From: an uncultured Bacteroidota bacterium
Lineage (GTDB): Bacteria; Bacteroidota; Bacteroidia; Chitinophagales; LD1
Direction of reading: 5' to 3'
Assembly (NCBI GenBank): GCA_903919075.1
Contig: CAIXGR010000018.1
Span: 1-64,000 of the forward strand
DNA length: 64,000 nucleotides
In this document: positions 1-64,000 of the stretch, piece by piece
How positions within the stretch are numbered: the first letter of the stretch is position 1
Layout of the letters: each line of letters begins with the position of its first letter
Notes under the pieces: generated by a model
Databases searched by the model: none
Told to the model about the DNA's origin: nothing
Seen by the model: only the letters and a program-made list of their open reading frames with translations
Translations under genes and position numbers: made by a program

Positions 1-54
1 ATTTTTGTAGTATGAATTTAGCAGTATATATTTAAAGAATAGTGGAACAGGTGG

Positions 55-440
55 CACGTCTAATACAACCGTTCCACCTGTTCCACCCGTCCCAAACCTT
101 TACTCAACTTAATCTACAGCACACGAAGCCTCGTAATATTCGTAAGGGTAAGCTATTTCTAAAATTTGACAGCCTTTCTTTTTTACCTTATAAGCTAATA
201 GGTAACAAATAATTTTTTACATAATAACCTTGTGGTCATCCGACTCTTAGTAATCCAACTACTATTACTTTTAATACGGCGCAGATTAAGATACCGGTTT
301 GGCAAGTAGTGGCCGGACGACCCCAACCCTCAGGACCCAATTCATCTTACCACCGGCGAACGATATTGGCCGATAACATTTAAAAGCAAGCTTAAGCAAA
401 GTGTGAGGGTGGCACAAGTGGAACGGTTGTATTAGACGTG
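55..440. repeat. 34-bp imperfect inverted repeat bounding 318 bp
   Basis: The arm at 55-88 is the reverse complement of 407-440 with 32 of 34 positions matching, and the outer 23 bp (55-77 against 418-440) match perfectly. A competing 13-bp hairpin (42-54 with 74-86) uses part of the left arm. The enclosed 318 bp has no reading frame. The arrangement resembles a miniature inverted-repeat element, but no flanking target-site duplication was seen, so a structured RNA or a protein-binding array is equally possible. Confidence 0.6.
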
Positions 441-552
441 TCAGCTGTGCCAGGTGTTACAGCGCCGTTCCATATTTCAAAAGTGTTGGCCTATGTATAT
501 GATAACCGGTAAATGAATCAAGTGGTCAGACGACTTCAAGTCGTCCGACCAC
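232..552. repeat. Four copies of a GTGGYC-n3-CGAC-like 13-bp motif
   Basis: Related 13-mers lie at 232-244 (gtggtcatccgac), 309-321 (gtggccggacgac) and 522-534 (gtggtcagacgac), with an inverted copy at 540-552. The last two form the stem of the hairpin at 520-554. Spacing is irregular, so this is not a CRISPR or simple tandem repeat. A binding site family or remnants of a repeated element are possible; the function is unknown. Confidence 0.4.
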
Positions 553-576
553 TTTTAAAAGCCGGACAGTGTCCGG
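520..576 (+). terminator. Tandem hairpins, possible terminator upstream of nuoG
   Basis: 520-536 pairs with 538-554 (16 of 17 positions) around a single central base and is followed by ttttaaaa. A second 7-bp stem follows at 562-568/570-576. The first could end transcripts entering from the left. A stem this long with almost no loop is also a cruciform candidate. Confidence 0.4.
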
Positions 577-767
577 AAAATAGCCCACAAATATTTTTTC
601 GTAGGTTAGGACAAATAGCACCCGCCAATTTATAGTAAAGGTTTAGCCATAATTGAACGCCATGTACATAGCGCACACTTCATAGGTGCAGCATGTATGC
701 CAAAGCTGTCCTAATTCAAACAATGTACCCTGTCTTACTGTTCTCACCCCACAATGTTGATATTTCC

Positions 768-798
768 TTTGGAATTATAATGCGATGGAATACATTTG
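768..798 (+). promoter_or_regulatory. Promoter of nuoG operon (TTTG-N19-TAnnTTTG)
   Basis: TTTG at 768-771 and TACATTTG at 791-798 are separated by 19 bases. This matches the -33/-7 consensus known for the Bacteroidota primary sigma factor. The predicted transcription start is near 804, giving a leader of about 40 bases before the nuoG ATG. It implies that nuoG-N can be transcribed independently of any upstream nuo genes. Confidence 0.65.
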
Positions 799-843
799 CG
801 CTGCCAAAAAAGTACGCGTTTGGTAATGTAATTAGAAAACGAT

Positions 844-1881
844 ATGCCTAAAGTAACTATTGACGGGGTAAGTGTTGAAGTAGAACCCGGAACCACCATA
901 TTAAATGCAGCCCGCAAAATTGGCGGCGACCTTGTGCCGCCTGCTATGTGCTATTACAGCAAATTAAAGGGTAGCGGTGGTAAATGCCGGGTGTGTTTGG
1001 TTGAGATTTCGAAAATGAGCGAGCAGAACCCCAACCCTATGCCTAAGTTACAGGCAAGTTGCTGCACACCCATTGCCGACGGCATGGAAATAAAAAACAT
1101 GACCTCGCCCAAAGTGCAGGACATGCGCAAAGGGGTAGTAGAGTTTTTATTGATTAACCACCCGCTTGATTGCCCTATTTGCGATCAGGCCGGCGAGTGC
1201 GACTTACAAAACTTAGGTTTCGAATACGGTGTTGCCAAAACCCGCTATGTAGAGGAGAGAAGAACCTTTGATAAAATTGACATAGGCGATAAGATACAAT
1301 TGCACATGACGCGTTGTATTTTATGCTACCGGTGTACCTACGTAGCAGACCAACTTACCGACAAACGTGTTCACGGTATTATGAACCGTGGCGATGCGGC
1401 CGAAATTTCTACTTATATAAAGAACGTAGTAGAAAACGATATGAGCGGAAACATGATTGATGTTTGCCCGGTGGGTGCATTAACCGATAAAACTTTCCGT
1501 TTTAAATCGCGTGTATGGTTTTTAAAACCTTTCGATGCACATCGCGATTGTACCAAATGCTGCGGCAAAGCAACCGCATGGATGTTTGGAAACGAAATTT
1601 ACAGGGTTACATCTCGTAAAGATGAATACCGCGAGGTAGAGAGCTTAGAAGATGGAAAACCAGCATACATATGCAACGAATGCCGCTACGAAAAGAAAGC
1701 CTTAACCGATTGGAAAATTGAAGGCCCACGGAAGTTTGAAAGCTTTTCGGTTATCAACCAAGGCAAGTACATGAAAAACACTGCCAAAGTTGAAATTGAT
1801 ACCGACCCAAGAATATTATACGGCAGGCAGGAAGACCGCAAAGCAATTAGCATGGTAAATAAACCGAACGAGAAGAAGTAG
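844..1881 (+). CDS. nuoG: NADH-quinone oxidoreductase subunit G, short form
   Basis: Electron-transfer subunit of the complex I peripheral arm. The N-terminal 2Fe-2S ferredoxin domain has ligands C36, C48, C51 and C73/C74. It is followed by the His-Cys cluster (H106, C110, C113, C119) and a 4Fe-4S site (C158, C161, C164, C208). At 345 residues it lacks the large molybdopterin-like domain of the roughly 900-residue enterobacterial protein. Only a stub remains, with C236, C239, C240, C277 and C280, so a canonical N7 cluster (C-x2-C-x3-C) is not evident. A short NuoG is, to my knowledge, usual in Bacteroidota. It is the first gene of the eight-gene operon, 28 bp before nuoH. Confidence 0.93.
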   Translation: MPKVTIDGVSVEVEPGTTILNAARKIGGDLVPPAMCYYSKLKGSGGKCRVCLVEISKMSEQNPNPMPKLQASCCTPIADGMEIKNMTSPKVQDMRKGVVEFLLINHPLDCPICDQAGECDLQNLGFEYGVAKTRYVEERRTFDKIDIGDKIQLHMTRCILCYRCTYVADQLTDKRVHGIMNRGDAAEISTYIKNVVENDMSGNMIDVCPVGALTDKTFRFKSRVWFLKPFDAHRDCTKCCGKATAWMFGNEIYRVTSRKDEYREVESLEDGKPAYICNECRYEKKALTDWKIEGPRKFESFSVINQGKYMKNTAKVEIDTDPRILYGRQEDRKAISMVNKPNEKK

Positions 1882-1909
1882 GGAGTTAGAAGAAATATAA
1901 AGAGCAAAA

Positions 1910-3004
1910 ATGGAAGTAGCGTTTTTATTAGGAAAAGTGGCAGTTATATTAGTAGTGTTTGGCATTACTATGTTAATTGCGCTGTATTCAACATTTGCCG
2001 AACGTAAAGTAGCTGCCTTTATGCAAGATAGGCCCGGCCCAAATCGTGCAGGTTGGGGAGGTGTATTTCAACCCTTGGCAGATGGGGTAAAAATGTTTAC
2101 CAAAGAAGATTTTATACCCGATACACCAAATAAATTTCTGTTCATCTTAGGCCCCGGTTTATTTATTGTAGCTGCGTTAATGACCAGCGCCGTTGTGCCT
2201 TGGGGCGGAACGCTACATTTATTCGGGCAGGATATTACACTGCAGGCAGCCGATATCAATATCGCTATATTGTTTGTGTTTGGCGTTGTATCGCTGGGTG
2301 TTTATGGTTTAATGATTGGTGGTTGGGCTTCGAACAATAAATACTCGTTGCTGGGTGCCGTGCGCGCATCATCGCAAATGATTTCGTACGAAGTAGCTAT
2401 GGGGCTTTCTATCATCGCCATTTTAATGCTTACCAAAACATTAAGCCTTCGCACAATGGCCGATCAGCAACATGGCTTTTTCGACTTTAATAGTAAGATT
2501 CCTTATTTTACCTGGAATGTTTTTAAACAACCACTTGCATTTATTATTTTTCTTATCTGTTCTTTTGCTGAAACTAACAGAACACCTTTCGACTTACCAG
2601 AGTGCGAAGCAGAATTAGTAGGCGGTTACCACACCGAGTATTCATCTATGAAACTGGGTTTCTACCTTTTTGCCGAGTATATTAATATGTTTATTTCATC
2701 GGCTGTTATAGCTACTATATTTTTTGGTGGGTATAATTATCCCGGTATGGATTGGGTGCAAAACACACTCACTTTGTCTATGGGCAATGTAGGCGCAAAC
2801 CTTGCAGTGTTAGTAGGCGTAGGTGTTTTATTTGCTAAGATTATTTTCTTTATATTTTTCTTTATGTGGGTGCGTTGGTCGTTGCCTCGTTTTCGTTACG
2901 ACCAGTTGATGAACTTGGGTTGGAAGATTTTAATACCACTGGCAATATTCAATATTTTATTAACCGGTGGTGTTATTTTGTGGGTTGATAAACTGGGTTT
3001 GTAG
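1910..3004 (+). CDS. nuoH: NADH-quinone oxidoreductase subunit H
   Basis: Membrane subunit that links the peripheral arm to the proton-pumping arm and forms most of the quinone-binding chamber. The family signatures are visible: the early segment AERKVAAFMQDRPGPNRAG, and later SFAETNRTPFDLPECEAELV, the acidic loop facing the quinone site. About eight hydrophobic segments are spread over 364 residues, near the usual 320-350. The ATG start leaves a 28-bp gap after nuoG. A longer gap of 114 bp follows before nuoI and holds a possible internal promoter. Confidence 0.95.
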   Translation: MEVAFLLGKVAVILVVFGITMLIALYSTFAERKVAAFMQDRPGPNRAGWGGVFQPLADGVKMFTKEDFIPDTPNKFLFILGPGLFIVAALMTSAVVPWGGTLHLFGQDITLQAADINIAILFVFGVVSLGVYGLMIGGWASNNKYSLLGAVRASSQMISYEVAMGLSIIAILMLTKTLSLRTMADQQHGFFDFNSKIPYFTWNVFKQPLAFIIFLICSFAETNRTPFDLPECEAELVGGYHTEYSSMKLGFYLFAEYINMFISSAVIATIFFGGYNYPGMDWVQNTLTLSMGNVGANLAVLVGVGVLFAKIIFFIFFFMWVRWSLPRFRYDQLMNLGWKILIPLAIFNILLTGGVILWVDKLGL

Positions 3005-3092
3005 TATTTAGTATTAGTAGGCTACCGGATATTAAATGAAAAGATAGAATTACATAAGCTAATTACCTTATGTAATAAGAATGATAAAAAAT

Positions 3093-3100
3093 TACTTTTG
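3093..3100 (+). promoter_or_regulatory. Possible internal promoter -7 element before nuoI
   Basis: TACTTTTG matches TAnnTTTG and lies 18 bases before the nuoI ATG, in the only long gap of the operon. No good -33 TTTG is found 19-21 bases upstream; the nearest is a weak TTA. It may give extra expression of nuoI-N. Confidence 0.3.
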
Positions 3101-3118
3101 CGCTTTGTTTAAATAAAT

Positions 3119-3637
3119 ATGGCAACCGAATTTAAAAACATATCTCTTTCAGGCAGAAAAAAGGACGTAACCAATAAGGATATGACCTTGATGGAAAAGC
3201 TGTACTTACCGGCTATTGCTAAGGGTATGGGTATTACGCTGCGCCACTTTTTCAAACCAAAAGTTACCATTCAATACCCCGAGCAGAAACGTGAGTTTTC
3301 GCCGGTAGCCCGTGGCCGCCATATTTTAATGCGCGATGAAAATGGTGCTGAACGTTGCACTGCCTGTGGCTTATGCGCCTTGTCTTGTCCGGCTGAGGCT
3401 ATTACCATGACTTCGGGCGAGCGCAAACCGGGTGAAGAGAAATTATACCGCGAAGAGAAATACGCAACAGTTTACGAAATTAATATGCTGCGCTGCATCT
3501 TCTGTGGCCTGTGCGAAGAGGCCTGTCCGAAAGAGGCAATCTTTTTAACCGAAGAAATGGTAGCACCGGAATATCAGAGAACAGGATTTATATATGGTAA
3601 GGATAAATTAGTAATGCCATTAGAAGACAAGAAATAA
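3119..3637 (+). CDS. nuoI: NADH-quinone oxidoreductase subunit I
   Basis: Carries the two 4Fe-4S clusters (N6a, N6b) that pass electrons towards the terminal cluster N2. Two CxxCxxCxxxC motifs are visible, C80-C83-C86-C90 and C126-C129-C132-C136, each followed by P and then E, as in the 8Fe ferredoxin fold. The length of 172 residues is typical. The N-terminal amphipathic region (about residues 22-50) would contact the membrane arm. The ATG start follows a 114-bp gap; nuoJ follows after 25 bp. Confidence 0.95.
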   Translation: MATEFKNISLSGRKKDVTNKDMTLMEKLYLPAIAKGMGITLRHFFKPKVTIQYPEQKREFSPVARGRHILMRDENGAERCTACGLCALSCPAEAITMTSGERKPGEEKLYREEKYATVYEINMLRCIFCGLCEEACPKEAIFLTEEMVAPEYQRTGFIYGKDKLVMPLEDKK

Positions 3638-3662
3638 TTACGATTAACTATTAACTAAACGA

Positions 3663-4172
3663 GTGACACTTTATATATTTTATTTTCTTTCTGCACTTGC
3701 CATATTTTGCGCTTTAATGACTGTGTTTTCGCGCAACCCTATACACTCGGTTATTTATCTTATCATTTGTTTTTTTGCAATTGCAGGGCACTACTTATTG
3801 CTTAATGCACAGTTTCTTTTCATTGTAAACATTATAGTATATGCAGGCGCAATTATGGTATTGTTCCTGTTTACATTAATGCTAATGAACCTAAACCAGG
3901 ATACCGAGCAGCACAAACCAGCTATTGCACGAATGGCAGCAGTAATTGCCAGTGGCTTGTTAATGTTGGTATTGGTGGCTGTATTGCGTAAAGTTGATTA
4001 TATGCCACTACCACCCGAAGCGCAGAATCTTGCGGTTGGTACTATTCAAAACCTGGGCAAAGTTTTGCTGGATGAATATTTGTTTCCGTTTGAATTTGTT
4101 TCAGTATTGTTTTTAAGCGCCATGATTGGTGCAGTGTTATTATCGAAAAAAGAAAAACCGGTTACCAAATAA
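3663..4172 (+). CDS. nuoJ: NADH-quinone oxidoreductase subunit J
   Basis: Small membrane-arm subunit with about five hydrophobic helices in 169 residues. The conserved segment VNIIVYAGAIMVLFLFTLML corresponds to the third helix, which carries the pi-bulge typical of NuoJ. The start is GTG at 3663, giving MTLYIFYF; no in-frame ATG precedes the first helix. The gene ends 3 bp before nuoK, so translation of the two is probably coupled. Confidence 0.93.
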   Translation: MTLYIFYFLSALAIFCALMTVFSRNPIHSVIYLIICFFAIAGHYLLLNAQFLFIVNIIVYAGAIMVLFLFTLMLMNLNQDTEQHKPAIARMAAVIASGLLMLVLVAVLRKVDYMPLPPEAQNLAVGTIQNLGKVLLDEYLFPFEFVSVLFLSAMIGAVLLSKKEKPVTK

Positions 4173-4175
4173 TAA

Positions 4176-4505
4176 ATGAACCATTTGCTAAATATATTTT
4201 CGGTTGTTCCTATACAATACTACTTGCTGGTAAGTGCAGTTTTGTTTTGCATAGGCGTTTTTGGTGTGCTTTTTAGGCGCAATGCCATTATCATTTTTAT
4301 GAGTGTGGAGTTAATGCTGAATTCGGTTAACCTTTTACTGGTTGCGTTTTCAACCTACCGTAACGATGCAAGCGGACAGGTATTTGTATTTTTTGTAATG
4401 GCCGTAGCAGCTGCCGAAGTAGCAGTGGGCTTAGCCATATTAGTAGCTATATATAGAAACGTGCATACAGTTGATATTGATGAATTGAAAAACCTTAAAT
4501 GGTAA
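4176..4505 (+). CDS. nuoK: NADH-quinone oxidoreductase subunit K
   Basis: Three-helix antiporter-like subunit, homologous to MrpC. The 109 residues include the conserved buried glutamate in helix 2 ([18 protein letters not shown]) and the helix-3 glutamate in [17 protein letters not shown]. Both belong to the proton path of complex I. It begins 3 bases after the nuoJ stop, and nuoL follows after 45 bp. Family assignment is secure from length and motifs. Confidence 0.94.
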
Positions 4506-4550
4506 AAGTTAGAATCAAGAAATTAGAAATAGAATAAAATTACTGAATTA

Positions 4551-6458
4551 GTGTTGTTAGAATTATACTTAATCATCTTATTACCACTCGCCGGATTTTT
4601 AATCAATTCGTTTGTTGGCAAATCGCTGTCTAAAAACATTTCCGGTATTATAGGTTCTGCATCTATTCTGGCCTCATTCATATTATCATGTGTTTTCTTC
4701 TTAGGCTTCATCAATGGTAATCAGCAAAAAATTGACATCAACGTTTTTGATTGGATAAGCTTTGGCTACTTTAATATAAGTTTTGGTTTATTGCTTGATC
4801 AGCTTTCTATTATTTGGCTAATGGTTATTACCGGTGTTGGTTTCTTAATCCATGTGTATTCGGTAAGCTATATGCATGATGATGATAACTTCAGCATCTT
4901 CTTTTCGTACCTCAACCTATTTATCTTCTTTATGCTATTGTTGGTTTTAGGCAATAGCCTGTTGGTTACGTTTATAGGTTGGGAAGGTGTAGGTTTATGT
5001 TCGTACCTACTTATCGGTTTCTGGTATAAAAATCAGGATTACAATAATGCCGCTAAGAAAGCTTTTATCATGAACCGTATTGGCGATTTAGGTTTTCTGG
5101 TTGCCATGTTTGTGTTGTTGTATCATTTCAAAACATTAAACTTTGGTGCTCTGCAAACAGCTATTGCTACAAGCACTCCTAATCATGGCTTAATGGTTTG
5201 GATAACCGTATTGCTTTTTATTGGTGCTATGGGCAAATCAGCACAAATACCGCTTTACACCTGGCTACCCGATGCAATGGCTGGCCCTACGCCTGTATCG
5301 GCGCTTATACATGCGGCTACAATGGTTACCGGTGGTATATATATAATTGTCCGCACCCATTTTATGTACGAATTGGCACCGGAAACCTTGCAGTTTGTAG
5401 CATGGGTTGGTGCAATAACTGCGCTGTTCGCAGCTACTATCGGCGTGTTTCAAAACGATATTAAAAAAGTATTGGCTTATTCTACCGTTTCGCAACTGGG
5501 TATAATATTTACGGCTTTGGGCGTTGCAGCTTTTAGTTCAGGCGTATTTCACGTGGTTACACATGCTTTCTTTAAAGCTTGTTTGTTCCTTGGCGCCGGT
5601 TCGGTAATTCACGCATTGGGTGGCGAGCAGGATATTCGTAAAATGGGTGGATTAAGAAAATACATGCCACTTACGTTTTACACTTTCCTTATTTCATCGT
5701 TGGCTATCTCCGGTATATTTCCGTTTTCAGGTTTCTTCTCGAAAGATGAAATTTTAGGTGCAGTATACGAGCATAATAAAGTGCTTTGGGCTGTTGCTTC
5801 ATTAGCATCTTTACTAACTGCATTCTACATGTTCCGGTTAGTGTTTTTAACCTTTACCGGCGAGTTTAGAGGAACAGACGAGCAGAAACATCATCTGCAT
5901 GAATCGCCAGCGTTAATCACTTTCCCATTAATTGTATTGGCACTTCTTGCAGCAGCAGGAGGCTTTATGGGCTTACCCGAAGGATTGGGCTTTCATCATG
6001 GTTTAAAAGCGTTTTTAGCACCGGTATTTGCCGGTGGCAAGCCTGAGGCAGGACCGGTTGATACTGTTGCCAGCAGCACCGAAATTGCTTTAATGGCATT
6101 TGCTTTTGTGGTGGCCGTTGTAGCTATTGTTTTCGCTTACTGGAAATATGTTACAGGTAAATCTCAGCCTGCAAAAGAGGGAGAGGAGCGTGGCTTAGTT
6201 GCAGTTATATACCATAAATATTACATAGACGAGATATACAATATGCTTTTTGTGAAACCGGTGATGATGCTTTCAGAATTATTTTACGAAGTGGTGGATA
6301 GAACTTTTGTAGATGGCATGGTAAACCGCAGCGGAAAGTTTTCGTTGGTGCTGGGAAATCAAATCAGAAGATTGCAAAGTGGATATATAGGTTTTTACCT
6401 TTTAGCAATGGTGCTAAGTATGGCAGCAATTTTTTTGTATGCTTTTATAATTAAATAG
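4551..6458 (+). CDS. nuoL: NADH-quinone oxidoreductase subunit L
   Basis: Distal proton-pumping, Mrp antiporter-like subunit. Of its 635 residues, the core holds the conserved glutamate of FIGWEGVGLCSYLLIGFW and the lysine-containing stretch GAMGKSAQIPLYTWLPDAM. The C-terminal part (about 480-635) matches the lateral amphipathic helix and final anchor unique to NuoL. Translation starts at GTG 4551 (MLLELYLI); no ATG fits the first helix. The gene lies between nuoK and nuoM, with 11 bp to nuoM. Confidence 0.95.
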   Translation: MLLELYLIILLPLAGFLINSFVGKSLSKNISGIIGSASILASFILSCVFFLGFINGNQQKIDINVFDWISFGYFNISFGLLLDQLSIIWLMVITGVGFLIHVYSVSYMHDDDNFSIFFSYLNLFIFFMLLLVLGNSLLVTFIGWEGVGLCSYLLIGFWYKNQDYNNAAKKAFIMNRIGDLGFLVAMFVLLYHFKTLNFGALQTAIATSTPNHGLMVWITVLLFIGAMGKSAQIPLYTWLPDAMAGPTPVSALIHAATMVTGGIYIIVRTHFMYELAPETLQFVAWVGAITALFAATIGVFQNDIKKVLAYSTVSQLGIIFTALGVAAFSSGVFHVVTHAFFKACLFLGAGSVIHALGGEQDIRKMGGLRKYMPLTFYTFLISSLAISGIFPFSGFFSKDEILGAVYEHNKVLWAVASLASLLTAFYMFRLVFLTFTGEFRGTDEQKHHLHESPALITFPLIVLALLAAAGGFMGLPEGLGFHHGLKAFLAPVFAGGKPEAGPVDTVASSTEIALMAFAFVVAVVAIVFAYWKYVTGKSQPAKEGEERGLVAVIYHKYYIDEIYNMLFVKPVMMLSELFYEVVDRTFVDGMVNRSGKFSLVLGNQIRRLQSGYIGFYLLAMVLSMAAIFLYAFIIK

Positions 6459-6469
6459 TTTGTTGAAGA

Positions 6470-7933
6470 ATGTTTGAAACCGGGTTACTATTTTTTGTTT
6501 TCTTTTTTCCGTTAGTAGCGGCAGCCCTTGTTTACCTGGCGGGACACAAGCAGGCTAAGTACGTTGCAGCTACTGCAGCTGTTATCGAATTTATTGCTTC
6601 GGTAATGTTGAAAAAATGCATTGCTGCTTCGCATGCCGGTGTTATTGAATTTACACACTCGTGGATTGATAAGCCCAATATTTCATTTGCGCTTTCGGTA
6701 GATGGTTTAAGTTTTATTTTAGTAGTGCTTACTACTTTTTTAGTTCCTTTAATTGTCATCAGCACTTTCCGTAAAGAGATTGATAATGCAAAAGGCTTTT
6801 ATGCTTTAATACTGTTAATGCAGTTTGCGCTAATCGGCGTATTCATTGCAGCCGATGCATTTTTGTTTTATATTTTCTGGGAGTTAGCGTTAATCCCAAT
6901 CTACTTCATAGCCTTATTATGGGGCGAAGGCAGAGATAGAGAGTTTCGCAACCGGGCTATTTTTAAATTCTTCCTATACACTTTAGGTGGTTCGTTATTT
7001 ATGTTGTTGGGCTTTATCTGGCTGTATCAAAAAGCCGGTAGCTTTAATATACATGCATTATACAATTTGCAACTTAACGCTGCCGAGCAGGTATGGGTGT
7101 TCCTTGCAATTTTTGTGGCCTTCGCAGTTAAAATTCCTATCGTTCCATTCCACACCTGGCAGCCTGAAACTTATAAAGAAGCACCAACAGCAGGTACTAT
7201 GCTATTAGCAGGTATTATGCTTAAAATGGGCTTGTATGGATTGCTGAGATGGTTGCTGCCGATAGTACCGCATGGCGTAATGGTTTGCACGCCTTACGTA
7301 ATTGTGCTTGCTGTTATTGGTGTGGTGTATGGTTCAGTAATTGCTATCCGCCAGAATGATTTAAAAAAGCTGTTGGCTTATTCATCGTTAGCGCACGTAG
7401 GGTTAATTGCAGCAGGCATATTTACACTTACGCGCGAAGGGTTGGAAGGCTCGGTAGTGCAAATGGTTTCGCACGGTATAAATGTTATTGCACTGTTCTT
7501 TGCTGCCGAAATTATTTTTCAACGCACCGGTACTTTCGAAATTGCAAAATTGGGTGGTATTAGAAATGTAGCACCAAAATTTTCTACCTGTTTTATGATT
7601 GTGGTTTTGGCTGCGGTTGGCTTGCCATTAACCAACAGCTTTATAGGCGAGTTTTTATTGCTGTTTGGTATTTACGAATACAATACTGTATTATCAATCA
7701 TTGCAGGTACTACCATTATACTTGGTGCAGTTTATATGTTCCGTATGTATCAAAATGTAGCATTGGGTGAAACTAATAGCCTTACATCAACTTTCGAAGA
7801 TTTGAATTGGAGCGAGATGGCAGTTTTTGTACCGGTAATAGTGGCAATTTTTGTAATTGGTGTTTACCCGGGCCCTATTTTGCATATGGTGCAACCGGCA
7901 TTAGATAATATTTTGAATTATGTGTGGAGATAA
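6470..7933 (+). CDS. nuoM: NADH-quinone oxidoreductase subunit M
   Basis: Second antiporter-like pumping subunit, 487 residues with about 14 hydrophobic segments. The key acidic residue sits in FWELALIPIYFIALLWGEG and the paired lysine in FAVKIPIVPFHTWQPETY. The motif LAYSSLAHVG is typical of the family. The order nuoL-nuoM-nuoN with short gaps (11 and 25 bp) is the standard end of the operon. Confidence 0.95.
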   Translation: MFETGLLFFVFFFPLVAAALVYLAGHKQAKYVAATAAVIEFIASVMLKKCIAASHAGVIEFTHSWIDKPNISFALSVDGLSFILVVLTTFLVPLIVISTFRKEIDNAKGFYALILLMQFALIGVFIAADAFLFYIFWELALIPIYFIALLWGEGRDREFRNRAIFKFFLYTLGGSLFMLLGFIWLYQKAGSFNIHALYNLQLNAAEQVWVFLAIFVAFAVKIPIVPFHTWQPETYKEAPTAGTMLLAGIMLKMGLYGLLRWLLPIVPHGVMVCTPYVIVLAVIGVVYGSVIAIRQNDLKKLLAYSSLAHVGLIAAGIFTLTREGLEGSVVQMVSHGINVIALFFAAEIIFQRTGTFEIAKLGGIRNVAPKFSTCFMIVVLAAVGLPLTNSFIGEFLLLFGIYEYNTVLSIIAGTTIILGAVYMFRMYQNVALGETNSLTSTFEDLNWSEMAVFVPVIVAIFVIGVYPGPILHMVQPALDNILNYVWR

Positions 7934-7958
7934 GTTTAGTATTTAGACAGATTAAAAA

Positions 7959-9338
7959 ATGAAGACCTTAGTATATACATCATCGCTTGGTTTGTTGTGC
8001 ATGTTGGCCGAAATGTTCAACCTGCGCAAAATTGTTTTGCCGCTAAGCATAGCAGGCCTTTGCGTTATTTTTGGATTGAACATGATGGATTGGGATATTA
8101 ACAATGGCAATCATCCTTTTTATCATGGCATGGTGGTGGTAAATAATTATTCGGTTGTGTTTTCAGGCTTACTGATATTACTGGCCATTTTTGTATTAAT
8201 ACTTAGCGGTAATTTTTATAAAAACGAACAAAGCAAAATATCCGATTATCTGGCGCTTATCATCTTTACCCTATGTGGTGCATTGGCTTTGGTTTCGTTT
8301 GGCAACATGGTAATGTTCTTTTTGGGTATCGAGGTGCTTTCAATATCATTATACGTATTGGCCGGTAGTAAAAAGAAAGACCTGCGTTCGCATGAAGCCG
8401 GTATGAAGTATTTCCTGATGGGCAGCTTTGCATCAGGTATTTTGTTGTTTGGCATTACTTTGGTTTATGGCGAAGCCGGTACCTTTGATTTGCAGCTTAT
8501 AGCGAAGAACTACAGTGCTATGGCTCCATCAATACTATTTAAAGTTGGCGTGGGCATGATTATGATTGCCTTGCTGTTTAAAGTCTCGGCCGCACCATTC
8601 CATTTTTGGGCACCCGATGTTTATGATGGCTCGCCTACATTGGTTACTATAACCATGGCCACTATTGCCAAAATAGCAGCCTTTGCTGCCTTCTATCGTT
8701 TATTCAGCATGTGCTTTATTACATCAATGCCGGCTTACAGTGGGGTATTTGCTGCAGTAACAGCGCTAACTATGATAGTTGGAAATTTCACCGCGCTTAA
8801 TCAGGATTCATTTAAAAGGATGCTTGCTTTCTCCGGTATTTCTCACGCCGGTTATTTGATGATTGCGATTATGAGCTTATCAGGTGGCACACAAAATGCA
8901 GTGTTCTATTATTCGCTGGCGTATGGACTTTCTACTATTGCTGCGTTTACAGTAGCTATGGTTGTTGCTAATAATGCCGGTACCGATAAAATAGAAGCTT
9001 TTAACGGCCTTGGTAAGCGCAAGCCTATGTTGGCAGGTGCATTAACTTTAGCTATGCTCTCATTGGCGGGTATTCCACCATTTGCTGGCTTCTTTGCCAA
9101 ATACTACATTTTCAGCGAGGCCATTAAGAACGGACATTTGGGGATTGTAATTCTTGCAGTAATCAACTCTATTGTGGCGATATACTATTACTTCAAAGTA
9201 ATATTTGCCATGTATACTAAGGAGTCAGATGCAGTGGTTTTCGAAATTAAACCTTCCTATTTGTTTGTAGTAACTGTGTGTGTAATACTGGTATTGCTTA
9301 TTGGTATTTTGCCAAATGCCTTTGCGGGGCTATTGTAA
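7959..9338 (+). CDS. nuoN: NADH-quinone oxidoreductase subunit N
   Basis: Third antiporter-like subunit, adjacent to NuoJ/K in the complex. The 459 residues show the conserved glutamate in FLGIEVLSISLYVLAG, the lysine in LLFKVSAAPFHFWAPDVY and LAFSGISHAGYLMI. It is the last gene of the operon. Its stop lies only 3 bp from the stop of the convergent gene at 9342, with no hairpin terminator visible between them, so the two transcripts may overlap. Confidence 0.94.
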   Translation: MKTLVYTSSLGLLCMLAEMFNLRKIVLPLSIAGLCVIFGLNMMDWDINNGNHPFYHGMVVVNNYSVVFSGLLILLAIFVLILSGNFYKNEQSKISDYLALIIFTLCGALALVSFGNMVMFFLGIEVLSISLYVLAGSKKKDLRSHEAGMKYFLMGSFASGILLFGITLVYGEAGTFDLQLIAKNYSAMAPSILFKVGVGMIMIALLFKVSAAPFHFWAPDVYDGSPTLVTITMATIAKIAAFAAFYRLFSMCFITSMPAYSGVFAAVTALTMIVGNFTALNQDSFKRMLAFSGISHAGYLMIAIMSLSGGTQNAVFYYSLAYGLSTIAAFTVAMVVANNAGTDKIEAFNGLGKRKPMLAGALTLAMLSLAGIPPFAGFFAKYYIFSEAIKNGHLGIVILAVINSIVAIYYYFKVIFAMYTKESDAVVFEIKPSYLFVVTVCVILVLLIGILPNAFAGLL

Positions 9339-9341
9339 TTT

Positions 9342-9917
9342 TTAGTTCGGCCCGAATAGATTGTGTAAATTCCCGAGTAATGTCCAAGCCAAATATGTTA
9401 GCATAATAACTATAGTAGTTAATAGTAAAGTTACAACTACAGTTCTTTTTTTAGTTTTATCAGACACTCCGAAATAAGCAAGTACTGAGCCGTTCAATAA
9501 ATAATAAACGAAGGTAATTTTTATTGTAAACTTCAGGATGAATAAAGGATGAATGACGGAAAACTCCGAATAGTCATTTCCTCCTTGCAGATAATTTAGT
9601 GAAAAAAAGGTAAGCAAAATTGCCGGAACGCAAAGCACGTAGAGCAGAGAATTGACAAAAAATAGTATCCATCCCCAGCGATTTCTCTGATAAAGCAAAA
9701 GAAATATAAGTGGAGTATAAGCCAGTGCATATACTGTAATCCAGTTAGTCCAATCTAAAGAGCCCTTATTTATTGATATGCTGTGATGCTGAATTGCGAA
9801 GCTGTATAAAGAACAAACGTAATCAATGCCAATTATCAAAAGTACAAATCTAAGCCACTTGGCTGGGTCAATTTTGCCAAGTTGTAGATCCGTTTTTTGT
9901 TGGGGCGCTGAATTCAT
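9342..9917 (-). CDS. Hypothetical four-helix membrane protein
   Basis: I do not recognise a family. The 191-residue product has about four hydrophobic segments (near 25-45, 60-80, 85-110 and 155-180). Its hydrophilic N-terminus (residues 1-20) contains QQKTDLQLGKIDPAKWLRF. The pattern resembles small uncharacterised integral membrane proteins of Bacteroidota. It converges on nuoN with 3 bp between stops and stands 98 bp downstream of the deoxyhypusine synthase-family gene on the same strand. Confidence 0.6.
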   Translation of the reverse strand: MNSAPQQKTDLQLGKIDPAKWLRFVLLIIGIDYVCSLYSFAIQHHSISINKGSLDWTNWITVYALAYTPLIFLLLYQRNRWGWILFFVNSLLYVLCVPAILLTFFSLNYLQGGNDYSEFSVIHPLFILKFTIKITFVYYLLNGSVLAYFGVSDKTKKRTVVVTLLLTTIVIMLTYLAWTLLGNLHNLFGPN

Positions 9918-10015
9918 AATATAACCTTTTACAGTTTATTGAAAACAGTATACATAATAGGTATGTTATTTTATTTCACCCACCTCTTCCTTGTCTTTTT
10001 ATATTGTTAGCATTT

Positions 10016-10987
10016 CTACCACTTCAACAAATAAGCAAAAATCAACGGCGCAACAATTGTAGCATCACTTTCTACAATAAATTTAGGAGTATTAATATCC
10101 AGCTTGCCCCAAGTTATTTTTTCATTAGGTACCGCACCGGAGTATGAGCCATAAGAAGTTGTTGAATCGCTAATTTGGCAGAAATAACTCCAGAATGGAA
10201 CATCATGCCAGCCTAAATCCTGATACATCATAGGCACTACGCAAATTGGAAAATCGCCTGCAATACCGCCACCTATCTGGAAAAAGCCAACGCCTTTGCC
10301 GGCACTGTTCTTCCGGTACCAGTCGCTCAACCAAACCATATATTCAATACCTCCACGAACTGTGGTAGGATTCATTTCGCCCTTAATACAATACGAAGCA
10401 AAAATATTTCCCATAGTAGAATCTTCCCAACCCGGACAGATAATAGGCAGGTTCTTTTCAGCCGCGGCAATCATCCACGAATGTTTTGGGTCAATCTCGT
10501 AGTATTGTTCCAGCACGCCGCTCAATATCATTTTATACATAAACTCGTGTGGAAAATAACGCTCGCCTTTATCGTTAGCACCTTTCCAAAGTTCATGAAT
10601 ATGCTTTTGCAATCTTCTAAAAGCTTCTTCTTCGGGTATACAAGTATCGGTAACGCGGTTAAAGCCATCTTCCAACAAATCCCATTCTTCTTTTGGCGAT
10701 AGATCGCGGTAGTGAGGCACACGCTTGTAATGCGAGTGGGCAACAAGGTTCATCAGGTCTTCTTCAAGGTTAGCACCGGTGCACGAAATAATTTGCACCT
10801 TATCCTGGCGTATCATTTCGGCTAACGAAATTCCCAATTCAGCGGTGCTCATGGCACCGGCTAGGGTAATCATCATTTTACCACCTTCTAACAAATGTGT
10901 TTCATATCCTTTTGCCGCATCAATAAGGGCTGCCGAGTTAAAGTGCCGGTAATGATGTGTAATAAAATCGCGAACTGGTGATGCCAT
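10016..10987 (-). CDS. Deoxyhypusine synthase family protein, possible homospermidine synthase
   Basis: NAD-dependent aminobutyl-transfer enzyme family. In eukaryotes and archaea it modifies eIF5A; bacterial members cannot do that because bacteria lack eIF5A, and several make sym-homospermidine. The 323 residues show TLAGAMSTAELG, SCTGANLEED, the NAD-binding GGGIAGDFPI and the catalytic-lysine motif EKITWGKL (K295). All expected landmarks are present, so it is probably active. Homospermidine is a major polyamine in many Bacteroidota, which makes that product the best inference; the substrate cannot be proven from sequence. A -7-like TACATTTT lies about 25 bases upstream of the ATG. Confidence 0.85.
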   Translation of the reverse strand: MASPVRDFITHHYRHFNSAALIDAAKGYETHLLEGGKMMITLAGAMSTAELGISLAEMIRQDKVQIISCTGANLEEDLMNLVAHSHYKRVPHYRDLSPKEEWDLLEDGFNRVTDTCIPEEEAFRRLQKHIHELWKGANDKGERYFPHEFMYKMILSGVLEQYYEIDPKHSWMIAAAEKNLPIICPGWEDSTMGNIFASYCIKGEMNPTTVRGGIEYMVWLSDWYRKNSAGKGVGFFQIGGGIAGDFPICVVPMMYQDLGWHDVPFWSYFCQISDSTTSYGSYSGAVPNEKITWGKLDINTPKFIVESDATIVAPLIFAYLLKW

Positions 10988-11163
10988 AGTTATATAGTTT
11001 TACGGGGCGAAAATGTAATTTTTTTTGAAATGAAACGAACATCTTTTTGAGATGCTTCAATTTTTAGCTGCGAAGACGGGAAACTGCCACAATACTGTCA
11101 CAAAACAATGGAAGTTAGGCCCTAAGGGCCAATTTTTAAAAATTGCTTCGTATATTTATACAG

Positions 11164-13461
11164 ATGTATAACCCGTGTGCTATGCTGAGATTACAATGTG
11201 CAGTGAAATATGCCATTTTACTGGTGTTACTGCCGTTTTATGCCTCATCGCAATTTAGCACAGCTCAATTAGATGGCCAGCTGTATGGCGAGCAGATTGT
11301 ATCAGGTCCTTGTAAACTTACCTCAGGGTGTAATGGTATTGGTGGCAGTTTTAGCTCGCAAACCAAATTTGTAGCTACCGCAAAATCGATTTACAAAGCC
11401 GACAATTCCAACCTGCCCGGTTCTTATTCAAAAAAGTGGGAAGCACCTGCAGGAAGGAGTATTAAAAATATTAATGTAAAAAAGCACTTAGTTAATGATT
11501 CGTGTTGGCAAGATGACCTGCTTATACTTTTAGATAATGGGGGTGTGTATGTATACGACATCGCTGCTGAAAGCGCTGTTTCGTACGGCAAGGCCGGTAC
11601 CGGTAATCCGCAGGCGTTTTTTAAAATAGGTGGCAATGATATTCAAGTGCTTTCATCATCATACATATATACTACACATGATAGTGGTTTGCATTGGCAG
11701 GTTGATACCAACGGATTGAATAGTGCAATTGTAAACGATTTTGACGTTGATACTTTGCAGCGAATTTTTGCAGCCACTAATCGCGGTATTTATAAAAAAG
11801 CACCTGCCGATACTGCGTGGAGTGCCGTTAACTCGTTTACTGCTATACAGTATGTTTCCAAAATTTATGTTGATAGAAGCAACCGCGTTTATAATGCGGG
11901 TGGTGGCAATGCGCTAATTTATGTAAGCAATAATGATGGCGCTAATTGGGTTGCCGATTCGCTAGGGTTTGGGCCTTATGTTGTAAAGCAATTTGCCGAT
12001 GATGCTTTCGGAAATATTTATGCAGTTGCCAATACGCCATTTACCACTACCGGTGATAAGATTTACATATCTGCCAACGGAACTGCACCCTGGCATGAAA
12101 TTGACGGAACTTTAACTTTGCTGAATGCCAACCCTGTTTTTATAAATTCAATTTCGGGCGATAGCGTTATTAATTTGGGTACTAACCTCGGTAATTATTT
12201 CAGCACCGATTTGGGAACTTCATGGACCGGAAATAATACTGGCATCCAGGCCGAATATGTATCGGGTTTGGTGCAATTACAAAATGGCAGATTGATTGCC
12301 GCAGTATCATTGGGCATTTATAAAAAAGATGCCTCTGATATAGCTTGGCAAAAAACATATCCAGCTAATGGTTATGCTAATGGCCTGAATATTTATTCAG
12401 ATAGTTCAGGCACTGTTTATTTACGTGACCCGAACATAACCCCGTACCTTCAGCAGGCTACGCCGGTATTAAAAAGCACAGATAACGGCGATACTTGGCA
12501 ACATGATTTTGCCGGTCTGTCAAATGTATCAGGCAACTTTTATTTTGTTGATGAAACCGGTACGCAACATTATGCCAACAGCTTTTATGCACATGATATT
12601 TATTCGCTGTTATGGGCCAAGCCAACCGGTGGTAGCTGGGCACCCGATACAATAGGGTTTCCGGTTGATACGAATAGTGCTGTTACGGCAATGGCTTCAA
12701 ATGGTGTAGGTTCTATATATGTAAGCGGATATTTGAAAGGAGGAGGAGTTTGGCGGAGAAATATTGATACCGGCAGTACATGGTCGGTAGACACTACCGG
12801 GTTGCCAATTAATGTAAGTGGGTTTTACAAAATGGCCGGAGGACACGGTATTATATTGGGTTCGTCGCTGTATCAGATTTTTATTAAGTCTGGCAATAAT
12901 TGGGTAAATGTTCCGTTTCCGGGTGGAAACCAAACGTACCATGTAAGCGCAATTTCCGTAGATAACAACAGGACAATTTTTGCATCATTTATAAATACGT
13001 CGAATATTGCTGTAGGAGTATATTATAGCAATGATACCGGTGCTACCTGGAAAACTGTTGGCTTGGATAGCATTGATGTAATTTCGCTGGTATCATATGG
13101 CGATACTACTTATGCGCTTACATCAAATCATTGGGCTTATAAAATATCACCTACGGGGCCTGTTGGTATTGCGCCATTATATAGCGTTTTACCTATCATA
13201 AATACTTACCCCGAGCCTTTCAGTAATACAGTTGCTATTCAGTATTACTTACCGGCACAAAGTTTAGTGACATTAAAAATTTATAATACGGCAGGGCAGG
13301 AATTAATTGTTATGAAAAATGAAATGGAACCATCAGGCAACCATATTTTAAACTGGAACGGTGAAGGCTTACCCAATGGAATTTATTATTGTAAAATGTT
13401 AGCTACCGGTATTGATGGTTGCGATTATTCGGAGATGGCTAAGATGGTTCGGTTGAAATAA
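11164..13461 (+). CDS. Secreted beta-propeller (BNR/sortilin-like) protein with T9SS sorting domain
   Basis: Exported protein of about 765 residues. A signal peptide (hydrophobic YAILLVLLPFYASS) is followed by many repeats of the type 'S.D.G..W', as in TTHDSGLHWQVDTNG, VSNNDGANWVADSL and STDNGDTWQHDF. These are typical of BNR/Asp-box or ycf48-like propellers. The last 85 residues form a type A T9SS sorting domain (INTYPEPFSNTVAIQ to the terminal VRLK). A TTG codon at 11143 is also in frame but lies in a likely promoter. ATG 11164 is chosen, and ATG 11182 is an alternative. The ligand or target is unknown. Confidence 0.75.
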   Translation: MYNPCAMLRLQCAVKYAILLVLLPFYASSQFSTAQLDGQLYGEQIVSGPCKLTSGCNGIGGSFSSQTKFVATAKSIYKADNSNLPGSYSKKWEAPAGRSIKNINVKKHLVNDSCWQDDLLILLDNGGVYVYDIAAESAVSYGKAGTGNPQAFFKIGGNDIQVLSSSYIYTTHDSGLHWQVDTNGLNSAIVNDFDVDTLQRIFAATNRGIYKKAPADTAWSAVNSFTAIQYVSKIYVDRSNRVYNAGGGNALIYVSNNDGANWVADSLGFGPYVVKQFADDAFGNIYAVANTPFTTTGDKIYISANGTAPWHEIDGTLTLLNANPVFINSISGDSVINLGTNLGNYFSTDLGTSWTGNNTGIQAEYVSGLVQLQNGRLIAAVSLGIYKKDASDIAWQKTYPANGYANGLNIYSDSSGTVYLRDPNITPYLQQATPVLKSTDNGDTWQHDFAGLSNVSGNFYFVDETGTQHYANSFYAHDIYSLLWAKPTGGSWAPDTIGFPVDTNSAVTAMASNGVGSIYVSGYLKGGGVWRRNIDTGSTWSVDTTGLPINVSGFYKMAGGHGIILGSSLYQIFIKSGNNWVNVPFPGGNQTYHVSAISVDNNRTIFASFINTSNIAVGVYYSNDTGATWKTVGLDSIDVISLVSYGDTTYALTSNHWAYKISPTGPVGIAPLYSVLPIINTYPEPFSNTVAIQYYLPAQSLVTLKIYNTAGQELIVMKNEMEPSGNHILNWNGEGLPNGIYYCKMLATGIDGCDYSEMAKMVRLK

Positions 13462-13539
13462 TCTTTATGGCTAATGCGAAACTAGTATAAGTTACTCCCC
13501 TCGAAATTTCCATATACTTTAGTGCTTTCAAAATAATAT

Positions 13540-15606
13540 ATGAGTTATAAAACCACAAAGCTGTTTATTACTACTTTGTGTATATTGTTAACCTCATGCC
13601 ATTTTAAAAATTTTAATAGCGATAAAATGAACACCTATACCAATGCTTTAATAAATGAAACCAGTCCTTATTTATTGCAACATGCCCATAACCCGGTTAA
13701 CTGGATGGCATGGCATGATGAAGCTTGGAAGAAAGCTAAAGAAGAAGATAAGCTGGTAATAATTTCCATTGGCTACTCGGCGTGCCATTGGTGCCATGTA
13801 ATGGAGCACGAAAGTTTTGAAGACACCGCTGTAGCGCAAATTATGAACGAACATTTTATTTGCATTAAAGTTGACCGCGAAGAAAGACCTGATGTGGACC
13901 AAGTTTATATGGATGCTGTTCAACTTATTTCAGGCCGTGGGGGTTGGCCATTAAATGCTATTGCGTTGCCTGATGGAAGGCCGATTTATGCCGGAACTTA
14001 TTTTCAAAAAGAGAACTGGAAGCAGGTGTTGATGTATTTTGTTGACTACTGGAAGAATAAAAAGGATGAAGCATACCAACGTGCTACTGATATTACTCAT
14101 GGCATACGTAGCATGGATACTATTAATGTAAAACCTGAAACCCCATTCACACCGGCAGACCGAACCCTCATTTTTTCAAAATATGATTCGGTTACTGATT
14201 ATGAAAAGGGCGGAAGGAGAGGTGCTCCAAAATTTCCGATGCCGGTTAATTATGAATACTTATTGCGGAACTATTTTTATACTAAAGATGCTCAGGCATT
14301 GAAAGCTGTAACTGTTACGCTTGATAACATGATGAACGGCGGCATATACGACCAGGTGGGTGGTGGCTTTGCCCGTTACTCGGTTGATGAAGATTGGGCC
14401 ATACCGCATTTCGAAAAGATGTTATATGATAACGCACAGTTGGTTTCGTTATACTGCAAGGCCTACCGGGTAACTGGGAATGAGCGTTATAAAGAAGTAG
14501 TAGAAGAAACGCTTTCGTTTATTGAACGAGAAATGATCGATGCTTCAGGTGGTTTCTATTCGGCGCTTGATGCCGATAGCGAAGGTGAGGAGGGTAAGTT
14601 TTATGTTTGGAGCTATGAAGATTTGAAAAAGATATTGGGTAGCGATTTCGATGAGTTTAGCAAAGTATTCAATGTTTCAGAACGCGGAAACTTTGAAGGG
14701 CGCAATAATTTGGTTAGAAAGTTTAACTCTCAGGTTTCCACTTCTAAGTTAAATGAATGGAAGCAAAAACTATTGGCTGAAAGAAGTAAAAGAGTTCGTC
14801 CAAGATTGGATGACAAAATTCTTACTTCGTGGAATGCTTTAATGTTGAAGGGATATGTAGATGCTTACACTACATTCGGTAATAAAGAGTATTTGGCAAG
14901 GGCATTAAAAAATGCCGACTTTATAAAAAGCAAAATACTTCAACCTGATTTTGGTTTGAAAAGAAATTACAAAAATGGTAAATCAACCATCAATGGTTTC
15001 TTAGACGATTACAGCTTTACCTGCGAAGCTTTCATGGCTTTATATGGGGCTACTTTCGATGAGCAATGGCTTACTCTTACTAAGAACATTACTGATTATA
15101 CCATTCAGCATTTTTATAATTTAAGTAATGGTATGTTTTTCTATACCTCGGTAACCGATGCGCCATTAATTGCTCGCAAAACTGAATCATCAGATAATGT
15201 AATACCGGCTTCTAATTCATCTATGGCAAAAGTGCTTTACCGGTTGGGTATACTTTACGATGATAAACAGTATATTGAAAAATCGAAACGTATGTTGCTG
15301 AATGTTCGCGAGAATATTGTTCAATACCCATCCTATTACGCCAATTGGGCTATTTTAATGGATTGGTTTATTGATGAACCTTATGAAGTGGCAATTGTTG
15401 GAAGCAAGGCTATGGAATTAAATACAGATTTTGGCAAGCACCTTTTACCCAACTGCATTTTTACCGGCACTTCGAGTAATTCTAAGTTGCCTTTGCTTGC
15501 AGATAAGGGCAAACAGGCGGAAACCCTGATTTACGTATGCCAGAATAAAACCTGCCAATTGCCTGTTAAAACGGTGGCAGAAGGCCTATCGCAAATGCGT
15601 AAATAA
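13540..15606 (+). CDS. YyaL/DUF255 thioredoxin-fold protein, predicted lipoprotein
   Basis: The N-terminal region (residues 33-190) is a thioredoxin-like DUF255 domain with the hallmark [16 protein letters not shown]. The remainder is an alpha/alpha-toroid like N-acylglucosamine 2-epimerases and glycosidases (for example [26 protein letters not shown]). The total of 688 residues is the family norm plus an N-terminal extension. That extension (residues 1-29) looks like a lipoprotein signal with lipobox LLTSC, unlike the usually cytoplasmic homologues. If translation began instead at M30, the protein would be cytoplasmic and start as homologues do ([15 protein letters not shown]). The biochemical role of the family is poorly known. 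Confidence 0.85.
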
Positions 15607-15669
15607 TGGCAAATCAGTCCAATATATCATCAACTTTACACTAAATATTCAGATACTCGCACAAATTTT

Positions 15670-15677
15670 TACATTTG
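15670..15677 (+). promoter_or_regulatory. -7 element of fbaB promoter
   Basis: TACATTTG fits TAnnTTTG and lies 19 bases before the fbaB ATG. A clear -33 TTTG at the expected distance was not found, so only half of the promoter is supported. Confidence 0.4.
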
Positions 15678-15696
15678 TTGTGCCAAAAATTAAATA

Positions 15697-16758
15697 ATGA
15701 AAAGAGAACAAATAGTTACTTTATTAGGAGAAGAAAGGGCTAATTACCTTTTAAATCATGAATCGAAGACCATTTCGAAGGATCAACTGTATCTGCCACA
15801 TCGCGATTTTGTGGATGATATTTGGAAAGATAGCGATAGGAACATTCAGGTATTGCGCAATATTCAATTGATTGCCGATAACGGCAGATTGGGTGGAACC
15901 GGCTATGTGTCTATCCTGCCCGTTGATCAGGGTATTGAGCACAGCGCAGGTGCGTCGTTTGCCCCTAACGTTCCAATGTTCGACCCTGAAACGGTAGTTA
16001 AACTAGCTATTGAAGGGGGGTGCAATGCTGTGGCCACTACTTATGGTGGATTAGGCATTATTGCCAGAAAATATGCGCATAAAATTCCTTTCATCGTTAA
16101 AATCAATCATAACGAATTTTTGAGCTATCCGAATACTTACGACCAAATTTTGTTTGGGACAGTTAAGGAAGCTTGGAATTTGGGGGCTGTTGCCATAGGC
16201 GCAACAGTTTATTTTGGCAGCGAAGAATCGAAGCGCCAGATTGTTGAAATTGCACAAGCGTTTGAACATGCCCATCAGTTAGGTATGGCTACCATTTTAT
16301 GGTGCTATGTGCGTAATTCAGCCTTCAAAAAAGATGGTAAAGACTATTCGGTAGCGGCCGACCTTACCGGCCAGGCTAACCATTTAGGTGTAACCATACA
16401 AGCTGATATTATTAAGCAAAAACTGCCTGAAAATAACGGCGGCTATACAGCCCTTAACTTTGGTAAAACAGATAAGAGAGTGTACTCTGAATTAACTACT
16501 GACCATCCTATCGATCTTTGTCGTTATCAGGTGGCTAATTGTTATATGGGTAGAGTTGGGCTTATTAATTCGGGTGGGGCTTCATCAGGCAAATCAGATT
16601 TGGCTGAAGCTGTTACTACGGCTATTATCAATAAACGCGCTGGTGGTATGGGGCTTATTTCAGGCCGTAAGGCATTTCAAAGGCCGTTTAAAGAAGGCGT
16701 TGCCTTATTGAATGCCGTGCAGGATGTTTACCGTTCGAAAGATGTTACTATTGCGTAA
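15697..16758 (+). CDS. fbaB: Class I fructose-bisphosphate aldolase (FbaB/DhnA type)
   Basis: Glycolytic/gluconeogenic aldolase that cleaves fructose 1,6-bisphosphate through a Schiff base. The 353 residues follow the archaeal-type class I family: [17 protein letters not shown] near residue 75, [17 protein letters not shown], a [12 protein letters not shown] segment and the phosphate-binding [16 protein letters not shown] and [12 protein letters not shown]. The length matches FbaB. A promoter -7 element sits 19 bp upstream, and accD follows 44 bp downstream without a terminator, so the two may be co-transcribed. Confidence 0.93.
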
Positions 16759-16802
16759 TAGTTATAAAATAATTTAATACGTTATTAATTTAATTAGTTA
16801 GG

Positions 16803-17660
16803 ATGGAAGAGAAAATTCCTTGGTGGAAACGATTTAGAAAAGGGGTTCATACATCTACAAATGAAAAGAAAGAAGCCCCTGAAGGTGTTTGGCACCGGTG
16901 CCCAGGCTGTAAAACCACTGTGCTGATTACCAAATTGAAGGAGAATCTGCATGTTTGTCCTGAATGTAATTACCACGAGAAGATAGATGCAGAAGAATAC
17001 TTCAATATCATTTTCGACAATAAAAAATATCAGGAATTATTTGAAGAGCTGATACCGGTTGATTTTTTACACTTTACTGACTTAAAGCCATATCAAAAAA
17101 GAATAGAATCTACCATGGAATCTACCGGCTTACGCGAATCAATGCGCGTAGCAACCGGTGATTGTGGCGCACACCAATTAGTAATTGCTGCTATGGATTT
17201 TAGGTTTATTGGTGGCTCAATGGGCTCGGTAATGGGAGAGAAGATAGCCCGTGCTATTGATTATTGCTTAAAGCATAAGGCTCCCTTAATCATTATCTCT
17301 AAATCGGGTGGCGCACGTATGATGGAGTCGGCATTTTCGCTGATGCAAATGGCAAAAACATCGGCTAAGTTGAACCAGCTGGCAGATGCTAAGATTCCTT
17401 ACATTAGTTTAATGACTAATCCAACTACCGGTGGGGTTACTGCATCGTTCGCTATGTTGGGCGATTTTAATATCGCCGAACCGGCAGCTCTTATAGGTTT
17501 TGCCGGCCCGCGCGTAATTGAAGAAACAGTTAAGAAGAAACTGCCTGCTGGTTTTCAAACTTCTGAGTTTCAATTAGAGAATGGCTTTTTAGATTTTATT
17601 GTTGATAGAAAGCAATTGAAATCGAAGCTGGAAACTTTATTGGCATTAATGAGGAATTAG
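16803..17660 (+). CDS. accD: Acetyl-CoA carboxylase carboxyltransferase subunit beta
   Basis: Carboxyltransferase beta chain that moves the carboxyl group from biotin to acetyl-CoA, the first step of fatty acid synthesis. The N-terminal zinc ribbon has C33, C36, C52 and C55. The crotonase-like core shows SKSGGARMMESAFSLMQMAK and TTGGVTASFAMLGD, with the oxyanion-forming glycines, and the alpha-contacting GFAGPRVIEETV. The length of 285 residues is normal. A strong hairpin terminator follows at 17678-17719. Confidence 0.96.
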   Translation: MEEKIPWWKRFRKGVHTSTNEKKEAPEGVWHRCPGCKTTVLITKLKENLHVCPECNYHEKIDAEEYFNIIFDNKKYQELFEELIPVDFLHFTDLKPYQKRIESTMESTGLRESMRVATGDCGAHQLVIAAMDFRFIGGSMGSVMGEKIARAIDYCLKHKAPLIIISKSGGARMMESAFSLMQMAKTSAKLNQLADAKIPYISLMTNPTTGGVTASFAMLGDFNIAEPAALIGFAGPRVIEETVKKKLPAGFQTSEFQLENGFLDFIVDRKQLKSKLETLLALMRN

Positions 17661-17677
17661 AAACTACTTAAACTTTT

Positions 17678-17719
17678 AAAAAGAAAAAGGTCGGCATTCA
17701 TGCCGACCTTTTTCTTTTT
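17678..17719. terminator. Bidirectional intrinsic terminator after accD
   Basis: A perfect 20-bp stem (17678-17697 with 17700-17719) contains the core ggtcggcat / atgccgacc, flanked by A-rich and T-rich ends. It therefore works on both strands, ending accD (+) and the T9SS gene at 17747 (-). Confidence 0.92.
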
Positions 17720-17746
17720 ATACAAACTTTCAGCAATTCAGTATGC

Positions 17747-18994
17747 TCACTTCACTTTAATTATTTTTTGCACCATACCGGTATTCTTACTGTCAAGATG
17801 TAAAAAGTAAGTGCCTGCAGGGTACTTAGTTAAGTTTAGTGAATAACTAATACTGGGTTGCAAATTATTAAGTGTTTGTAGTAATTGTCCGTGGGTGTTA
17901 TAAAGCGTTCCCGTAATGTTATTATCGCTAGCGGGGTCAAAATAAATATAGGCGTAACCAGTAGTGGGGTTAGGTGTAACACTTAGTTTTATTTCTTTGC
18001 TTACCTGATTAATTGCCGTAGTTGTATCTGGTGAGTAAACAGTAGTGCTTTCAGTAATAGTATAATGGCCGCCACCTGGGCCGGTATTGCCGGAAGGCAC
18101 AGTTCCGTAATAGCTGGTGCCCATTACATACGGATATACCGGGTTTAAGGCAGAATCAATAGTTACAAAATACGCATAAATACCATTCGGATAATCAGGG
18201 GTTACACAAAATCTTCCATTATGAATATCAAGGTCGCCATAACCTTGAATGAATTGGTAATCCTCCTCGTAGGCTCCTAAAGGATAAGTTGAATTAATGG
18301 CCGGCCCGTAGTTCGAAGGACTTAAAACTGTGCCATTAGGTAAAGTGTCGCGTGTGGTAATGTTGCGTAATGGATATGAAGTTTCCATTCTTTTTATGCC
18401 ACCGGTGCCATTGGCATTGGCATATCCGTATGCCCCATATACAGGAAAACCATCAAACGCATAGCCAATAATAGGAGAGTGGTGTGTGCTATCAGCGTCG
18501 TCATATAAGCATCGCGGATTAACGTGATGGTGGTATTCGCCATTTTGTTGTGGATGGCCTAAACACGAATCGAAACCATGCCCTTCAAAAAAATATGCGT
18601 TTTGATGCCAAAAGCCTAAGTTGTTGTACGACATAGCGTCTAAACCATTAAATATACTAACTCCATTGCTCCATATACCGGTATGCCCTAATCCAACTGT
18701 AACCGGTGTGCCGGTATTATACTTTGGGAAGCGGGTTATTTTATATACAAAATTTTGATTCTGTGCAACGTTAGGGTTTCCTCCCCATGGGCCAATATCG
18801 TAACCGGGTATGCAGGTAGCACTTACGTAAACATTGCTATCAGTATACTGCACTAATTGCACGTTTGAAGGTATATTATTATAACCGGTAGCGCCGGTGG
18901 TATTAATTACCCATGAAGTGATTTCGGGTGTAAGTTGTGCTTGAGATGATAAAATAAACAGTGTGAAAATTGAAGTAAGGATTTTATTTTTCAT
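17747..18994 (-). CDS. YHYH domain protein with T9SS sorting domain
   Basis: Secreted protein of 415 residues with an N-terminal signal peptide (KILTSIFTLFILSSQAQ). The central region resembles the YHYH family: HGFDSCLGHPQQNGEYHHH (about 135-160), followed by PIIGYAFDGFPVYGAYGYAN and a late NGIYAYFVTID. Its catalytic role is not known; the many histidines suggest metal binding. The C-terminal 75 residues form a T9SS type A domain (VTPNPTTGYAYIYFD ending in IIKVK). A TATTTTTG -7 element lies at 19030-19037. Confidence 0.85.
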   Translation of the reverse strand: MKNKILTSIFTLFILSSQAQLTPEITSWVINTTGATGYNNIPSNVQLVQYTDSNVYVSATCIPGYDIGPWGGNPNVAQNQNFVYKITRFPKYNTGTPVTVGLGHTGIWSNGVSIFNGLDAMSYNNLGFWHQNAYFFEGHGFDSCLGHPQQNGEYHHHVNPRCLYDDADSTHHSPIIGYAFDGFPVYGAYGYANANGTGGIKRMETSYPLRNITTRDTLPNGTVLSPSNYGPAINSTYPLGAYEEDYQFIQGYGDLDIHNGRFCVTPDYPNGIYAYFVTIDSALNPVYPYVMGTSYYGTVPSGNTGPGGGHYTITESTTVYSPDTTTAINQVSKEIKLSVTPNPTTGYAYIYFDPASDNNITGTLYNTHGQLLQTLNNLQPSISYSLNLTKYPAGTYFLHLDSKNTGMVQKIIKVK

Positions 18995-19029
18995 GGGATG
19001 CGTTTTATGGTTTCAACAATAAGGTTATT

Positions 19030-19037
19030 CAAAAATA
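19030..19037 (-). promoter_or_regulatory. -7 element upstream of the YHYH gene
   Basis: On the minus strand this reads TATTTTTG, matching TAnnTTTG, about 36 bases before the ATG at 18994 and just downstream of the stop of the gene at 19043. No clear -33 box is seen. Confidence 0.35.
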
Positions 19038-19042
19038 TTCTA

Positions 19043-19930
19043 CTATTTAACTATTACCTTTATTTCAGGTGCAAGCCATTTTTCATCTTTAGTTGCAAAG
19101 CGCAAGTGCGGTATAGTATAAGTTCCACTTCTTATTGGTTTTAAAGACAAAGTATAAGTTTTAGTGTATACGTTATACCCTTTTTTGCGTGTGGAAGAAG
19201 AGTTGGTGGTTACTGATTTATTTATTTCTTTGGGCCACTTATAGTCTTCCATAGAAATGGAAATATTGTCTGGTGTGGTAATACCATCCATATTTACTAA
19301 AGACAGAGAATAGTTAATACTAAAGGGAACCGTTACCTCCACTTCATACTTAGTATTAGGAGTGGAGAAATGCGCACCATCGCTCAGGTCTGGATTGAAA
19401 AAGGACTCCATGAAATGTTCAAAGCCATAAATATCTAATCCTTTTACTTTTTCCAGAGAATCGGCAGATGATATTTTTTCTTCAGAAACATGCACCCAAA
19501 ACGAATCAGAAGTATAAACATCGTAATATAATCTTACAGACCAGGGTTCAATAAGAAAATCTCCAGGTATTTTTGGAACAAGAGTATATGAATAATTATA
19601 ATAAGATGTAGATTGATTGTTGATATACTCTGATTTTTGGGACATGAGACAGTTACCAATCTTAAAATCATTGGTCCGTAATGAAGCTTCGGAATTAGCT
19701 GTAAAAGAAAGATCATTTTCATTCTTTAGCTTGGTGGTCCGGGTCGTATCAATTTTGAAGATTTTACCTTCGTCAATAGGGATATGAAAGTCTATTTTAA
19801 ATGGTTGGTTAGCTTTTACGGATTTTGGCGCTATAACTTTGACTTGAGCGACTGAATTTTCTGCAAAACCGCCGACAAAAAAATATAGTATAATAAATAA
19901 AATTTGCCTGGAATGAAATCTCAATCGCAT
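19043..19930 (-). CDS. Exported BatD-like protein
   Basis: Predicted secreted or periplasmic protein of 295 residues with a signal peptide ending near ENSVAQ. Two Ig-like beta-rich halves are suggested. The first begins VKVIAPKSVKANQPFKIDF and includes YSYTLVPKIPGDFLIEPWSV; the second includes YNVYTKTYTLSLKPIRSGTY. This 'anchoring beta-domain then symmetric repeat' layout resembles the N-terminal part of BatD (oxygen tolerance) proteins. It is shorter than BatD, has no C-terminal membrane helix, and no bat genes lie nearby. The function is therefore unassigned. Confidence 0.5.
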   Translation of the reverse strand: MRLRFHSRQILFIILYFFVGGFAENSVAQVKVIAPKSVKANQPFKIDFHIPIDEGKIFKIDTTRTTKLKNENDLSFTANSEASLRTNDFKIGNCLMSQKSEYINNQSTSYYNYSYTLVPKIPGDFLIEPWSVRLYYDVYTSDSFWVHVSEEKISSADSLEKVKGLDIYGFEHFMESFFNPDLSDGAHFSTPNTKYEVEVTVPFSINYSLSLVNMDGITTPDNISISMEDYKWPKEINKSVTTNSSSTRKKGYNVYTKTYTLSLKPIRSGTYTIPHLRFATKDEKWLAPEIKVIVK

Positions 19931-20010
19931 TCAACAAATATATATTATTTGAAGTTTATCAGGATTATAGAAGCTGTAATAAGTCCCCTTTAGGGGATTT
20001 AGGGGTGTGG

Positions 20011-21339
20011 TTATCTACCCGGTATCCCCTTAATCATCCTACCTGCTGTACTCATCTTTTGCATACTCTTCATCATCTTTTTCATTTCATCAAATTGTTT
20101 AATGAATTGATTCACCTCCTGTATACTATTGCCGCTGCCTTTTGCAAGGCGTAGTTTGCGTTTGCCGTCTAATATCTCTGGGTTGCTTCTTTCGGCTGGG
20201 GTCATTGAAAGAATGATGGCTTCAATCTTTTTGAAAGAATCGTCGTTAACATCTACGTCTTTTATGGCTTTGCCCATACCGGGTATCATGCCCAATAAAT
20301 CTTTAACGTTGCCCATCTTTTTTATCTGAGCCAGTTGGGTTAAAAAGTCGTTAAAGTCGAATTGGTTTTTACGGATTTTAGCTTCAAGCTCTTTGGCTTT
20401 CTTCTCATCGTATTGTTCCTGCGCTTTTTCAACGAAGGAAACAATATCGCCCATGCCCAAAATACGAGAGGCCATTCTATCCGGAAAGAACACTTCAAGT
20501 GTATCAACCTTTTCACCGGTTGAGACAAATTTAATGGGCTTGCCTACGGTATAAGTTACTGTTAATGCTGCACCGCCTTTAGTATCGCCATCCAATTTGG
20601 TTAATACTACGCCGTCAAAATTTAAACGGTCGTTAAAAGCTTTGGCGGTGTTTACAGCATCCTGGCCGGTCATTGAATCCACAACAAAAAGAACTTCATC
20701 GGGCTTGGTTTTAGCTTTAACCGCCGCAATTTCATTCATCATTTCTTCATCTACTGCAAGGCGGCCGGCAGTATCTATAATCACGCAATCCAAACCTAAA
20801 GATTTGGCGTGTGCAATTCCATTCAAAGCAATTTGAACCGGGTCTTTACTTTCTTTTTCGTGATAAACAGGTATATCAATTTTTTCGCCAAGCACTATCA
20901 ACTGGTCAATAGCCGCAGGGCGGTATACATCGCCTGCCACCATTAGCGGACGTTTAAACTTTTTTGTTTTAAGCCAGTAAGCCAGTTTATGCGTAAAGGT
21001 TGTTTTACCTGAACCTTGCAAACCTGCTATTAAAATAACTGCCGGGTTGCCGGTAATATTAAAATCGGCCGCTTTGCCACCCATTAGTTGGGTTAGCTCA
21101 TCGTTCATAATTTTAACCATTAACTGACCGGGCTGTAAGGCGGTTAATACATTTTCGCCCATGGCCTTTTCTTTTACCTTATCGGTAAATTCTTTGGCGG
21201 TTTTATAGCTTACATCGGCATCAACAAGCGCACGGCGCACTTCTTTAATGGTTTCGGCTACGTTTAGCTCGGTTAGCTTTCCCTGTCCTTTCAGCGTTTT
21301 AAACGCACCTTCTAACCGTTCCTGTAAGTTCTCAAACAT
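20011..21339 (-). CDS. ffh: Signal recognition particle protein Ffh
   Basis: GTPase that binds SRP RNA and signal sequences during co-translational membrane targeting. Domains in order are the N domain (1-90), the G domain with P-loop GLQGSGKTT (106-114), DTAGRLAVDEEMM and TKLDGDTKGGAAL, and the M domain (about 300-442). The M domain ends with the RNA-binding LRLAKGSGNSIQEVNQFI and a methionine-rich tail. The length of 442 residues is standard. A -7 element TACTTTTG (21385-21392) lies 45 bp upstream of the ATG. Confidence 0.97.
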   Translation of the reverse strand: MFENLQERLEGAFKTLKGQGKLTELNVAETIKEVRRALVDADVSYKTAKEFTDKVKEKAMGENVLTALQPGQLMVKIMNDELTQLMGGKAADFNITGNPAVILIAGLQGSGKTTFTHKLAYWLKTKKFKRPLMVAGDVYRPAAIDQLIVLGEKIDIPVYHEKESKDPVQIALNGIAHAKSLGLDCVIIDTAGRLAVDEEMMNEIAAVKAKTKPDEVLFVVDSMTGQDAVNTAKAFNDRLNFDGVVLTKLDGDTKGGAALTVTYTVGKPIKFVSTGEKVDTLEVFFPDRMASRILGMGDIVSFVEKAQEQYDEKKAKELEAKIRKNQFDFNDFLTQLAQIKKMGNVKDLLGMIPGMGKAIKDVDVNDDSFKKIEAIILSMTPAERSNPEILDGKRKLRLAKGSGNSIQEVNQFIKQFDEMKKMMKSMQKMSTAGRMIKGIPGR

Positions 21340-21384
21340 TGCTCTGTATTTATTGAATTAAATAACCTATCCCTTTCGGGACGG

Positions 21385-21392
21385 CAAAAGTA
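21385..21392 (-). promoter_or_regulatory. -7 element of ffh promoter
   Basis: The minus strand reads TACTTTTG, an exact TAnnTTTG. The predicted start is near 21380, leaving a leader of about 40 bases. No good -33 element was found. Confidence 0.4.
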
Positions 21393-21442
21393 ATATAGAT
21401 GGGCAATTTTTTGTTATGAAATGCTGTAAAACGCGGAGGAAT

Positions 21443-22891
21443 TTAGTAATAAATCAACCTCCTAACCCCGGCCAAATGCTTAGCCAGGCGTATAACCTGA
21501 CAGGTATAGCCATATTCGTTATCGTACCAGGCATACACAACTATATGCTTACCGTCTTCCGATACAATAGTGGCTTTACTATCAATTTCGCAGGCATGTG
21601 AGTTTCCTACTACATCGCTCGATACTAATTCGTCTGAAGTTGAAAAATCAATTTGCTCAACTAATTCGCCATATAGTGAAGCGTTCAGCAGGCTTTTATT
21701 TACTTCTTCAACGGTAGTTTTTTTCTTTACCTCTAACGAAAGAATAGCTAAGGAAACATTCGGCACCGGCACCCGCACTGCATTAGAGGTAAGCTTGCCC
21801 AACATGTTAGGGAAAATTTTGGTTACAGCCTTACCGGCACCGGTTTCGGTAATAACCATGTTTACCGGTGCGCCTCTGCCACGGCGTGCTTTTTTGTGGT
21901 AGTTGTCAAGCAGGTTCTGATCATTAGTATAGGCGTGTACGGTTTCTATGTGTCCTTTTTCAATGCCCAGTGTTTTTTCAATTACCTGTATTACCGGAAC
22001 AATAGCATTTGTGGTGCATGATGCAGCCGAGAAAATTTTTGATTTCCCGTTACCGTAACTATCATGATTAACCCCATAAACTATATTCGGAATATCGCCT
22101 TTACCGGGTGCAGTAAGCAATACCGTATCGGCGCCTTTGGCTTTAAGGTGTTCGCCTAATCCTTTTTCATCGCGCCATGCACCGGTGTTATCAATAATAA
22201 TAGCATTGTTAATGCCATAAGCGGTATAATCAATCTCAGATGGAGATTTAGCGCTTAGCATATCAACCGTATGCCCGTTTATAAGTATGGCTGAGTTTTG
22301 CTTATCGGCTTTAACAATACCTGCAAAGCGCCCATGAATAGAATCTTTACGTAAAAGGCTGGCACGTTTTTCTAAATCATCGGCAGCATGTTCGCGGGTT
22401 ACAATACCTTTTAACCGCAATTGGTGGCCACTGCCTGCGTGTTCAATTAAAATACGTGCAGCTAATCTTCCTATTCGCCCAAAGCCATACAAAACTACAT
22501 CGCGTGGCTTTAAAACTTTCTTATCAACCCCAATAAAGTCTTTTAGTTTGTTGGCAACAAAAGCATCGTAATTGCTTCCCCCGCTACCTTCCTGCTGCCA
22601 CTCATGGGCTAATCTTCCTAAATCTATACGCGAAGGGGCAAGGTCAAGCTTGGCAATAGACCGAACTAAGTTTACTGTTGTTTGAAGTTCTATAGGCAAC
22701 CCAGCAAACTTCATCACATAGTCGTGGTCGTGAATAATAGAGCTTATCTTTTTATCAAACAATTTCCGGCGGAATAGCACCAATTCAACCGATTTTTCGA
22801 GCTGTAACTGGCTGCCTGTGGTTAATAATTCAAGGGCAAGCTTTTCGCTGTTTATCCATTGATTCAACTCCTTTTCATAGTTTACAGACAT
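21443..22891 (-). CDS. Glyceraldehyde-3-phosphate dehydrogenase, long form
   Basis: Oxidises glyceraldehyde 3-phosphate to 1,3-bisphosphoglycerate. The core starts near residue 133 with the Rossmann motif YGFGRIGRLAARIL. It continues with catalytic C292 in SAASCTTNAIVP, H319 in ETVHAYTNDQN and the C-terminal WYDNEYGYTCQVIRL. About 130 extra N-terminal residues (helical, charged) make it 482 residues against the usual 335. Long GAPDH forms with such an extension are known in Bacteroidota and some proteobacteria. Whether the enzyme works in glycolysis or gluconeogenesis is not decided by sequence. It lies downstream of the rpoD terminator. Confidence 0.92.
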   Translation of the reverse strand: MSVNYEKELNQWINSEKLALELLTTGSQLQLEKSVELVLFRRKLFDKKISSIIHDHDYVMKFAGLPIELQTTVNLVRSIAKLDLAPSRIDLGRLAHEWQQEGSGGSNYDAFVANKLKDFIGVDKKVLKPRDVVLYGFGRIGRLAARILIEHAGSGHQLRLKGIVTREHAADDLEKRASLLRKDSIHGRFAGIVKADKQNSAILINGHTVDMLSAKSPSEIDYTAYGINNAIIIDNTGAWRDEKGLGEHLKAKGADTVLLTAPGKGDIPNIVYGVNHDSYGNGKSKIFSAASCTTNAIVPVIQVIEKTLGIEKGHIETVHAYTNDQNLLDNYHKKARRGRGAPVNMVITETGAGKAVTKIFPNMLGKLTSNAVRVPVPNVSLAILSLEVKKKTTVEEVNKSLLNASLYGELVEQIDFSTSDELVSSDVVGNSHACEIDSKATIVSEDGKHIVVYAWYDNEYGYTCQVIRLAKHLAGVRRLIYY

Positions 22892-23005
22892 GGGATACCG
22901 TTTTATGTTTTAAAAAGAGGGTACGAAGATGCGAAAGATTTTCAATTGAAAGGAATGACGAATGTCAATAACCCCGGCGAAATTTTCGCAATACTGGGGA
23001 GATAT

Positions 23006-23067
23006 AAAAGGTGAAAGGTCGAAAGTGAAGATCTATTGATTCTTTCACTTTCGACCTTTCATCTTTT
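23006..23067 (-). terminator. Intrinsic terminator downstream of the sigma factor gene
   Basis: 23006-23029 pairs with 23044-23067 over 24 positions with one wobble, around a 14-base loop. On the minus strand the stem is followed by a short U-rich tail (ccttttatatct). It lies just after the sigma factor stop codon. Confidence 0.8.
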
Positions 23068-23073
23068 ATATGA

Positions 23074-23943
23074 TTAATATCCTAGATAATCTTTTAAAAG
23101 CTTGCAGCGGTTGGTGGTTTTTAATCTTACAAGGGCTTTATCTTTTATTTGGCGAACCCTTTCGCGGGTTAGGTCGAATTTCATGCCAATGTCCTCCAAA
23201 CTCATAGGATGAGGGAGCCCGATACCGAAGTATAATTTAAGAACCTCAGATTGCTTTTGAGTAAGTGTTGATAAAGACCTGTCAATTTCATTTCTTAACG
23301 ATTCGCGGTAACTTACGTGGTCATCCGCCTGTTCGGCATTGGGGTTTATAATTACATCTAAAAGGGAATTTTCCTCGCCGGCTGCAAAAGGTGCATCAAC
23401 CGAAACATGTCTACCGGCTGCGCCCAATGCAGCGCGCACTTCATCTATCTCCACATTTAATAGTGTAGCCAATTCTTCGGGTGCGGGTTCGCGTTCAAAT
23501 TCTTGTTCAAGTTGTGCAAATGCTTTATTAATTTTATTTAATGAGCCTACTTTATTTAAAGGCAAACGAACAATGCGCGATTGCTCGGCTAGTGCTTGTA
23601 AAATTGATTGGCGAATCCACCAGACAGCATATGAAATAAATTTAAATCCGCGTGTTTCATCAAATCTTTCAGCGGCTTTAATCAGGCCCAAGTTGCCTTC
23701 ATTAATTAAGTCGGGTAGGGTTAAACCTTGGTTTTGGTATTGTTTTGCTACTGATACCACAAAACGAAGATTGGCTTTGGTAAGTTTTTCGAGGGCCAGC
23801 GCATCGCCCTGTTTTATTCTTTTTGTAAGTATAACTTCTTCTTCGGCAGTGATCAGGTCAACTTTGCCGATTTCCTGCAGATATCTTTCCAATGAATCGC
23901 TCTCACGATTCGTGATGCTTTTGGTGATCTTAAGTTGGCGCAT
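23074..23943 (-). CDS. rpoD: Primary RNA polymerase sigma factor
   Basis: Sigma-70 family group 1 factor of 289 residues. Region 1.2 ([20 protein letters not shown]) is directly followed by region 2 ([49 protein letters not shown]), then region 3 and region 4 with the helix-turn-helix [20 protein letters not shown]. Region 1.1 and the long non-conserved insert are absent, as is typical for Bacteroidota, whose promoters are read as TTTG/TAnnTTTG. Several such promoters occur in this window. The gene appears monocistronic, with a terminator immediately downstream. Confidence 0.94.
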
Positions 23944-24062
23944 AGGCTGGGGTTAGAGTTGTTTCGTTAGTGTGTAATTTTTTACTAAGTAAATAAAATT
24001 TTCAGAATTTTAAAAATGTTATCGCATATAAAAAAATAATTATTTGGCAATAAGGAAGGAGC

Positions 24063-26447
24063 TTAAAAAGGGTATCCAATAGCTAACTGAAGCTGCCCGT
24101 TTTTAAAGGCTGTTCCATTTTTAAATTGCCAGCGTTCGCCCTGCAATCTACGCGGATCCCGGAGAGGGAACCCATAATCGAAACGTACTACAAAATAGTT
24201 AAAATCAAGGCGTATTCCGGCACCCGCATCAACCGCAATTTGCGATAAAAATGTGCTTATATCAAAGTTGCCATTCGGTAGGGCAGCATCTTTTCTAAGT
24301 GTCCAAACGTTGCCAGCGTCGGCAAATACAGCACCTTTAAGCCAGCGGTATATATCAAAGCGAATTTCGGCATTGGCCTCTAATTTTATATCACCTGTTT
24401 GATCAAAAAAACCTACGGCAGTTTTTTTAGGCCCACTTGCAGGATTGTAAACCAAGGTATCTACATAGCCACCCGGGCCAATTTCTCGAATTGAAAAGCC
24501 ACGCAAACTGTTTGGGCCACCTGCATAAAATTGTTTAATAAACGGCAGCGCCACACTATTGCCATATGGTACACCAATACCTCCGTAGGTGCGTATAGCA
24601 AACAAGCTATGATTATTAATGTGAATGAAATTTCTCCAATCCGCCTCTAGCCTAAAAAACTGTGCGAAAGGTTGGCCGGCGATAAGGAAAGATGAATCAT
24701 TTGCATCCTTTGTAGATGCGGCCTTAAAAAGTCCATCCATTAAATTGCCAGCGGTTTCGGCGCTAACGCGCAAGTACATGTATTTACGGTCGGCATTGCT
24801 TTTTTGATTATTGTATGTAAATGTGTAATTAGGCCCTATTATAATTTGCTCTTGAAAACTACTTTTTAATAATGGATTTTGGTTAAGCCGACGGGTAAAT
24901 TCGTCTCCGGTTTTTGGCAATAAGTAAAAATCAACAGCGACTGGGTTTAAAAGATGATGCTGCGATGTACCTTTGTTCCATTCATATCCAAACGAGGCAT
25001 TGAAGTTATGCAGTTGGTAAAGGAAAACTACATTACCCAATATATCAAAATCATACCGGTGGTCGAAAGTATAGCTCACACTCACCCTGGTTTTAGGATT
25101 TGCGTTAGGAGAAAATATTTTTGCTCTAAAGGGTATTAGAAATTTATTAAGGTAATAGGTTAGCCCTATTGAGGTGTTAACATCCATAAGCTGCACCTTG
25201 GCCTTTTCGCCTTGGGGTTTACTGAAGCGCACTTGTACACCCGATGAGCCGTTAATAATAAGTTGATCGGCCCCCTTGGTAAGATTTTTATTCACGTAAG
25301 TAAGTGAACCTGCAGTGCCAAACAAACCTTCGTCAGAAACATTCACTTCAAGATTGCCTGTCCATGATTGTTTCTTACCTGGGGTAAGCTGAATAACACA
25401 ATCCAAGTAATTCCCATTACGGTCTTTTGCTTTTGAATAATCAAGGCTAATAAACTTAAAAGTGCCAAGCTGCGATAAGTGATTAATGGTTCGCAACTCA
25501 TCTTCCTTTGAATACAGTGAATCTTTTTTAAGAAAAATAGCATTTAATAACACCTTCGTTCTAAATTTCATTTTCCGGTAAAGTATCTTGTATTCGCCTG
25601 AGGTAATTGTATCTCTTTTTGCAGAATCACCTACGCCTTCAATCGAATAATCGGTAATAACGTAAATGTTATTTAACCAGTACTGCTGGTGCTCAGGCAT
25701 ATCATTGGGCGGAAGTATCTTTATTTTAATATTAACTAACTTCTCATCTGAAATTGTGTCCAGGTCGAAGGCCACATATTCACGGCTAAACGTAAAATAC
25801 CCGCTGTTTCGCAGTATGGTTTCAATTCTTTCGCGTTCATTTTTCAAGTTGGTAACATCAAAGCCTTCGCCTTTATGAAGAAAGGTGTTTTCCCTACGTT
25901 CGCGTACAATCGAATCGCAGTTGGTATGTGCCTTTGGTAATTCTATTTCACCCACTTTCCACCGGGTGCCGGGATTTACAAAAAAGGTAATAGTAGTTTT
26001 TTTGTTTTTTGTAACTACGGTATCGCTAACTTTTGCGTAAAGAAATCCAAAATTGAAAAGATAATTCTCCATCTGGCCCCGGCTCTTATCAACTCCCAAA
26101 GTATCGTAAATAACGGGTGCTTCACCCACCTTATCCATTATCCATTGTTTAAACTTGGTAAGCTTGTGTTTTGCAGCCGAAGTTTTAGCTGAATGGTACA
26201 AATCCATGCGCAATGGCCAAAAACCAAATAACCTAATATTGGGTTTCTGAGAAGCAATGTTGGGCAAATCAGCCTTCATTTTATTCTTCTCCGCACTCTT
26301 TACATTGGTAAGTATTACTATTTTATTTTTTACCAAAAGACTTTGCCCTTCAGGCAAGCTTTTAGCCACTTTGCACGAGGGTAAAAAACATGCAACGCAG
26401 AAAACGGATGAGAACAGTAGGAATATGGTTCTTAAGCTTCTCTGCAT
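24063..26447 (-). CDS. tamL: TamL: TamA-like outer membrane assembly lipoprotein
   Basis: Outer membrane beta-barrel of the Omp85 superfamily. The signal peptide carries lipobox LPSC (C25), followed by SLPEGQSLLVKNKI, the opening of the Bacteroidota TamL family. POTRA-like domains cover roughly 30-400. The barrel covers about 430-794, with the characteristic loop motif GGPNSLRGFSIREIGPGGY and the terminal strand NGQLQLAIGYPF ending in an aromatic residue. It probably works with an inner membrane TamB to deliver lipids or proteins to the outer membrane. tamB is not in the window. The next gene, at 26586, is divergent. Confidence 0.88.
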   Translation of the reverse strand: MQRSLRTIFLLFSSVFCVACFLPSCKVAKSLPEGQSLLVKNKIVILTNVKSAEKNKMKADLPNIASQKPNIRLFGFWPLRMDLYHSAKTSAAKHKLTKFKQWIMDKVGEAPVIYDTLGVDKSRGQMENYLFNFGFLYAKVSDTVVTKNKKTTITFFVNPGTRWKVGEIELPKAHTNCDSIVRERRENTFLHKGEGFDVTNLKNERERIETILRNSGYFTFSREYVAFDLDTISDEKLVNIKIKILPPNDMPEHQQYWLNNIYVITDYSIEGVGDSAKRDTITSGEYKILYRKMKFRTKVLLNAIFLKKDSLYSKEDELRTINHLSQLGTFKFISLDYSKAKDRNGNYLDCVIQLTPGKKQSWTGNLEVNVSDEGLFGTAGSLTYVNKNLTKGADQLIINGSSGVQVRFSKPQGEKAKVQLMDVNTSIGLTYYLNKFLIPFRAKIFSPNANPKTRVSVSYTFDHRYDFDILGNVVFLYQLHNFNASFGYEWNKGTSQHHLLNPVAVDFYLLPKTGDEFTRRLNQNPLLKSSFQEQIIIGPNYTFTYNNQKSNADRKYMYLRVSAETAGNLMDGLFKAASTKDANDSSFLIAGQPFAQFFRLEADWRNFIHINNHSLFAIRTYGGIGVPYGNSVALPFIKQFYAGGPNSLRGFSIREIGPGGYVDTLVYNPASGPKKTAVGFFDQTGDIKLEANAEIRFDIYRWLKGAVFADAGNVWTLRKDAALPNGNFDISTFLSQIAVDAGAGIRLDFNYFVVRFDYGFPLRDPRRLQGERWQFKNGTAFKNGQLQLAIGYPF

Positions 26448-26585
26448 TACTTTTTTAATACTTTATTTATAATTTACTGTTTGCCGCGCTTAATAAAATT
26501 AATTTTTCAGAAACAGGCCGGGCATTCGTATACTTGTGTTCCAAATATAATCGGTAATACAAGAAAACTAACGAATTTAAGCATC

Positions 26586-27329
26586 ATGTTATCCAAACAG
26601 CAACTCAGTTTTGTGCGCTCTATACACCAAAAAAAATTCCGCCAAATGTATGGCAAATTTTTGGTTGAAGGCGATAAACTCGTTCGCGAACTGTTGCAAT
26701 CTTCATTCAAAGTTGATGCCATTTTTAAACTTAAAGACTGGAATGCAGATTTTGAAGGGAAAAATGCTGATGTTTTTGAAGTTTCGGAAGACGAATTAAG
26801 AAAAATTTCAACTCATGAATCCCCTAATCGGGTTGTTGCAGTTGCTGAAATACCAGATTATAAATCCCAAATATCAACCTCCAAATTGGAAGAGGGGCTT
26901 TATGTAGTGTGCGATAATCTTAACGACCCAGGAAATGCTGGAGCAATTATCAGAACTGCCGACTGGTTCGGAGTTAAGAAGGTGTTCTTTTCGGAAGATT
27001 CGGTAGATATATATAACCCAAAAGTAGTAAACGCCGCAAAGGGCTCACTTTTCAGATTAGAATGTATTTCGGTGAAGCTTGAAAGTTTGTTTGAATCTAA
27101 CAGGCATCTTAAAGTATATGGCGCATTTATGGAGGGTGGAAATATTTACAAAATCAAGCTTGAGAAAAGTGCTTTTATATTAATTGGCAATGAGGCAAAT
27201 GGTATTAGAGGCGAATTACTACCATTTATACAACATAAAATTGCTATTCCTTCATTTGGTGGGGCTGAGTCGCTAAATGCTGCTGTGGCTGCGGGGATTT
27301 TGATGAGTGAGTTTAAACGGAATCAATAA
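26586..27329 (+). CDS. TrmH/SpoU family RNA 2'-O-methyltransferase
   Basis: SAM-dependent methylation of a ribose in rRNA or tRNA. Starting at ATG 26586 (MLSKQQLSFVRSIHQKKFR), the product has 247 residues. An N-terminal L30e-like substrate-binding region (GKFLVEGDKLVREL) precedes the SPOUT knot with motif 1 LNDPGNAGAIIRTADWFG, motif 2 LIGNEANGI and motif 3 IPSFGGAESLNAAVAAGIL. A longer in-frame opening from 26481 exists, but its 35 extra residues lack family character. The RNA target is not identifiable. Confidence 0.9.
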   Translation: MLSKQQLSFVRSIHQKKFRQMYGKFLVEGDKLVRELLQSSFKVDAIFKLKDWNADFEGKNADVFEVSEDELRKISTHESPNRVVAVAEIPDYKSQISTSKLEEGLYVVCDNLNDPGNAGAIIRTADWFGVKKVFFSEDSVDIYNPKVVNAAKGSLFRLECISVKLESLFESNRHLKVYGAFMEGGNIYKIKLEKSAFILIGNEANGIRGELLPFIQHKIAIPSFGGAESLNAAVAAGILMSEFKRNQ

Positions 27330-27340
27330 TCTGTTTCACC

Positions 27341-28270
27341 TTAGAATTTCATCAATTCAATAATATCTAAACCGCCAAGCATAGGTGAGAGATCAGTATT
27401 TGTTTTAGCGAAACCAATTATAAACCCACCACCACCGGCGCCACAAATTTTAAAGTGGTATTCGTTATGCTTTAGCCCTTGTTGCCATGCCTCTTTAAAT
27501 TTAGCAGGTATAAACTCAGGTAGAAGATCGAATTGAAGTTGGGAGATAAGTTTTACCGAATTCATTAGTTCGGCAGGTTTTCTTTTCATGAAACTCTCAA
27601 TTGCTATATTGTTGGCAGGGATAAGCGATTTAGAAACTGTGTTCATGAATTTTTGCTGATTGCATTTTTCAAGAAACAGATTTACAAACGGCGATGTTTT
27701 TCGCTCGATATGTGTGTTTAGTAAGAAAATCTGTAATGTGGTTTTATTGGCTTCTGGTAAATCAAAAGCTTCACTTACTTCGCCATCTTTTATTAAAACA
27801 GATTTTGCCAGATAGCAAACTATCGGGTCGAGCCCTGAGCTTTTACCGTGGAAATAACATTCAACTTCGGCTAATTCTTTTTTTAGTTCGGTAATGTTTA
27901 CGTTCTTCTTTTTGTTTTTCCAGTATTGATGATATAAGGCGGCAACCAGGGCACCGGAGCTGCCTAAGCCATACCCTTGCGGAATGTTTGAATCGAAGTA
28001 CAGCCCATTTTCTAAATCGCCTAATAATTGGTTGGTATCGTAAAGGGGGCCAAGTTTTGGATGGTGAATTATGTAATCAGCAATTTTTTGAAGCGATTGA
28101 TTAGACTGCAAAATAGTTTTGTCGGAAGTATCAGCTGCAAACTTTAGCATTCCATCGTAATGGTCGAACGGAACGGCAAGACCCATAGCACCTTTATTAA
28201 TAATGTGCTCGCCAAACAAAAGAACTTTGGAGTGGAAAATCTTTTTCGATAATTTATTTTTCACGGGCAA
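27341..28270 (-). CDS. mvk: Mevalonate kinase-like GHMP kinase
   Basis: Phosphorylates mevalonate in isoprenoid synthesis. The 309 residues carry GHMP motifs: KVLLFGEHIINKGA near the N-terminus, the ATP loop IPQGYGLGSSGALVAA (about 95-111), GKSSGLDPIV with the catalytic aspartate, and the C-terminal ICGAGGGGFIIGF. The start is not ATG: TTG at 28270 or GTG at 28264 fit best. It is followed on the minus strand by no further pathway gene. mvaD lies 51 bp upstream, and the cluster order is reductase, GHMP kinase, decarboxylase, kinase. Confidence 0.85.
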   Translation of the reverse strand: MPVKNKLSKKIFHSKVLLFGEHIINKGAMGLAVPFDHYDGMLKFAADTSDKTILQSNQSLQKIADYIIHHPKLGPLYDTNQLLGDLENGLYFDSNIPQGYGLGSSGALVAALYHQYWKNKKKNVNITELKKELAEVECYFHGKSSGLDPIVCYLAKSVLIKDGEVSEAFDLPEANKTTLQIFLLNTHIERKTSPFVNLFLEKCNQQKFMNTVSKSLIPANNIAIESFMKRKPAELMNSVKLISQLQFDLLPEFIPAKFKEAWQQGLKHNEYHFKICGAGGGGFIIGFAKTNTDLSPMLGGLDIIELMKF

Positions 28271-28321
28271 TGTAATATCTGGTTGATGCTATATGCAGAA
28301 TGAAAAATATAGAAGAACTAT

Positions 28322-29374
28322 TTATTTTACTCTAAATGGGCCGCTGCCTACATTGTCGTGAATCATTTTCCCCTGTTCGCAATGCTGTTCAAGTTGGCCA
28401 TAAATAAAGTTATCTACCTTTCTTTTTATGGTGTTAGGATAAAGTAAATGTATGTTAGGCCCTGCATCTAAAGTGAAAAAAACAGGTAATTTTGTTTCTT
28501 CTCTAAACCGGCGTATCTTTTCTATCATGCTAAGTGTAGATGGTGCTAGTAGTATAAAAGAAGGAGAGGAGCACATCATTAAAGCATGAAGGGTCATTGC
28601 TTCTTCTTCTACAATCGTTCCGAATTTTTCTAAATCACCTTTTTTAAGTGCAGAAATTACACCGGCTAGGTTTTTATTAGCCTGCTCGTACCTTGTTTTT
28701 GCGTAAGGGTTTGTTTTCATTAACGAATGCCCAACACGACTTGAAACTTTTTTCTCTGCACTGCTGGCAATAAGTATAGTGTTCTGAAAAGTTTTAAAAA
28801 CTTTATGAAGATTTTTTTCGAAAGGAATAGCGTGGTCGTCTGATGAGCCCTTAATGCCTCGTGCCTTACCCCACTCAGATAAATAAGGATACACCGAGCG
28901 TGCTGCGCTACCGGAGCCTAACCTTGAATAATGTGAAGCTTGCTGCCAAAATTTATCCTTTGCTGTTTTTTTCTTATCCAATTGGTCTTGCAAATCGCAC
29001 AAACAAATGGCAAGCGCACTCATGGCTGAAGCCGAAGAGGCAATGCCCGATGAATGAGGGAAAGAATTAGTAGAATCAATTAGTAAGCCATATTGCTGCA
29101 ATAGCGGAAAATCTTTTGCAACTGTGTCAAAAAATTTAAGCATCCTTAGTCTGAATGCCATATTCTCTTTACCATCAAAATAAAAACGCAATTCAACATC
29201 TTTTGATTTGCGTTCTTTTTCAAGTAGCGTCACAGTAGTTTCAGAATAGCAGTGTTCTAACGTAAAACTTATAGAGGGGTTTGCCGGTATTTGCATTCCA
29301 CTCTTTTTGCCCCAATACTTTACCAGCGCAATGTTCGATGGGCTTCTCCACGATACTTTCTTTATTTCTTTCAT
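28322..29374 (-). CDS. mvaD: Diphosphomevalonate decarboxylase
   Basis: ATP-dependent conversion of mevalonate diphosphate to isopentenyl diphosphate. Diagnostic sequence: SPSNIALVKYWGKK, where the N-terminal tyrosine-tryptophan-glycine-lysine binds substrate; NPSISFTLEH; the GHMP loop FPHSSGIASSASAMSALA; and FFTLDAGPNIHLLY with the catalytic aspartate. At 350 residues it is slightly longer than the usual 330. A -7 element TATTTTTG lies 26 bp before the ATG. It is flanked by the other mevalonate genes on the same strand. Confidence 0.94.
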   Translation of the reverse strand: MKEIKKVSWRSPSNIALVKYWGKKSGMQIPANPSISFTLEHCYSETTVTLLEKERKSKDVELRFYFDGKENMAFRLRMLKFFDTVAKDFPLLQQYGLLIDSTNSFPHSSGIASSASAMSALAICLCDLQDQLDKKKTAKDKFWQQASHYSRLGSGSAARSVYPYLSEWGKARGIKGSSDDHAIPFEKNLHKVFKTFQNTILIASSAEKKVSSRVGHSLMKTNPYAKTRYEQANKNLAGVISALKKGDLEKFGTIVEEEAMTLHALMMCSSPSFILLAPSTLSMIEKIRRFREETKLPVFFTLDAGPNIHLLYPNTIKRKVDNFIYGQLEQHCEQGKMIHDNVGSGPFRVK

Positions 29375-29399
29375 TCTATTTTGTACTTAAATTTTGTTA

Positions 29400-29407
29400 C
29401 AAAAATA
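29400..29407 (-). promoter_or_regulatory. -7 element of mvaD promoter
   Basis: The minus strand reads TATTTTTG, about 26 bases before the mvaD ATG. No convincing -33 box at 19-21 bases was found, so it is a half-supported promoter. Confidence 0.35.
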
Positions 29408-29456
29408 CAGGGCAAATAAAGCAAAACTTTAGCTTTTAATTAGTCCCAAATCACAA

Positions 29457-30419
29457 TCAATTCGTATTTGAATTTAAAATTATTTCATCCCAACTAAAGG
29501 CAATGCTAATGTTTTTTTGCTTCAAGTATTCTTTTAATTCTGCTTCAGTTTTTTCGTTCGTCATCATTACAAAATCGCCACCCCATGCCCCTAACGATTT
29601 TACAGTGCCCCAATAATCGGCAAATATAGTGTCGCCCACTTTAATTTGTTTCAGTTGAGCACCAATAATATTTTCGTGTTCTCGTATCAATTCTTCAAAT
29701 TCTGATATTGAAGTACACTTTAAGATAGTTTCCGTTATTTGGCTTAATGAAGCAACGCCTTCAGTTTTATCGTTAAGATGAGCTTTGTAATATTTAATCG
29801 CCTCCGACGAAAGCTGTTTGTTACCGGTATAGGCAAAATAAATTTTATCTTTAAAAGGAGGAAGCCAGTTATAGGCAACAGTTTTTGGTTTACCGGCTTC
29901 TAACTGGTATATAATAGCGCCTTTAGCATCAGCACAAGCCACATCATAACCCGAGCCGCCAATGGTGTTTTTTAATAACTCGTAGCCATCAATACCGGCC
30001 CATTTCGAAATGCAGTGAATTAAGGTTGAACTTGAGCCCAATCCCCATTCGTTCGGAAATTCTAGATGCGTTTCAACTGCAATATCTTTATGGTGGGCAA
30101 GAAATTCGGGATTCAATTTTCGGGTTTGTTGCAAAATTGTTGAAAGCCTTTGAGCCACCTCATCTTTCGAATTAATGCACGAAAAGGTTGTTGTATCGAA
30201 AGTTAAATTCAACCAAGCTTGCTTTTTGCTGTTCAATGCTACCCAGTACAAGATTGATTCGGAGGAATGAAGTTCTGTTACCCGTAATGATTGCCCCAAT
30301 CGAGTGGGTAGTGCTAATGCCAATGCACCATCTAACACAAAGTACTCACCGGTAATCAGCAATTTGCCGTGGCCGTAAAAGGTTTGGGTTTCGGGTTGGG
30401 TAGTTACTCTCAATTTCAT
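29457..30419 (-). CDS. GYDIA-type GHMP kinase, candidate phosphomevalonate kinase
   Basis: GHMP superfamily kinase of 320 residues. It opens with FYGHGKLLITGEYFVLDGA, then the ATP loop FPNEWGLGSSSTLIHCIS, IGGSGYDVACADAKGAIIYQ (the variant of the GYDIA signature that names the family) and a late SLGAWGGDFVMMT. Its position between HMG-CoA reductase and diphosphomevalonate decarboxylase, and the lack of any other candidate here, suggest that it fills the phosphomevalonate kinase step. That assignment is an inference from context. The spacing to mvaD is 82 bp. Confidence 0.82.
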   Translation of the reverse strand: MKLRVTTQPETQTFYGHGKLLITGEYFVLDGALALALPTRLGQSLRVTELHSSESILYWVALNSKKQAWLNLTFDTTTFSCINSKDEVAQRLSTILQQTRKLNPEFLAHHKDIAVETHLEFPNEWGLGSSSTLIHCISKWAGIDGYELLKNTIGGSGYDVACADAKGAIIYQLEAGKPKTVAYNWLPPFKDKIYFAYTGNKQLSSEAIKYYKAHLNDKTEGVASLSQITETILKCTSISEFEELIREHENIIGAQLKQIKVGDTIFADYWGTVKSLGAWGGDFVMMTNEKTEAELKEYLKQKNISIAFSWDEIILNSNTN

Positions 30420-30512
30420 TTACTGCAATATTATTACTTTCGAAATAGAAGTTCTGTTTTTAGCTCGGAAAAGTTAAGACTTGTATTTAAATAAGCAATA
30501 AATTTTTAGAAG

Positions 30513-31169
30513 TTGAAATTACTCTTTGCAGTTGTTTTAATAATTGAAATGTCTTCAGTTTTCGGGCAAAAGTTTATGGTTAAGGATAACGATACTTTGC
30601 CATATAAGGAGACCATGGAAATTCATAAAGATACGTTGCGCTTTGGATCAAATGTTTTTTATCCTGGCGATACGAGCTATTCGGCTCCTTGTGCCACATT
30701 TGAAAAGATAAACGGGCAAATAATAAATGTAACAGACGATAGGTGTCTTCGGCAAGGACTTTGGATTATTAATGACAGCATAGGCAACTATTGGGAAGGG
30801 AGATACCATAATAACAACCAAACAGGTCTTTGGGGGCAATACGGAAAGAATGGAAGAATTTTAAAAGAAATCGAGAACGTTTCATTTGCGAATGAGACTT
30901 ATTTGGTTAAAGATATAGATTACAGTAGCGGGGTCCCAGTTGTTAAAATCAATAAGCCTTTTCTATCCTTTTACATTAAAAATCTTGTGATGATTTTTAT
31001 ATTGTTGATGGTAAGTTTTTGGAGCAGGGTGTTCATCAACAGCAGCATTTGGAATGATGAAAATAATACAGACTTTTCCCCGATCTATTTCTTTTTTCCT
31101 GGCTTTGTTTCTAAAAAATTATTTTCACAGCTTACTTTGTGTTTTTACCTTTTGGTTTTCAGATTATAA
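30513..31169 (+). CDS. Hypothetical exported membrane protein, possibly frameshifted
   Basis: No family recognised. Translation probably starts at TTG 30513, because this gives a clean signal peptide (KLLFAVVLIIEMSSVFGQ) that later ATG codons would lose. The mature part (about 20-145) is hydrophilic with W..RYHNNNQTGLWGQYGKNG, resembling MORN-like 'G.W..Y...G' toxin-antitoxin-type repeats. Two hydrophobic segments follow. In the next frame (stop at 31278) a further helix continues (LSVIALTIFFGTIIGFAIS). Removing one T near 31160 would join them into about 254 residues. The gene is opposite in strand to the mevalonate genes that flank it. Confidence 0.5.
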   Translation: MKLLFAVVLIIEMSSVFGQKFMVKDNDTLPYKETMEIHKDTLRFGSNVFYPGDTSYSAPCATFEKINGQIINVTDDRCLRQGLWIINDSIGNYWEGRYHNNNQTGLWGQYGKNGRILKEIENVSFANETYLVKDIDYSSGVPVVKINKPFLSFYIKNLVMIFILLMVSFWSRVFINSSIWNDENNTDFSPIYFFFPGFVSKKLFSQLTLCFYLLVFRL

Positions 31170-31295
31170 ACCTGAAAACAGACAACTTGTAATTATCAGT
31201 AATACATTATCAGTTATAGCCTTGACTATTTTTTTCGGAACTATAATCGGATTTGCAATAAGTGGTGAGATACATTAGCCTCTGTTTTTTTTATC

Positions 31296-32645
31296 CTAGC
31301 TATTAGTTTTCAAACCCCTCGCCTTATCCAAAAACTCCCTAACCCCAGATACACTCACTAACTTATCTTCAAAGTAAGCTTTGGCTTTCAAAATTTCTTC
31401 ATCGCTGGCTTTCATTGAGGCTAGGATATTAGTAAGGTGCATTTTCATGTGCCCCGCCTGTATACCGGTGGTGGTAAGTGAGCGGATAGCTGCAAAGTTT
31501 TGCGCTAAACCTACGCAGGCTATTATTTCCATTAGCTTTTTAGCATTGGGGTTGCCCAATAATTCCAGCGAGCGTTTAGCAAGTGGATGTAATGAGGTAA
31601 GTCCGCCAACAGTACCAATAGCGATAGGTATAGTGAGCCAGAAAGTAAACACACCATTCTCAACCTTACATTCTGAAAGGCTGCGGTAAACTCCATCACG
31701 GCAGGCATAAGTATGAGCACAAGCCTCTACCGCACGGAAATCGTTACCGGTGGCTATTACTACGGCATCAATACCATTCATTATGCCTTTATTGTGTGTA
31801 GTAGCACGGTAAGGATCAATACGCGCAATATTAATAGCGCGTTCAAATTTCCATGCAAATTCTTCGGCGCTTATATTTCCGTTTTCAAAAGTTCCTAACT
31901 CATCAACCTTGCAACTTACTTCGGCCGTAACTACACATTCAGGGGTGTAGTTGGAGAGGATGCACATTACAATTTCAATCTCTTTTTCGGTATCATTAAA
32001 CACTACACTGGTTTCAACTTTTTGTGCCAGTTGCTCGCCAAATACCTCCAAGCAGGAATTAATAAAATTAGCACCCATCGAATCTACAGTTTCGAAATAG
32101 GCGCGTAGTTGATAATAATCTGGTTCCAGATGGCTAAGGTCTATGAGTTCCATATCTAACACACCACCGCCACGCTCTTCCATTTTGGCGGTTATACTTT
32201 TCACGTCTTTTTTAAGCTCATCTTTTATGCCTTCGAAAAAACGAAACAGCTTTTCTTTATTACCATGGTAAGTAAAATGTACCTGCCCCACCTTTTTTGT
32301 TGAAGCAACGGTAGCTTTAAATCCGCCACGGCTTAGCCAGTACTTGGCAGCGTTTGATGCAGCTGCTACTACCGAGCTTTCTTCGGTTACCAAAGGCACA
32401 GCATACATTAGGTCATTAATCTTAAAATTGGGAGCAATGCCAAAAGGTACAGGGAAATTGGTGAGCGTGTTTTCGCTAAAGCCATCCAGCAATTTCTGGG
32501 CTTCAATATTATCATGCCAGTATTCGGCAAACTCCTTCAAAACCTCAACGGGACTGGCGTACAGAAAATTCTTAGCCAGCCAATAAATCTTGTCGCGCTT
32601 ATTGAGCTTTGAAAATCCCGTTATTTCCTTTTCGTTTTCTTTCAT
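31296..32645 (-). CDS. mvaA: Hydroxymethylglutaryl-CoA reductase, class II
   Basis: Four-electron reduction of HMG-CoA to mevalonate (or the reverse in degraders). The 449 residues match class II enzymes: ASPVEVLKEFAEYW, the cofactor and catalytic region YRATTHNKGIMNGIDAVVIA with the essential lysine, TGNDFRAVEA with aspartate, GTVGGLTSLHPLAKRSLEL, and GIQAGHMKMHL with the catalytic histidine. With mvaD and two GHMP kinases next to it, a biosynthetic role is most likely. HMG-CoA synthase and isopentenyl isomerase are not in the window. Its promoter lies only 7-38 bp upstream, so the mRNA may be leaderless. Confidence 0.93.
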   Translation of the reverse strand: MKENEKEITGFSKLNKRDKIYWLAKNFLYASPVEVLKEFAEYWHDNIEAQKLLDGFSENTLTNFPVPFGIAPNFKINDLMYAVPLVTEESSVVAAASNAAKYWLSRGGFKATVASTKKVGQVHFTYHGNKEKLFRFFEGIKDELKKDVKSITAKMEERGGGVLDMELIDLSHLEPDYYQLRAYFETVDSMGANFINSCLEVFGEQLAQKVETSVVFNDTEKEIEIVMCILSNYTPECVVTAEVSCKVDELGTFENGNISAEEFAWKFERAINIARIDPYRATTHNKGIMNGIDAVVIATGNDFRAVEACAHTYACRDGVYRSLSECKVENGVFTFWLTIPIAIGTVGGLTSLHPLAKRSLELLGNPNAKKLMEIIACVGLAQNFAAIRSLTTTGIQAGHMKMHLTNILASMKASDEEILKAKAYFEDKLVSVSGVREFLDKARGLKTNS

Positions 32646-32651
32646 CTACTT

Positions 32652-32683
32652 CAAAGTTACTATAGCAGCTAACATTACGCAAA
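32652..32683 (-). promoter_or_regulatory. Promoter of HMG-CoA reductase gene (TTTG-N20-TAACTTTG)
   Basis: On the minus strand, TTTG (32680-32683) and TAACTTTG (32652-32659) are 20 bases apart, an excellent match to the Bacteroidota consensus. The -7 box ends 6 bases before the ATG at 32645, so transcription would begin at or within a few bases of the start codon. Confidence 0.7.
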
Positions 32684-32840
32684 TTAAGGCCTTCCTCCAA
32701 AAAAGGTGCGAAAATAGGATGTTTTGCGTATTTATTTGCTTCTGGCTATAAGCTTGATTAACACCCTCAAAATTAAATACTTTGGGCATAAAAACCTTCC
32801 GGCTTTTCTTTTGTTTAGATTTCGTCTAAATTCGCACCCT

Positions 32841-33167
32841 GTGAGCGAAGAGGTTATAAATGATACAGATTTAAAAAGTGCGGTTATCGAGGTGCTTAAA
32901 ACTATTTTTGACCCTGAGATACCCGTAAATATTTACGATTTGGGGTTAATATACGAAGTAAACGTAATGCCCGATAAAGCTGTTGAAATTGTAATGACGC
33001 TTACTTCGCCCAGTTGCCCGGCAGCTGGTACTTTGCCGGGTGAAGTAGAGCAAAAGGCAAAAGGTGTTGCGGGAGTAAAAGATGCGGTTATCGAACTGGT
33101 TTTCGACCCATCCTGGAATCAGGAGATGATGAGCGAAGAAGCAAAATTAGAATTAGGATTTTTGTAA
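32841..33167 (+). CDS. sufT: SufT-like DUF59/MIP18 family Fe-S assembly protein
   Basis: Small protein of the MIP18/DUF59 family that helps mature iron-sulfur proteins. The core is IFDPEIPVNIYDLGLIYEV, LTSPSCPAAGTLPGEVEQKA with the conserved cysteine, and VFDPSWNQEMMSEEAKLELG, which is the whole domain at about 108 residues. The start is taken as GTG 32841 (VSEEVINDTDLK, read as Met). An upstream in-frame stretch from 32724 is hydrophobic and unlike the family. It is divergent from the HMG-CoA reductase gene and 21 bp ahead of the bacilliredoxin gene, probably in one operon. Confidence 0.85.
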   Translation: MSEEVINDTDLKSAVIEVLKTIFDPEIPVNIYDLGLIYEVNVMPDKAVEIVMTLTSPSCPAAGTLPGEVEQKAKGVAGVKDAVIELVFDPSWNQEMMSEEAKLELGFL

Positions 33168-33188
33168 ACTATAAATAAACCCAATAAT

Positions 33189-33605
33189 ATGTATCCAGCA
33201 GAATTAGTAGCCCCAATGAAGGCCGACCTTACGCAAGTAGGCTTCGAAGAATTATTAACTCCGGCAGATGTTGATATTGCTTTAACACAAACACCGGGAA
33301 CTGTGCTTTTAGTATTTAACTCGGTTTGTGGTTGTGCTGCAGGTGCTGCACGGCCCGCAATTAAAGCGGCGGTTAAAGATGCCCCCAAGTTGCCGAACAA
33401 ATTGGTAACCGTATTTGCGGGGGTAGACAAAGAAGCTGTAACCCGTGCGCGTGAATATACTTTGCCTTATCCTCCTTCATCGCCAAGCATGGCTTTATTT
33501 AAAGATGGTAAGTTGGTTCACTTTATAGAGAGACACCAGATTGAAGGTAACAATGCCGAAACTATTGGCAACCATCTTAAAAAGATTTTCGAGCATTTTT
33601 GCTAA
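33189..33605 (+). CDS. Bacilliredoxin (BrxA/BrxB, YphP family)
   Basis: Thioredoxin-fold protein that removes bacillithiol from proteins in Firmicutes and in some Bacteroidota. The 138 residues match the family throughout: MYPAELVAPMKADLTQ at the N-terminus, FNSVCGCAAGAARPA with the CGC active site (C47, C49), and YPPSSPSMALFKDGKLVHF, ending IEGNNAETIGNHLKKIF. It lies directly after sufT, so a role in redox care of Fe-S assembly is plausible by context. The low-molecular-weight thiol of this organism is not shown here. Confidence 0.92.
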   Translation: MYPAELVAPMKADLTQVGFEELLTPADVDIALTQTPGTVLLVFNSVCGCAAGAARPAIKAAVKDAPKLPNKLVTVFAGVDKEAVTRAREYTLPYPPSSPSMALFKDGKLVHFIERHQIEGNNAETIGNHLKKIFEHFC

Positions 33606-33610
33606 TTAAT

Positions 33611-33685
33611 AATGCTGAATGTTGAGTTTTGAATCCTGAAGGAAACTAAAAAATATTCAGCACTCAGCATTCAATATTCAGCATT
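33611..33685 (+). terminator. Long imperfect hairpin after the bacilliredoxin gene
   Basis: 33611-33640 pairs with 33653-33685 in an imperfect long stem; the outer 14 bp (aatgctgaatgttg against its complement) are nearly perfect. The variants of attcagcatt inside it are short repeats, not CRISPR. It ends the sufT operon and lies before the reductase gene at 33723. Confidence 0.55.
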
Positions 33686-33722
33686 TACTTGTTTTATTTG
33701 CCGCGAAAAAATAATTGATTTA

Positions 33723-34811
33723 ATGTCGAAGTTCCATAAACTGAAAGTTATTGAAGTAAAGAATGAAATTGCTGAGGCTGTTTCTGTTACTTTTGATGTG
33801 CCCGCTGAATTAAAGGCCAATTACCAATATAAACCTGGACAATACACTACGCTTAAGTTGACTATTGCAGGAGAGCCAGTAAACCGCAGCTACTCTTTTT
33901 GCAGTTCGCCATTTATGAATGAACCTTTAACTATTGCAGTTAAGCGTGTAGCAGGAGGGAAGGGCTCGAACTTTATAAACGATAATTTTAAGCCCGGTGT
34001 TGAAGTTGAAGTAATGGAGCCCATGGGTAATTTTCATTCGGTAATTGATGCAAAAAATGAGAAGCAATATCTTCTTTTTGCAGGCGGCTCGGGTGTTACG
34101 CCTATTATGGCTATTTTAAAATCGGTATTAGTTCAGGAACCGAAAAGCAAAGTGATTTTATTTTACGGTAACCGAAATGAGGATAGCATTATTTTTAAAG
34201 ATAAAATTGAAGTTCTTTTAACTCAATATCCCGACCGGTTAAAAGCGGTTCATGTGCTCGATCTTCCTCTTCGTGCATGGACAGGGTATTCAGGATTTAT
34301 GGTGAAAGACCTTGTGTTGAAATTGCTGCGCGAAAACACTAATCTTAACTTTCAGAATGCTGAGTTTTTTATTTGCGGCCCTACACCTATGATGAAACAG
34401 GTTGAGGAAGCCTTGGGCATGCTGCAAATACCAAAAGAGAAAATTCATATAGAATATTTTACTGCCAAGCTAGAAGAGGATAGACAAGCTGCCGATGTTG
34501 GTGTGGCAGTTAAAGGAGCGGAGCCTTTTGCCGGCAAAACCAAAGTGAAGATTATATATGACGGAAAAGAACGCGAGTTTGAAGTAAGCGAAAAAGAAAC
34601 CATTCTTGAAGCGGCTTTAGATGCCGGTTACGATCCTCCATATTCTTGTATGGTTGCAGCTTGTTGCACCTGCCGTGCAAAACTGATAGCCGGTAAGGTT
34701 GAAATGGACGACCGCGAAAGTTTAACCGATGCTGAAATATCTAAAGGCTATGTACTAACCTGCCAATCGCACCCAAAAAGCCATGGCATTGTTTTGAATT
34801 ACGATTTGTAA
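33723..34811 (+). CDS. Ferredoxin-type oxidoreductase (PaaE-like FAD/NAD(P) and 2Fe-2S)
   Basis: Three-domain reductase of 362 residues. The FAD-binding barrel has NRSYSFCSSP (about 55-64) and GGKGSNFIND. The NAD(P) domain has LFAGGSGVTPIMAILKSVL and FFICGPTPMMKQVEEAL. The C-terminal plant-type ferredoxin domain (from about 270) has CMVAACCTCRAKL and a later C in VLTCQSHP. The arrangement is that of PaaE, the reductase of phenylacetyl-CoA epoxidase, but no other paa gene is near, so the electron acceptor is unknown. It may serve a fatty acid desaturase or another di-iron enzyme. Confidence 0.87.
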   Translation: MSKFHKLKVIEVKNEIAEAVSVTFDVPAELKANYQYKPGQYTTLKLTIAGEPVNRSYSFCSSPFMNEPLTIAVKRVAGGKGSNFINDNFKPGVEVEVMEPMGNFHSVIDAKNEKQYLLFAGGSGVTPIMAILKSVLVQEPKSKVILFYGNRNEDSIIFKDKIEVLLTQYPDRLKAVHVLDLPLRAWTGYSGFMVKDLVLKLLRENTNLNFQNAEFFICGPTPMMKQVEEALGMLQIPKEKIHIEYFTAKLEEDRQAADVGVAVKGAEPFAGKTKVKIIYDGKEREFEVSEKETILEAALDAGYDPPYSCMVAACCTCRAKLIAGKVEMDDRESLTDAEISKGYVLTCQSHPKSHGIVLNYDL

Positions 34812-34841
34812 TCGAGTCAGAATTGAATAGACTCTTTTTTA

Positions 34842-36008
34842 TTAATGTTGTATCACCAGTTTTTTGGTGGAATTACAATTCTGATTCTTTACCTGTACAA
34901 AATAAATCCCTGCGGCAAAATCTTGTGTAGATATTTTCATTTCAGATGAGGGTGCCGAAGTTACAAAAATTTGTTTTCCTGCTGCATCAGTTACAATTAC
35001 TTGCGCTGTTCCATTGCCGATAGTTATACCCGAAATTGTGAATTCATTGTTTGAAGGGTTGGGATAAACTCTCAATTCATAAGAAGCACTAAGTTTTTGA
35101 ATTGCTGTTGCAAGCCCGGGGGTACAGGCGGCTAAATCTCCATATGAGTTGGCAGGCATTGTTATAGGATTACCCGGAATAGCAGAATCTGCATTAAATG
35201 TAATTGGTATCAACGAATTGGGATGTAGCGAATTACCTGAACCCAAGCCAATATACAATTTTCCGTTTGTAAAGAAACTTCCGTAGGCATTTAGGGTATT
35301 GTAGCTAAAGAAATATTGTTTAAGCAACTGCCCTGATGGTGAAACTACGTTCAGGCTATCCGAAAAAAGGGTACCGTTATTTACACCGGTAAAAAACCAA
35401 ACATTACCTGCGCTATCTACAGCAAGGTCTGCTACGGTAAGTGTTTTTGTAGTATCAGCCCAGCTATAGGGAATAGTGAGTGCCGAACCATCATATTTTA
35501 CAATCGCTCTTGTTGTCCATTGTATAGTGCTGGTATCGGTACCCGTGTAATACAGGTAATTTCCATTGCCGCCGCTATTAATAATATACAGCGGAGTATA
35601 GGCAGAAGTTGCCGTCCATCCCGAGCCATTAAAATAGGCAGGGTTGTGATAATTTTCGGAGGCATAAAAAGTTGGCGTATAAGAACCTCCATTCAAATTA
35701 TTGCAGTAGGTAAGGTTGCCCAGTATTGAAACATTTGGGGGAACCACATTTGCAATAAATGTTACAGCCGTGTCATTCAATAAAAACTCATCAATACCAT
35801 TCGAACCATAAGCCCAAAAAGTATTTTCGGAATTACATGTAATACCCGAAAGGGCTACTGAATCTATGCTTCGGTTCCCTTCGTTATTAATTACTGTATT
35901 CATGGCCGAAAAGTCGTTTGTGCTTGGGTTAAACTGGCTATAAGCATTATTTACTGTTAGCATAAGCGATGCGGCAATTAAAATTGCATTTGTAAACTTT
36001 ACTTTCAT
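34842..36008 (-). CDS. Secreted hypothetical protein with T9SS sorting domain
   Basis: The 388-residue product has a signal peptide (FTNAILIAASLMLTVNNAYS). The mature domain is rich in S, T, N, Y and G, with loose beta-propeller-like repeats such as SGNVWFFTGVNNGT and YFSYNTLNAYGSFFTNGK. The C-terminal 75 residues are a type A sorting domain (ELRVYPNPSNNEFTISG to KKLVIQH). It will probably be carried across the outer membrane and anchored or released. No enzymatic motif is visible, and the upstream 145 bp is very AT-rich. Confidence 0.75.
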   Translation of the reverse strand: MKVKFTNAILIAASLMLTVNNAYSQFNPSTNDFSAMNTVINNEGNRSIDSVALSGITCNSENTFWAYGSNGIDEFLLNDTAVTFIANVVPPNVSILGNLTYCNNLNGGSYTPTFYASENYHNPAYFNGSGWTATSAYTPLYIINSGGNGNYLYYTGTDTSTIQWTTRAIVKYDGSALTIPYSWADTTKTLTVADLAVDSAGNVWFFTGVNNGTLFSDSLNVVSPSGQLLKQYFFSYNTLNAYGSFFTNGKLYIGLGSGNSLHPNSLIPITFNADSAIPGNPITMPANSYGDLAACTPGLATAIQKLSASYELRVYPNPSNNEFTISGITIGNGTAQVIVTDAAGKQIFVTSAPSSEMKISTQDFAAGIYFVQVKNQNCNSTKKLVIQH

Positions 36009-36153
36009 ATAATATAGTTTCGTTATTTGTATTGTGATATAATAAATTATTTAATGCAAATAATTTACCCAATTTAAAAATACTAAATGCAATATAATTT
36101 GTATTTAAAAATTATAGCCCGTCCATTATGTTAAATAAGTTTGGAGAAGTTGA

Positions 36154-36840
36154 TTAATTAGATTTCACGATTGTTAGCAAAGAAGAATTAAATATGCTTT
36201 CGGGTGAAATCACAGTATCATCAAGCGGAACATTATCGCCGTATCGCTCCTTCATTTTTTGCTTAACTACTTCGTTTGTTAGGTCAAAATTTCGGAGCTT
36301 TTCGAGCTTGCCAACTTCAAGTCCGGTGGCTCTTTGATAAACTTTCCAAATAAGTTCCGAGCAGTATATTTTATCGTCGCTCCAATTAAAATACAAGTCG
36401 TAATTTTTGCCTGAGAAACTTTCGCCTGCTTCTTTCATCTTTTTAAGCGTTTCCGTTGTTAATACCTGATCGGCATTTTTCAGCCGTTTAATAACAAAAT
36501 GTCCTCCTTGCCCTCTTGCAATCCACATGTTTAACGGAGTAAGCTTTACCAGTTGTATGGCCTCGAAAACAAAGTAGTTGTTTCCATTTTTATATATCAA
36601 TCCGCAATGGCTGTATTCTGAATGTGTAGCTAGCTGAATGGCTCTGCTCTGTTTTGATAGCGATGTTTGAAAAATAATATCACCATCCTTTATTTCACTA
36701 TTGTCTGCAAGCTCCTTTACCTCTTCCGTTGCAATAGCAATTCTGTGCTTGGAATCGTAAAACCTTTTAGCAAAGAAAGAGGTGAGTAGAAGTAATAATA
36801 ATAGCCCTACTATTATTAGCAATTTTTTAAAGAGAAACAT
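36154..36840 (-). CDS. YiiX/YebB-like permuted papain-fold hydrolase
   Basis: NlpC/P60 superfamily cysteine hydrolase of 228 residues with an N-terminal membrane anchor (LLIIVGLLLLLLLTSFFA). The circularly permuted catalytic residues are visible: H78 in HSEYSHCGLIY and C160 in DDKIYCSELIWKVYQRATG. The opening IKDGDIIFQTS is typical of the YiiX group. Family members cleave lipid or peptide amide/ester bonds; the substrate here is unknown. It follows a sterol-desaturase family gene by 11 bp on the same strand, hinting at a shared lipid-related role. Confidence 0.82.
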   Translation of the reverse strand: MFLFKKLLIIVGLLLLLLLTSFFAKRFYDSKHRIAIATEEVKELADNSEIKDGDIIFQTSLSKQSRAIQLATHSEYSHCGLIYKNGNNYFVFEAIQLVKLTPLNMWIARGQGGHFVIKRLKNADQVLTTETLKKMKEAGESFSGKNYDLYFNWSDDKIYCSELIWKVYQRATGLEVGKLEKLRNFDLTNEVVKQKMKERYGDNVPLDDTVISPESIFNSSLLTIVKSN

Positions 36841-36851
36841 TAGCGGAAGAA

Positions 36852-37571
36852 TTATTTTTTGTGTACGTCTTTAAATTTAAGCATATCTAATAGTCTTTGT
36901 TCTTTATCATTATCGAAACCGCAGGAAGTTTTAAATTCCTTAGGGTTTTCGTAGGTTCCAAACATCGTGTCCCACCACACTATGTCGCCGTAATTATTGG
37001 TATGTTTATTGTACTCATGATGTATTCTATGCATTTCGGGCCGTTGAAATATGTAGCCAATCCATTGCGGGGTCTTAACGTTTGTATGATAGAAAAATTC
37101 ACCTAAAGCAGTACAAAGCGTGTAAATGCCACCGGCTTCTAAATTTAACCCTAGTAGCGAATAGACAAGCAAGCTTCCAATAATTGAGTTTACTGTCATT
37201 TCAAGTGGATGTTTGTAAAATGAGGTTATTACTTCTATCCGCTGCGGGCTATGATGTATTTGATGAAAATGGGTCCATAAAAAATCGACGGTGTGCCGCC
37301 ATCTGTGCCACCAATAAAAAATAAATGTCGCAATAAAGTAGGCAATAAGACCTCCTAAAATTGAATTAATATGGCTTGAGAGATGAAATATTGAATATCC
37401 TGAAAACCATTTTTCCCAAGTTATTCCGGCAAGTGTTATGATACCCAGTTGCACAAAATTTATTGCTAGTACTCTTATTGTCCAGGTTGGAACATCCGGC
37501 AATTTCCAACCTGGAGCTAGTCTTTCAAGTAAAAAGCAAATTCCAAATACCGTAAAAATTATTATCAGCAT
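36852..37571 (-). CDS. Sterol desaturase / fatty acid hydroxylase family membrane enzyme
   Basis: Di-iron membrane oxygenase of the fatty acid hydroxylase superfamily, 239 residues. The three histidine boxes are present: HRWRH (about 109-113), HFHQIHHSPQ (about 121-130) and MHRIHHEYNKHTNNYG near residue 180, with DIVWWDTMFGTYENP closing the domain. About four hydrophobic helices precede and separate the boxes. It is the first gene of a two-gene unit with the YiiX-like hydrolase. Candidate substrates are lipids or carotenoids; the sequence does not decide. Confidence 0.88.
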   Translation of the reverse strand: MLIIIFTVFGICFLLERLAPGWKLPDVPTWTIRVLAINFVQLGIITLAGITWEKWFSGYSIFHLSSHINSILGGLIAYFIATFIFYWWHRWRHTVDFLWTHFHQIHHSPQRIEVITSFYKHPLEMTVNSIIGSLLVYSLLGLNLEAGGIYTLCTALGEFFYHTNVKTPQWIGYIFQRPEMHRIHHEYNKHTNNYGDIVWWDTMFGTYENPKEFKTSCGFDNDKEQRLLDMLKFKDVHKK

Positions 37572-37760
37572 AATTTATAATTTTATTTTTTTAATATCAT
37601 AAAACTACGGTATTAAAACAATTCTATAGTTAACCTGATTATAAACGCTATTTACAAGTACTAAAATTATAAATTTCGGTACTTTTTAGCATTTATTAGC
37701 TTCGCCCCAAAAGTTAAATTTAATTGCCCTTGATATTCATATAAAGGGCGACTCAATATA

Positions 37761-37789
37761 AAAAATTAAGGCCACCCGTAGGCAGCCTT
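37761..37789 (-). terminator. Intrinsic terminator downstream of the WYL gene
   Basis: On the minus strand, aaggctgcc and ggtggcctt form a 9-bp stem (two GU pairs) with loop tacg, followed by aattttttat. Position and polarity fit the gene ending at 37817. Confidence 0.82.
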
Positions 37790-37816
37790 TCTCTTTATTA
37801 GTGTGTCAGGAAATAT

Positions 37817-38191
37817 TTATGCTTCCTCTTCAAACTCTTCTTCGTATGAAGCGTTAGGGTCGTCTTGGAAATCATCTATTTTAAAATCTTGCCGGCGGCT
37901 GAATTCTTCTTGTTTTAATTTAATGCAGTTTAACCGGTCTAAACGGAAAGCGCGATAATCGTTTCTTAACTTGCACCAGGCAACTAAATGCCGCTTACGC
38001 TCCTTATAAACAATTGCCATGGGCTCAATTTCGCGCATGGTTACACCTTTCTCTCGCGAATCGTATTCAATAGTAGCAATCTTACGATTATCTATTGCGT
38101 TGTTTAAAGTACTTAATAAATTTGGCGAATAATGCATCTGCTTACGCTGTACAGCAGTTCTTGTGTTGGAGTAGTTGGAGTGACCGTTCAT
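37817..38191 (-). CDS. Stand-alone WYL domain protein
   Basis: Starting at ATG 38191 (MNGHSNYSNTRTA), it has 124 residues. The middle (about 28-95) is a WYL-type SH3-like ligand-binding domain: LNNAIDNRKIATIEYDS, REIEPMAIVYKERKRHLVAW, and YRAFRLDRLNCIKLKQEEF with the conserved arginines. WYL regulators normally carry an N-terminal helix-turn-helix. None is present here; a short basic leader is all there is. The tail is very acidic (DDFQDDPNASYEEEFEEEA). The TTG at 38212 is not the start, because it lies within the promoter. A terminator follows. Confidence 0.78.
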   Translation of the reverse strand: MNGHSNYSNTRTAVQRKQMHYSPNLLSTLNNAIDNRKIATIEYDSREKGVTMREIEPMAIVYKERKRHLVAWCKLRNDYRAFRLDRLNCIKLKQEEFSRRQDFKIDDFQDDPNASYEEEFEEEA

Positions 38192-38212
38192 GAGTACCGG
38201 GTTTGGCAACAA

Positions 38213-38243
38213 CGAATATAGATTTACATCACATTCTATCCAA
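38213..38243 (-). promoter_or_regulatory. Promoter of WYL gene (TTG-N20-TATATTCG)
   Basis: On the minus strand, TTG (38241-38243) and TATATTCG (38213-38220) are 20 bases apart. The predicted start is near 38207, giving a leader of about 16 bases to ATG 38191. Confidence 0.55.
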
Positions 38244-38300
38244 CTTTTATTTAATATTTTTTGTTAAGTTTCCTTATAAGCTAAGAAAACACAGGGTTTT

Positions 38301-38328
38301 GGAAACTTTGAACACATTCAAAGTTTCC
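38301..38328. repeat. 12-bp perfect inverted repeat upstream of the WYL gene
   Basis: 38301-38312 (ggaaactttgaa) and 38317-38328 are exact reverse complements with a 4-base spacer. There is no clear U-tract on either side, so this looks more like an operator or a structured RNA than a terminator. It lies about 60 bp upstream of the WYL promoter. The rest of the 38244-38470 gap is plain AT-rich sequence. Confidence 0.45.
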
Positions 38329-38470
38329 ATGATTATAGAAATTTATATGTGTAAATGAATATTAAATCTTTCATTTTTTTTAATGTTTAAACACGCATAG
38401 TGAGCAGAACATTGCAATAGAATATTGGCCAAAAGCACGCCCATATTCGCTTTCAAGATTTTTTTAACGA

Positions 38471-38514
38471 TAAAGCCCGTCCTTCTTTGTTGTAACAAAG
38501 AAGGACGGGCTTTA
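38471..38514 (-). terminator. Strong intrinsic terminator downstream of valS
   Basis: A perfect 21-bp stem (38471-38491 with 38494-38514) has core agcccgtccttctttg. It lies 31 bp after the valS stop on the minus strand. The downstream tail (tcgttaaaaaaatctt) is only partly T-rich, but the stem is very stable. Confidence 0.8.
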
Positions 38515-38544
38515 CTTGAAATTTAGTAAAACCTTGTTTAGCGC

Positions 38545-41166
38545 TTAATTACGAAGCGACTGTTCCAGAATAGAAATTTTCCGTACTGCATCATCGCGTT
38601 TCTTCTTTTCGCTATCCACTACTGCAGATGGGGCAGATGACACAAATTTTTCGTTAGATAGTTTCTTCTCAACCGAGGCCAAAAAGCCTTTTGTGTATTC
38701 CAGTTCGTCTAACATTTTCTTTCTTTCATCATCAGCATTGGCTACTTCGCCGGTGGCTACAAAAAACTTGTAGCTACCGATAAGAAATGTTTTAGTACCG
38801 GGTACGTCTGTTTTTGTTCGTTCCAGTTTGCCAAGCCTTGCCAGCTTTATAATCTTTCCTGTAAATGCAGTAAATGATATGGTGTCGTTCTCGGCAAAAA
38901 ATACGTCAACGGTTTCGGCATTCTTTTTGTTGGCCTTTGCACGGGTTTCGCGAAGGTTGGTTATTAAATCAAACGACAGTAATGCCTGAACTAATAGCTC
39001 TTCATTTACTTTTCCGGCAACAGGCCAGGTGGTATAATTAATAGTTGTATTTTCCTTTCTTTCATTAAGCGTATGCCAAATTTCTTCAGTAACAAATGGC
39101 ATAAAAGGGTGCAACAGCTGCATTAGTTTTTCTAAAAACTCAACAGTTTTGTTATAAGTATAAGAATCGATTGGTTGCTGGTAATCGGGTTTTATTAATT
39201 CAAGATACCAAGAGCAGAAGTCATCCCAAATAAATTTGTAGAGGGTCATTAAGGCTTCGCTAAGCCTGAAGCTTTGGAACAACCCGTTAAGTTCAATAAT
39301 CGTTTTGTTCATTTTGCTTTCAAACCACTCAATGCTTACCTGGTTATCTGCATTTTTTCCTTCTATTATCTCCCAACCTTTTATCAGTCGTAATGCATTC
39401 CACAACTTATTGCTGAAGTTGCGCCCTTGCTCGCAAAGTTTTTCATCAAACAAAATATCGTTACCGGCAGGCGAGCATAGTAATACCCCAAGCCTAATAC
39501 CATCGGCACCATACTTCTCAATCAATTCCAGCGGGTCGGGCGAATTGCCAAGCGATTTGCTCATTTTGCGACGCAGCTTATCGCGCACTATACCGGTGTA
39601 ATAAACATTTTTAAAAGGCTTTTCTCCACGCCATTCGTAGCCGGCCATAATCATGCGCATTACCCAGAAAAACATAATCTCGGGCGCAGTAACAAGGTCG
39701 TTAGTTGGGTAATAATATTTAATGTCTTTATTGTTCGGGTTTTCAAAACCATCAAAAACTGAAATGGGCCAAAGCCACGATGAAAACCAGGTATCCAACA
39801 CATCTTCATCTTGCTTAATGTTTGAAAGTGTAGATTTGGGATTCGATTTTTTGTATTGCTCAACTGCCTCTTCCTTAGTTCTTGCAACTGCTACTAGTTT
39901 TCCTGATTCATCGTACCATGCAGGTATACGCTGACCCCACCAAAGTTGACGGCTGATACACCAATCGCGTACGTTATCTATCCAATGCTTGTAGGTGTTT
40001 TTTAACTTAGGAGGATAGAACATAATATCGTCCTTCATTACATCTTCCAGTACTTGCGGATTTTTTTTGAAGAACTTTTTCATGTCAACAAACCACTGTA
40101 ATGAAAGGCGCGGTTCAATAACGGCCTTGGTACGTTCGCTTCTGCCAACCTTGTTGATGTATTCTTCTTTTTTAATCAGCAACTCATCAGCCTCAATTCG
40201 TTCGATGGCTAATTTGCGTGCTTTAAAACGGTCAACCCCTACGAATACCTGCGCTGCCTGTGATATAGTACCATCTTCATTAAAGCAATCAATTACCGGT
40301 AAATTATATTTCTTGCCAATTTCATAGTCATTAGCATCATGCGCCGGAGTGATTTTTAATGCGCCGGTACCAAATTCAATATCTACATAATCATCGGCTA
40401 TTATGGGCACTTCGCGGTTTACTAAAGGAACGATAACGGTTTTACCTATAAGATGTTTATAGCGCTCATCGTTGGGATTTACGCATACTGCTACGTCGCC
40501 CATTATAGTTTCGGGGCGTACTGTAGCTACCGGTATAAACTCATTGGAGCCTTTTAGCTTATATTTTATAAAATACAAGTTGCTCTTTTCTTCATCATAC
40601 TCTACTTCTTCGTTACTAAGGCTTGTTTTTGCTACCGGGTCCCAGTTAATCATTCTAAGCCCGCGGTATATAAGACCTTTATTATATAAATCAATAAACA
40701 CACCAATTACAGCTTCGCTCAGCTTTTCTTCCATGGTAAAGCGCGTACGTTGCCAGTCGCAGCTTGCACCCAGTTTTTTAAGCTGTTCTAGAATTATGCC
40801 GCCATATTTTTCTTTCCAAACCCAGGCGTGTTTCAAAAAGTCTTCACGGCTTAAATCGCTTTTTTTAATTCCTTGTTCGCGCAGCATTTGTACCACCTTT
40901 GCTTCGGTAGCAATTGAGGCATGGTCGGTGCCCGGAACCCAGCAGGCATTTTTGCCCTCCATACGGGCTTTGCGTATCAATATATCTTGTATGGTGTTAT
41001 TTAGCATGTGCCCCATGTGTAGCACCCCTGTAACATTAGGCGGGGGAATAACAATAGTAAAAGGCTCGCGCTCATCGGGCACGGAACGGAAAAAATCATT
41101 TTTCATCCAGTAGGCGTACCACGTATCTTCAATCTGTTTGGGGTCGTATATTTTAGGTAATTCCAT
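38545..41166 (-). CDS. valS: Valyl-tRNA synthetase
   Basis: Class I synthetase that charges tRNA-Val. The 873 residues show the HIGH-type motif NVTGVLHMGHML near residue 50 and the KMSKS motif RRKMSKSLGNSPDP near 530. The editing domain (about 190-340) has CVNPNDERYKHLIG and GTGALKITPAHDANDYEIG, and the anticodon-binding domain contains RETRAKANKK. A C-terminal coiled coil (about 810-873) is evident. The length is typical of the bacterial enzyme. A -7-like TATATTCG lies at 41184-41191, and a strong terminator follows. Confidence 0.97.
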   Translation of the reverse strand: MELPKIYDPKQIEDTWYAYWMKNDFFRSVPDEREPFTIVIPPPNVTGVLHMGHMLNNTIQDILIRKARMEGKNACWVPGTDHASIATEAKVVQMLREQGIKKSDLSREDFLKHAWVWKEKYGGIILEQLKKLGASCDWQRTRFTMEEKLSEAVIGVFIDLYNKGLIYRGLRMINWDPVAKTSLSNEEVEYDEEKSNLYFIKYKLKGSNEFIPVATVRPETIMGDVAVCVNPNDERYKHLIGKTVIVPLVNREVPIIADDYVDIEFGTGALKITPAHDANDYEIGKKYNLPVIDCFNEDGTISQAAQVFVGVDRFKARKLAIERIEADELLIKKEEYINKVGRSERTKAVIEPRLSLQWFVDMKKFFKKNPQVLEDVMKDDIMFYPPKLKNTYKHWIDNVRDWCISRQLWWGQRIPAWYDESGKLVAVARTKEEAVEQYKKSNPKSTLSNIKQDEDVLDTWFSSWLWPISVFDGFENPNNKDIKYYYPTNDLVTAPEIMFFWVMRMIMAGYEWRGEKPFKNVYYTGIVRDKLRRKMSKSLGNSPDPLELIEKYGADGIRLGVLLCSPAGNDILFDEKLCEQGRNFSNKLWNALRLIKGWEIIEGKNADNQVSIEWFESKMNKTIIELNGLFQSFRLSEALMTLYKFIWDDFCSWYLELIKPDYQQPIDSYTYNKTVEFLEKLMQLLHPFMPFVTEEIWHTLNERKENTTINYTTWPVAGKVNEELLVQALLSFDLITNLRETRAKANKKNAETVDVFFAENDTISFTAFTGKIIKLARLGKLERTKTDVPGTKTFLIGSYKFFVATGEVANADDERKKMLDELEYTKGFLASVEKKLSNEKFVSSAPSAVVDSEKKKRDDAVRKISILEQSLRN

Positions 41167-41337
41167 GATTATGCTTGTATCTGCGAATATAATTTTTTTA
41201 CCCGCCTGTTATAATTTAAATATGTCAATAATCATTAAATGCTTTTACATTTACAAGGCAGTTTTTTTATATGATAGCCAACCATTGTAATAAAAAAGCG
41301 CTCTTAGCATTAGTTACGTAAAACTAAAACACACTTT

Positions 41338-44300
41338 ATGCAAAACATATTTACACGTTATACCAGGGCTTTACTTTCTCCGTTGCTGATTTTTTTATTG
41401 TTTCTTGTCTTTTCGCACCAAGGTATGGCTCAAAGTGGTAGTCATGTGTCTTTTACTTTAGTACATCAGCCTTGCAACCATGATGGAATACTTGTTGCTT
41501 ATGATAGCACAGGCACCCCTCCGTTAACTTTTACATGGTATATAGGAGGCACTACTTATAATCATGTTTCAAATAGTAATTATGATACCATTTTTAATTA
41601 CACCGGATCTTTTGCCTATGTGAATGTAGATTCGGGTTATGCTTATTACCCCGGCTCGCCACCATTTACGTTTACTGATACTACTACTTCAGCTATATGT
41701 CCGGCATTGGGAACGGCTCATGCAACCGTATCTGGAGGCACACCTCCATATACCTACCAATGGTTGAATAGCAGCAATGTTGTGGTATCAACTACAAACC
41801 CCGCACACTTGCCTGCAGGCAATTACCAACTTATTATAACCGATAGTGCCGGTTGTGTTAATGGAATATATAGCAACAATAGCTCGGGAGGAAACTACCA
41901 GGGCGTATATATTCAAAACGTCTCATCTGTTGCTTTTAATATTAATACCACCCCTGCCAACTGCACTAATGGAACAGCTGCAGTTGCTGGCTTACACGGT
42001 GGAATTGCCCCTTATAGTTTTCATTGGAACAATGGTGCAACTTCAGATACTATTACCGGGTTAATTATGGGGGCCTATAATGTAACTGTTACGGATTCGT
42101 TAGGCTGTTATACTACTAATTATACTGAGGTGCACCAGGCAGTAGTTATTACTCCGCATGCTACAGTAACTAATGCCACGTGTTTGCAAAACAATGGTCA
42201 AATTATTGCATTTGGCAGTGGGGGAGTGCCACCATATACTTACGCGTGGTCTAATGGCCAAAACAGTCAAACAATTACATCTTTAACAGCAGGATATTAT
42301 TATGTTACTGTTAGCGATTCGAATCATTGTATAGGGCAAACATATGCTACGGTAACCAGTTCAACACCTATTACTGTAGTGTATTCATCAACGCCTAGTT
42401 TATGTACCAGTTCCACGGGAACAGCAACTGTTTTACCAACCGGCGGCACACCGCCTTATAATATACAATGGTATACATATCCATCGCAGAGTGGCAATAC
42501 CGCTACCGGATTATCGCCAGGCACCTATAGTTTTCTGGTAACAGATTCAGTAGGATGTGTTAGAAGCGGGACCGTTTATGTGCCACCAATAAGTATCATA
42601 ACAGCTTATATGGACGAGGGCGACGCTATGTGTACAGCTTTTAACGGAGCGGCTGCGCTAATAATTACTTCGGGTACTTCGCCATATCAGTATCACTGGA
42701 GCACTGGTGCTACTTCGTCATCTATTTCTGGACTCCAGGGCGGAACATATTCTTGTACGGTTACCGACGCGCTTAATTGTACTTTAACCAAAACAGCCGT
42801 GGTACATATTGCTACACCTATTCAGTTAGGATTAAGCTCTACACCGGCTAGTTGTATTTTTGTGAGTGACGGAAGTATTGCGGTTACACCAGTTGGGGGA
42901 ACAGCGCCGTACTCTTATTACTGGTCGAATGGAGAAAATGCGGCTATTGATACAGGGCTTGCAACTGGTTATTACACGGTTTACGTTAATGATGCTGCAG
43001 GTTGTACACAATACGCATGGACCAATCTTTCGTACGACGCAAATAATAATAGCTGCTATTGCACGCTTACAGGTACAGTATACAACGATGCCAACAATAA
43101 TTGCATTGCCGATGCTGATAGCGGAGAGGCAGGGATACAAAACATAATGATTCATTGCAATGGACTTGGATACAGTTTTACTGATGCATATGGTAATTAT
43201 TCGTTTCTGGCACCCACTGGTACTTATACTTTATCTGAAAATGTTGAATCGTATTATCCTCTGGCATCATGCCAAAGCAATGCGGTTGTTGTAAATGTTA
43301 TAGCCGGTTCGGGATGTGTGCAGACAAACAATTTTGCAAACGTGATAAATCCAATACACGATGTTAGTATAGTTACTGCCAGCTACAATTCTGCAGTGCC
43401 GGGCTATGGATACAGACAAAAAGTTGTGGTTCAAAATAATGGTACTATTACTGAACCCGGTATACAAATGGGCTATGCTCATGATGGGCAGTTAGCATTA
43501 ACCGGTGAAACCCCAAGCTTATTTACACAACAAGATGCAGGTAATTTCCCTAATTGGTATAGCATTACCAGTGGTTTCCCTTCGCTGGCGCCCGCGGCAT
43601 TTCAAATCTTCGAGGTAGATTATGCGGTGCCTACTAATATTCCATTGGGAACTTCGGTAACCTTTAAAGATACTACTGCTTATACTTCGCCAATTACAAA
43701 CTGGCTTAACGATTATACGCCATGGAATAACACGAATGCATATGAAACAACGGTAGTGGGCTCTTTCGACCCGAATGAAAAAGAAGTGTCACCTAAAGGC
43801 GGCGGTGCTCAGGGTTTTATTACAGTTAATGATTCTGTATTAACCTTTACTATCCATTTTCAAAATACAGGCAGCTACCCCGCACAGAAAATAATTGTTA
43901 TTGATAGTATAGACAAGCATTTAGATATTACAACGCTACGTCCGGGGTATTCCAATTATACATATACAACAACAGCTGACGATAGCGGTACAGTTAAATT
44001 TACATTTGATAATATCAATTTGCCCGATAGTTTGGCCTCTCCACAAGCCAGTACCTGTTTATTGATGTATACTATTCACCAAAAGCCAAACTTGCCTAAC
44101 GGCACCCAAATAAAAAGTCCGGCTTATGTTTATTTCGATTTTAATTCGCCGGTTAAAACAAATACAACTTTAAACACTATTAAAAATGTTACAGGTATAG
44201 TAGAAAACCAGTTGGCCGCGTTTGATTTTATAATCTATCCTAACCCAGCTAACAATGTGGTGTCGTTGCTTATTAATTCAGAAGAAGCTGAGAAGCTTTA

Positions 44301-44475
44301 TACCATGAAAATTTATAATCTGGTAGGAGATGTGATGCAATCTAAAACAGTGCGTATTATTAACGGTAAGAACATTGTTACTACTGATGTAAGTTCATTT
44401 GCAAGTGGTTTATATTTTGTTGAAGTTACAGATGGCCTACATTCTTTAACCGGTAAGTTAAGTTTGATAAGATAA
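41338..44475 (+). CDS. SprB-repeat adhesin-like protein with T9SS sorting domain
   Basis: Large secreted protein (1045 residues). The signal peptide is LLIFLLFLVFSHQGMAQ. Residues 90-560 hold about six or seven SprB-like repeats of the form 'GGTPPYTYQWSNG...G.Y.VTVTDS.GC' (for example GGIAPYSFHWNNGATSDT, GGVPPYTYAWSNGQNSQT). An SdrD-B-like domain follows (TGTVYNDANNNCIADADSGE). A FDPNEKEVSPKG domain typical of Bacteroidota surface proteins precedes the sorting domain (IIYPNPANNVVSLLIN to the terminal LSLIR). SprB repeats are known from gliding-motility adhesins, so an adhesive role is inferred. A bidirectional terminator follows at 44488. Confidence 0.85.
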   Translation: MQNIFTRYTRALLSPLLIFLLFLVFSHQGMAQSGSHVSFTLVHQPCNHDGILVAYDSTGTPPLTFTWYIGGTTYNHVSNSNYDTIFNYTGSFAYVNVDSGYAYYPGSPPFTFTDTTTSAICPALGTAHATVSGGTPPYTYQWLNSSNVVVSTTNPAHLPAGNYQLIITDSAGCVNGIYSNNSSGGNYQGVYIQNVSSVAFNINTTPANCTNGTAAVAGLHGGIAPYSFHWNNGATSDTITGLIMGAYNVTVTDSLGCYTTNYTEVHQAVVITPHATVTNATCLQNNGQIIAFGSGGVPPYTYAWSNGQNSQTITSLTAGYYYVTVSDSNHCIGQTYATVTSSTPITVVYSSTPSLCTSSTGTATVLPTGGTPPYNIQWYTYPSQSGNTATGLSPGTYSFLVTDSVGCVRSGTVYVPPISIITAYMDEGDAMCTAFNGAAALIITSGTSPYQYHWSTGATSSSISGLQGGTYSCTVTDALNCTLTKTAVVHIATPIQLGLSSTPASCIFVSDGSIAVTPVGGTAPYSYYWSNGENAAIDTGLATGYYTVYVNDAAGCTQYAWTNLSYDANNNSCYCTLTGTVYNDANNNCIADADSGEAGIQNIMIHCNGLGYSFTDAYGNYSFLAPTGTYTLSENVESYYPLASCQSNAVVVNVIAGSGCVQTNNFANVINPIHDVSIVTASYNSAVPGYGYRQKVVVQNNGTITEPGIQMGYAHDGQLALTGETPSLFTQQDAGNFPNWYSITSGFPSLAPAAFQIFEVDYAVPTNIPLGTSVTFKDTTAYTSPITNWLNDYTPWNNTNAYETTVVGSFDPNEKEVSPKGGGAQGFITVNDSVLTFTIHFQNTGSYPAQKIIVIDSIDKHLDITTLRPGYSNYTYTTTADDSGTVKFTFDNINLPDSLASPQASTCLLMYTIHQKPNLPNGTQIKSPAYVYFDFNSPVKTNTTLNTIKNVTGIVENQLAAFDFIIYPNPANNVVSLLINSEEAEKLYTMKIYNLVGDVMQSKTVRIINGKNIVTTDVSSFASGLYFVEVTDGLHSLTGKLSLIR

Positions 44476-44487
44476 TTTACTAAATGC

Positions 44488-44525
44488 AAAATGCCGTGTC
44501 AATTACTGAATTGGCACGGCATTTT
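44488..44525. terminator. Bidirectional terminator between convergent genes
   Basis: 44488-44504 (aaaatgccgtgtcaatt) pairs with 44509-44525 over 17 bp with one wobble and a 4-base loop, with A- and T-rich flanks. It lies between the SprB-repeat gene (+) and the gene at 44549 (-). Confidence 0.88.
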
Positions 44526-44548
44526 TAATGAAAAGTATAAAACAGTAT

Positions 44549-44956
44549 TTATTTAGCTTTCATGCGGTTGTTCTTCGGATTATGCTCTAGTTCAGCCAAT
44601 CCCAACTCTTCCATTAAAGGCGGAATATAAACACCGAACCGGCCCCTAAGCCCTTTTTTTAATCCATACCATCCGCCAACGGGATTTTTTTCTGAACGGC
44701 CCCAAGCCTCAACGGTACCTTCTTTGGCTGGTTTCTGCTCGTCGGCACCACCAAGTTCCATCCAATCACCATGCTTTTTTAGCATGTCTTGTAAATCTTT
44801 CAGGCAGCGGGCATCATAAAGCAATACTGTTTTGCCAACAGTGCAAACAATTACTTCTTTGCCATCTTTTACATCCTTATACATTTCGTATTCCGAAGTG
44901 CCCGGTGGTGTTTTTAATTTCCATGGGGTTTCTTTAGTTCCTTTTTCCTTTGCCAT
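44549..44956 (-). CDS. Conserved hypothetical soluble protein
   Basis: Not recognised with confidence. The 135-residue product is charged, without signal peptide or membrane segment. It has a lysine-rich start (AKEKGTKETPWKLKTPPGTS), a compact middle (VCTVGKTVLLYDARCLKDLQ) and VGGWYGLKKGLRGRFGVYIP before a basic tail. The W-K-L-K-T-PPGTSEY opening looks like a conserved family signature, probably a cytoplasmic domain of unknown function. A TACTTTTA -7-like element lies about 40 bp upstream. No functional link to neighbours is evident. Confidence 0.7.
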   Translation of the reverse strand: MAKEKGTKETPWKLKTPPGTSEYEMYKDVKDGKEVIVCTVGKTVLLYDARCLKDLQDMLKKHGDWMELGGADEQKPAKEGTVEAWGRSEKNPVGGWYGLKKGLRGRFGVYIPPLMEELGLAELEHNPKNNRMKAK

Positions 44957-45039
44957 AATAGTTTTATTAATGAGTTGAAACCAATTTAGATTTTGAATTA
45001 AAAGTAATAAAATGTTTTGTCCGGGATATTTCGGAGTAA

Positions 45040-45477
45040 TTATTTTTTTAAAAAAGAAATTGAAGCAATGGTAGGAGGGGGGACATTCCGGGCTGGATCG
45101 ACATTTAAAAATGCCTGAATGGAGCTTACTTTATTAGTATCAATTTTTTTAAAATGAACTATATACTGAAAGTCGGCGGAATAGTTGGTGCTGGCAGGAT
45201 TAATGATGTTTTCGATTGGCACGCCAGAATTATCTTTTATATCAATGCTTGAGTTTCCAAGCCCGCCAATATCGCTACGCACTCTAAATACAAGGGTGTC
45301 ATTTTCTGCAATATTTGTAATGTGTATTACTTCACTTTCATCGGCTCGCCAGGTGCCTGTTAATTTACCATTAAGGTAAATAGCAACCTTATCCAATGCA
45401 TCCTGCTTAAGTGATGCGGATAATGAAAATATACCTGTAAGGAATATTAAATAGAAGATAGATTTTTTTATATACAT
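45040..45477 (-). CDS. Hypothetical exported protein
   Basis: Unknown. The 145 residues begin with a signal peptide (KKSIFYLIFLTGIFSLSAS). The mature domain is beta-rich: VAIYLNGKLTGTWRADE, DTLVFRVRSDIGGLGNSSID and IVHFKKIDTNKVSSIQAFLN. This suggests a small jelly-roll or Ig-like fold in the periplasm or on the outer membrane. It starts 22 bp downstream of the methyltransferase gene on the same strand and may be co-transcribed with it. Confidence 0.6.
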   Translation of the reverse strand: MYIKKSIFYLIFLTGIFSLSASLKQDALDKVAIYLNGKLTGTWRADESEVIHITNIAENDTLVFRVRSDIGGLGNSSIDIKDNSGVPIENIINPASTNYSADFQYIVHFKKIDTNKVSSIQAFLNVDPARNVPPPTIASISFLKK

Positions 45478-45499
45478 AAATATTACTTTAACTTAAGCA

Positions 45500-46414
45500 C
45501 TAATCTTTCTTTCTCAATAAAATATTAATGCCCGAGGTAAACAGGCTGTCAAACGAATCGTATTTACCTTTAAAGCAATTGGGGTATTGTAAAATCAATT
45601 CTTTACCAGTGGAGACTAGTATTTTTTTATAATCTACTATTTCAAGTTTGCCATCGTATTGTTTCCAAAGTTGGTTAAACTTATCAATAGACCAGCCATT
45701 AACATAATCGGGCCAAAACTCTCCTTTACTATATTTTTTAAAATAGTCTTTCATGGTGCTTTGCGAGAATAAAAACTGGCAGTAAGGCACCGGGAGGGAG
45801 CTATATGTGTGAAGACCCCAGGGAGATGGATACAATGGCCCAAAATCTAAATACATATAGCCACCGGGTTTTAATACCCTATAGGCATCTTTTAGAACCA
45901 AATCGGGTTTGGAAAAATGTTCAAACGAATCATAGGAAAAAATAACATCAAACGAATGGTCCTCAAAGCTTGTAGCTTGCGCATCCATTTGCATTAAGCG
46001 GGTGCCATTTTTTAGCGCTTCTTTATCAAAGGCCTCATCCCTCCAGTCAATACCGGTGGCTTGCTTTTTGAAATTCTTGTTCAACAAATAGCATACAACT
46101 CCGTCATAACAACCTAATTCTAAAAACTGCGTGACTGTATCAAAATTGGGTATTCTGTTTTGCAGGTCAATGCATCTTTCTGTGCCGCGCTTGTATAAAG
46201 CGGGTTCTTCGTACTGGTAATTGCTCTCAAAAGTATAACGGGTAACCAAGGAAAGTAGTTCTTCTTCATTTAGCCAGGTGGGTCCGCCGGTAGCTGTTTC
46301 AATGGCCCTTTTACATTGGTAATGGTGATACATGCCAAGAATATCTTTTGCCTTATCCTTTACCAGGACGGGGATAATTTTTTTAATGGCCTTTGCAATA
46401 GGGTTATCCAACAT
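45500..46414 (-). CDS. Class I SAM-dependent methyltransferase
   Basis: Methyltransferase of the Methyltransf_11/23 type, 304 residues. SAM-binding motif I is FLELGCYDGVVCYLLNK (about 96-112), motif II is ATGIDWRDEAFD, and motif IV is VIFSYDSFEHFSKPDLVL with YRVLKPGGYMYLDFG after it. The N-terminal 90 residues are helical and unlike known substrate domains. The downstream TYSSLPVPYCQFLF resembles surface sugar or glycan methyltransferases, but no glycan cluster is near. The substrate is unknown. Confidence 0.8.
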   Translation of the reverse strand: MLDNPIAKAIKKIIPVLVKDKAKDILGMYHHYQCKRAIETATGGPTWLNEEELLSLVTRYTFESNYQYEEPALYKRGTERCIDLQNRIPNFDTVTQFLELGCYDGVVCYLLNKNFKKQATGIDWRDEAFDKEALKNGTRLMQMDAQATSFEDHSFDVIFSYDSFEHFSKPDLVLKDAYRVLKPGGYMYLDFGPLYPSPWGLHTYSSLPVPYCQFLFSQSTMKDYFKKYSKGEFWPDYVNGWSIDKFNQLWKQYDGKLEIVDYKKILVSTGKELILQYPNCFKGKYDSFDSLFTSGINILLRKKD

Positions 46415-46530
46415 AAACGTTTAGTAATTTATTAGCTTATAACGAAAATAGCATATTCTATCATCCCTATAATGACAACCGGCAAGGGTTTGGATAAAAT
46501 AAAAAAGGTTGCCATTGCTGACAACCTTTT

Positions 46531-46615
46531 TGGTACCGAAGGTGGGACTCGAACCCACACACCCGAGGATACACGATTTTGAGTCGAGCGCGTCTACCAA
46601 TTCCGCCACTTCGGC
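46531..46615 (-). tRNA. tRNA-Leu (anticodon CAA)
   Basis: Type II tRNA of 85 nt with encoded CCA. On the minus strand the acceptor is GCCGAAG / CTTCGGT-A-CCA, the D-arm TGGCGGAATTGGTAGACGC, the anticodon loop CTCAAAA (CAA), a long variable arm (TATCCTCGGGTG) and a T-arm GTGGG-TTCGAGT-CCCAC. Two oddities appear: the first acceptor pair is G1-U72, and the anticodon stem has a U-U mismatch at 28-42 (CTCGA against TCGTG). The identity is secure. The longer open frame crossing it is not a gene. Confidence 0.95.
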
Positions 46616-46761
46616 ATGCGGCGCAAAAATAATTGAAAATTCAAGTTTAACAAGCAAGTTAAATAATGATAGCATTATAAATGCATGCCATAGGCACCAG
46701 CGCACTAACAATATTTGCAACTTATTAAATTGCATTAAGCTTAAATTTAATAAAACTGCAG

Positions 46762-47136
46762 TTATGGGCCTGCTTGAACAACTACAGTGCCTGTCATAGA
46801 AGGGTGTATAGCACAGTGATAAGCATAGCTGCCGGGAACAGTAAATTCTTTACTATAAGCTCCACCGGGGTTGATATCTCTGCTGTTAAACTGATTAGCA
46901 TCGCTGGTTACTGTATGGGTCATATTATCCTGATTGGTCCATGTAACTGTTGTGTTAGTAGTTACAGTTATAGTTGCAGGGGTAAATGACATGTTTTGAA
47001 TATACACCTGGTTTGTTCCCGGTTTAAGATTTTCTTTTTGGCTACAACTGTTAATTGAAACCAATAATGTAATTGCCGAAAAGCAAAGCAAAACTCCCCA
47101 AGCAGGTAAGTAGTGTTTATTTATTCTGTTTTTCAT
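46762..47136 (-). CDS. Cupredoxin (plastocyanin-like) lipoprotein
   Basis: Blue copper protein of 124 residues. The signal peptide is followed by lipobox INSC (C31). The cupredoxin domain spans about 43-121, with expected type 1 copper ligands H74 in NMTHTVTSDA and C108, H111 and M114 in AYHCAIHPSMTGTVVV. NMSFTPATITVTTNTTVTW is the usual first strand pair. It is probably anchored in a periplasm-facing membrane leaflet and acts in electron transfer. The partner is not identifiable. Confidence 0.88.
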   Translation of the reverse strand: MKNRINKHYLPAWGVLLCFSAITLLVSINSCSQKENLKPGTNQVYIQNMSFTPATITVTTNTTVTWTNQDNMTHTVTSDANQFNSRDINPGGAYSKEFTVPGSYAYHCAIHPSMTGTVVVQAGP

Positions 47137-47282
47137 GAGAATTCTGATTTAAGGAAAGGCTATTTCATGCTATGGTATTAACTGAGCTTAGAAGGCCGCC
47201 GCAATGTAATAACGCCTTTAAGGTAGGCCGATTGCGCTATTTGTAACGGTATTTATAAACCGGGGGCTGGAAAAAATGCAAA

Positions 47283-47304
47283 GGCCCTATAGTTATATAG
47301 GGCC
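47283..47304 (-). terminator. Terminator of rplU-rpmA operon
   Basis: On the minus strand a 9-bp stem (ggccctata / tatagggcc) with a 4-base loop is followed by tttgcattttttcc. It lies 33 bp after the rpmA stop. Confidence 0.82.
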
Positions 47305-47336
47305 AGCATTAATAATTTGTAGAATGTAAATTGAAC

Positions 47337-47603
47337 TTATGCAGTAGCTGCAGCAGGCAATACAGAAACGAATCTTCTTTCGTTTTTGCCTTTCGAGAAC
47401 TTAACAGTTCCTTCAATAATTGCAAATATGGTATGGTCTTTACCCATATCAACACCTTTGCCAGGGTGGTAGTTAGTACCACGTTGGCGAAGAATAATAT
47501 TGCCTGGGTTGGCAGAGTCGCCACCAAATATTTTTATACCTAATCGTTTACTGTGCGAATCGCGGCCGTTCTTTACTTTACCTTCACCTTTTTTGTGTGC
47601 CAT
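47337..47603 (-). CDS. rpmA: 50S ribosomal protein L27 (bL27)
   Basis: Large subunit ribosomal protein located near the peptidyl-transferase centre. The 88 residues match the family: [20 protein letters not shown] at the N-terminus, [20 protein letters not shown], and [20 protein letters not shown]. The N-terminus starts directly with MAHKKG, with no cleavable extension of the type found in Firmicutes. It is 33 bp downstream of rplU, the standard order. Confidence 0.97.
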
Positions 47604-47636
47604 TGCTCTTTTTATTTTAAAGCTTTATTAATTCAA

Positions 47637-47945
47637 CTATCCTATACTTTCAATCGAAATTTGAGTTAATGACTGACGGTGACCTTGGGTCTTCTCGTAA
47701 GTTTTTCTTCTCTTTTTCTTGTAAATAATCACCTTGTCGTCCTTCATGTGGCCAACAATTTTTGCATTTACCTTTATGCCTTTAATAGTTGGTGTTCCAA
47801 CCTTTACAGCGCCATTGTCCTCTGTAAGAAGAACTTTGTCGAATGCAACTGAGTCACCTTCATTACCTTCAAGGCGGTGAACGTATAACTTCTTACCGGC
47901 CTCGGCCTTAAACTGCTGTCCTGCTATTTCAACTATTGCGTACAT
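47637..47945 (-). CDS. rplU: 50S ribosomal protein L21 (bL21)
   Basis: Ribosomal protein binding 23S rRNA, 102 residues from ATG 47945 (MYAIVEIAGQQFKAEAGKKL). The C-terminal signature IYKKKRRKTYEKTQGHRQSL is typical. A longer in-frame opening from 47978 would add 11 unlikely residues and overlap the -7 box, so the later ATG is preferred. It is the first gene of rplU-rpmA, with a near-consensus promoter at 47966-47997. Confidence 0.96.
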   Translation of the reverse strand: MYAIVEIAGQQFKAEAGKKLYVHRLEGNEGDSVAFDKVLLTEDNGAVKVGTPTIKGIKVNAKIVGHMKDDKVIIYKKKRRKTYEKTQGHRQSLTQISIESIG

Positions 47946-47965
47946 ACTCTTTAAAATTTGGAGCG

Positions 47966-47997
47966 CAAATATAAGCACAGCTTATCGAAAATCCAAA
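47966..47997 (-). promoter_or_regulatory. Promoter of rplU-rpmA (TTTG-N20-TATATTTG)
   Basis: On the minus strand, TTTG (47994-47997) and TATATTTG (47966-47973) are exactly 20 bases apart. The leader to ATG 47945 would be about 15 bases. This is one of the best matches to the Bacteroidota consensus in the window. Confidence 0.75.
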
Positions 47998-48128
47998 CTA
48001 TGTTTTATCAACAAAAATACCTGATAGTGACCCAATTGTAATAATTGAGTAAAAATCGGACTCAAATAGCCTTAATAATTGACAAGTTGAAAATAAGCCA
48101 GTATCTTAGTAAAACAAATACCTCACCT

Positions 48129-48707
48129 ATGAAAAAACATGACTACTCCATAGTATTTTGCTTGTTTTTTCTTTTAAGCGCTACACACTTAAAATCGGCA
48201 TCAACAGGTGATATTTTAGGCCAAATTGTTGAAAAGGAGACTATGAAGCCGGTGGCTTATGTAGAAATTGTATTCGAAAGCAGCATGGAAAAGGTAGTTG
48301 TATCGGCCAATGAATACGGATATTATTATGCCAGCCATTTGCCTACCGGCAAATACCAGATGCGGGTAAGCTACAATAACCGAACCTTTTTTATGAATAA
48401 GGTTCGTGTTTACGATAGCTATTCATCATCGGTAGATTTGATAGTAAGCAATAACAATAATCTTCCGGATCTGGTGGAGGTAACAAGAAGTGAATCTGCT
48501 ATTAATCCATTACAACCGCATGATATTGTAATGGCAGAAAATAGTAACAACCAACCTACCCGTAGTTTGGGCGAAGCTTTGATGTCGCAACCGGGTGTTG
48601 ATATTGTAAACGGGCAACTGGTTATTAAGGGTAGTAACAAAGTGCGCTTTTTTGTTGATGGCGAACCGGTGCTTCAACCGCCTGTTTTTGGAAGCGGAGG
48701 AAGATGA
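48129..48707 (+). CDS. Small exported protein: carboxypeptidase-regulatory-like domain plus truncated TonB plug
   Basis: From ATG 48129 (MKKHDYSIVFCLF) the product has 192 residues with a signal peptide. Residues about 28-100 form a CarboxypepD_reg-like (transthyretin-fold) domain: GDILGQIVEKETMKPVAYVE and NEYGYYYASHLPTGKYQMRV. The remainder resembles the start of a TonB receptor plug: RSLGEALMSQPGVDIVNGQL and KVRFFVDGEPVLQPP, stopping after GSGGR. No beta-barrel follows. A related gene follows 107 bp downstream. Possible promoter: TTG 48079-48081, N20, TATCTTAG. The function is unknown. Confidence 0.65.
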   Translation: MKKHDYSIVFCLFFLLSATHLKSASTGDILGQIVEKETMKPVAYVEIVFESSMEKVVVSANEYGYYYASHLPTGKYQMRVSYNNRTFFMNKVRVYDSYSSSVDLIVSNNNNLPDLVEVTRSESAINPLQPHDIVMAENSNNQPTRSLGEALMSQPGVDIVNGQLVIKGSNKVRFFVDGEPVLQPPVFGSGGR

Positions 48708-48814
48708 AACTACATGTGAAAAGGCAATAATGAATAGTGAATAGATAATTTGTTTGATGCTTGCCCGTTTTAAGTATTTCCACTGATTTTTACTGAACCT
48801 AAAAATAAAACACA

Positions 48815-49492
48815 ATGAAACCAAAACAACTATTACCAGCGGTAATGCTATTGCTGCTGTTTTCTCAACATTCTTTTGCCTCGGGCGGAAATATTATGGG
48901 GCAGGTGGTAGATACCACAAATAAGCTTCCATTAATTGATGCTACCGTTGTGCTTGACTGCAAAGGCAACCAGCAGTCGGTAATGACTAATGAACATGGA
49001 TATTACTACGCAAGTAACATACCGGCGGGCGCGTACACTATTATTGTAGTTAACCATGGTACAACTTATAAAATGGCGGTAAATTTAGCCACAGATCAAA
49101 CACGTGAAGTGAATTTTAATGTTAGTGATGTAGTTGACATGCCAACTATTGAGGTTCACTATGTGGAACCTGTTATAGACCCGGTAGACCCTACTAAGCA
49201 TATATTGGATAGAAAGCAAATTTGTGAGATGCCCATAACAAAGATTGCTGAGTTGGCAGTTAATGAACCCGGTGTTGAAGAATTCAATGGGCAATACTAT
49301 GTTCACGGCGCGCGCGCCGGTGGGTTGGCTTATTATGTAGATGGATGTAAAGTTTTGGGCGACCCTGGCATCCCGCTTTGTGGTTTAGATTCGTATAGAA
49401 GCTATACAGATTTTATTCCTGCTAAATACGGTGATGTTACCGGTGGGGTTATTGCTATTGAGACGAGAAATTATTTTAAGCAGAACCGATAA
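48815..49492 (+). CDS. Paralogue: regulatory-like domain plus complete TonB plug without barrel
   Basis: The 225-residue protein has a signal peptide (LLPAVMLLLLFSQHSFA), a carboxypeptidase-regulatory-like domain (GNIMGQVVDTTNKLPLIDAT, NEHGYYYASNIPAGAYTIIV) and a fuller plug region. The plug region includes KIAELAVNEPGVEEFNGQYY, VHGARAGGLAYYVDGCKVLG and FIPAKYGDVTGGVIAIETRN, the last being the usual end of a plug. It then stops where a barrel should begin. It shares the layout and the G-Y-Y-Y-A-S motif with the gene at 48129 and is probably a tandem duplicate that diverged. A hairpin terminator follows. Confidence 0.7.
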   Translation: MKPKQLLPAVMLLLLFSQHSFASGGNIMGQVVDTTNKLPLIDATVVLDCKGNQQSVMTNEHGYYYASNIPAGAYTIIVVNHGTTYKMAVNLATDQTREVNFNVSDVVDMPTIEVHYVEPVIDPVDPTKHILDRKQICEMPITKIAELAVNEPGVEEFNGQYYVHGARAGGLAYYVDGCKVLGDPGIPLCGLDSYRSYTDFIPAKYGDVTGGVIAIETRNYFKQNR

Positions 49493-49494
49493 AT

Positions 49495-49560
49495 AAGGCT
49501 AAATGGTTAAAGGGCTAAAGGGATTGGGGCAGATTATTCTACTCTTAACCATTTAGCCTT
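49495..49560 (+). terminator. Hairpin terminator after the plug-like genes
   Basis: 49495-49510 (aaggctaaatggttaa) is the perfect reverse complement of 49545-49560, with a 34-base loop that itself repeats agggctaaag. A T-rich stretch (ttaaccttctttaag) follows. Confidence 0.65.
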
Positions 49561-49582
49561 TTAACCTTCTTTAAGCGTTATC

Positions 49583-49616
49583 ATGTTAACACCTTCGCAC
49601 GTTAACATTATCTTCG
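49583..49616 (+). promoter_or_regulatory. Histidine kinase promoter with inverted repeat
   Basis: TATCTTCG (49609-49616) fits the TAnnTTCG -7 variant and ends 6 bases before the kinase ATG. In place of a TTTG box the spacer carries an 8-bp inverted repeat, atgttaac (49583-49590) and gttaacat (49601-49608), with a 10-base spacer. It looks like an operator, possibly for the paired response regulator. Confidence 0.5.
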
Positions 49617-49622
49617 CAGCCC

Positions 49623-51212
49623 ATGAATACCAGACTTGTAAATATTATTATAGCCGGAATAACCATTGCTCTTGCTGGGCTAATGTATATTCAAACCAAT
49701 TGGATAAAGGAAAACTATTTAGTGCGCGAAGACCGTTTCGACCAAAGCGTTTACGTGGGTTTGGGTAATGTTGCCCAGGGTATTGAAAGAAATGAGGCCG
49801 TAGCCTATTTTTCTACCGAAGGTTTAACCGATGCCGGCAAAACTATTAGCAAGGTATATGATACGGTACAAAGTATAAAAACCAACCACCCCAAGTTTAA
49901 TCTGGTCGATTCAATGGGGCAACATGCTATGAAGTTTGGCTTTAGCGACACCAGTGCCGGGTTTGTTTCGAAGTTTATGGGCAGCATAACCTATTTGCAG
50001 GAGCGGGCCCAAAAATTACATGAGGTAAAGACAGATAGAGACCTGGTAAAGACCGATGTAGACCGCGAGCGGCATATTATTGAAATGCAGTTTAAAAAGT
50101 ACAACCACATGTTTCAGGACCTGGCTGTGCAGTTTATGCTGGATGATAAATGCCTGAAAGACCGCGTTACCGGCGACCAGATGGAAAAGTTTCTTGCCGA
50201 TGAGTTTAAAAAAGAGGGCATTAACACGCCTTTTGAGTATGCCATATTTGATAACTACAGCGAGGGAATGCTTTATGGAAATTTGCAGGTAAAAAAGGAA
50301 GAGGCACAATCTACCAATTTCTATTCTATAAAATTGTTTCCCAACGATTTGTATGAAAATTCGGGCATCTTAATTGTAAATTTCCCGCAGAAGAAAAACT
50401 ACATTTTTCAATCTATGTGGTTAATGCTTTCGGCTACTGTGGCTTTTATTTTCATTATCCTGGCCTCATTCGGGGGCTCTTTCTATATTATATACAGGCA
50501 AAAGAAACTGGATGAGCTTAAAACTGATTTCATTAATAATATGACCCATGAGTTTAAAACGCCTGTGGCAACTATATCGCTGGCCAGCCAAATGCTTAAA
50601 AACGATAAGGTAATGGAAAACAAGGAGAAGATTTTAAATTACTCCAATATTATTGATGAAGAAAATAAACGGCTTAGCGGGCATATTGAAAATGTATTGC
50701 AAGCAGCTAGGCTAGATAAGGGAGAGTTTAAACTTAAAGTGGATACTCTGAATATTAACGAATTACTGGACGATATTGCCGATTCGCTTGACTTGCGCAT
50801 ACAGAATGAAAATGGGGAGTTAGTAAGACATTTAGATGCCGAAAACCCCGTTGTTAAAGGAGATATCTTTCATTTGACCAATGCCTTTTATAATGTTTTT
50901 GACAATGCTATAAAGTATAAAAAGGATAGCCATCTTAAAATTACGGTTAGCACAAAAAGCACCGCAAAGGGCGTTTACATAACCATTATAGACGAAGGTA
51001 TTGGAATATCAAAGGAAGATCAAAAGAAGGTGTTTGAGAAGTTTTACCGCGTCCCTACGGGCAATATTCATAACGTAAAGGGGTTTGGGTTGGGCTTATC
51101 CTATGTAAAGGTTATTTTGACCATGCATGGAGGGGATATAAAGGTTGAAAGCGAACAAGGAAAGGGTAGTCAATTCGAAATATTCGTGCCGCACGCAATT
51201 GTTAATAAATGA
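49623..51212 (+). CDS. Sensor histidine kinase
   Basis: Membrane sensor of 529 residues. Helix 1 (about 5-28) and helix 2 (about 264-291) enclose a 235-residue extracytoplasmic domain without recognised fold but with a charged helical middle (LQERAQKLHEVKTDRDLVKT). The cytoplasmic part has a HisKA domain with H309 in NNMTHEFKTPVATIS, then the ATPase N box (NVFDNAIKYKK), G1 (IIDEGIGIS) and G2 (VKGFGLGLSYVKVIL). It pairs with the response regulator 79 bp downstream. The input signal is unknown. Confidence 0.93.
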   Translation: MNTRLVNIIIAGITIALAGLMYIQTNWIKENYLVREDRFDQSVYVGLGNVAQGIERNEAVAYFSTEGLTDAGKTISKVYDTVQSIKTNHPKFNLVDSMGQHAMKFGFSDTSAGFVSKFMGSITYLQERAQKLHEVKTDRDLVKTDVDRERHIIEMQFKKYNHMFQDLAVQFMLDDKCLKDRVTGDQMEKFLADEFKKEGINTPFEYAIFDNYSEGMLYGNLQVKKEEAQSTNFYSIKLFPNDLYENSGILIVNFPQKKNYIFQSMWLMLSATVAFIFIILASFGGSFYIIYRQKKLDELKTDFINNMTHEFKTPVATISLASQMLKNDKVMENKEKILNYSNIIDEENKRLSGHIENVLQAARLDKGEFKLKVDTLNINELLDDIADSLDLRIQNENGELVRHLDAENPVVKGDIFHLTNAFYNVFDNAIKYKKDSHLKITVSTKSTAKGVYITIIDEGIGISKEDQKKVFEKFYRVPTGNIHNVKGFGLGLSYVKVILTMHGGDIKVESEQGKGSQFEIFVPHAIVNK

Positions 51213-51218
51213 TAACTC

Positions 51219-51250
51219 TTTGGCACGCCGTTAAACCAATAGTACCTTCG
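51219..51250 (+). promoter_or_regulatory. Promoter of response regulator gene (TTTG-N20-TACCTTCG)
   Basis: TTTG at 51219-51222 and TACCTTCG at 51243-51250 are 20 bases apart, directly after the kinase stop. The regulator can thus be transcribed on its own. The predicted leader is about 37 bases. Confidence 0.6.
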
Positions 51251-51291
51251 ATTAGTTAAATATCACAAAAAAAACTTAAAATCTACCTACT

Positions 51292-51984
51292 ATGTCAGCT
51301 AAAAAAAGGGTTTTATTGGTGGAAGATGATGTTAATTTGGGTAATCTTCTGCAAGATTCGCTAGAAATTAAGAACTACGAAGTAGTGTTAAAACGAAACG
51401 GAGAAGATGCATTTAACGATTTCAAGGTAAACAAGTACGACATGTGCATTATGGATATCATGATGCCCAAGAAGGATGGTTTTACCCTTGCCAAGGACAT
51501 TCGCCGAATGAATGCTACTGTGCCTATTGTGTTTTTAACAGCTAAGGTATTGAAAGAAGATACCATTGAAGGTTTAAAGCTGGGCGCCGATGATTATATT
51601 ACTAAGCCCTTCAGCATGGAAGAATTAACGCTTAGAATGGAAAACATCTTCAAACGTTTGCCAAAAGCCGAGGTAAGCAACCAAAACCAGTTCGAAATTG
51701 GCCGCTTCAAGTTTGATAATACGCATCGTGTATTAAAATTAGATGCAAAAGAAACCAAACTTACTACCAAAGAATCGGAGCTGTTAAAGATGTTGGCAGT
51801 ATATACCGACAGGATATTAGAGCGCGAAGTAGCGCTGAATGCTGTTTGGGGAACTGATTCGTACTTTGCAGGTAGAAGTATGGATGTTTACATTGCCAAG
51901 CTACGCAAGTATCTTAAAGAAGACCCTAATGTGGAGATATTGAATATACACGGTACGGGCTTTAAATTGATAGTAAAAAAATAG
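51292..51984 (+). CDS. OmpR/PhoB-family response regulator
   Basis: The 230-residue regulator has a receiver domain (about 5-120) with acidic pocket E11-D12-D13, phospho-acceptor D55 in YDMCIMDIMMPKKDG and the lysine in YITKPFSMEEL. A winged-helix DNA-binding domain follows (about 132-228; TKESELLKMLAVYTDRILER, SMDVYIAKLRKYLKEDP). It is probably the partner of the upstream kinase and may act at the inverted repeat in that gene's promoter. Confidence 0.94.
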   Translation: MSAKKRVLLVEDDVNLGNLLQDSLEIKNYEVVLKRNGEDAFNDFKVNKYDMCIMDIMMPKKDGFTLAKDIRRMNATVPIVFLTAKVLKEDTIEGLKLGADDYITKPFSMEELTLRMENIFKRLPKAEVSNQNQFEIGRFKFDNTHRVLKLDAKETKLTTKESELLKMLAVYTDRILEREVALNAVWGTDSYFAGRSMDVYIAKLRKYLKEDPNVEILNIHGTGFKLIVKK

Positions 51985-52050
51985 GGTTTCTCTAAGTCAT
52001 CCTTTCCCATAAATCTTTTGATGGTACTTTCCCCATCTTGATTTTTGGAA

Positions 52051-53028
52051 CTAATCTTCTACTTCTTCAGGTATAGCTAATTGCTTAGTGCGAAGTGTTT
52101 TGTTATAGTGTATGCTGGCGTTTATCTCGTAGCCAATTAAAAGAACAAAGGCATTAATGTTAAGCCATATCATTAACAGCATAATAGTACCTATTGAGCC
52201 GAAGATTACATTCAACCGGCTAAAATTGCTTACATAGTAAGAATAAAAAATTGATACCAGCACCGATAAAATAGTAGCCACGGTTGAACCGGTGGAGATG
52301 AATTTGTATTTCTCTTTAGTATTAGGCCCGTAGTAATAAATAAGCGAGATAGATAAAAAATACATTAGAATAATAAAGGCGTAGCCGAATGTATGAAGAA
52401 GAAAATATGGCAACTTACTTTGTATGTGCCATAGCCTTGAAAGAAGGCCTACAATTTCCTGCCCAAGCACTATTAATACAATTGATGAAATAAATAGCAA
52501 GCTAAGTAAAGCTGTGATTTTTAGCGCCACCATACGGTTTTGAAAAGCATTCCGCTTTTTATAATGCTCATGCGTTTTATTAAACGATTGCATCATAGCT
52601 AATACGCCATTCGAGGTAAGGAATATTACCAAAAGGATAGAACCGGTTAATAGCCCCCCGCGCTTGTGTTTGGCAAGGTCGGTTAGTAAGGGTTGAAGAA
52701 AAGATTTAATGAAGTTGAAAGTTTCCTGATTAGGCAATATCTCTTTTAAAAGATCTAAAACGTGAGTATCAAGATTCCGGAAATAGGGCAGATAGGGGAT
52801 AAGCGTAAACACAAAAGTAAGTGCGGGAAAAATGGCCAGAAAGAAACTATACGCAATCGACTTGCTTCGGGTAAGCAACGAATTGGAACGTATTTCGGCG
52901 GCAAAAAACTGGTATACGTCGTAAACCGGTATACTGTCAAGACCGGGCAGGGTAAACACTTTGGCCCGGGCTTCCCAACTATCAATAAAGGGGTATGCAG
53001 CTTTAATTTGCTTCCAGATTCTATTCAT
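52051..53028 (-). CDS. YihY/BrkB family membrane protein
   Basis: Integral inner membrane protein of 325 residues with about six hydrophobic segments. Family signatures are KSIAYSFFLAIFPALTFVFT and FGSIGTIMLLMIWLNINAFV, followed by LLIGYEINASIHY. The family was once misnamed ribonuclease BN; no nuclease motif is present. Its function is unknown, with proposals of transport. It is a single gene with its neighbours on the other strand on both sides. Confidence 0.9.
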   Translation of the reverse strand: MNRIWKQIKAAYPFIDSWEARAKVFTLPGLDSIPVYDVYQFFAAEIRSNSLLTRSKSIAYSFFLAIFPALTFVFTLIPYLPYFRNLDTHVLDLLKEILPNQETFNFIKSFLQPLLTDLAKHKRGGLLTGSILLVIFLTSNGVLAMMQSFNKTHEHYKKRNAFQNRMVALKITALLSLLFISSIVLIVLGQEIVGLLSRLWHIQSKLPYFLLHTFGYAFIILMYFLSISLIYYYGPNTKEKYKFISTGSTVATILSVLVSIFYSYYVSNFSRLNVIFGSIGTIMLLMIWLNINAFVLLIGYEINASIHYNKTLRTKQLAIPEEVED

Positions 53029-53146
53029 TCCACTATTCTGTGCGGCGTAAATTTATACTAAAAGTGCAAAACCTTTAAGCATTTGCTTTTTCGTTTATCA
53101 AATCATGTGATTGAATTTTTATATTCGCAGTTCACAAAATTGCGAT

Positions 53147-55075
53147 ATGATAAATATTACATTACCTGATGGTTCGGTGCGGCAATATGAAAGCGGTGTA
53201 AGCGCCTATGATGTGGCTATGAGCATTAGCCCCGGCCTGGCTAAAAACGTATTAAGCGCCGAAGTGAATGGCGAAATATGGGATTTAACACGCCCTATAA
53301 ATAAGGATTCGAATTTAAAGTTATTAAAGTGGGAAGATGAATGGGGTAAGAAAACATTCTGGCACTCCAGCGCACACTTAATGGCTGAGGCTTTAGAGGC
53401 TACATTCCCCGGTGTAAAATTGGGTATTGGGCCGCCTATAGATGAAGGCTTCTACTACGATATTGATTTGGGTGATAAAAAACTTACAGAGGAAGAACTG
53501 CGCTCTCTTGAGGTAAAAATGAAAGAACTTGCCGGTAAAGATAGCAAGTACACCCGCAAAGAAGTTGCGAAACCTGAGGCTATAAAATACTTTACTGAAA
53601 AAGGCGACCCGTACAAAATTGAGTTATTGCAAGATTTGAAAGATGGCGAAATAACCTTTTATCAACAAGGCAATTTTACCGATTTGTGTCGCGGGCCGCA
53701 TATACCATCAACCAGTTATATAAAAGCTATTAAGCTACTTAGCATTGCCGGAGCCTACTGGCGGGGTGATGAAAAAAACAAACAACTTACCAGAATTTAC
53801 GGAGTTACTTTCCCTAAACAACAGCAGCTTGATGAATACTTGGCCCTGCTTGAAGAAAGAAAAAAGCGCGACCATCGTGTGCTCGGTAAAGAGTTAGAAA
53901 TATTCACCTTTGATGATGAAGTGGGCCCGGGTTTACCATTGTGGTTACCTAAAGGCGGAGCACTGATTGAAAAATTAGAAGCACTGGCTAAAAAGAATGA
54001 GGATGAGCAAGGCTATGTGCGTGTTAAATCGCCACATATTGCAAAAGAGGCTATGTATATCCGCAGCGGCCACTTGCCTTATTATGCCGATTCAATGTTT
54101 CCTCCAATGGAATTAGATGGCGTAAAATATTATTTAAAGGCCATGAACTGCCCTCACCACCATAAAATATTTTCGGCTACACCTAAATCGTACCGCGATA
54201 TGCCTTTGCGTTTTGCTGAGTATGGAACCTGCTACCGGTACGAGCAAAGTGGCGAGTTGTTTGGATTGATGCGCGTGCGCTCACTGCAAATGAATGATGC
54301 CCACATCTACTGCACCAAATCGCAGTTTGAGGAAGAGTTTATGAAGGTGAACGAACTGTATGTAAAGTATTTCAAGATTTTTGGGATTGAGAAATACGCT
54401 ATGCGATTCTCTAAACATGACCCAGCAAAATTAGGACAGAAGTATATTGACAATGCTCCGTTATGGATTGAAACCGAAGAGATGGTGCGCAAGGTGCTTT
54501 TAAAATCGGGCTTGCCTTTTACAGAAGTTGCTGATGAAGCCGCTTTCTACGGACCTAAAATTGATATACAAATATGGAGCGCTATTGGTAAAGAATTTAC
54601 TATAGCAACTAACCAGGTTGATTTTGCACAGGCTGAAAGATTTGATTTATGGTTTACTAACGAGAAGAATGAAAAGGAACGCCCCATTATTATCCACCGG
54701 GCCCCGCTTTCTACCCACGAGCGTTTGATTGGTTTCTTGCTTGAGCATTACGCTGGTAAATTCCCGGTGTGGTTAGCGCCTGAGCAAATTGCTATTCTTC
54801 CTATTTCAGATAAATTTTTGGATTATGGAAAAGAAGTGCGCACCGAATTAAAAAAACACGGCCTTGCAGTTACACTGGATGAACGCCCCGAAAAAATTGG
54901 CAAAAAAATACGCGATACTGAAATTAGAAAGGTGCCATATATGCTTGTGATAGGAGAGAAGGAGATGAATGAGAAAAGTGTTGCTATCCGCAGACAGGGA
55001 CACGGTGACCAGGGAGCGAGGCCATTAACTGAATTTGTAACACAGGTGTTGCAGGAGATTGCGGAGTATAAATAA
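53147..55075 (+). CDS. thrS: Threonyl-tRNA synthetase
   Basis: Class II synthetase, 642 residues from ATG 53147 (MINITLPDGSVRQYESGVSA). Domains in order are TGS (1-60), editing (about 61-225, with FWHSSAHLMAEALEATFPG), and the catalytic core with the zinc cysteine in LKAMNCPHHHKIF. Motif 2 is around RFAEYGTCYRYEQSGELFG, motif 3 is HRAPLSTHERLIGFLLE, and the anticodon domain follows (about 535-642). An in-frame TTG at 53111 would add 12 residues but lies in the -7-like TATATTCG region. The thrS-infC-rpmI-rplT order of many bacteria is not kept here. Confidence 0.96.
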   Translation: MINITLPDGSVRQYESGVSAYDVAMSISPGLAKNVLSAEVNGEIWDLTRPINKDSNLKLLKWEDEWGKKTFWHSSAHLMAEALEATFPGVKLGIGPPIDEGFYYDIDLGDKKLTEEELRSLEVKMKELAGKDSKYTRKEVAKPEAIKYFTEKGDPYKIELLQDLKDGEITFYQQGNFTDLCRGPHIPSTSYIKAIKLLSIAGAYWRGDEKNKQLTRIYGVTFPKQQQLDEYLALLEERKKRDHRVLGKELEIFTFDDEVGPGLPLWLPKGGALIEKLEALAKKNEDEQGYVRVKSPHIAKEAMYIRSGHLPYYADSMFPPMELDGVKYYLKAMNCPHHHKIFSATPKSYRDMPLRFAEYGTCYRYEQSGELFGLMRVRSLQMNDAHIYCTKSQFEEEFMKVNELYVKYFKIFGIEKYAMRFSKHDPAKLGQKYIDNAPLWIETEEMVRKVLLKSGLPFTEVADEAAFYGPKIDIQIWSAIGKEFTIATNQVDFAQAERFDLWFTNEKNEKERPIIIHRAPLSTHERLIGFLLEHYAGKFPVWLAPEQIAILPISDKFLDYGKEVRTELKKHGLAVTLDERPEKIGKKIRDTEIRKVPYMLVIGEKEMNEKSVAIRRQGHGDQGARPLTEFVTQVLQEIAEYK

Positions 55076-55080
55076 CTAGC

Positions 55081-55548
55081 TTATCGTTGTAGCGGGGCAT
55101 CTCCCGGCATAATGCCGTTAGGTGCTAAATAGGTAATCATCCAATAAAAAGCTACGCTTGATATTGCTTTATAAAAATGCTCAAGTTCAACTGGCTTTAC
55201 TACGTAGCTATTTATGCCTAAGGCGTAACAGGTTTCTCTGTCCAGTTCGTTAAGCGAAGCAGTTAATGCTACAATTGGAATTTTTTTTGTTCGCTCATCG
55301 GCTTTCATTTTCTTTATTACTTCAAAACCGTTTACCTTGGGCATATTTAGGTCAAGCACTACTAATTTTGGCCCGCTTTCAAATTTGCGGTCGGCGTACT
55401 TACCTTTAGCAAAAATAAAATCCAACGCCTCCTCGCCATTTTTGACGTGAAAGTTATTATGGAGATTATTTTTTTTCAATGCGCGCATGGTAAATTCGGC
55501 ATCATCATCATTGTCCTCAACTAACAGAATTTCTACTGGTCCTTTCAT
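55081..55548 (-). CDS. Single-domain response regulator (Rcp1-like)
   Basis: A receiver domain with no output domain, 155 residues from ATG 55548 (MKGPVEILLVEDNDDDAEFT). The acidic cluster is E11-D12, phosphorylation is expected at D66 in LVVLDLNMPKVNGFEV, and the T/K pair is in IVALTASLNELD and SYVVKPVELEHFY. Rcp1-type proteins usually work with hybrid or phytochrome-like kinases, none of which is near. It lies on the strand opposite to thrS and infC, interrupting the usual synteny, with 5 bp to the thrS stop. Confidence 0.9.
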   Translation of the reverse strand: MKGPVEILLVEDNDDDAEFTMRALKKNNLHNNFHVKNGEEALDFIFAKGKYADRKFESGPKLVVLDLNMPKVNGFEVIKKMKADERTKKIPIVALTASLNELDRETCYALGINSYVVKPVELEHFYKAISSVAFYWMITYLAPNGIMPGDAPLQR

Positions 55549-56225
55549 AATGTTACGTTTTATCGAGGTTAAATAAAACTTACTCTTTGCTTTTATCATC
55601 TAAAAGCTCAATGCGCTCCACATTATCTTTCTTATTTAATACATATCAAATTTTGTTCCATTTTCTTATTAAAAAATTTGACTTACCAAGGGTTTGAAAA
55701 AGCTTTCAAATATTATTTTAATGCTTAAAGGACATTATGTAATTCACCGTTTGTTATTGCAAACATAATTCCCCAATGGGTGTGAGGTAATGAACTTTTT
55801 TAAAGAATTGTATAATAGAAAGTTAGTCAATTTTTTGGATATTGAAAACGATTTTAACCAAATTATTTATACATGAACGGGGAGAAATTACCTCAATTAC
55901 AGTATTTATTGCACATTTAACTGATATGTTTATATATCTTATATATGCGGCAATAATGCTGGCAATTGGTGTTCTGACGTTGGGAATAGGGTTGATAAGG
56001 AAATCGCGGTTGTAAGGCCCTTTATGCTCCTTTATTACAAGTAAGTCATGCATTACACCTTAACCGTGGCCCAAACCCCGGCTATGCCTATAACTTTTTG
56101 TAAGTAATGCATATTAATAGCAGTTTATACCAGAGTGAAATTACAATAAGTTAAGCCCATTTATTACTTCAAAAATATCTTTTAGCCAGTGTTAATATAA
56201 TCTATGTAAATACATGGTTTTTTGC
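55549..56225. other. AT-rich intergenic region between the response regulator and infC
   Basis: About 680 bases hold only one candidate gene, the small open frame at 55842-56015. The remaining sequence contains short hairpins (for example tttgaaa / tttcaaa near 55700) and no convincing promoter of the TAnnTTTG type until the infC element at 56226. No RNA gene is recognised. Confidence 0.5.
55842..56015 (+). CDS. Candidate small membrane protein (57 aa)
   Basis: An open frame with TTG start at 55842 (or ATG at 55926 for a 29-residue product) encodes KTILTKLFIHERGEITSITV followed by a strongly hydrophobic helix (MFIYLIYAAIMLAIGVLTLG) and a basic end (IRKSRL), the positive-inside pattern of a single-pass membrane peptide. 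No family is recognised and no clear promoter was found. An overlapping opposite-strand frame has no protein-like character. Confidence 0.3.
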   Translation: MKTILTKLFIHERGEITSITVFIAHLTDMFIYLIYAAIMLAIGVLTLGIGLIRKSRL

Positions 56226-56233
56226 TATTTTTG
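56226..56233 (+). promoter_or_regulatory. -7 element of infC promoter
   Basis: TATTTTTG is an exact TAnnTTTG. A weak TATG at 56203-56206 lies 19 bases upstream in the -33 position. The predicted leader is about 30 bases before the TTG start. Confidence 0.55.
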
Positions 56234-56270
56234 TAGAGTAACATTTTATAACTTAAAATAAAAAGCAAAT

Positions 56271-56849
56271 TTGAGCACTAGTCCACGTCCTTTCTTCCCC
56301 AGAGGGGGAAGAGCACCCTTCAAAAGAGAAGCAGAACATAATATCAACGAAAGAATACGCCACACTGAAATACGTTTAGTGGGTGAAAATATTACTCCCG
56401 GTATTTTTACGGTTAAGCAAGCGCTTGAAATGGCTATTGAGCAAGGGCTTGATTTAGTAGAGATTTCGCCAAACGCCACCCCGCCAGTTTGCAGAATTAT
56501 TGACTACAATAAATTTTTGTACGAAAAAAAGCGCAAGGAAAAAGAAATAAAAGCACACGCTAAAAAGGTTGAGGTAAAAGAAATTCGCTTTACCCCCAAT
56601 ACTGATAGCCACGATATTGAATTTAAGGCTAAACACGCTGAAAGCTTTATTAAAGAAGGTAATAAAGTAAGAACCTTTGTAAACTTTAAAGGCCGCGCCA
56701 TAGTTTTTAAGGAAAGGGGAGAGTTGCTTTTATTGCAATTTGCCGATAGGCTTAAAGAAGTGGCCGTTGTTGAACAATTACCTACACTTGAGGGCAAACG
56801 AATGTTTATGACCCTTGCCCCTAAAGGAAAGAAAACCGCTGCTAAATAA
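56271..56849 (+). CDS. infC: Translation initiation factor IF-3
   Basis: Binds the 30S subunit and checks the start codon and initiator tRNA. The 192 residues show the N-domain (INERIRHTEIRLVGENITPG, LDLVEISPNATPPVCRI) and the linker and C-domain (EIRFTPNTDSHDIEFKAKHA, VNFKGRAIVFKERG). The start is TTG at 56271, and no ATG precedes the conserved region. A non-AUG start is a known basis of infC autoregulation in enterobacteria. rpmI and rplT, which usually follow, are absent. Confidence 0.95.
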   Translation: MSTSPRPFFPRGGRAPFKREAEHNINERIRHTEIRLVGENITPGIFTVKQALEMAIEQGLDLVEISPNATPPVCRIIDYNKFLYEKKRKEKEIKAHAKKVEVKEIRFTPNTDSHDIEFKAKHAESFIKEGNKVRTFVNFKGRAIVFKERGELLLLQFADRLKEVAVVEQLPTLEGKRMFMTLAPKGKKTAAK

Positions 56850-56870
56850 CATTTAAAGGGAAAATATAAT

Positions 56871-56902
56871 CGGTTTCCCCCGCTATAAACCGCTTCTTTT
56901 TT
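56871..56902 (+). terminator. Possible terminator after infC
   Basis: A 6-bp stem (cggttt at 56871-56876 with aaaccg at 56887-56892) is followed by cttcttttttg. The stem is short, but the T-tract is good and the position is right, 22 bp after the infC stop. Confidence 0.45.
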
Positions 56903-56941
56903 GTTATTCTTGCCCCTTTTAAAATAAACACTTAATCAGGT

Positions 56942-57661
56942 ATGAAAAATACATTGCTTTTTTCTTGTACAGTTTTAATAGTTGCTATTACAGGATGTAA
57001 TAAACACGACAATTCGGAGGCCAGAATTAAAAAAATGACTTCCAGCAGAGGGTTCTCAACCGAATACTTTTATAATACGGATGGCTCTATTTCTTATTTT
57101 GTAAATTCCGATGGGGCTAAAACCTCTTACAAATTTTCGGGCAATACTATAGCCGAACAAATGAACGATTCGACAAGGGGTATGTTTGTTAAGTCTACAA
57201 TTTATTTGGGAGGCAACGGATGGGTTGATAGCACTACAGCTCAAAATGAGGGTAACAACTATAAAACAACTTACGTACACGATGCGGCTGGTTTAATTGT
57301 TGAATCGCAAAATTTCGCTGTGGGCTCAATGACGGATGTATCTAAGTATGTAGTTAAAGATGGCAATCAAATTTCATTAACTGTATCTGATTCTACTAAT
57401 CGCCCATTGGTTAATCGCTATTTTGACTACTATACTGATAAGCCCAATGTAATTTCATATAGCAACCACGGAATGAAATTTTTGGGAACTGACTCAAAAA
57501 ATTTAGTTAAAAAGATTGTTCAGGTTCGTCCTACAGGCGATACTTCAATTGCTGTAACATTCAAGTATTACTTTGATGATAAAGGCAGGGTTATTGGAAA
57601 AACAGCATTTGACGAAGGCCGTCACATGCTTGTTGATTCTACAACATTTACGTATAACTAA
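56942..57661 (+). CDS. Hypothetical lipoprotein with YD-like repeats
   Basis: The 239-residue product has a lipoprotein signal with lipobox ITGC (C19). The mature part contains loose 'Y.Y...G....' repeats: TEYFYNTDGSISYF, TTYVHDAAGLIVES and FKYYFDDKGRVIGK. These recall RHS/YD-type or MORN-like beta repeats common in Bacteroidota lipoproteins that carry DUF-type sugar-binding folds. No enzyme motif is visible. It is followed by a strong terminator at 57682 and appears monocistronic. Confidence 0.7.
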   Translation: MKNTLLFSCTVLIVAITGCNKHDNSEARIKKMTSSRGFSTEYFYNTDGSISYFVNSDGAKTSYKFSGNTIAEQMNDSTRGMFVKSTIYLGGNGWVDSTTAQNEGNNYKTTYVHDAAGLIVESQNFAVGSMTDVSKYVVKDGNQISLTVSDSTNRPLVNRYFDYYTDKPNVISYSNHGMKFLGTDSKNLVKKIVQVRPTGDTSIAVTFKYYFDDKGRVIGKTAFDEGRHMLVDSTTFTYN

Positions 57662-57681
57662 TCTTTGCCGTTTTGGGCAAT

Positions 57682-57717
57682 AAAAAAGGGTTCCAAGTAT
57701 TCTTGGGACCCTTTTTT
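57682..57717 (+). terminator. Strong intrinsic terminator after the lipoprotein gene
   Basis: 57682-57697 (aaaaaagggttccaag) pairs with 57702-57717 over 16 bp (one wobble) with a 4-base loop and a six-T end. Confidence 0.92.
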
Positions 57718-57773
57718 ATTTGTATCGGTTTCTTTCAATTTATGGATTAGAAAATGTTTTGCATCTTATTAAT

Positions 57774-58239
57774 ATGCTAGCCATTTTCCGAAAATATTGC
57801 CGACCCGGTTCAATCAGCTTGGTTTTTCTGCAGGTGCTTTGTTGTGTTTACCTGAACAGGTATTTGCACCCAAAAAAAGAATATGCAATTCAATTCAACG
57901 TGCCCCGAAAAAACAATCTTCTTGGAAATTCTCCCCCCCCCGGTACGGAACTATAAGCGAGTTGAATTAACCGGCGAAAGAGAAGTTGATAGCAGTAGCC
58001 TCGACTCAGTAAGGGCTTCAGTACGAAACATAGTAAGGCAGAATGACACACATGCTGGGATTTACATTCATTTTGGTAGCAATACCAAATATCAAGAGCT
58101 AATCAATGTACTTGATATTTGCGATATTGACGGGGCTAAAATATATGAATGGGTGGATAATAGTTTTTGGATTGCGCCAATAGAGAACAGCCCTAAAAAG
58201 GGGAATAAACTTATTCAAATGGAACCACTCAAAATGTAA
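57774..58239 (+). pseudogene. ExbD-like membrane protein gene split by a run of nine C
   Basis: Two overlapping frames look like one gene. The upstream frame (ATG 57774) gives a membrane helix (SISLVFLQVLCCVYL) and KKEYAIQFNVPRKNNLLGNS, then a stop at 57954-57956. The downstream frame, open from 57883 to 58239, gives RVELTGEREVDSSSLDSVRA, IYIHFGSNTKYQELINVLDI and GAKIYEWVDNSFWIAP. The frames meet at nine C (57933-57941). With eight or eleven C they would fuse into about 154 residues with ExbD/TolR layout: one N-terminal helix and a periplasmic domain. The ExbD assignment rests on architecture and weak motif likeness. The break may be phase variation, mutation or a sequencing error. Confidence 0.6.
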
Positions 58240-58245
58240 TCATAT

Positions 58246-59091
58246 CTATTTAAACCTATCTATATTTTCAAATTTCTGCTTCAAGAAGTCCAGAATAATC
58301 GTATTTACCAAAGCAGGATTTTCTTTTTGCGGGTAGTGTTTGGTTCCCGGAATAATGGACATATAGCCTTGCTTTACGTTTTCAAACATTTCATTGGTAT
58401 GGCTTAGTTTAATAATGTCGTGGTCACCAGCTATAAATAGTGAGGGGCATTTAATCTCGGCCAAGTTTTCCAAGGACAGTTTAGGTTCAGTAAGTAACAT
58501 AGTTTGCATGCGTTGGGTAAATTGCCCAATAAGATTGTAGTTTTTGTAATCTTTAAAATGCGTTTTTACGTAATCGGTCATTTTATCAATATCCCAGGCT
58601 TTTACTTTGTTCAAAATTTCGGCATAAACTGCGGTAGTATCTACTTTATAATTAGCGCCTATGGCTATCAATTTTTTCACTTTTTTAGGATGGTTAATAG
58701 AAAGGAATAACCCTATTATGCCACCATCACCAAATCCTACAATGTAAGCGCTATCAATTTTTAATTGACTCATTAATTGAACCACATCTTCGCTTAACAA
58801 GGCATAATCCATTTTACGGTCGGTAAATGTAGATTGGCCATGGCCGCGGCTATCTAAGGTTATAACTTTGTAATATTTTGAGAATGGCGCCACTTGTTTA
58901 TCCCAATCAGACATGCTTTCCATTGAGCCGTGAAGCAGTATTAAGGGCTCGCCTTTGCCATAAACTTTATAATGCAGGGTTACATCGCCTATTTTGGCAA
59001 ATTGGCTTTTTGCGGTATCGGCCTGTTGCGAGAAAACTGATGTTATTGCAAATAGCAGCAATATTGATAATGTGGTAAGCTTTATTTTCAT
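58246..59091 (-). CDS. Exported alpha/beta hydrolase lacking the serine nucleophile
   Basis: Starting at ATG 59091 (MKIKLTTLSILLLFAITSVF), the 281-residue protein has a signal peptide and a full alpha/beta hydrolase fold. It has the oxyanion HGSMESMSDWDKQ, DSRGHGQST, the acid in FIAGDHDIIKLSH and the histidine in GTKHYPQKENP. At the nucleophile elbow the sequence is VGFGDGGIIGLF. The residue expected to be serine (usual VGWSDGGIIG) is Gly121, codon 58729-58731, one base from a serine codon. It may be inactive or act in binding. Confidence 0.8.
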   Translation of the reverse strand: MKIKLTTLSILLLFAITSVFSQQADTAKSQFAKIGDVTLHYKVYGKGEPLILLHGSMESMSDWDKQVAPFSKYYKVITLDSRGHGQSTFTDRKMDYALLSEDVVQLMSQLKIDSAYIVGFGDGGIIGLFLSINHPKKVKKLIAIGANYKVDTTAVYAEILNKVKAWDIDKMTDYVKTHFKDYKNYNLIGQFTQRMQTMLLTEPKLSLENLAEIKCPSLFIAGDHDIIKLSHTNEMFENVKQGYMSIIPGTKHYPQKENPALVNTIILDFLKQKFENIDRFK

Positions 59092-59146
59092 AAAAATGAT
59101 TTTGGCGCGCCAAGTTAACAATACTAACGGAATATGTTGTATTGCA

Positions 59147-59791
59147 CTAATCGCAGTCGGTAGGATCGGAAACGAAGCCGCCTGAAACTAAGTCCCAGAC
59201 TAAGGGATAGCAACCATTTTTATATTGCTCAAGGTCGGTTTTTTTTACCCAGCAGGCCTTTTCAATATCTTCTTCAAGTTGAGGGGTAAGATTTTGCTGG
59301 CCGTTTTTAGCTTTCATATGGAACCAGTTGGTTTCTTTCAGGCAATCTTTACCTTTTAATTTATAGGTATGGTAAGTAATTACAGGTTTTTCAGTAACGC
59401 TTAAAATTTTAACCCCGGTTTCCTCTTCCACTTCGCGCATAGCACCATTTATTATTTCTTCATTAAGTTCAATTTTCCCTTTAGGCAAATCCCATTTGCC
59501 GCGCCGGAATATTAAAAGAAGTTCATCTTGTTCGTTAGTTACAATTCCACCACCGGCAATAACAATGTCGAGCTTGTCAAGCAGGCTGCATATGGCTTCG
59601 CCCGGTTGTTCGCAAACAATCAGGGTGTTTAGTTTGTCTTTCTCATTAAATAAAGGAGACGGGTTATTTAAAAACTCTGCAATCTCATTTTCTTCTACCA
59701 AAATCCTGGCAAAATTTTTGTTCATTTGTGTGCGGTCGCAGCTAATCAGTAAATAAGAATCGTTATGGTAAATTTTATAATTGCAATGCAT
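59147..59791 (-). CDS. NUDIX hydrolase with N-terminal extension
   Basis: Nucleoside diphosphate-linked hydrolase of 214 residues. The NUDIX box spans 105-127 (GKIELNEEIINGAMREVEEE, then TGV) and matches G-x5-E-x7-REUXEExGU. The N-terminal 75 residues (MHCNYKIYHNDSYLLIS onwards) form an extra domain often seen in Bacteroidota NUDIX proteins; its role is unknown. It is divergent from pyrE: the two start codons are 2 bp apart in the palindrome catatatg (59789-59796). The substrate cannot be predicted. Confidence 0.88.
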   Translation of the reverse strand: MHCNYKIYHNDSYLLISCDRTQMNKNFARILVEENEIAEFLNNPSPLFNEKDKLNTLIVCEQPGEAICSLLDKLDIVIAGGGIVTNEQDELLLIFRRGKWDLPKGKIELNEEIINGAMREVEEETGVKILSVTEKPVITYHTYKLKGKDCLKETNWFHMKAKNGQQNLTPQLEEDIEKACWVKKTDLEQYKNGCYPLVWDLVSGGFVSDPTDCD

Positions 59792-59793
59792 AT

Positions 59794-60435
59794 ATGATCT
59801 ATAACAACGTAATTGCCCGTGAAGTTGCAGAGTATTTACTGGAAATAAAAGCGGTTGTGTTAAATTCTGCCGAACCCTTTACCTGGGCCAGTGGGTTGAA
59901 GAGCCCTATTTACTGCGATAATCGCAAAACACTTTCGTACCCTAAAGTGCGAAATTTAATTAAAACAGCCTTTGTTGACATTATTACTGAAGAGTTTAAA
60001 GAGTGTGATGTGATAGCCGGTGTTGCTACCGCCGGTATACCCCATGGCGTATTAGTAGCCGATGTATTAAACAAGCCATTCGTATATGTGCGCGATAAAG
60101 CCAAAGGGCATGGCTTAGAAAACCAAATTGAAGGCAGAATAGATGCAGGTCAAAATGTAATTGTTATTGAAGATTTAATTTCAACCGGTGGCAGCTCGTT
60201 AAGAACTGTTGAAGCGCTGCGAAATGCCGGTGCTAATGTATTAGGATTGGGGGCTATATTTACTTACGCATTCCCATCGTCTGAAGATGCATTTAAAGCT
60301 GCAAGCTGCACGTTTTTTACGCTTTCAGATTACCCGACATTGCTTGAAACCGCTATTAAAAATGATTACGTGAAGAAGCATGAAAAGGAGACATTGCTAA
60401 AATGGTATCGGCAGCCAGACGCATGGCCGGGTTGA
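59794..60435 (+). CDS. pyrE: Orotate phosphoribosyltransferase
   Basis: Transfers ribose phosphate from PRPP to orotate in pyrimidine synthesis. The 213 residues show the N-terminal EYLLEIKAVVLNSAEPFTWA, GLKSPIYCDNRKTLSYP, AGVATAGIPHGVLVA, RDKAKGHGLENQIEG (flexible loop) and the PRPP motif VIVIEDLISTGGSS. The start MIYNNVIAREVAEYLLEIKA is typical. Its promoter must lie within the NUDIX gene, given the 2-bp gap between starts. Confidence 0.95.
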   Translation: MIYNNVIAREVAEYLLEIKAVVLNSAEPFTWASGLKSPIYCDNRKTLSYPKVRNLIKTAFVDIITEEFKECDVIAGVATAGIPHGVLVADVLNKPFVYVRDKAKGHGLENQIEGRIDAGQNVIVIEDLISTGGSSLRTVEALRNAGANVLGLGAIFTYAFPSSEDAFKAASCTFFTLSDYPTLLETAIKNDYVKKHEKETLLKWYRQPDAWPG

Positions 60436-60486
60436 ATAGTTTAAACCTTTTCTGTTATTTTGTATCACATGTATAAAGCATTAATC

Positions 60487-62085
60487 ATGAAAAAGATTTT
60501 CAGTTGCTTTATCATACTACTCAGTTTAATTGAATCTTCTTCAATTAACGCACAATCCGCTAATATCAATATTTCGAATGGCACTACTTACGATGGCGAG
60601 CCATACATAGCCGTTAATCCTACTAACAATCAAAATATGGTGGTGGCATGGATGGGCTTGGCTTTAGGAGGTATACCAAGGGTAGCCATTAAAACTAAAA
60701 CAACATTTGATGGAGGCGCTACGTGGAATAATCTTGTTGTTCATCCGCATGGTGGTGCAACCCTGCACTCGGCTGATGTTTCAATGACCTTTAGAAATGA
60801 TGGTACGCTATTTATATCGTATATAGATTACAGTGAGATTACTGATAGTGGTGGTATATATATACAACAGTCTACCGATGGAGGTGTTACCTGGACCAGT
60901 CCGGTGCAAGTATGGAGAGTAACCGAAGATTTGCAGAAAGAACCTATTGACCGCCCTTGGCTGGTGATTGATAATTCGGCAACAGCTAATGCAGGTACAT
61001 TATACATTACAACTAAACCGGCACCGGGTATTCCACCACCCAACCGTCCTTACCTTAAAGTTTCAGCGGACAGTGGGCAAACGTGGAGCGCTTTTAGATA
61101 TGTTGATAGCACCGGTTATTTAGTAGGCAATTTTATTGCAGCACCTATGGGCGCACCGGCGGTTACTTCCGATGGGGCTCTATGTATTGCTTACCCATGT
61201 TATGTAACTTCTCAATCAATATACCCGCAAATTAATCTTGCTAAAAGTTATAACCGGGCGCTGGGTTTTAATTACACCAATATATATACCGGTTTGCTTG
61301 GCACGGTTGATACTAATTATAAAGGTGGATATCGTTTAGCCGCCGATCCTGTAAATGCTAACCGGTTGTGTTTTGCTACTGTAGCCAACTTACATGGCGA
61401 CCCTGATATTTTTGCAATTACAAGTAGCAACGGTGGCACTACATGGGCGGCGCCGGTTAGGGTAAACGACGATAGTTTGCACAATGGGGTTGGGCAAGAT
61501 ATGGTTTGGGCACAATATTCAGCCAATGGCGACTTGCTGGTAACCTGGCGCGACCGGCGTAATGCTGCCGATACTGGCTTCTATCAGGCATCCGATTTTT
61601 ATGCTGCTGTATCGCATAACAATGGCGCAACTTTCGGAGAGAATGTAAGGCTAAGCAATGTTACCGCAGCTTTCGATTCAGTGCTTATGCAATCAGGAAA
61701 TGACTTTATGAGTTGCTATTTGGTTGATGATACTATTAATGCCGTGTGGGGCGATGTGCGGAGCGGCAAGCTGAATATTTATTTTGTAAAAGCATCTGAT
61801 TCTACCGGAATTAATACCGGTGTTGTTACAATAGCTGAAGAAGATGCTTACGATGCGGTAGTTTATCCGGTACCGGCTAAAGATTATTTCACTGTAGCCT
61901 TACCCGGGGTGGTTGAGAAATTTGATATAGAATTGTTGAATACTGAAGGGAAAATATTAATGAAAAAAGAACACTTGTCTTCTGGTGATAAGGTTAACTG
62001 CGCTCAACTACCATCCGGAAATTATTTTTTGAAAATTTATACACGCAATAGTGTAAATTTGAAACAAGTGGTAATTTTAAAGTAA
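60487..62085 (+). CDS. Secreted BNR/sialidase-like propeller with T9SS sorting domain
   Basis: Exported protein of 532 residues. The signal peptide is KKIFSCFIILLSLIESSSIN. Asp-box-like repeats ('S.DGG.TW') appear as TKTTFDGGATWNNLV, QQSTDGGVTWTSPV, KVSADSGQTWSAFR and TSSNGGTTWAAPV, typical of six-bladed sialidase-like propellers. The catalytic sialidase residues (arginine triad, Tyr-Glu) are not obvious, so enzyme activity is unproven. The last 80 residues form a T9SS domain (VVYPVPAKDYFTVALP to QVVILK). An ATG at 60469 is an alternative start. Confidence 0.78.
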   Translation: MKKIFSCFIILLSLIESSSINAQSANINISNGTTYDGEPYIAVNPTNNQNMVVAWMGLALGGIPRVAIKTKTTFDGGATWNNLVVHPHGGATLHSADVSMTFRNDGTLFISYIDYSEITDSGGIYIQQSTDGGVTWTSPVQVWRVTEDLQKEPIDRPWLVIDNSATANAGTLYITTKPAPGIPPPNRPYLKVSADSGQTWSAFRYVDSTGYLVGNFIAAPMGAPAVTSDGALCIAYPCYVTSQSIYPQINLAKSYNRALGFNYTNIYTGLLGTVDTNYKGGYRLAADPVNANRLCFATVANLHGDPDIFAITSSNGGTTWAAPVRVNDDSLHNGVGQDMVWAQYSANGDLLVTWRDRRNAADTGFYQASDFYAAVSHNNGATFGENVRLSNVTAAFDSVLMQSGNDFMSCYLVDDTINAVWGDVRSGKLNIYFVKASDSTGINTGVVTIAEEDAYDAVVYPVPAKDYFTVALPGVVEKFDIELLNTEGKILMKKEHLSSGDKVNCAQLPSGNYFLKIYTRNSVNLKQVVILK

Positions 62086-62105
62086 TAACTCGCAAATTCA
62101 ATCAT

Positions 62106-63134
62106 ATGCTTACACGTAAAGACTATTTGAAAGTAAATCTTGCAGTTGCTGTTGGTGCCGGTTTATCGTTACCGGCTTTGCAGTCTTGTAATTCGAAACC
62201 GAAAGAGCAGGTTCCATCGGCATGGCAATACAAAAAAGGTGAAGTGAAAACCGGTGGTGTAAAAATGATTGAAATTGATGGAGGCCATAAAGTATGGACC
62301 AAAAAAGTGGGAGAGGGGCGCATAAAAATGCTAACCCTACATGGCGGTCCGGGTTGTACCCATGAATACTTTGAATGCTTCGAAGATTTTTTGCCGCAGG
62401 AAGGAGTGGAGTTTTTCTATTACGACCAGCTTGGCTCCCATTATTCGGACCAACCGAACGATAAAAACTTATGGCGTATTGAAAGATTTACCGATGAGGT
62501 GGAGCAAGTACGCAAAGGGTTGGGCCTTGAAAACTTTTACCTATATGGCCAAAGTTGGGGTGGCATGGTGGGTATTGAATATGCTTTAAAATATGGCCAG
62601 CATCTCAAAGCTTTAGTTATTTCTAACATGACGGCCAGTATTCCCTCATACCTTAAATATGTAAACGAATTAAGGGCGCAATTTCCAGAGGCTACTCAAA
62701 AAATGTTGGCTGAGTATGAAGCCAAAGAACAATGGGATGCACCGGAATACCAAAATCTGGTTACTAGCGAACTTTACAATAAACACATTTGCCGCATTGT
62801 GCCCTGGCCCGAGCCGGTAGCACGTATGTTCCGCCATTTAGCAACACCGGTGTATAATGCTATGCAGGGTAATAACGAGTTTGTGGTTACCGGTACCTTT
62901 AAAGACTGGGACCGTTGGGCTGACTTGCATAAAATAAACGTACCCACACAACTTATAGTTGGTAGATATGACAGCATGAGAGTTGCCGACATTGAGAAAA
63001 TGCACCAGTTGATTCCAAATTCAAAATTTGGGATTTGTGAGAACGGTAGCCACTTATCCATGTGGGATGACCAGGAGGCTTATTTTAATATTTTAATTCC
63101 GTTTTTGAAAAGTATTGATGCCGGAAAAGCTTAG
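62106..63134 (+). CDS. Proline iminopeptidase-like alpha/beta hydrolase, lipoprotein
   Basis: Serine peptidase family S33 member of 342 residues. A lipoprotein-like signal has lipobox LQSC (C28). The HGGPG oxyanion motif is at 79-83, the nucleophile elbow GQSWGG is present with S150, and the acid and histidine are in VGRYDSMRV and ENGSHLSMWDDQEAY. A cap domain between about 165 and 280 holds the substrate pocket. It probably releases N-terminal proline or another residue from short peptides outside the cytoplasm. It follows the T9SS gene by 20 bp and may be co-transcribed. Confidence 0.87.
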   Translation: MLTRKDYLKVNLAVAVGAGLSLPALQSCNSKPKEQVPSAWQYKKGEVKTGGVKMIEIDGGHKVWTKKVGEGRIKMLTLHGGPGCTHEYFECFEDFLPQEGVEFFYYDQLGSHYSDQPNDKNLWRIERFTDEVEQVRKGLGLENFYLYGQSWGGMVGIEYALKYGQHLKALVISNMTASIPSYLKYVNELRAQFPEATQKMLAEYEAKEQWDAPEYQNLVTSELYNKHICRIVPWPEPVARMFRHLATPVYNAMQGNNEFVVTGTFKDWDRWADLHKINVPTQLIVGRYDSMRVADIEKMHQLIPNSKFGICENGSHLSMWDDQEAYFNILIPFLKSIDAGKA

Positions 63135-63141
63135 GTTGGCA

Positions 63142-63876
63142 TTATGCCACCGTCTGCAATTTGCTTTCTAAACAACTTCTTACTTTAGGCAATGATTTGT
63201 ATAACTGCTCGAACGAATCCACCACAAAGTATTTATCCTGCATAATATCAGTCCGGTAGGGGGTATTCATAATTTGCTCAACGTTAAAATCGTATTTCTT
63301 AATTTTTGGGTCAACCGAATGATGGGTTTCGCCTTTTGAGGATATAATACCTGCACCATATATTTTCAATTGGCCCTTTTCATGTATCAATCCAAATTCA
63401 ATAGTAAACCAGTATAGGCGGCTCAGTAATTCAATAGCGTTAGGGTTATCAATAAAATCAAGCGCAATTTTGCTCATGCCTAAAAAGAAATCGCCATAAG
63501 CTTTATCGGTAAGTAAAGGTATGTGCGCAAATACATCATGAAACATATCGGGCTCCTCCAAATAATCTAATTGGGCCATGGTGCGCAACCAGCAAGTAGC
63601 TGTAAATTTTTTCTTGGAAAGAAACTCGAAAAATTCCTTTTGTGGGCAGAGATTGGGTACCACCTCAATCCCCCAACCTGTCAAAGGCGCCAGTATAGAA
63701 TCAGTCTTTTTAAAGTCAGGTATTTCATTGGCTTTAAAGTTTACCTTATTCACGGCCTTTAAATATGCTTCTGATGCCAAGGGCTCCAATATTTCCATTT
63801 GCCGGTTATATAGCAGTTTCCAAACGGCAAAATCTTCTTCGGTATAGTTAGCGTAAATCTGTTTAGTTGGTCTCAT
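63142..63876 (-). CDS. Aromatic amino acid hydroxylase (phenylalanine 4-monooxygenase type)
   Basis: Iron(II)- and pterin-dependent hydroxylase of 244 residues, the length of the monomeric bacterial enzyme. The iron ligands are visible: H113 and H118 in MFHDVFAHIPLLTD and E160 in WFTIEFGLIHEKGQLKIYGA. Upstream WGIEVVPNLCPQKEFFEFLS and the pocket residues of RTMAQLDYLEEPDMF fit the family. No regulatory ACT domain is present. It most likely converts phenylalanine to tyrosine. Terminator-like sequence in its leader is described separately. Confidence 0.92.
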   Translation of the reverse strand: MRPTKQIYANYTEEDFAVWKLLYNRQMEILEPLASEAYLKAVNKVNFKANEIPDFKKTDSILAPLTGWGIEVVPNLCPQKEFFEFLSKKKFTATCWLRTMAQLDYLEEPDMFHDVFAHIPLLTDKAYGDFFLGMSKIALDFIDNPNAIELLSRLYWFTIEFGLIHEKGQLKIYGAGIISSKGETHHSVDPKIKKYDFNVEQIMNTPYRTDIMQDKYFVVDSFEQLYKSLPKVRSCLESKLQTVA

Positions 63877-63886
63877 AGGTTATAGG

Positions 63887-63930
63887 TTTTTAATAAAAAA
63901 AGAAAGCCCGGACTTTTTTGGAACGGGCTT
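63887..63930 (-). terminator. Hairpin with T-tract upstream of the hydroxylase gene
   Basis: On the minus strand, aagcccg (63924-63930) and cgggctt (63904-63910) form a 7-bp stem with a 13-base loop, followed by tctttttttatt. It ends about 15 bases before the hydroxylase ATG. It could terminate a gene beyond 64000 or act as an attenuator. The rest of the window end (63931-64000) shows nothing further. Confidence 0.5.
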
Positions 63931-64000
63931 GGTATAGTTTAGGTTTATTTTGTATTTATCAAAACCATCTACACGCCACCATTCCGTTTGTGGTAGGGCA

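Follow-up and report, generated by a model that had tools for sequence, protein, structure and literature searches.

The window analysed here, a 64-kb stretch of DNA from an uncultured Bacteroidota bacterium, contains at 57774-58239 on the forward strand two overlapping reading frames that meet at a run of nine C. The upstream frame begins at ATG 57774, encodes MLAIFRKYCRPGSISLVFLQVLCCVYLNRYLHPKKEY..., carries the helix, and stops at 57956, shortly past the tract; the downstream frame terminates at TAA 58239. The 5′ half (57774-57932) specifies a short N-terminus, a membrane helix predicted at about residues 12-28, and the start of a periplasmic linker, whereas the 3′ half (57942-58239, including the stop codon) specifies a predicted periplasmic domain with a remote likeness to ExbD/TolR. 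Between them, the nine-C run (57933-57941, +) encodes a proline linker and sets the two halves in different frames. A sequence-only reading of this DNA had placed the run at exactly this position and had calculated that eight or eleven C would yield one intact protein of about 154 residues; the position and the arithmetic are both correct, and since the joined window product aligns over its full length with intact homologues, the single protein of that size is right as well.

Using the downstream half as a query against 60 relatives, we found matches in two congeners, G013 and G006, in which a single open frame of 157 and 152 aa, respectively, spans both halves. The joined window product is 45% identical to the G013 homologue over its whole length and 37% identical to that of G006. 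Relative to G013, the 5′ half shares 57.7% identity over 52 residues with an identical start position, and the 3′ half 38.8% over 98 residues. Because a single ORF of each homologue matches both halves, comparison at the sequence level confirms that the two frames are halves of one gene, as had been claimed, and rules out two unrelated adjacent genes. A separate product of the downstream ORF from ATG 57883 was set aside as unlikely, since no homologue has a start there.

No other C or G run in the window is as long as the C9 tract; next come three runs of 6. A first-order Markov model predicts 0.07 C runs of at least nine per 64 kb, or 0.19 for C plus G. Genome-wide (3.53 Mb), however, there are 20 C/G runs of at least eight, of which 10 are at least nine, approximately the 10 expected by the same model for 3.5 Mb; the tract is thus locally unusual, though not unusual for the genome. 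Its history appears to be short. The Pro-Pro-x-Arg motif of the linker is mostly kept in homologues, where it is written in mixed codons (CCA CCA, CCT CCT, CCA CCC or CCG CCT), and there is no C tract in G013, G006 or the four other homologues with codons listed (six in all). This codon comparison indicates that the poly-C run arose in the window lineage. Neither half of the gene has decayed: no second lesion (another stop or indel) is present in either, codon position 3 is the most diverged in both, and with G006 as reference the window branch carries 15 unique protein changes versus 17 on the G013 branch. The relative-rate check and the lack of a further lesion rule out an old pseudogene, and the frame break must therefore be recent, reversible or an artefact.

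The proposed relationship of the protein to ExbD was upheld only in part. The downstream half scores 15.8 bits against Pfam ExbD (PF02472; 15.2 in a second scan), below the curated cut-off of 25.4, and ten more distant relatives scanned gave no Pfam ExbD match. An NCBIfam scan of 12 family members returned only TIGR02804, in one of them, at an E value of 0.019. A profile-profile comparison (hhalign) with 28 ExbDs of the order gave a probability of 86.5% across 108 columns (P 4.6e-6), while six column-shuffled controls reached at most 0.2%; this match supports a family that would be remotely related to ExbD/TolR at best. The predicted architecture is similar, a single membrane helix at the N-terminus leading into what would be a small alpha/beta domain in the periplasm, although some relatives of the split gene, unlike ExbD/TolR, carry a second, C-terminal helix. 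An AlphaFold model built from two sequences was poor (pLDDT 48), its PDB matches were not meaningful, and it gave no usable fold match.

The remote similarity supports neither full membership of the ExbD family nor the role of energy transducer that the sequence-only reading had assigned to the protein. Motors of this class have their ion site at a conserved Asp halfway through the membrane (PMC9389320). All 28 ExbDs compared from the order carry the Asp, whereas the N-terminal helix of the 12 family members lacks it in every case. By eye we recognised no ExbB-like (or TolQ) neighbour of the gene in the window, nor any in flanks of about 1.5 kb around its homologues. Four intact canonical ExbD genes lie elsewhere in the genome, so that losing the split gene would not alone remove ExbD function. 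We reject an ExbD energy transducer for want of the Asp, taken together with the four other ExbDs and the lack of an ExbB seen nearby. The protein is most likely small and located in the inner membrane, with a domain in the periplasm but no proton coupling of its own. It would belong to a sporadic family whose members are ExbD-like but without the proton-coupling Asp, and for which we found no Pfam or NCBIfam model of its own.

The distribution of the gene is equally sporadic. It is present in 3 of 18 congeners, with different neighbours each time, and absent from the other 15; within the order, 13 of 396 genomes hold relatives, and within the class 21 of 395 do, and no recurrent neighbour was visible among the homologue loci read. 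One other family member (L049, in G253) contains an internal stop. In the window, the split gene lies between a hypothetical lipoprotein-like gene (56942-57661, +) and a convergent alpha/beta hydrolase gene (58246-59121, −). In G012, the counterparts of these flanking genes adjoin about 100 bp apart, with no gene and only a terminator-like hairpin between them. A terminator-like hairpin (AAAAAAGGGTTCCAAGTATTCTTGGGACCCTTTTTT; 57683-57718, +, its inner stem reported on the other strand), recognised by reading the sequence, likewise follows the upstream gene in the window, which suggests that the split gene is probably transcribed from its own start; upstream of it, a search with the Bacteroidota promoter pattern gave only one-mismatch sites. 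The gene is most likely a dispensable, optional accessory orphan. A phage-borne origin was considered and rejected, as blastn gave no match in a phage collection and no relative occurred in viral contigs. Elsewhere, at loci L190 and L192 (genomes G416 and G681), the ExbD-like orphan family is represented by two tandem copies beside apparent ABC-transporter genes.

The behaviour of other homopolymers in the genome gives a context for the break. In a survey of C/G tract loci, with split and intact genes classified partly by eye, none of eight coding runs of eight was split, versus three of the five that reach nine or more (13 genes; Fisher p about 0.035 without adjustment, one of two comparisons). 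Both of the other split genes encode glycine-rich, surface-type proteins. The first, a secreted Gly_rich_2 protein gene (L020, G000:C43:14833-14841), is divided between two frames at nine G, and its domain match ends at the tract; the second, a PKD/Gly-rich gene (L032, G000:C51:10676-10685), is split at ten G and has an in-frame stop further downstream. The L032 protein resembles that of L020. Among 14 genes with coding runs of at least nine in the congeners sampled, 13 are intact, one with 13 C, so that long runs do not break genes as a rule; their long C/G runs are mostly intergenic or in frame, and the intergenic ones show no clear relation to gene starts. Slippage-prone tracts are nevertheless real in this lineage.

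Three further observations deserve separate mention. A congener gene with ELWVSDGTAAGT-type repeats (L125, G007:C19:115483-115491) is apparently split between frames at nine G. At L118 (G005:C47:72770-72782), a thirteen-C run (G on the sense strand), in frame in this assembly, comes directly after the signal peptide in the gene for a secreted protein of 535 aa, a position that makes it a better-placed candidate for a contingency locus than the nine-C gene. In G002, many of the long C/G runs (on contigs such as C11, C55 and C121) lie no more than about a hundred bases from a contig end, and these are likely to be read artefacts.

Our best explanation, to which we give about an even chance, is that a recent length change in the young poly-C of a proline linker put the gene for one small single-pass inner-membrane protein out of frame. 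The conserved Pro-Pro linker would have drifted to all-C codons in the window lineage until the run was long enough for replication slippage to be common, whereupon one slip would have broken the frame; the broken form may survive because the gene is an optional accessory. Since a run of this kind is prone to slippage, the break could in principle be undone: further slippage could restore the frame, making mixed tract lengths in the population plausible, which does not imply selected switching. A little full-length protein might also still be made, as runs of CCC codons are prone to +1 ribosomal slippage by tRNA-Pro.

A tract that was miscalled, or that represents the consensus of a mixed population in which the gene is intact in most cells, is an alternative that we consider unlikely. 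Long C/G runs are error-prone, and the excess of split coding runs of at least nine in this genome (3 of 5, versus 1 of 14 in the congeners sampled) also speaks for it. Gross homopolymer errors, though not a single miscall at this tract, are argued against by the A/T runs of 7-8 inside long window ORFs, which stay open, and by two housekeeping genes of this genome that are intact despite their runs, those for the PiT phosphate transporter (nine) and a ThiF-rhodanese protein (ten). The authors of the GeneTack survey put many of the frame breaks seen in single genes down to sequencing error (PMC3711429). The G013 record used for comparison (Umea3_bin-1751) is a metagenome bin.

True phase variation, in which frequent slipped-strand mispairing at the C run would turn the protein on and off and selection would maintain the switch, seems to us improbable. 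An intragenic G/C homopolymer of nine is a classic arrangement (PMC8355987, PMC3711429); both halves of the gene are intact and undecayed, and the two other split genes encode proteins of a surface type. Set against this are the lack of the tract in every homologue checked, the absence of the gene from most congeners, and the placement of the congeners' long C/G runs mainly between genes or in frame. Still more doubtful is the broader proposal that the Asp-less ExbD/TolR-like orphan and the glycine-rich surface proteins form a small set switched by poly-C/G in this uncultured Bacteroidota lineage. A literature search returned no report of ExbD-like genes switched by poly-C in Bacteroidota.

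Recoding during expression, whereby +1 ribosomal slippage at CCC-C or RNA-polymerase slippage would yield useful full-length protein from the out-of-frame gene, is very unlikely, because the tRNA modification m1G37 normally suppresses the +1 shift, no stimulator was identified at the tract, and neither the frame change nor the run at this place is kept in any homologue checked. The frame change required is nonetheless in the +1 direction, and the site consists of successive CCC proline codons, on which tRNA-Pro(UGG) has a natural tendency to shift (PMC4519876, PMC7577736); in the nine-C state, a +1 shift inside the CCC codons would take the ribosome into the downstream frame, so that some full-length protein may be made.

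In conclusion, and returning to a recent slip as the favoured explanation, the locus as it stands is one at which a slip-prone tract breaks an accessory gene. In this it resembles the singleton frameshifted genes of the GeneTack survey (PMC3711429), whose frame is broken in one genome while homologues are intact, but the break in the window, unlike those, sits at a slippage-prone run. Should the tract vary in the population, homopolymer switching would extend to an environmental Bacteroidota lineage. Like the poly-G/C contingency loci of Campylobacter and Neisseria, C9 is a coding homopolymer whose length sets the reading frame; unlike them, it is not conserved among relatives and is known here from the tract length of one assembly.
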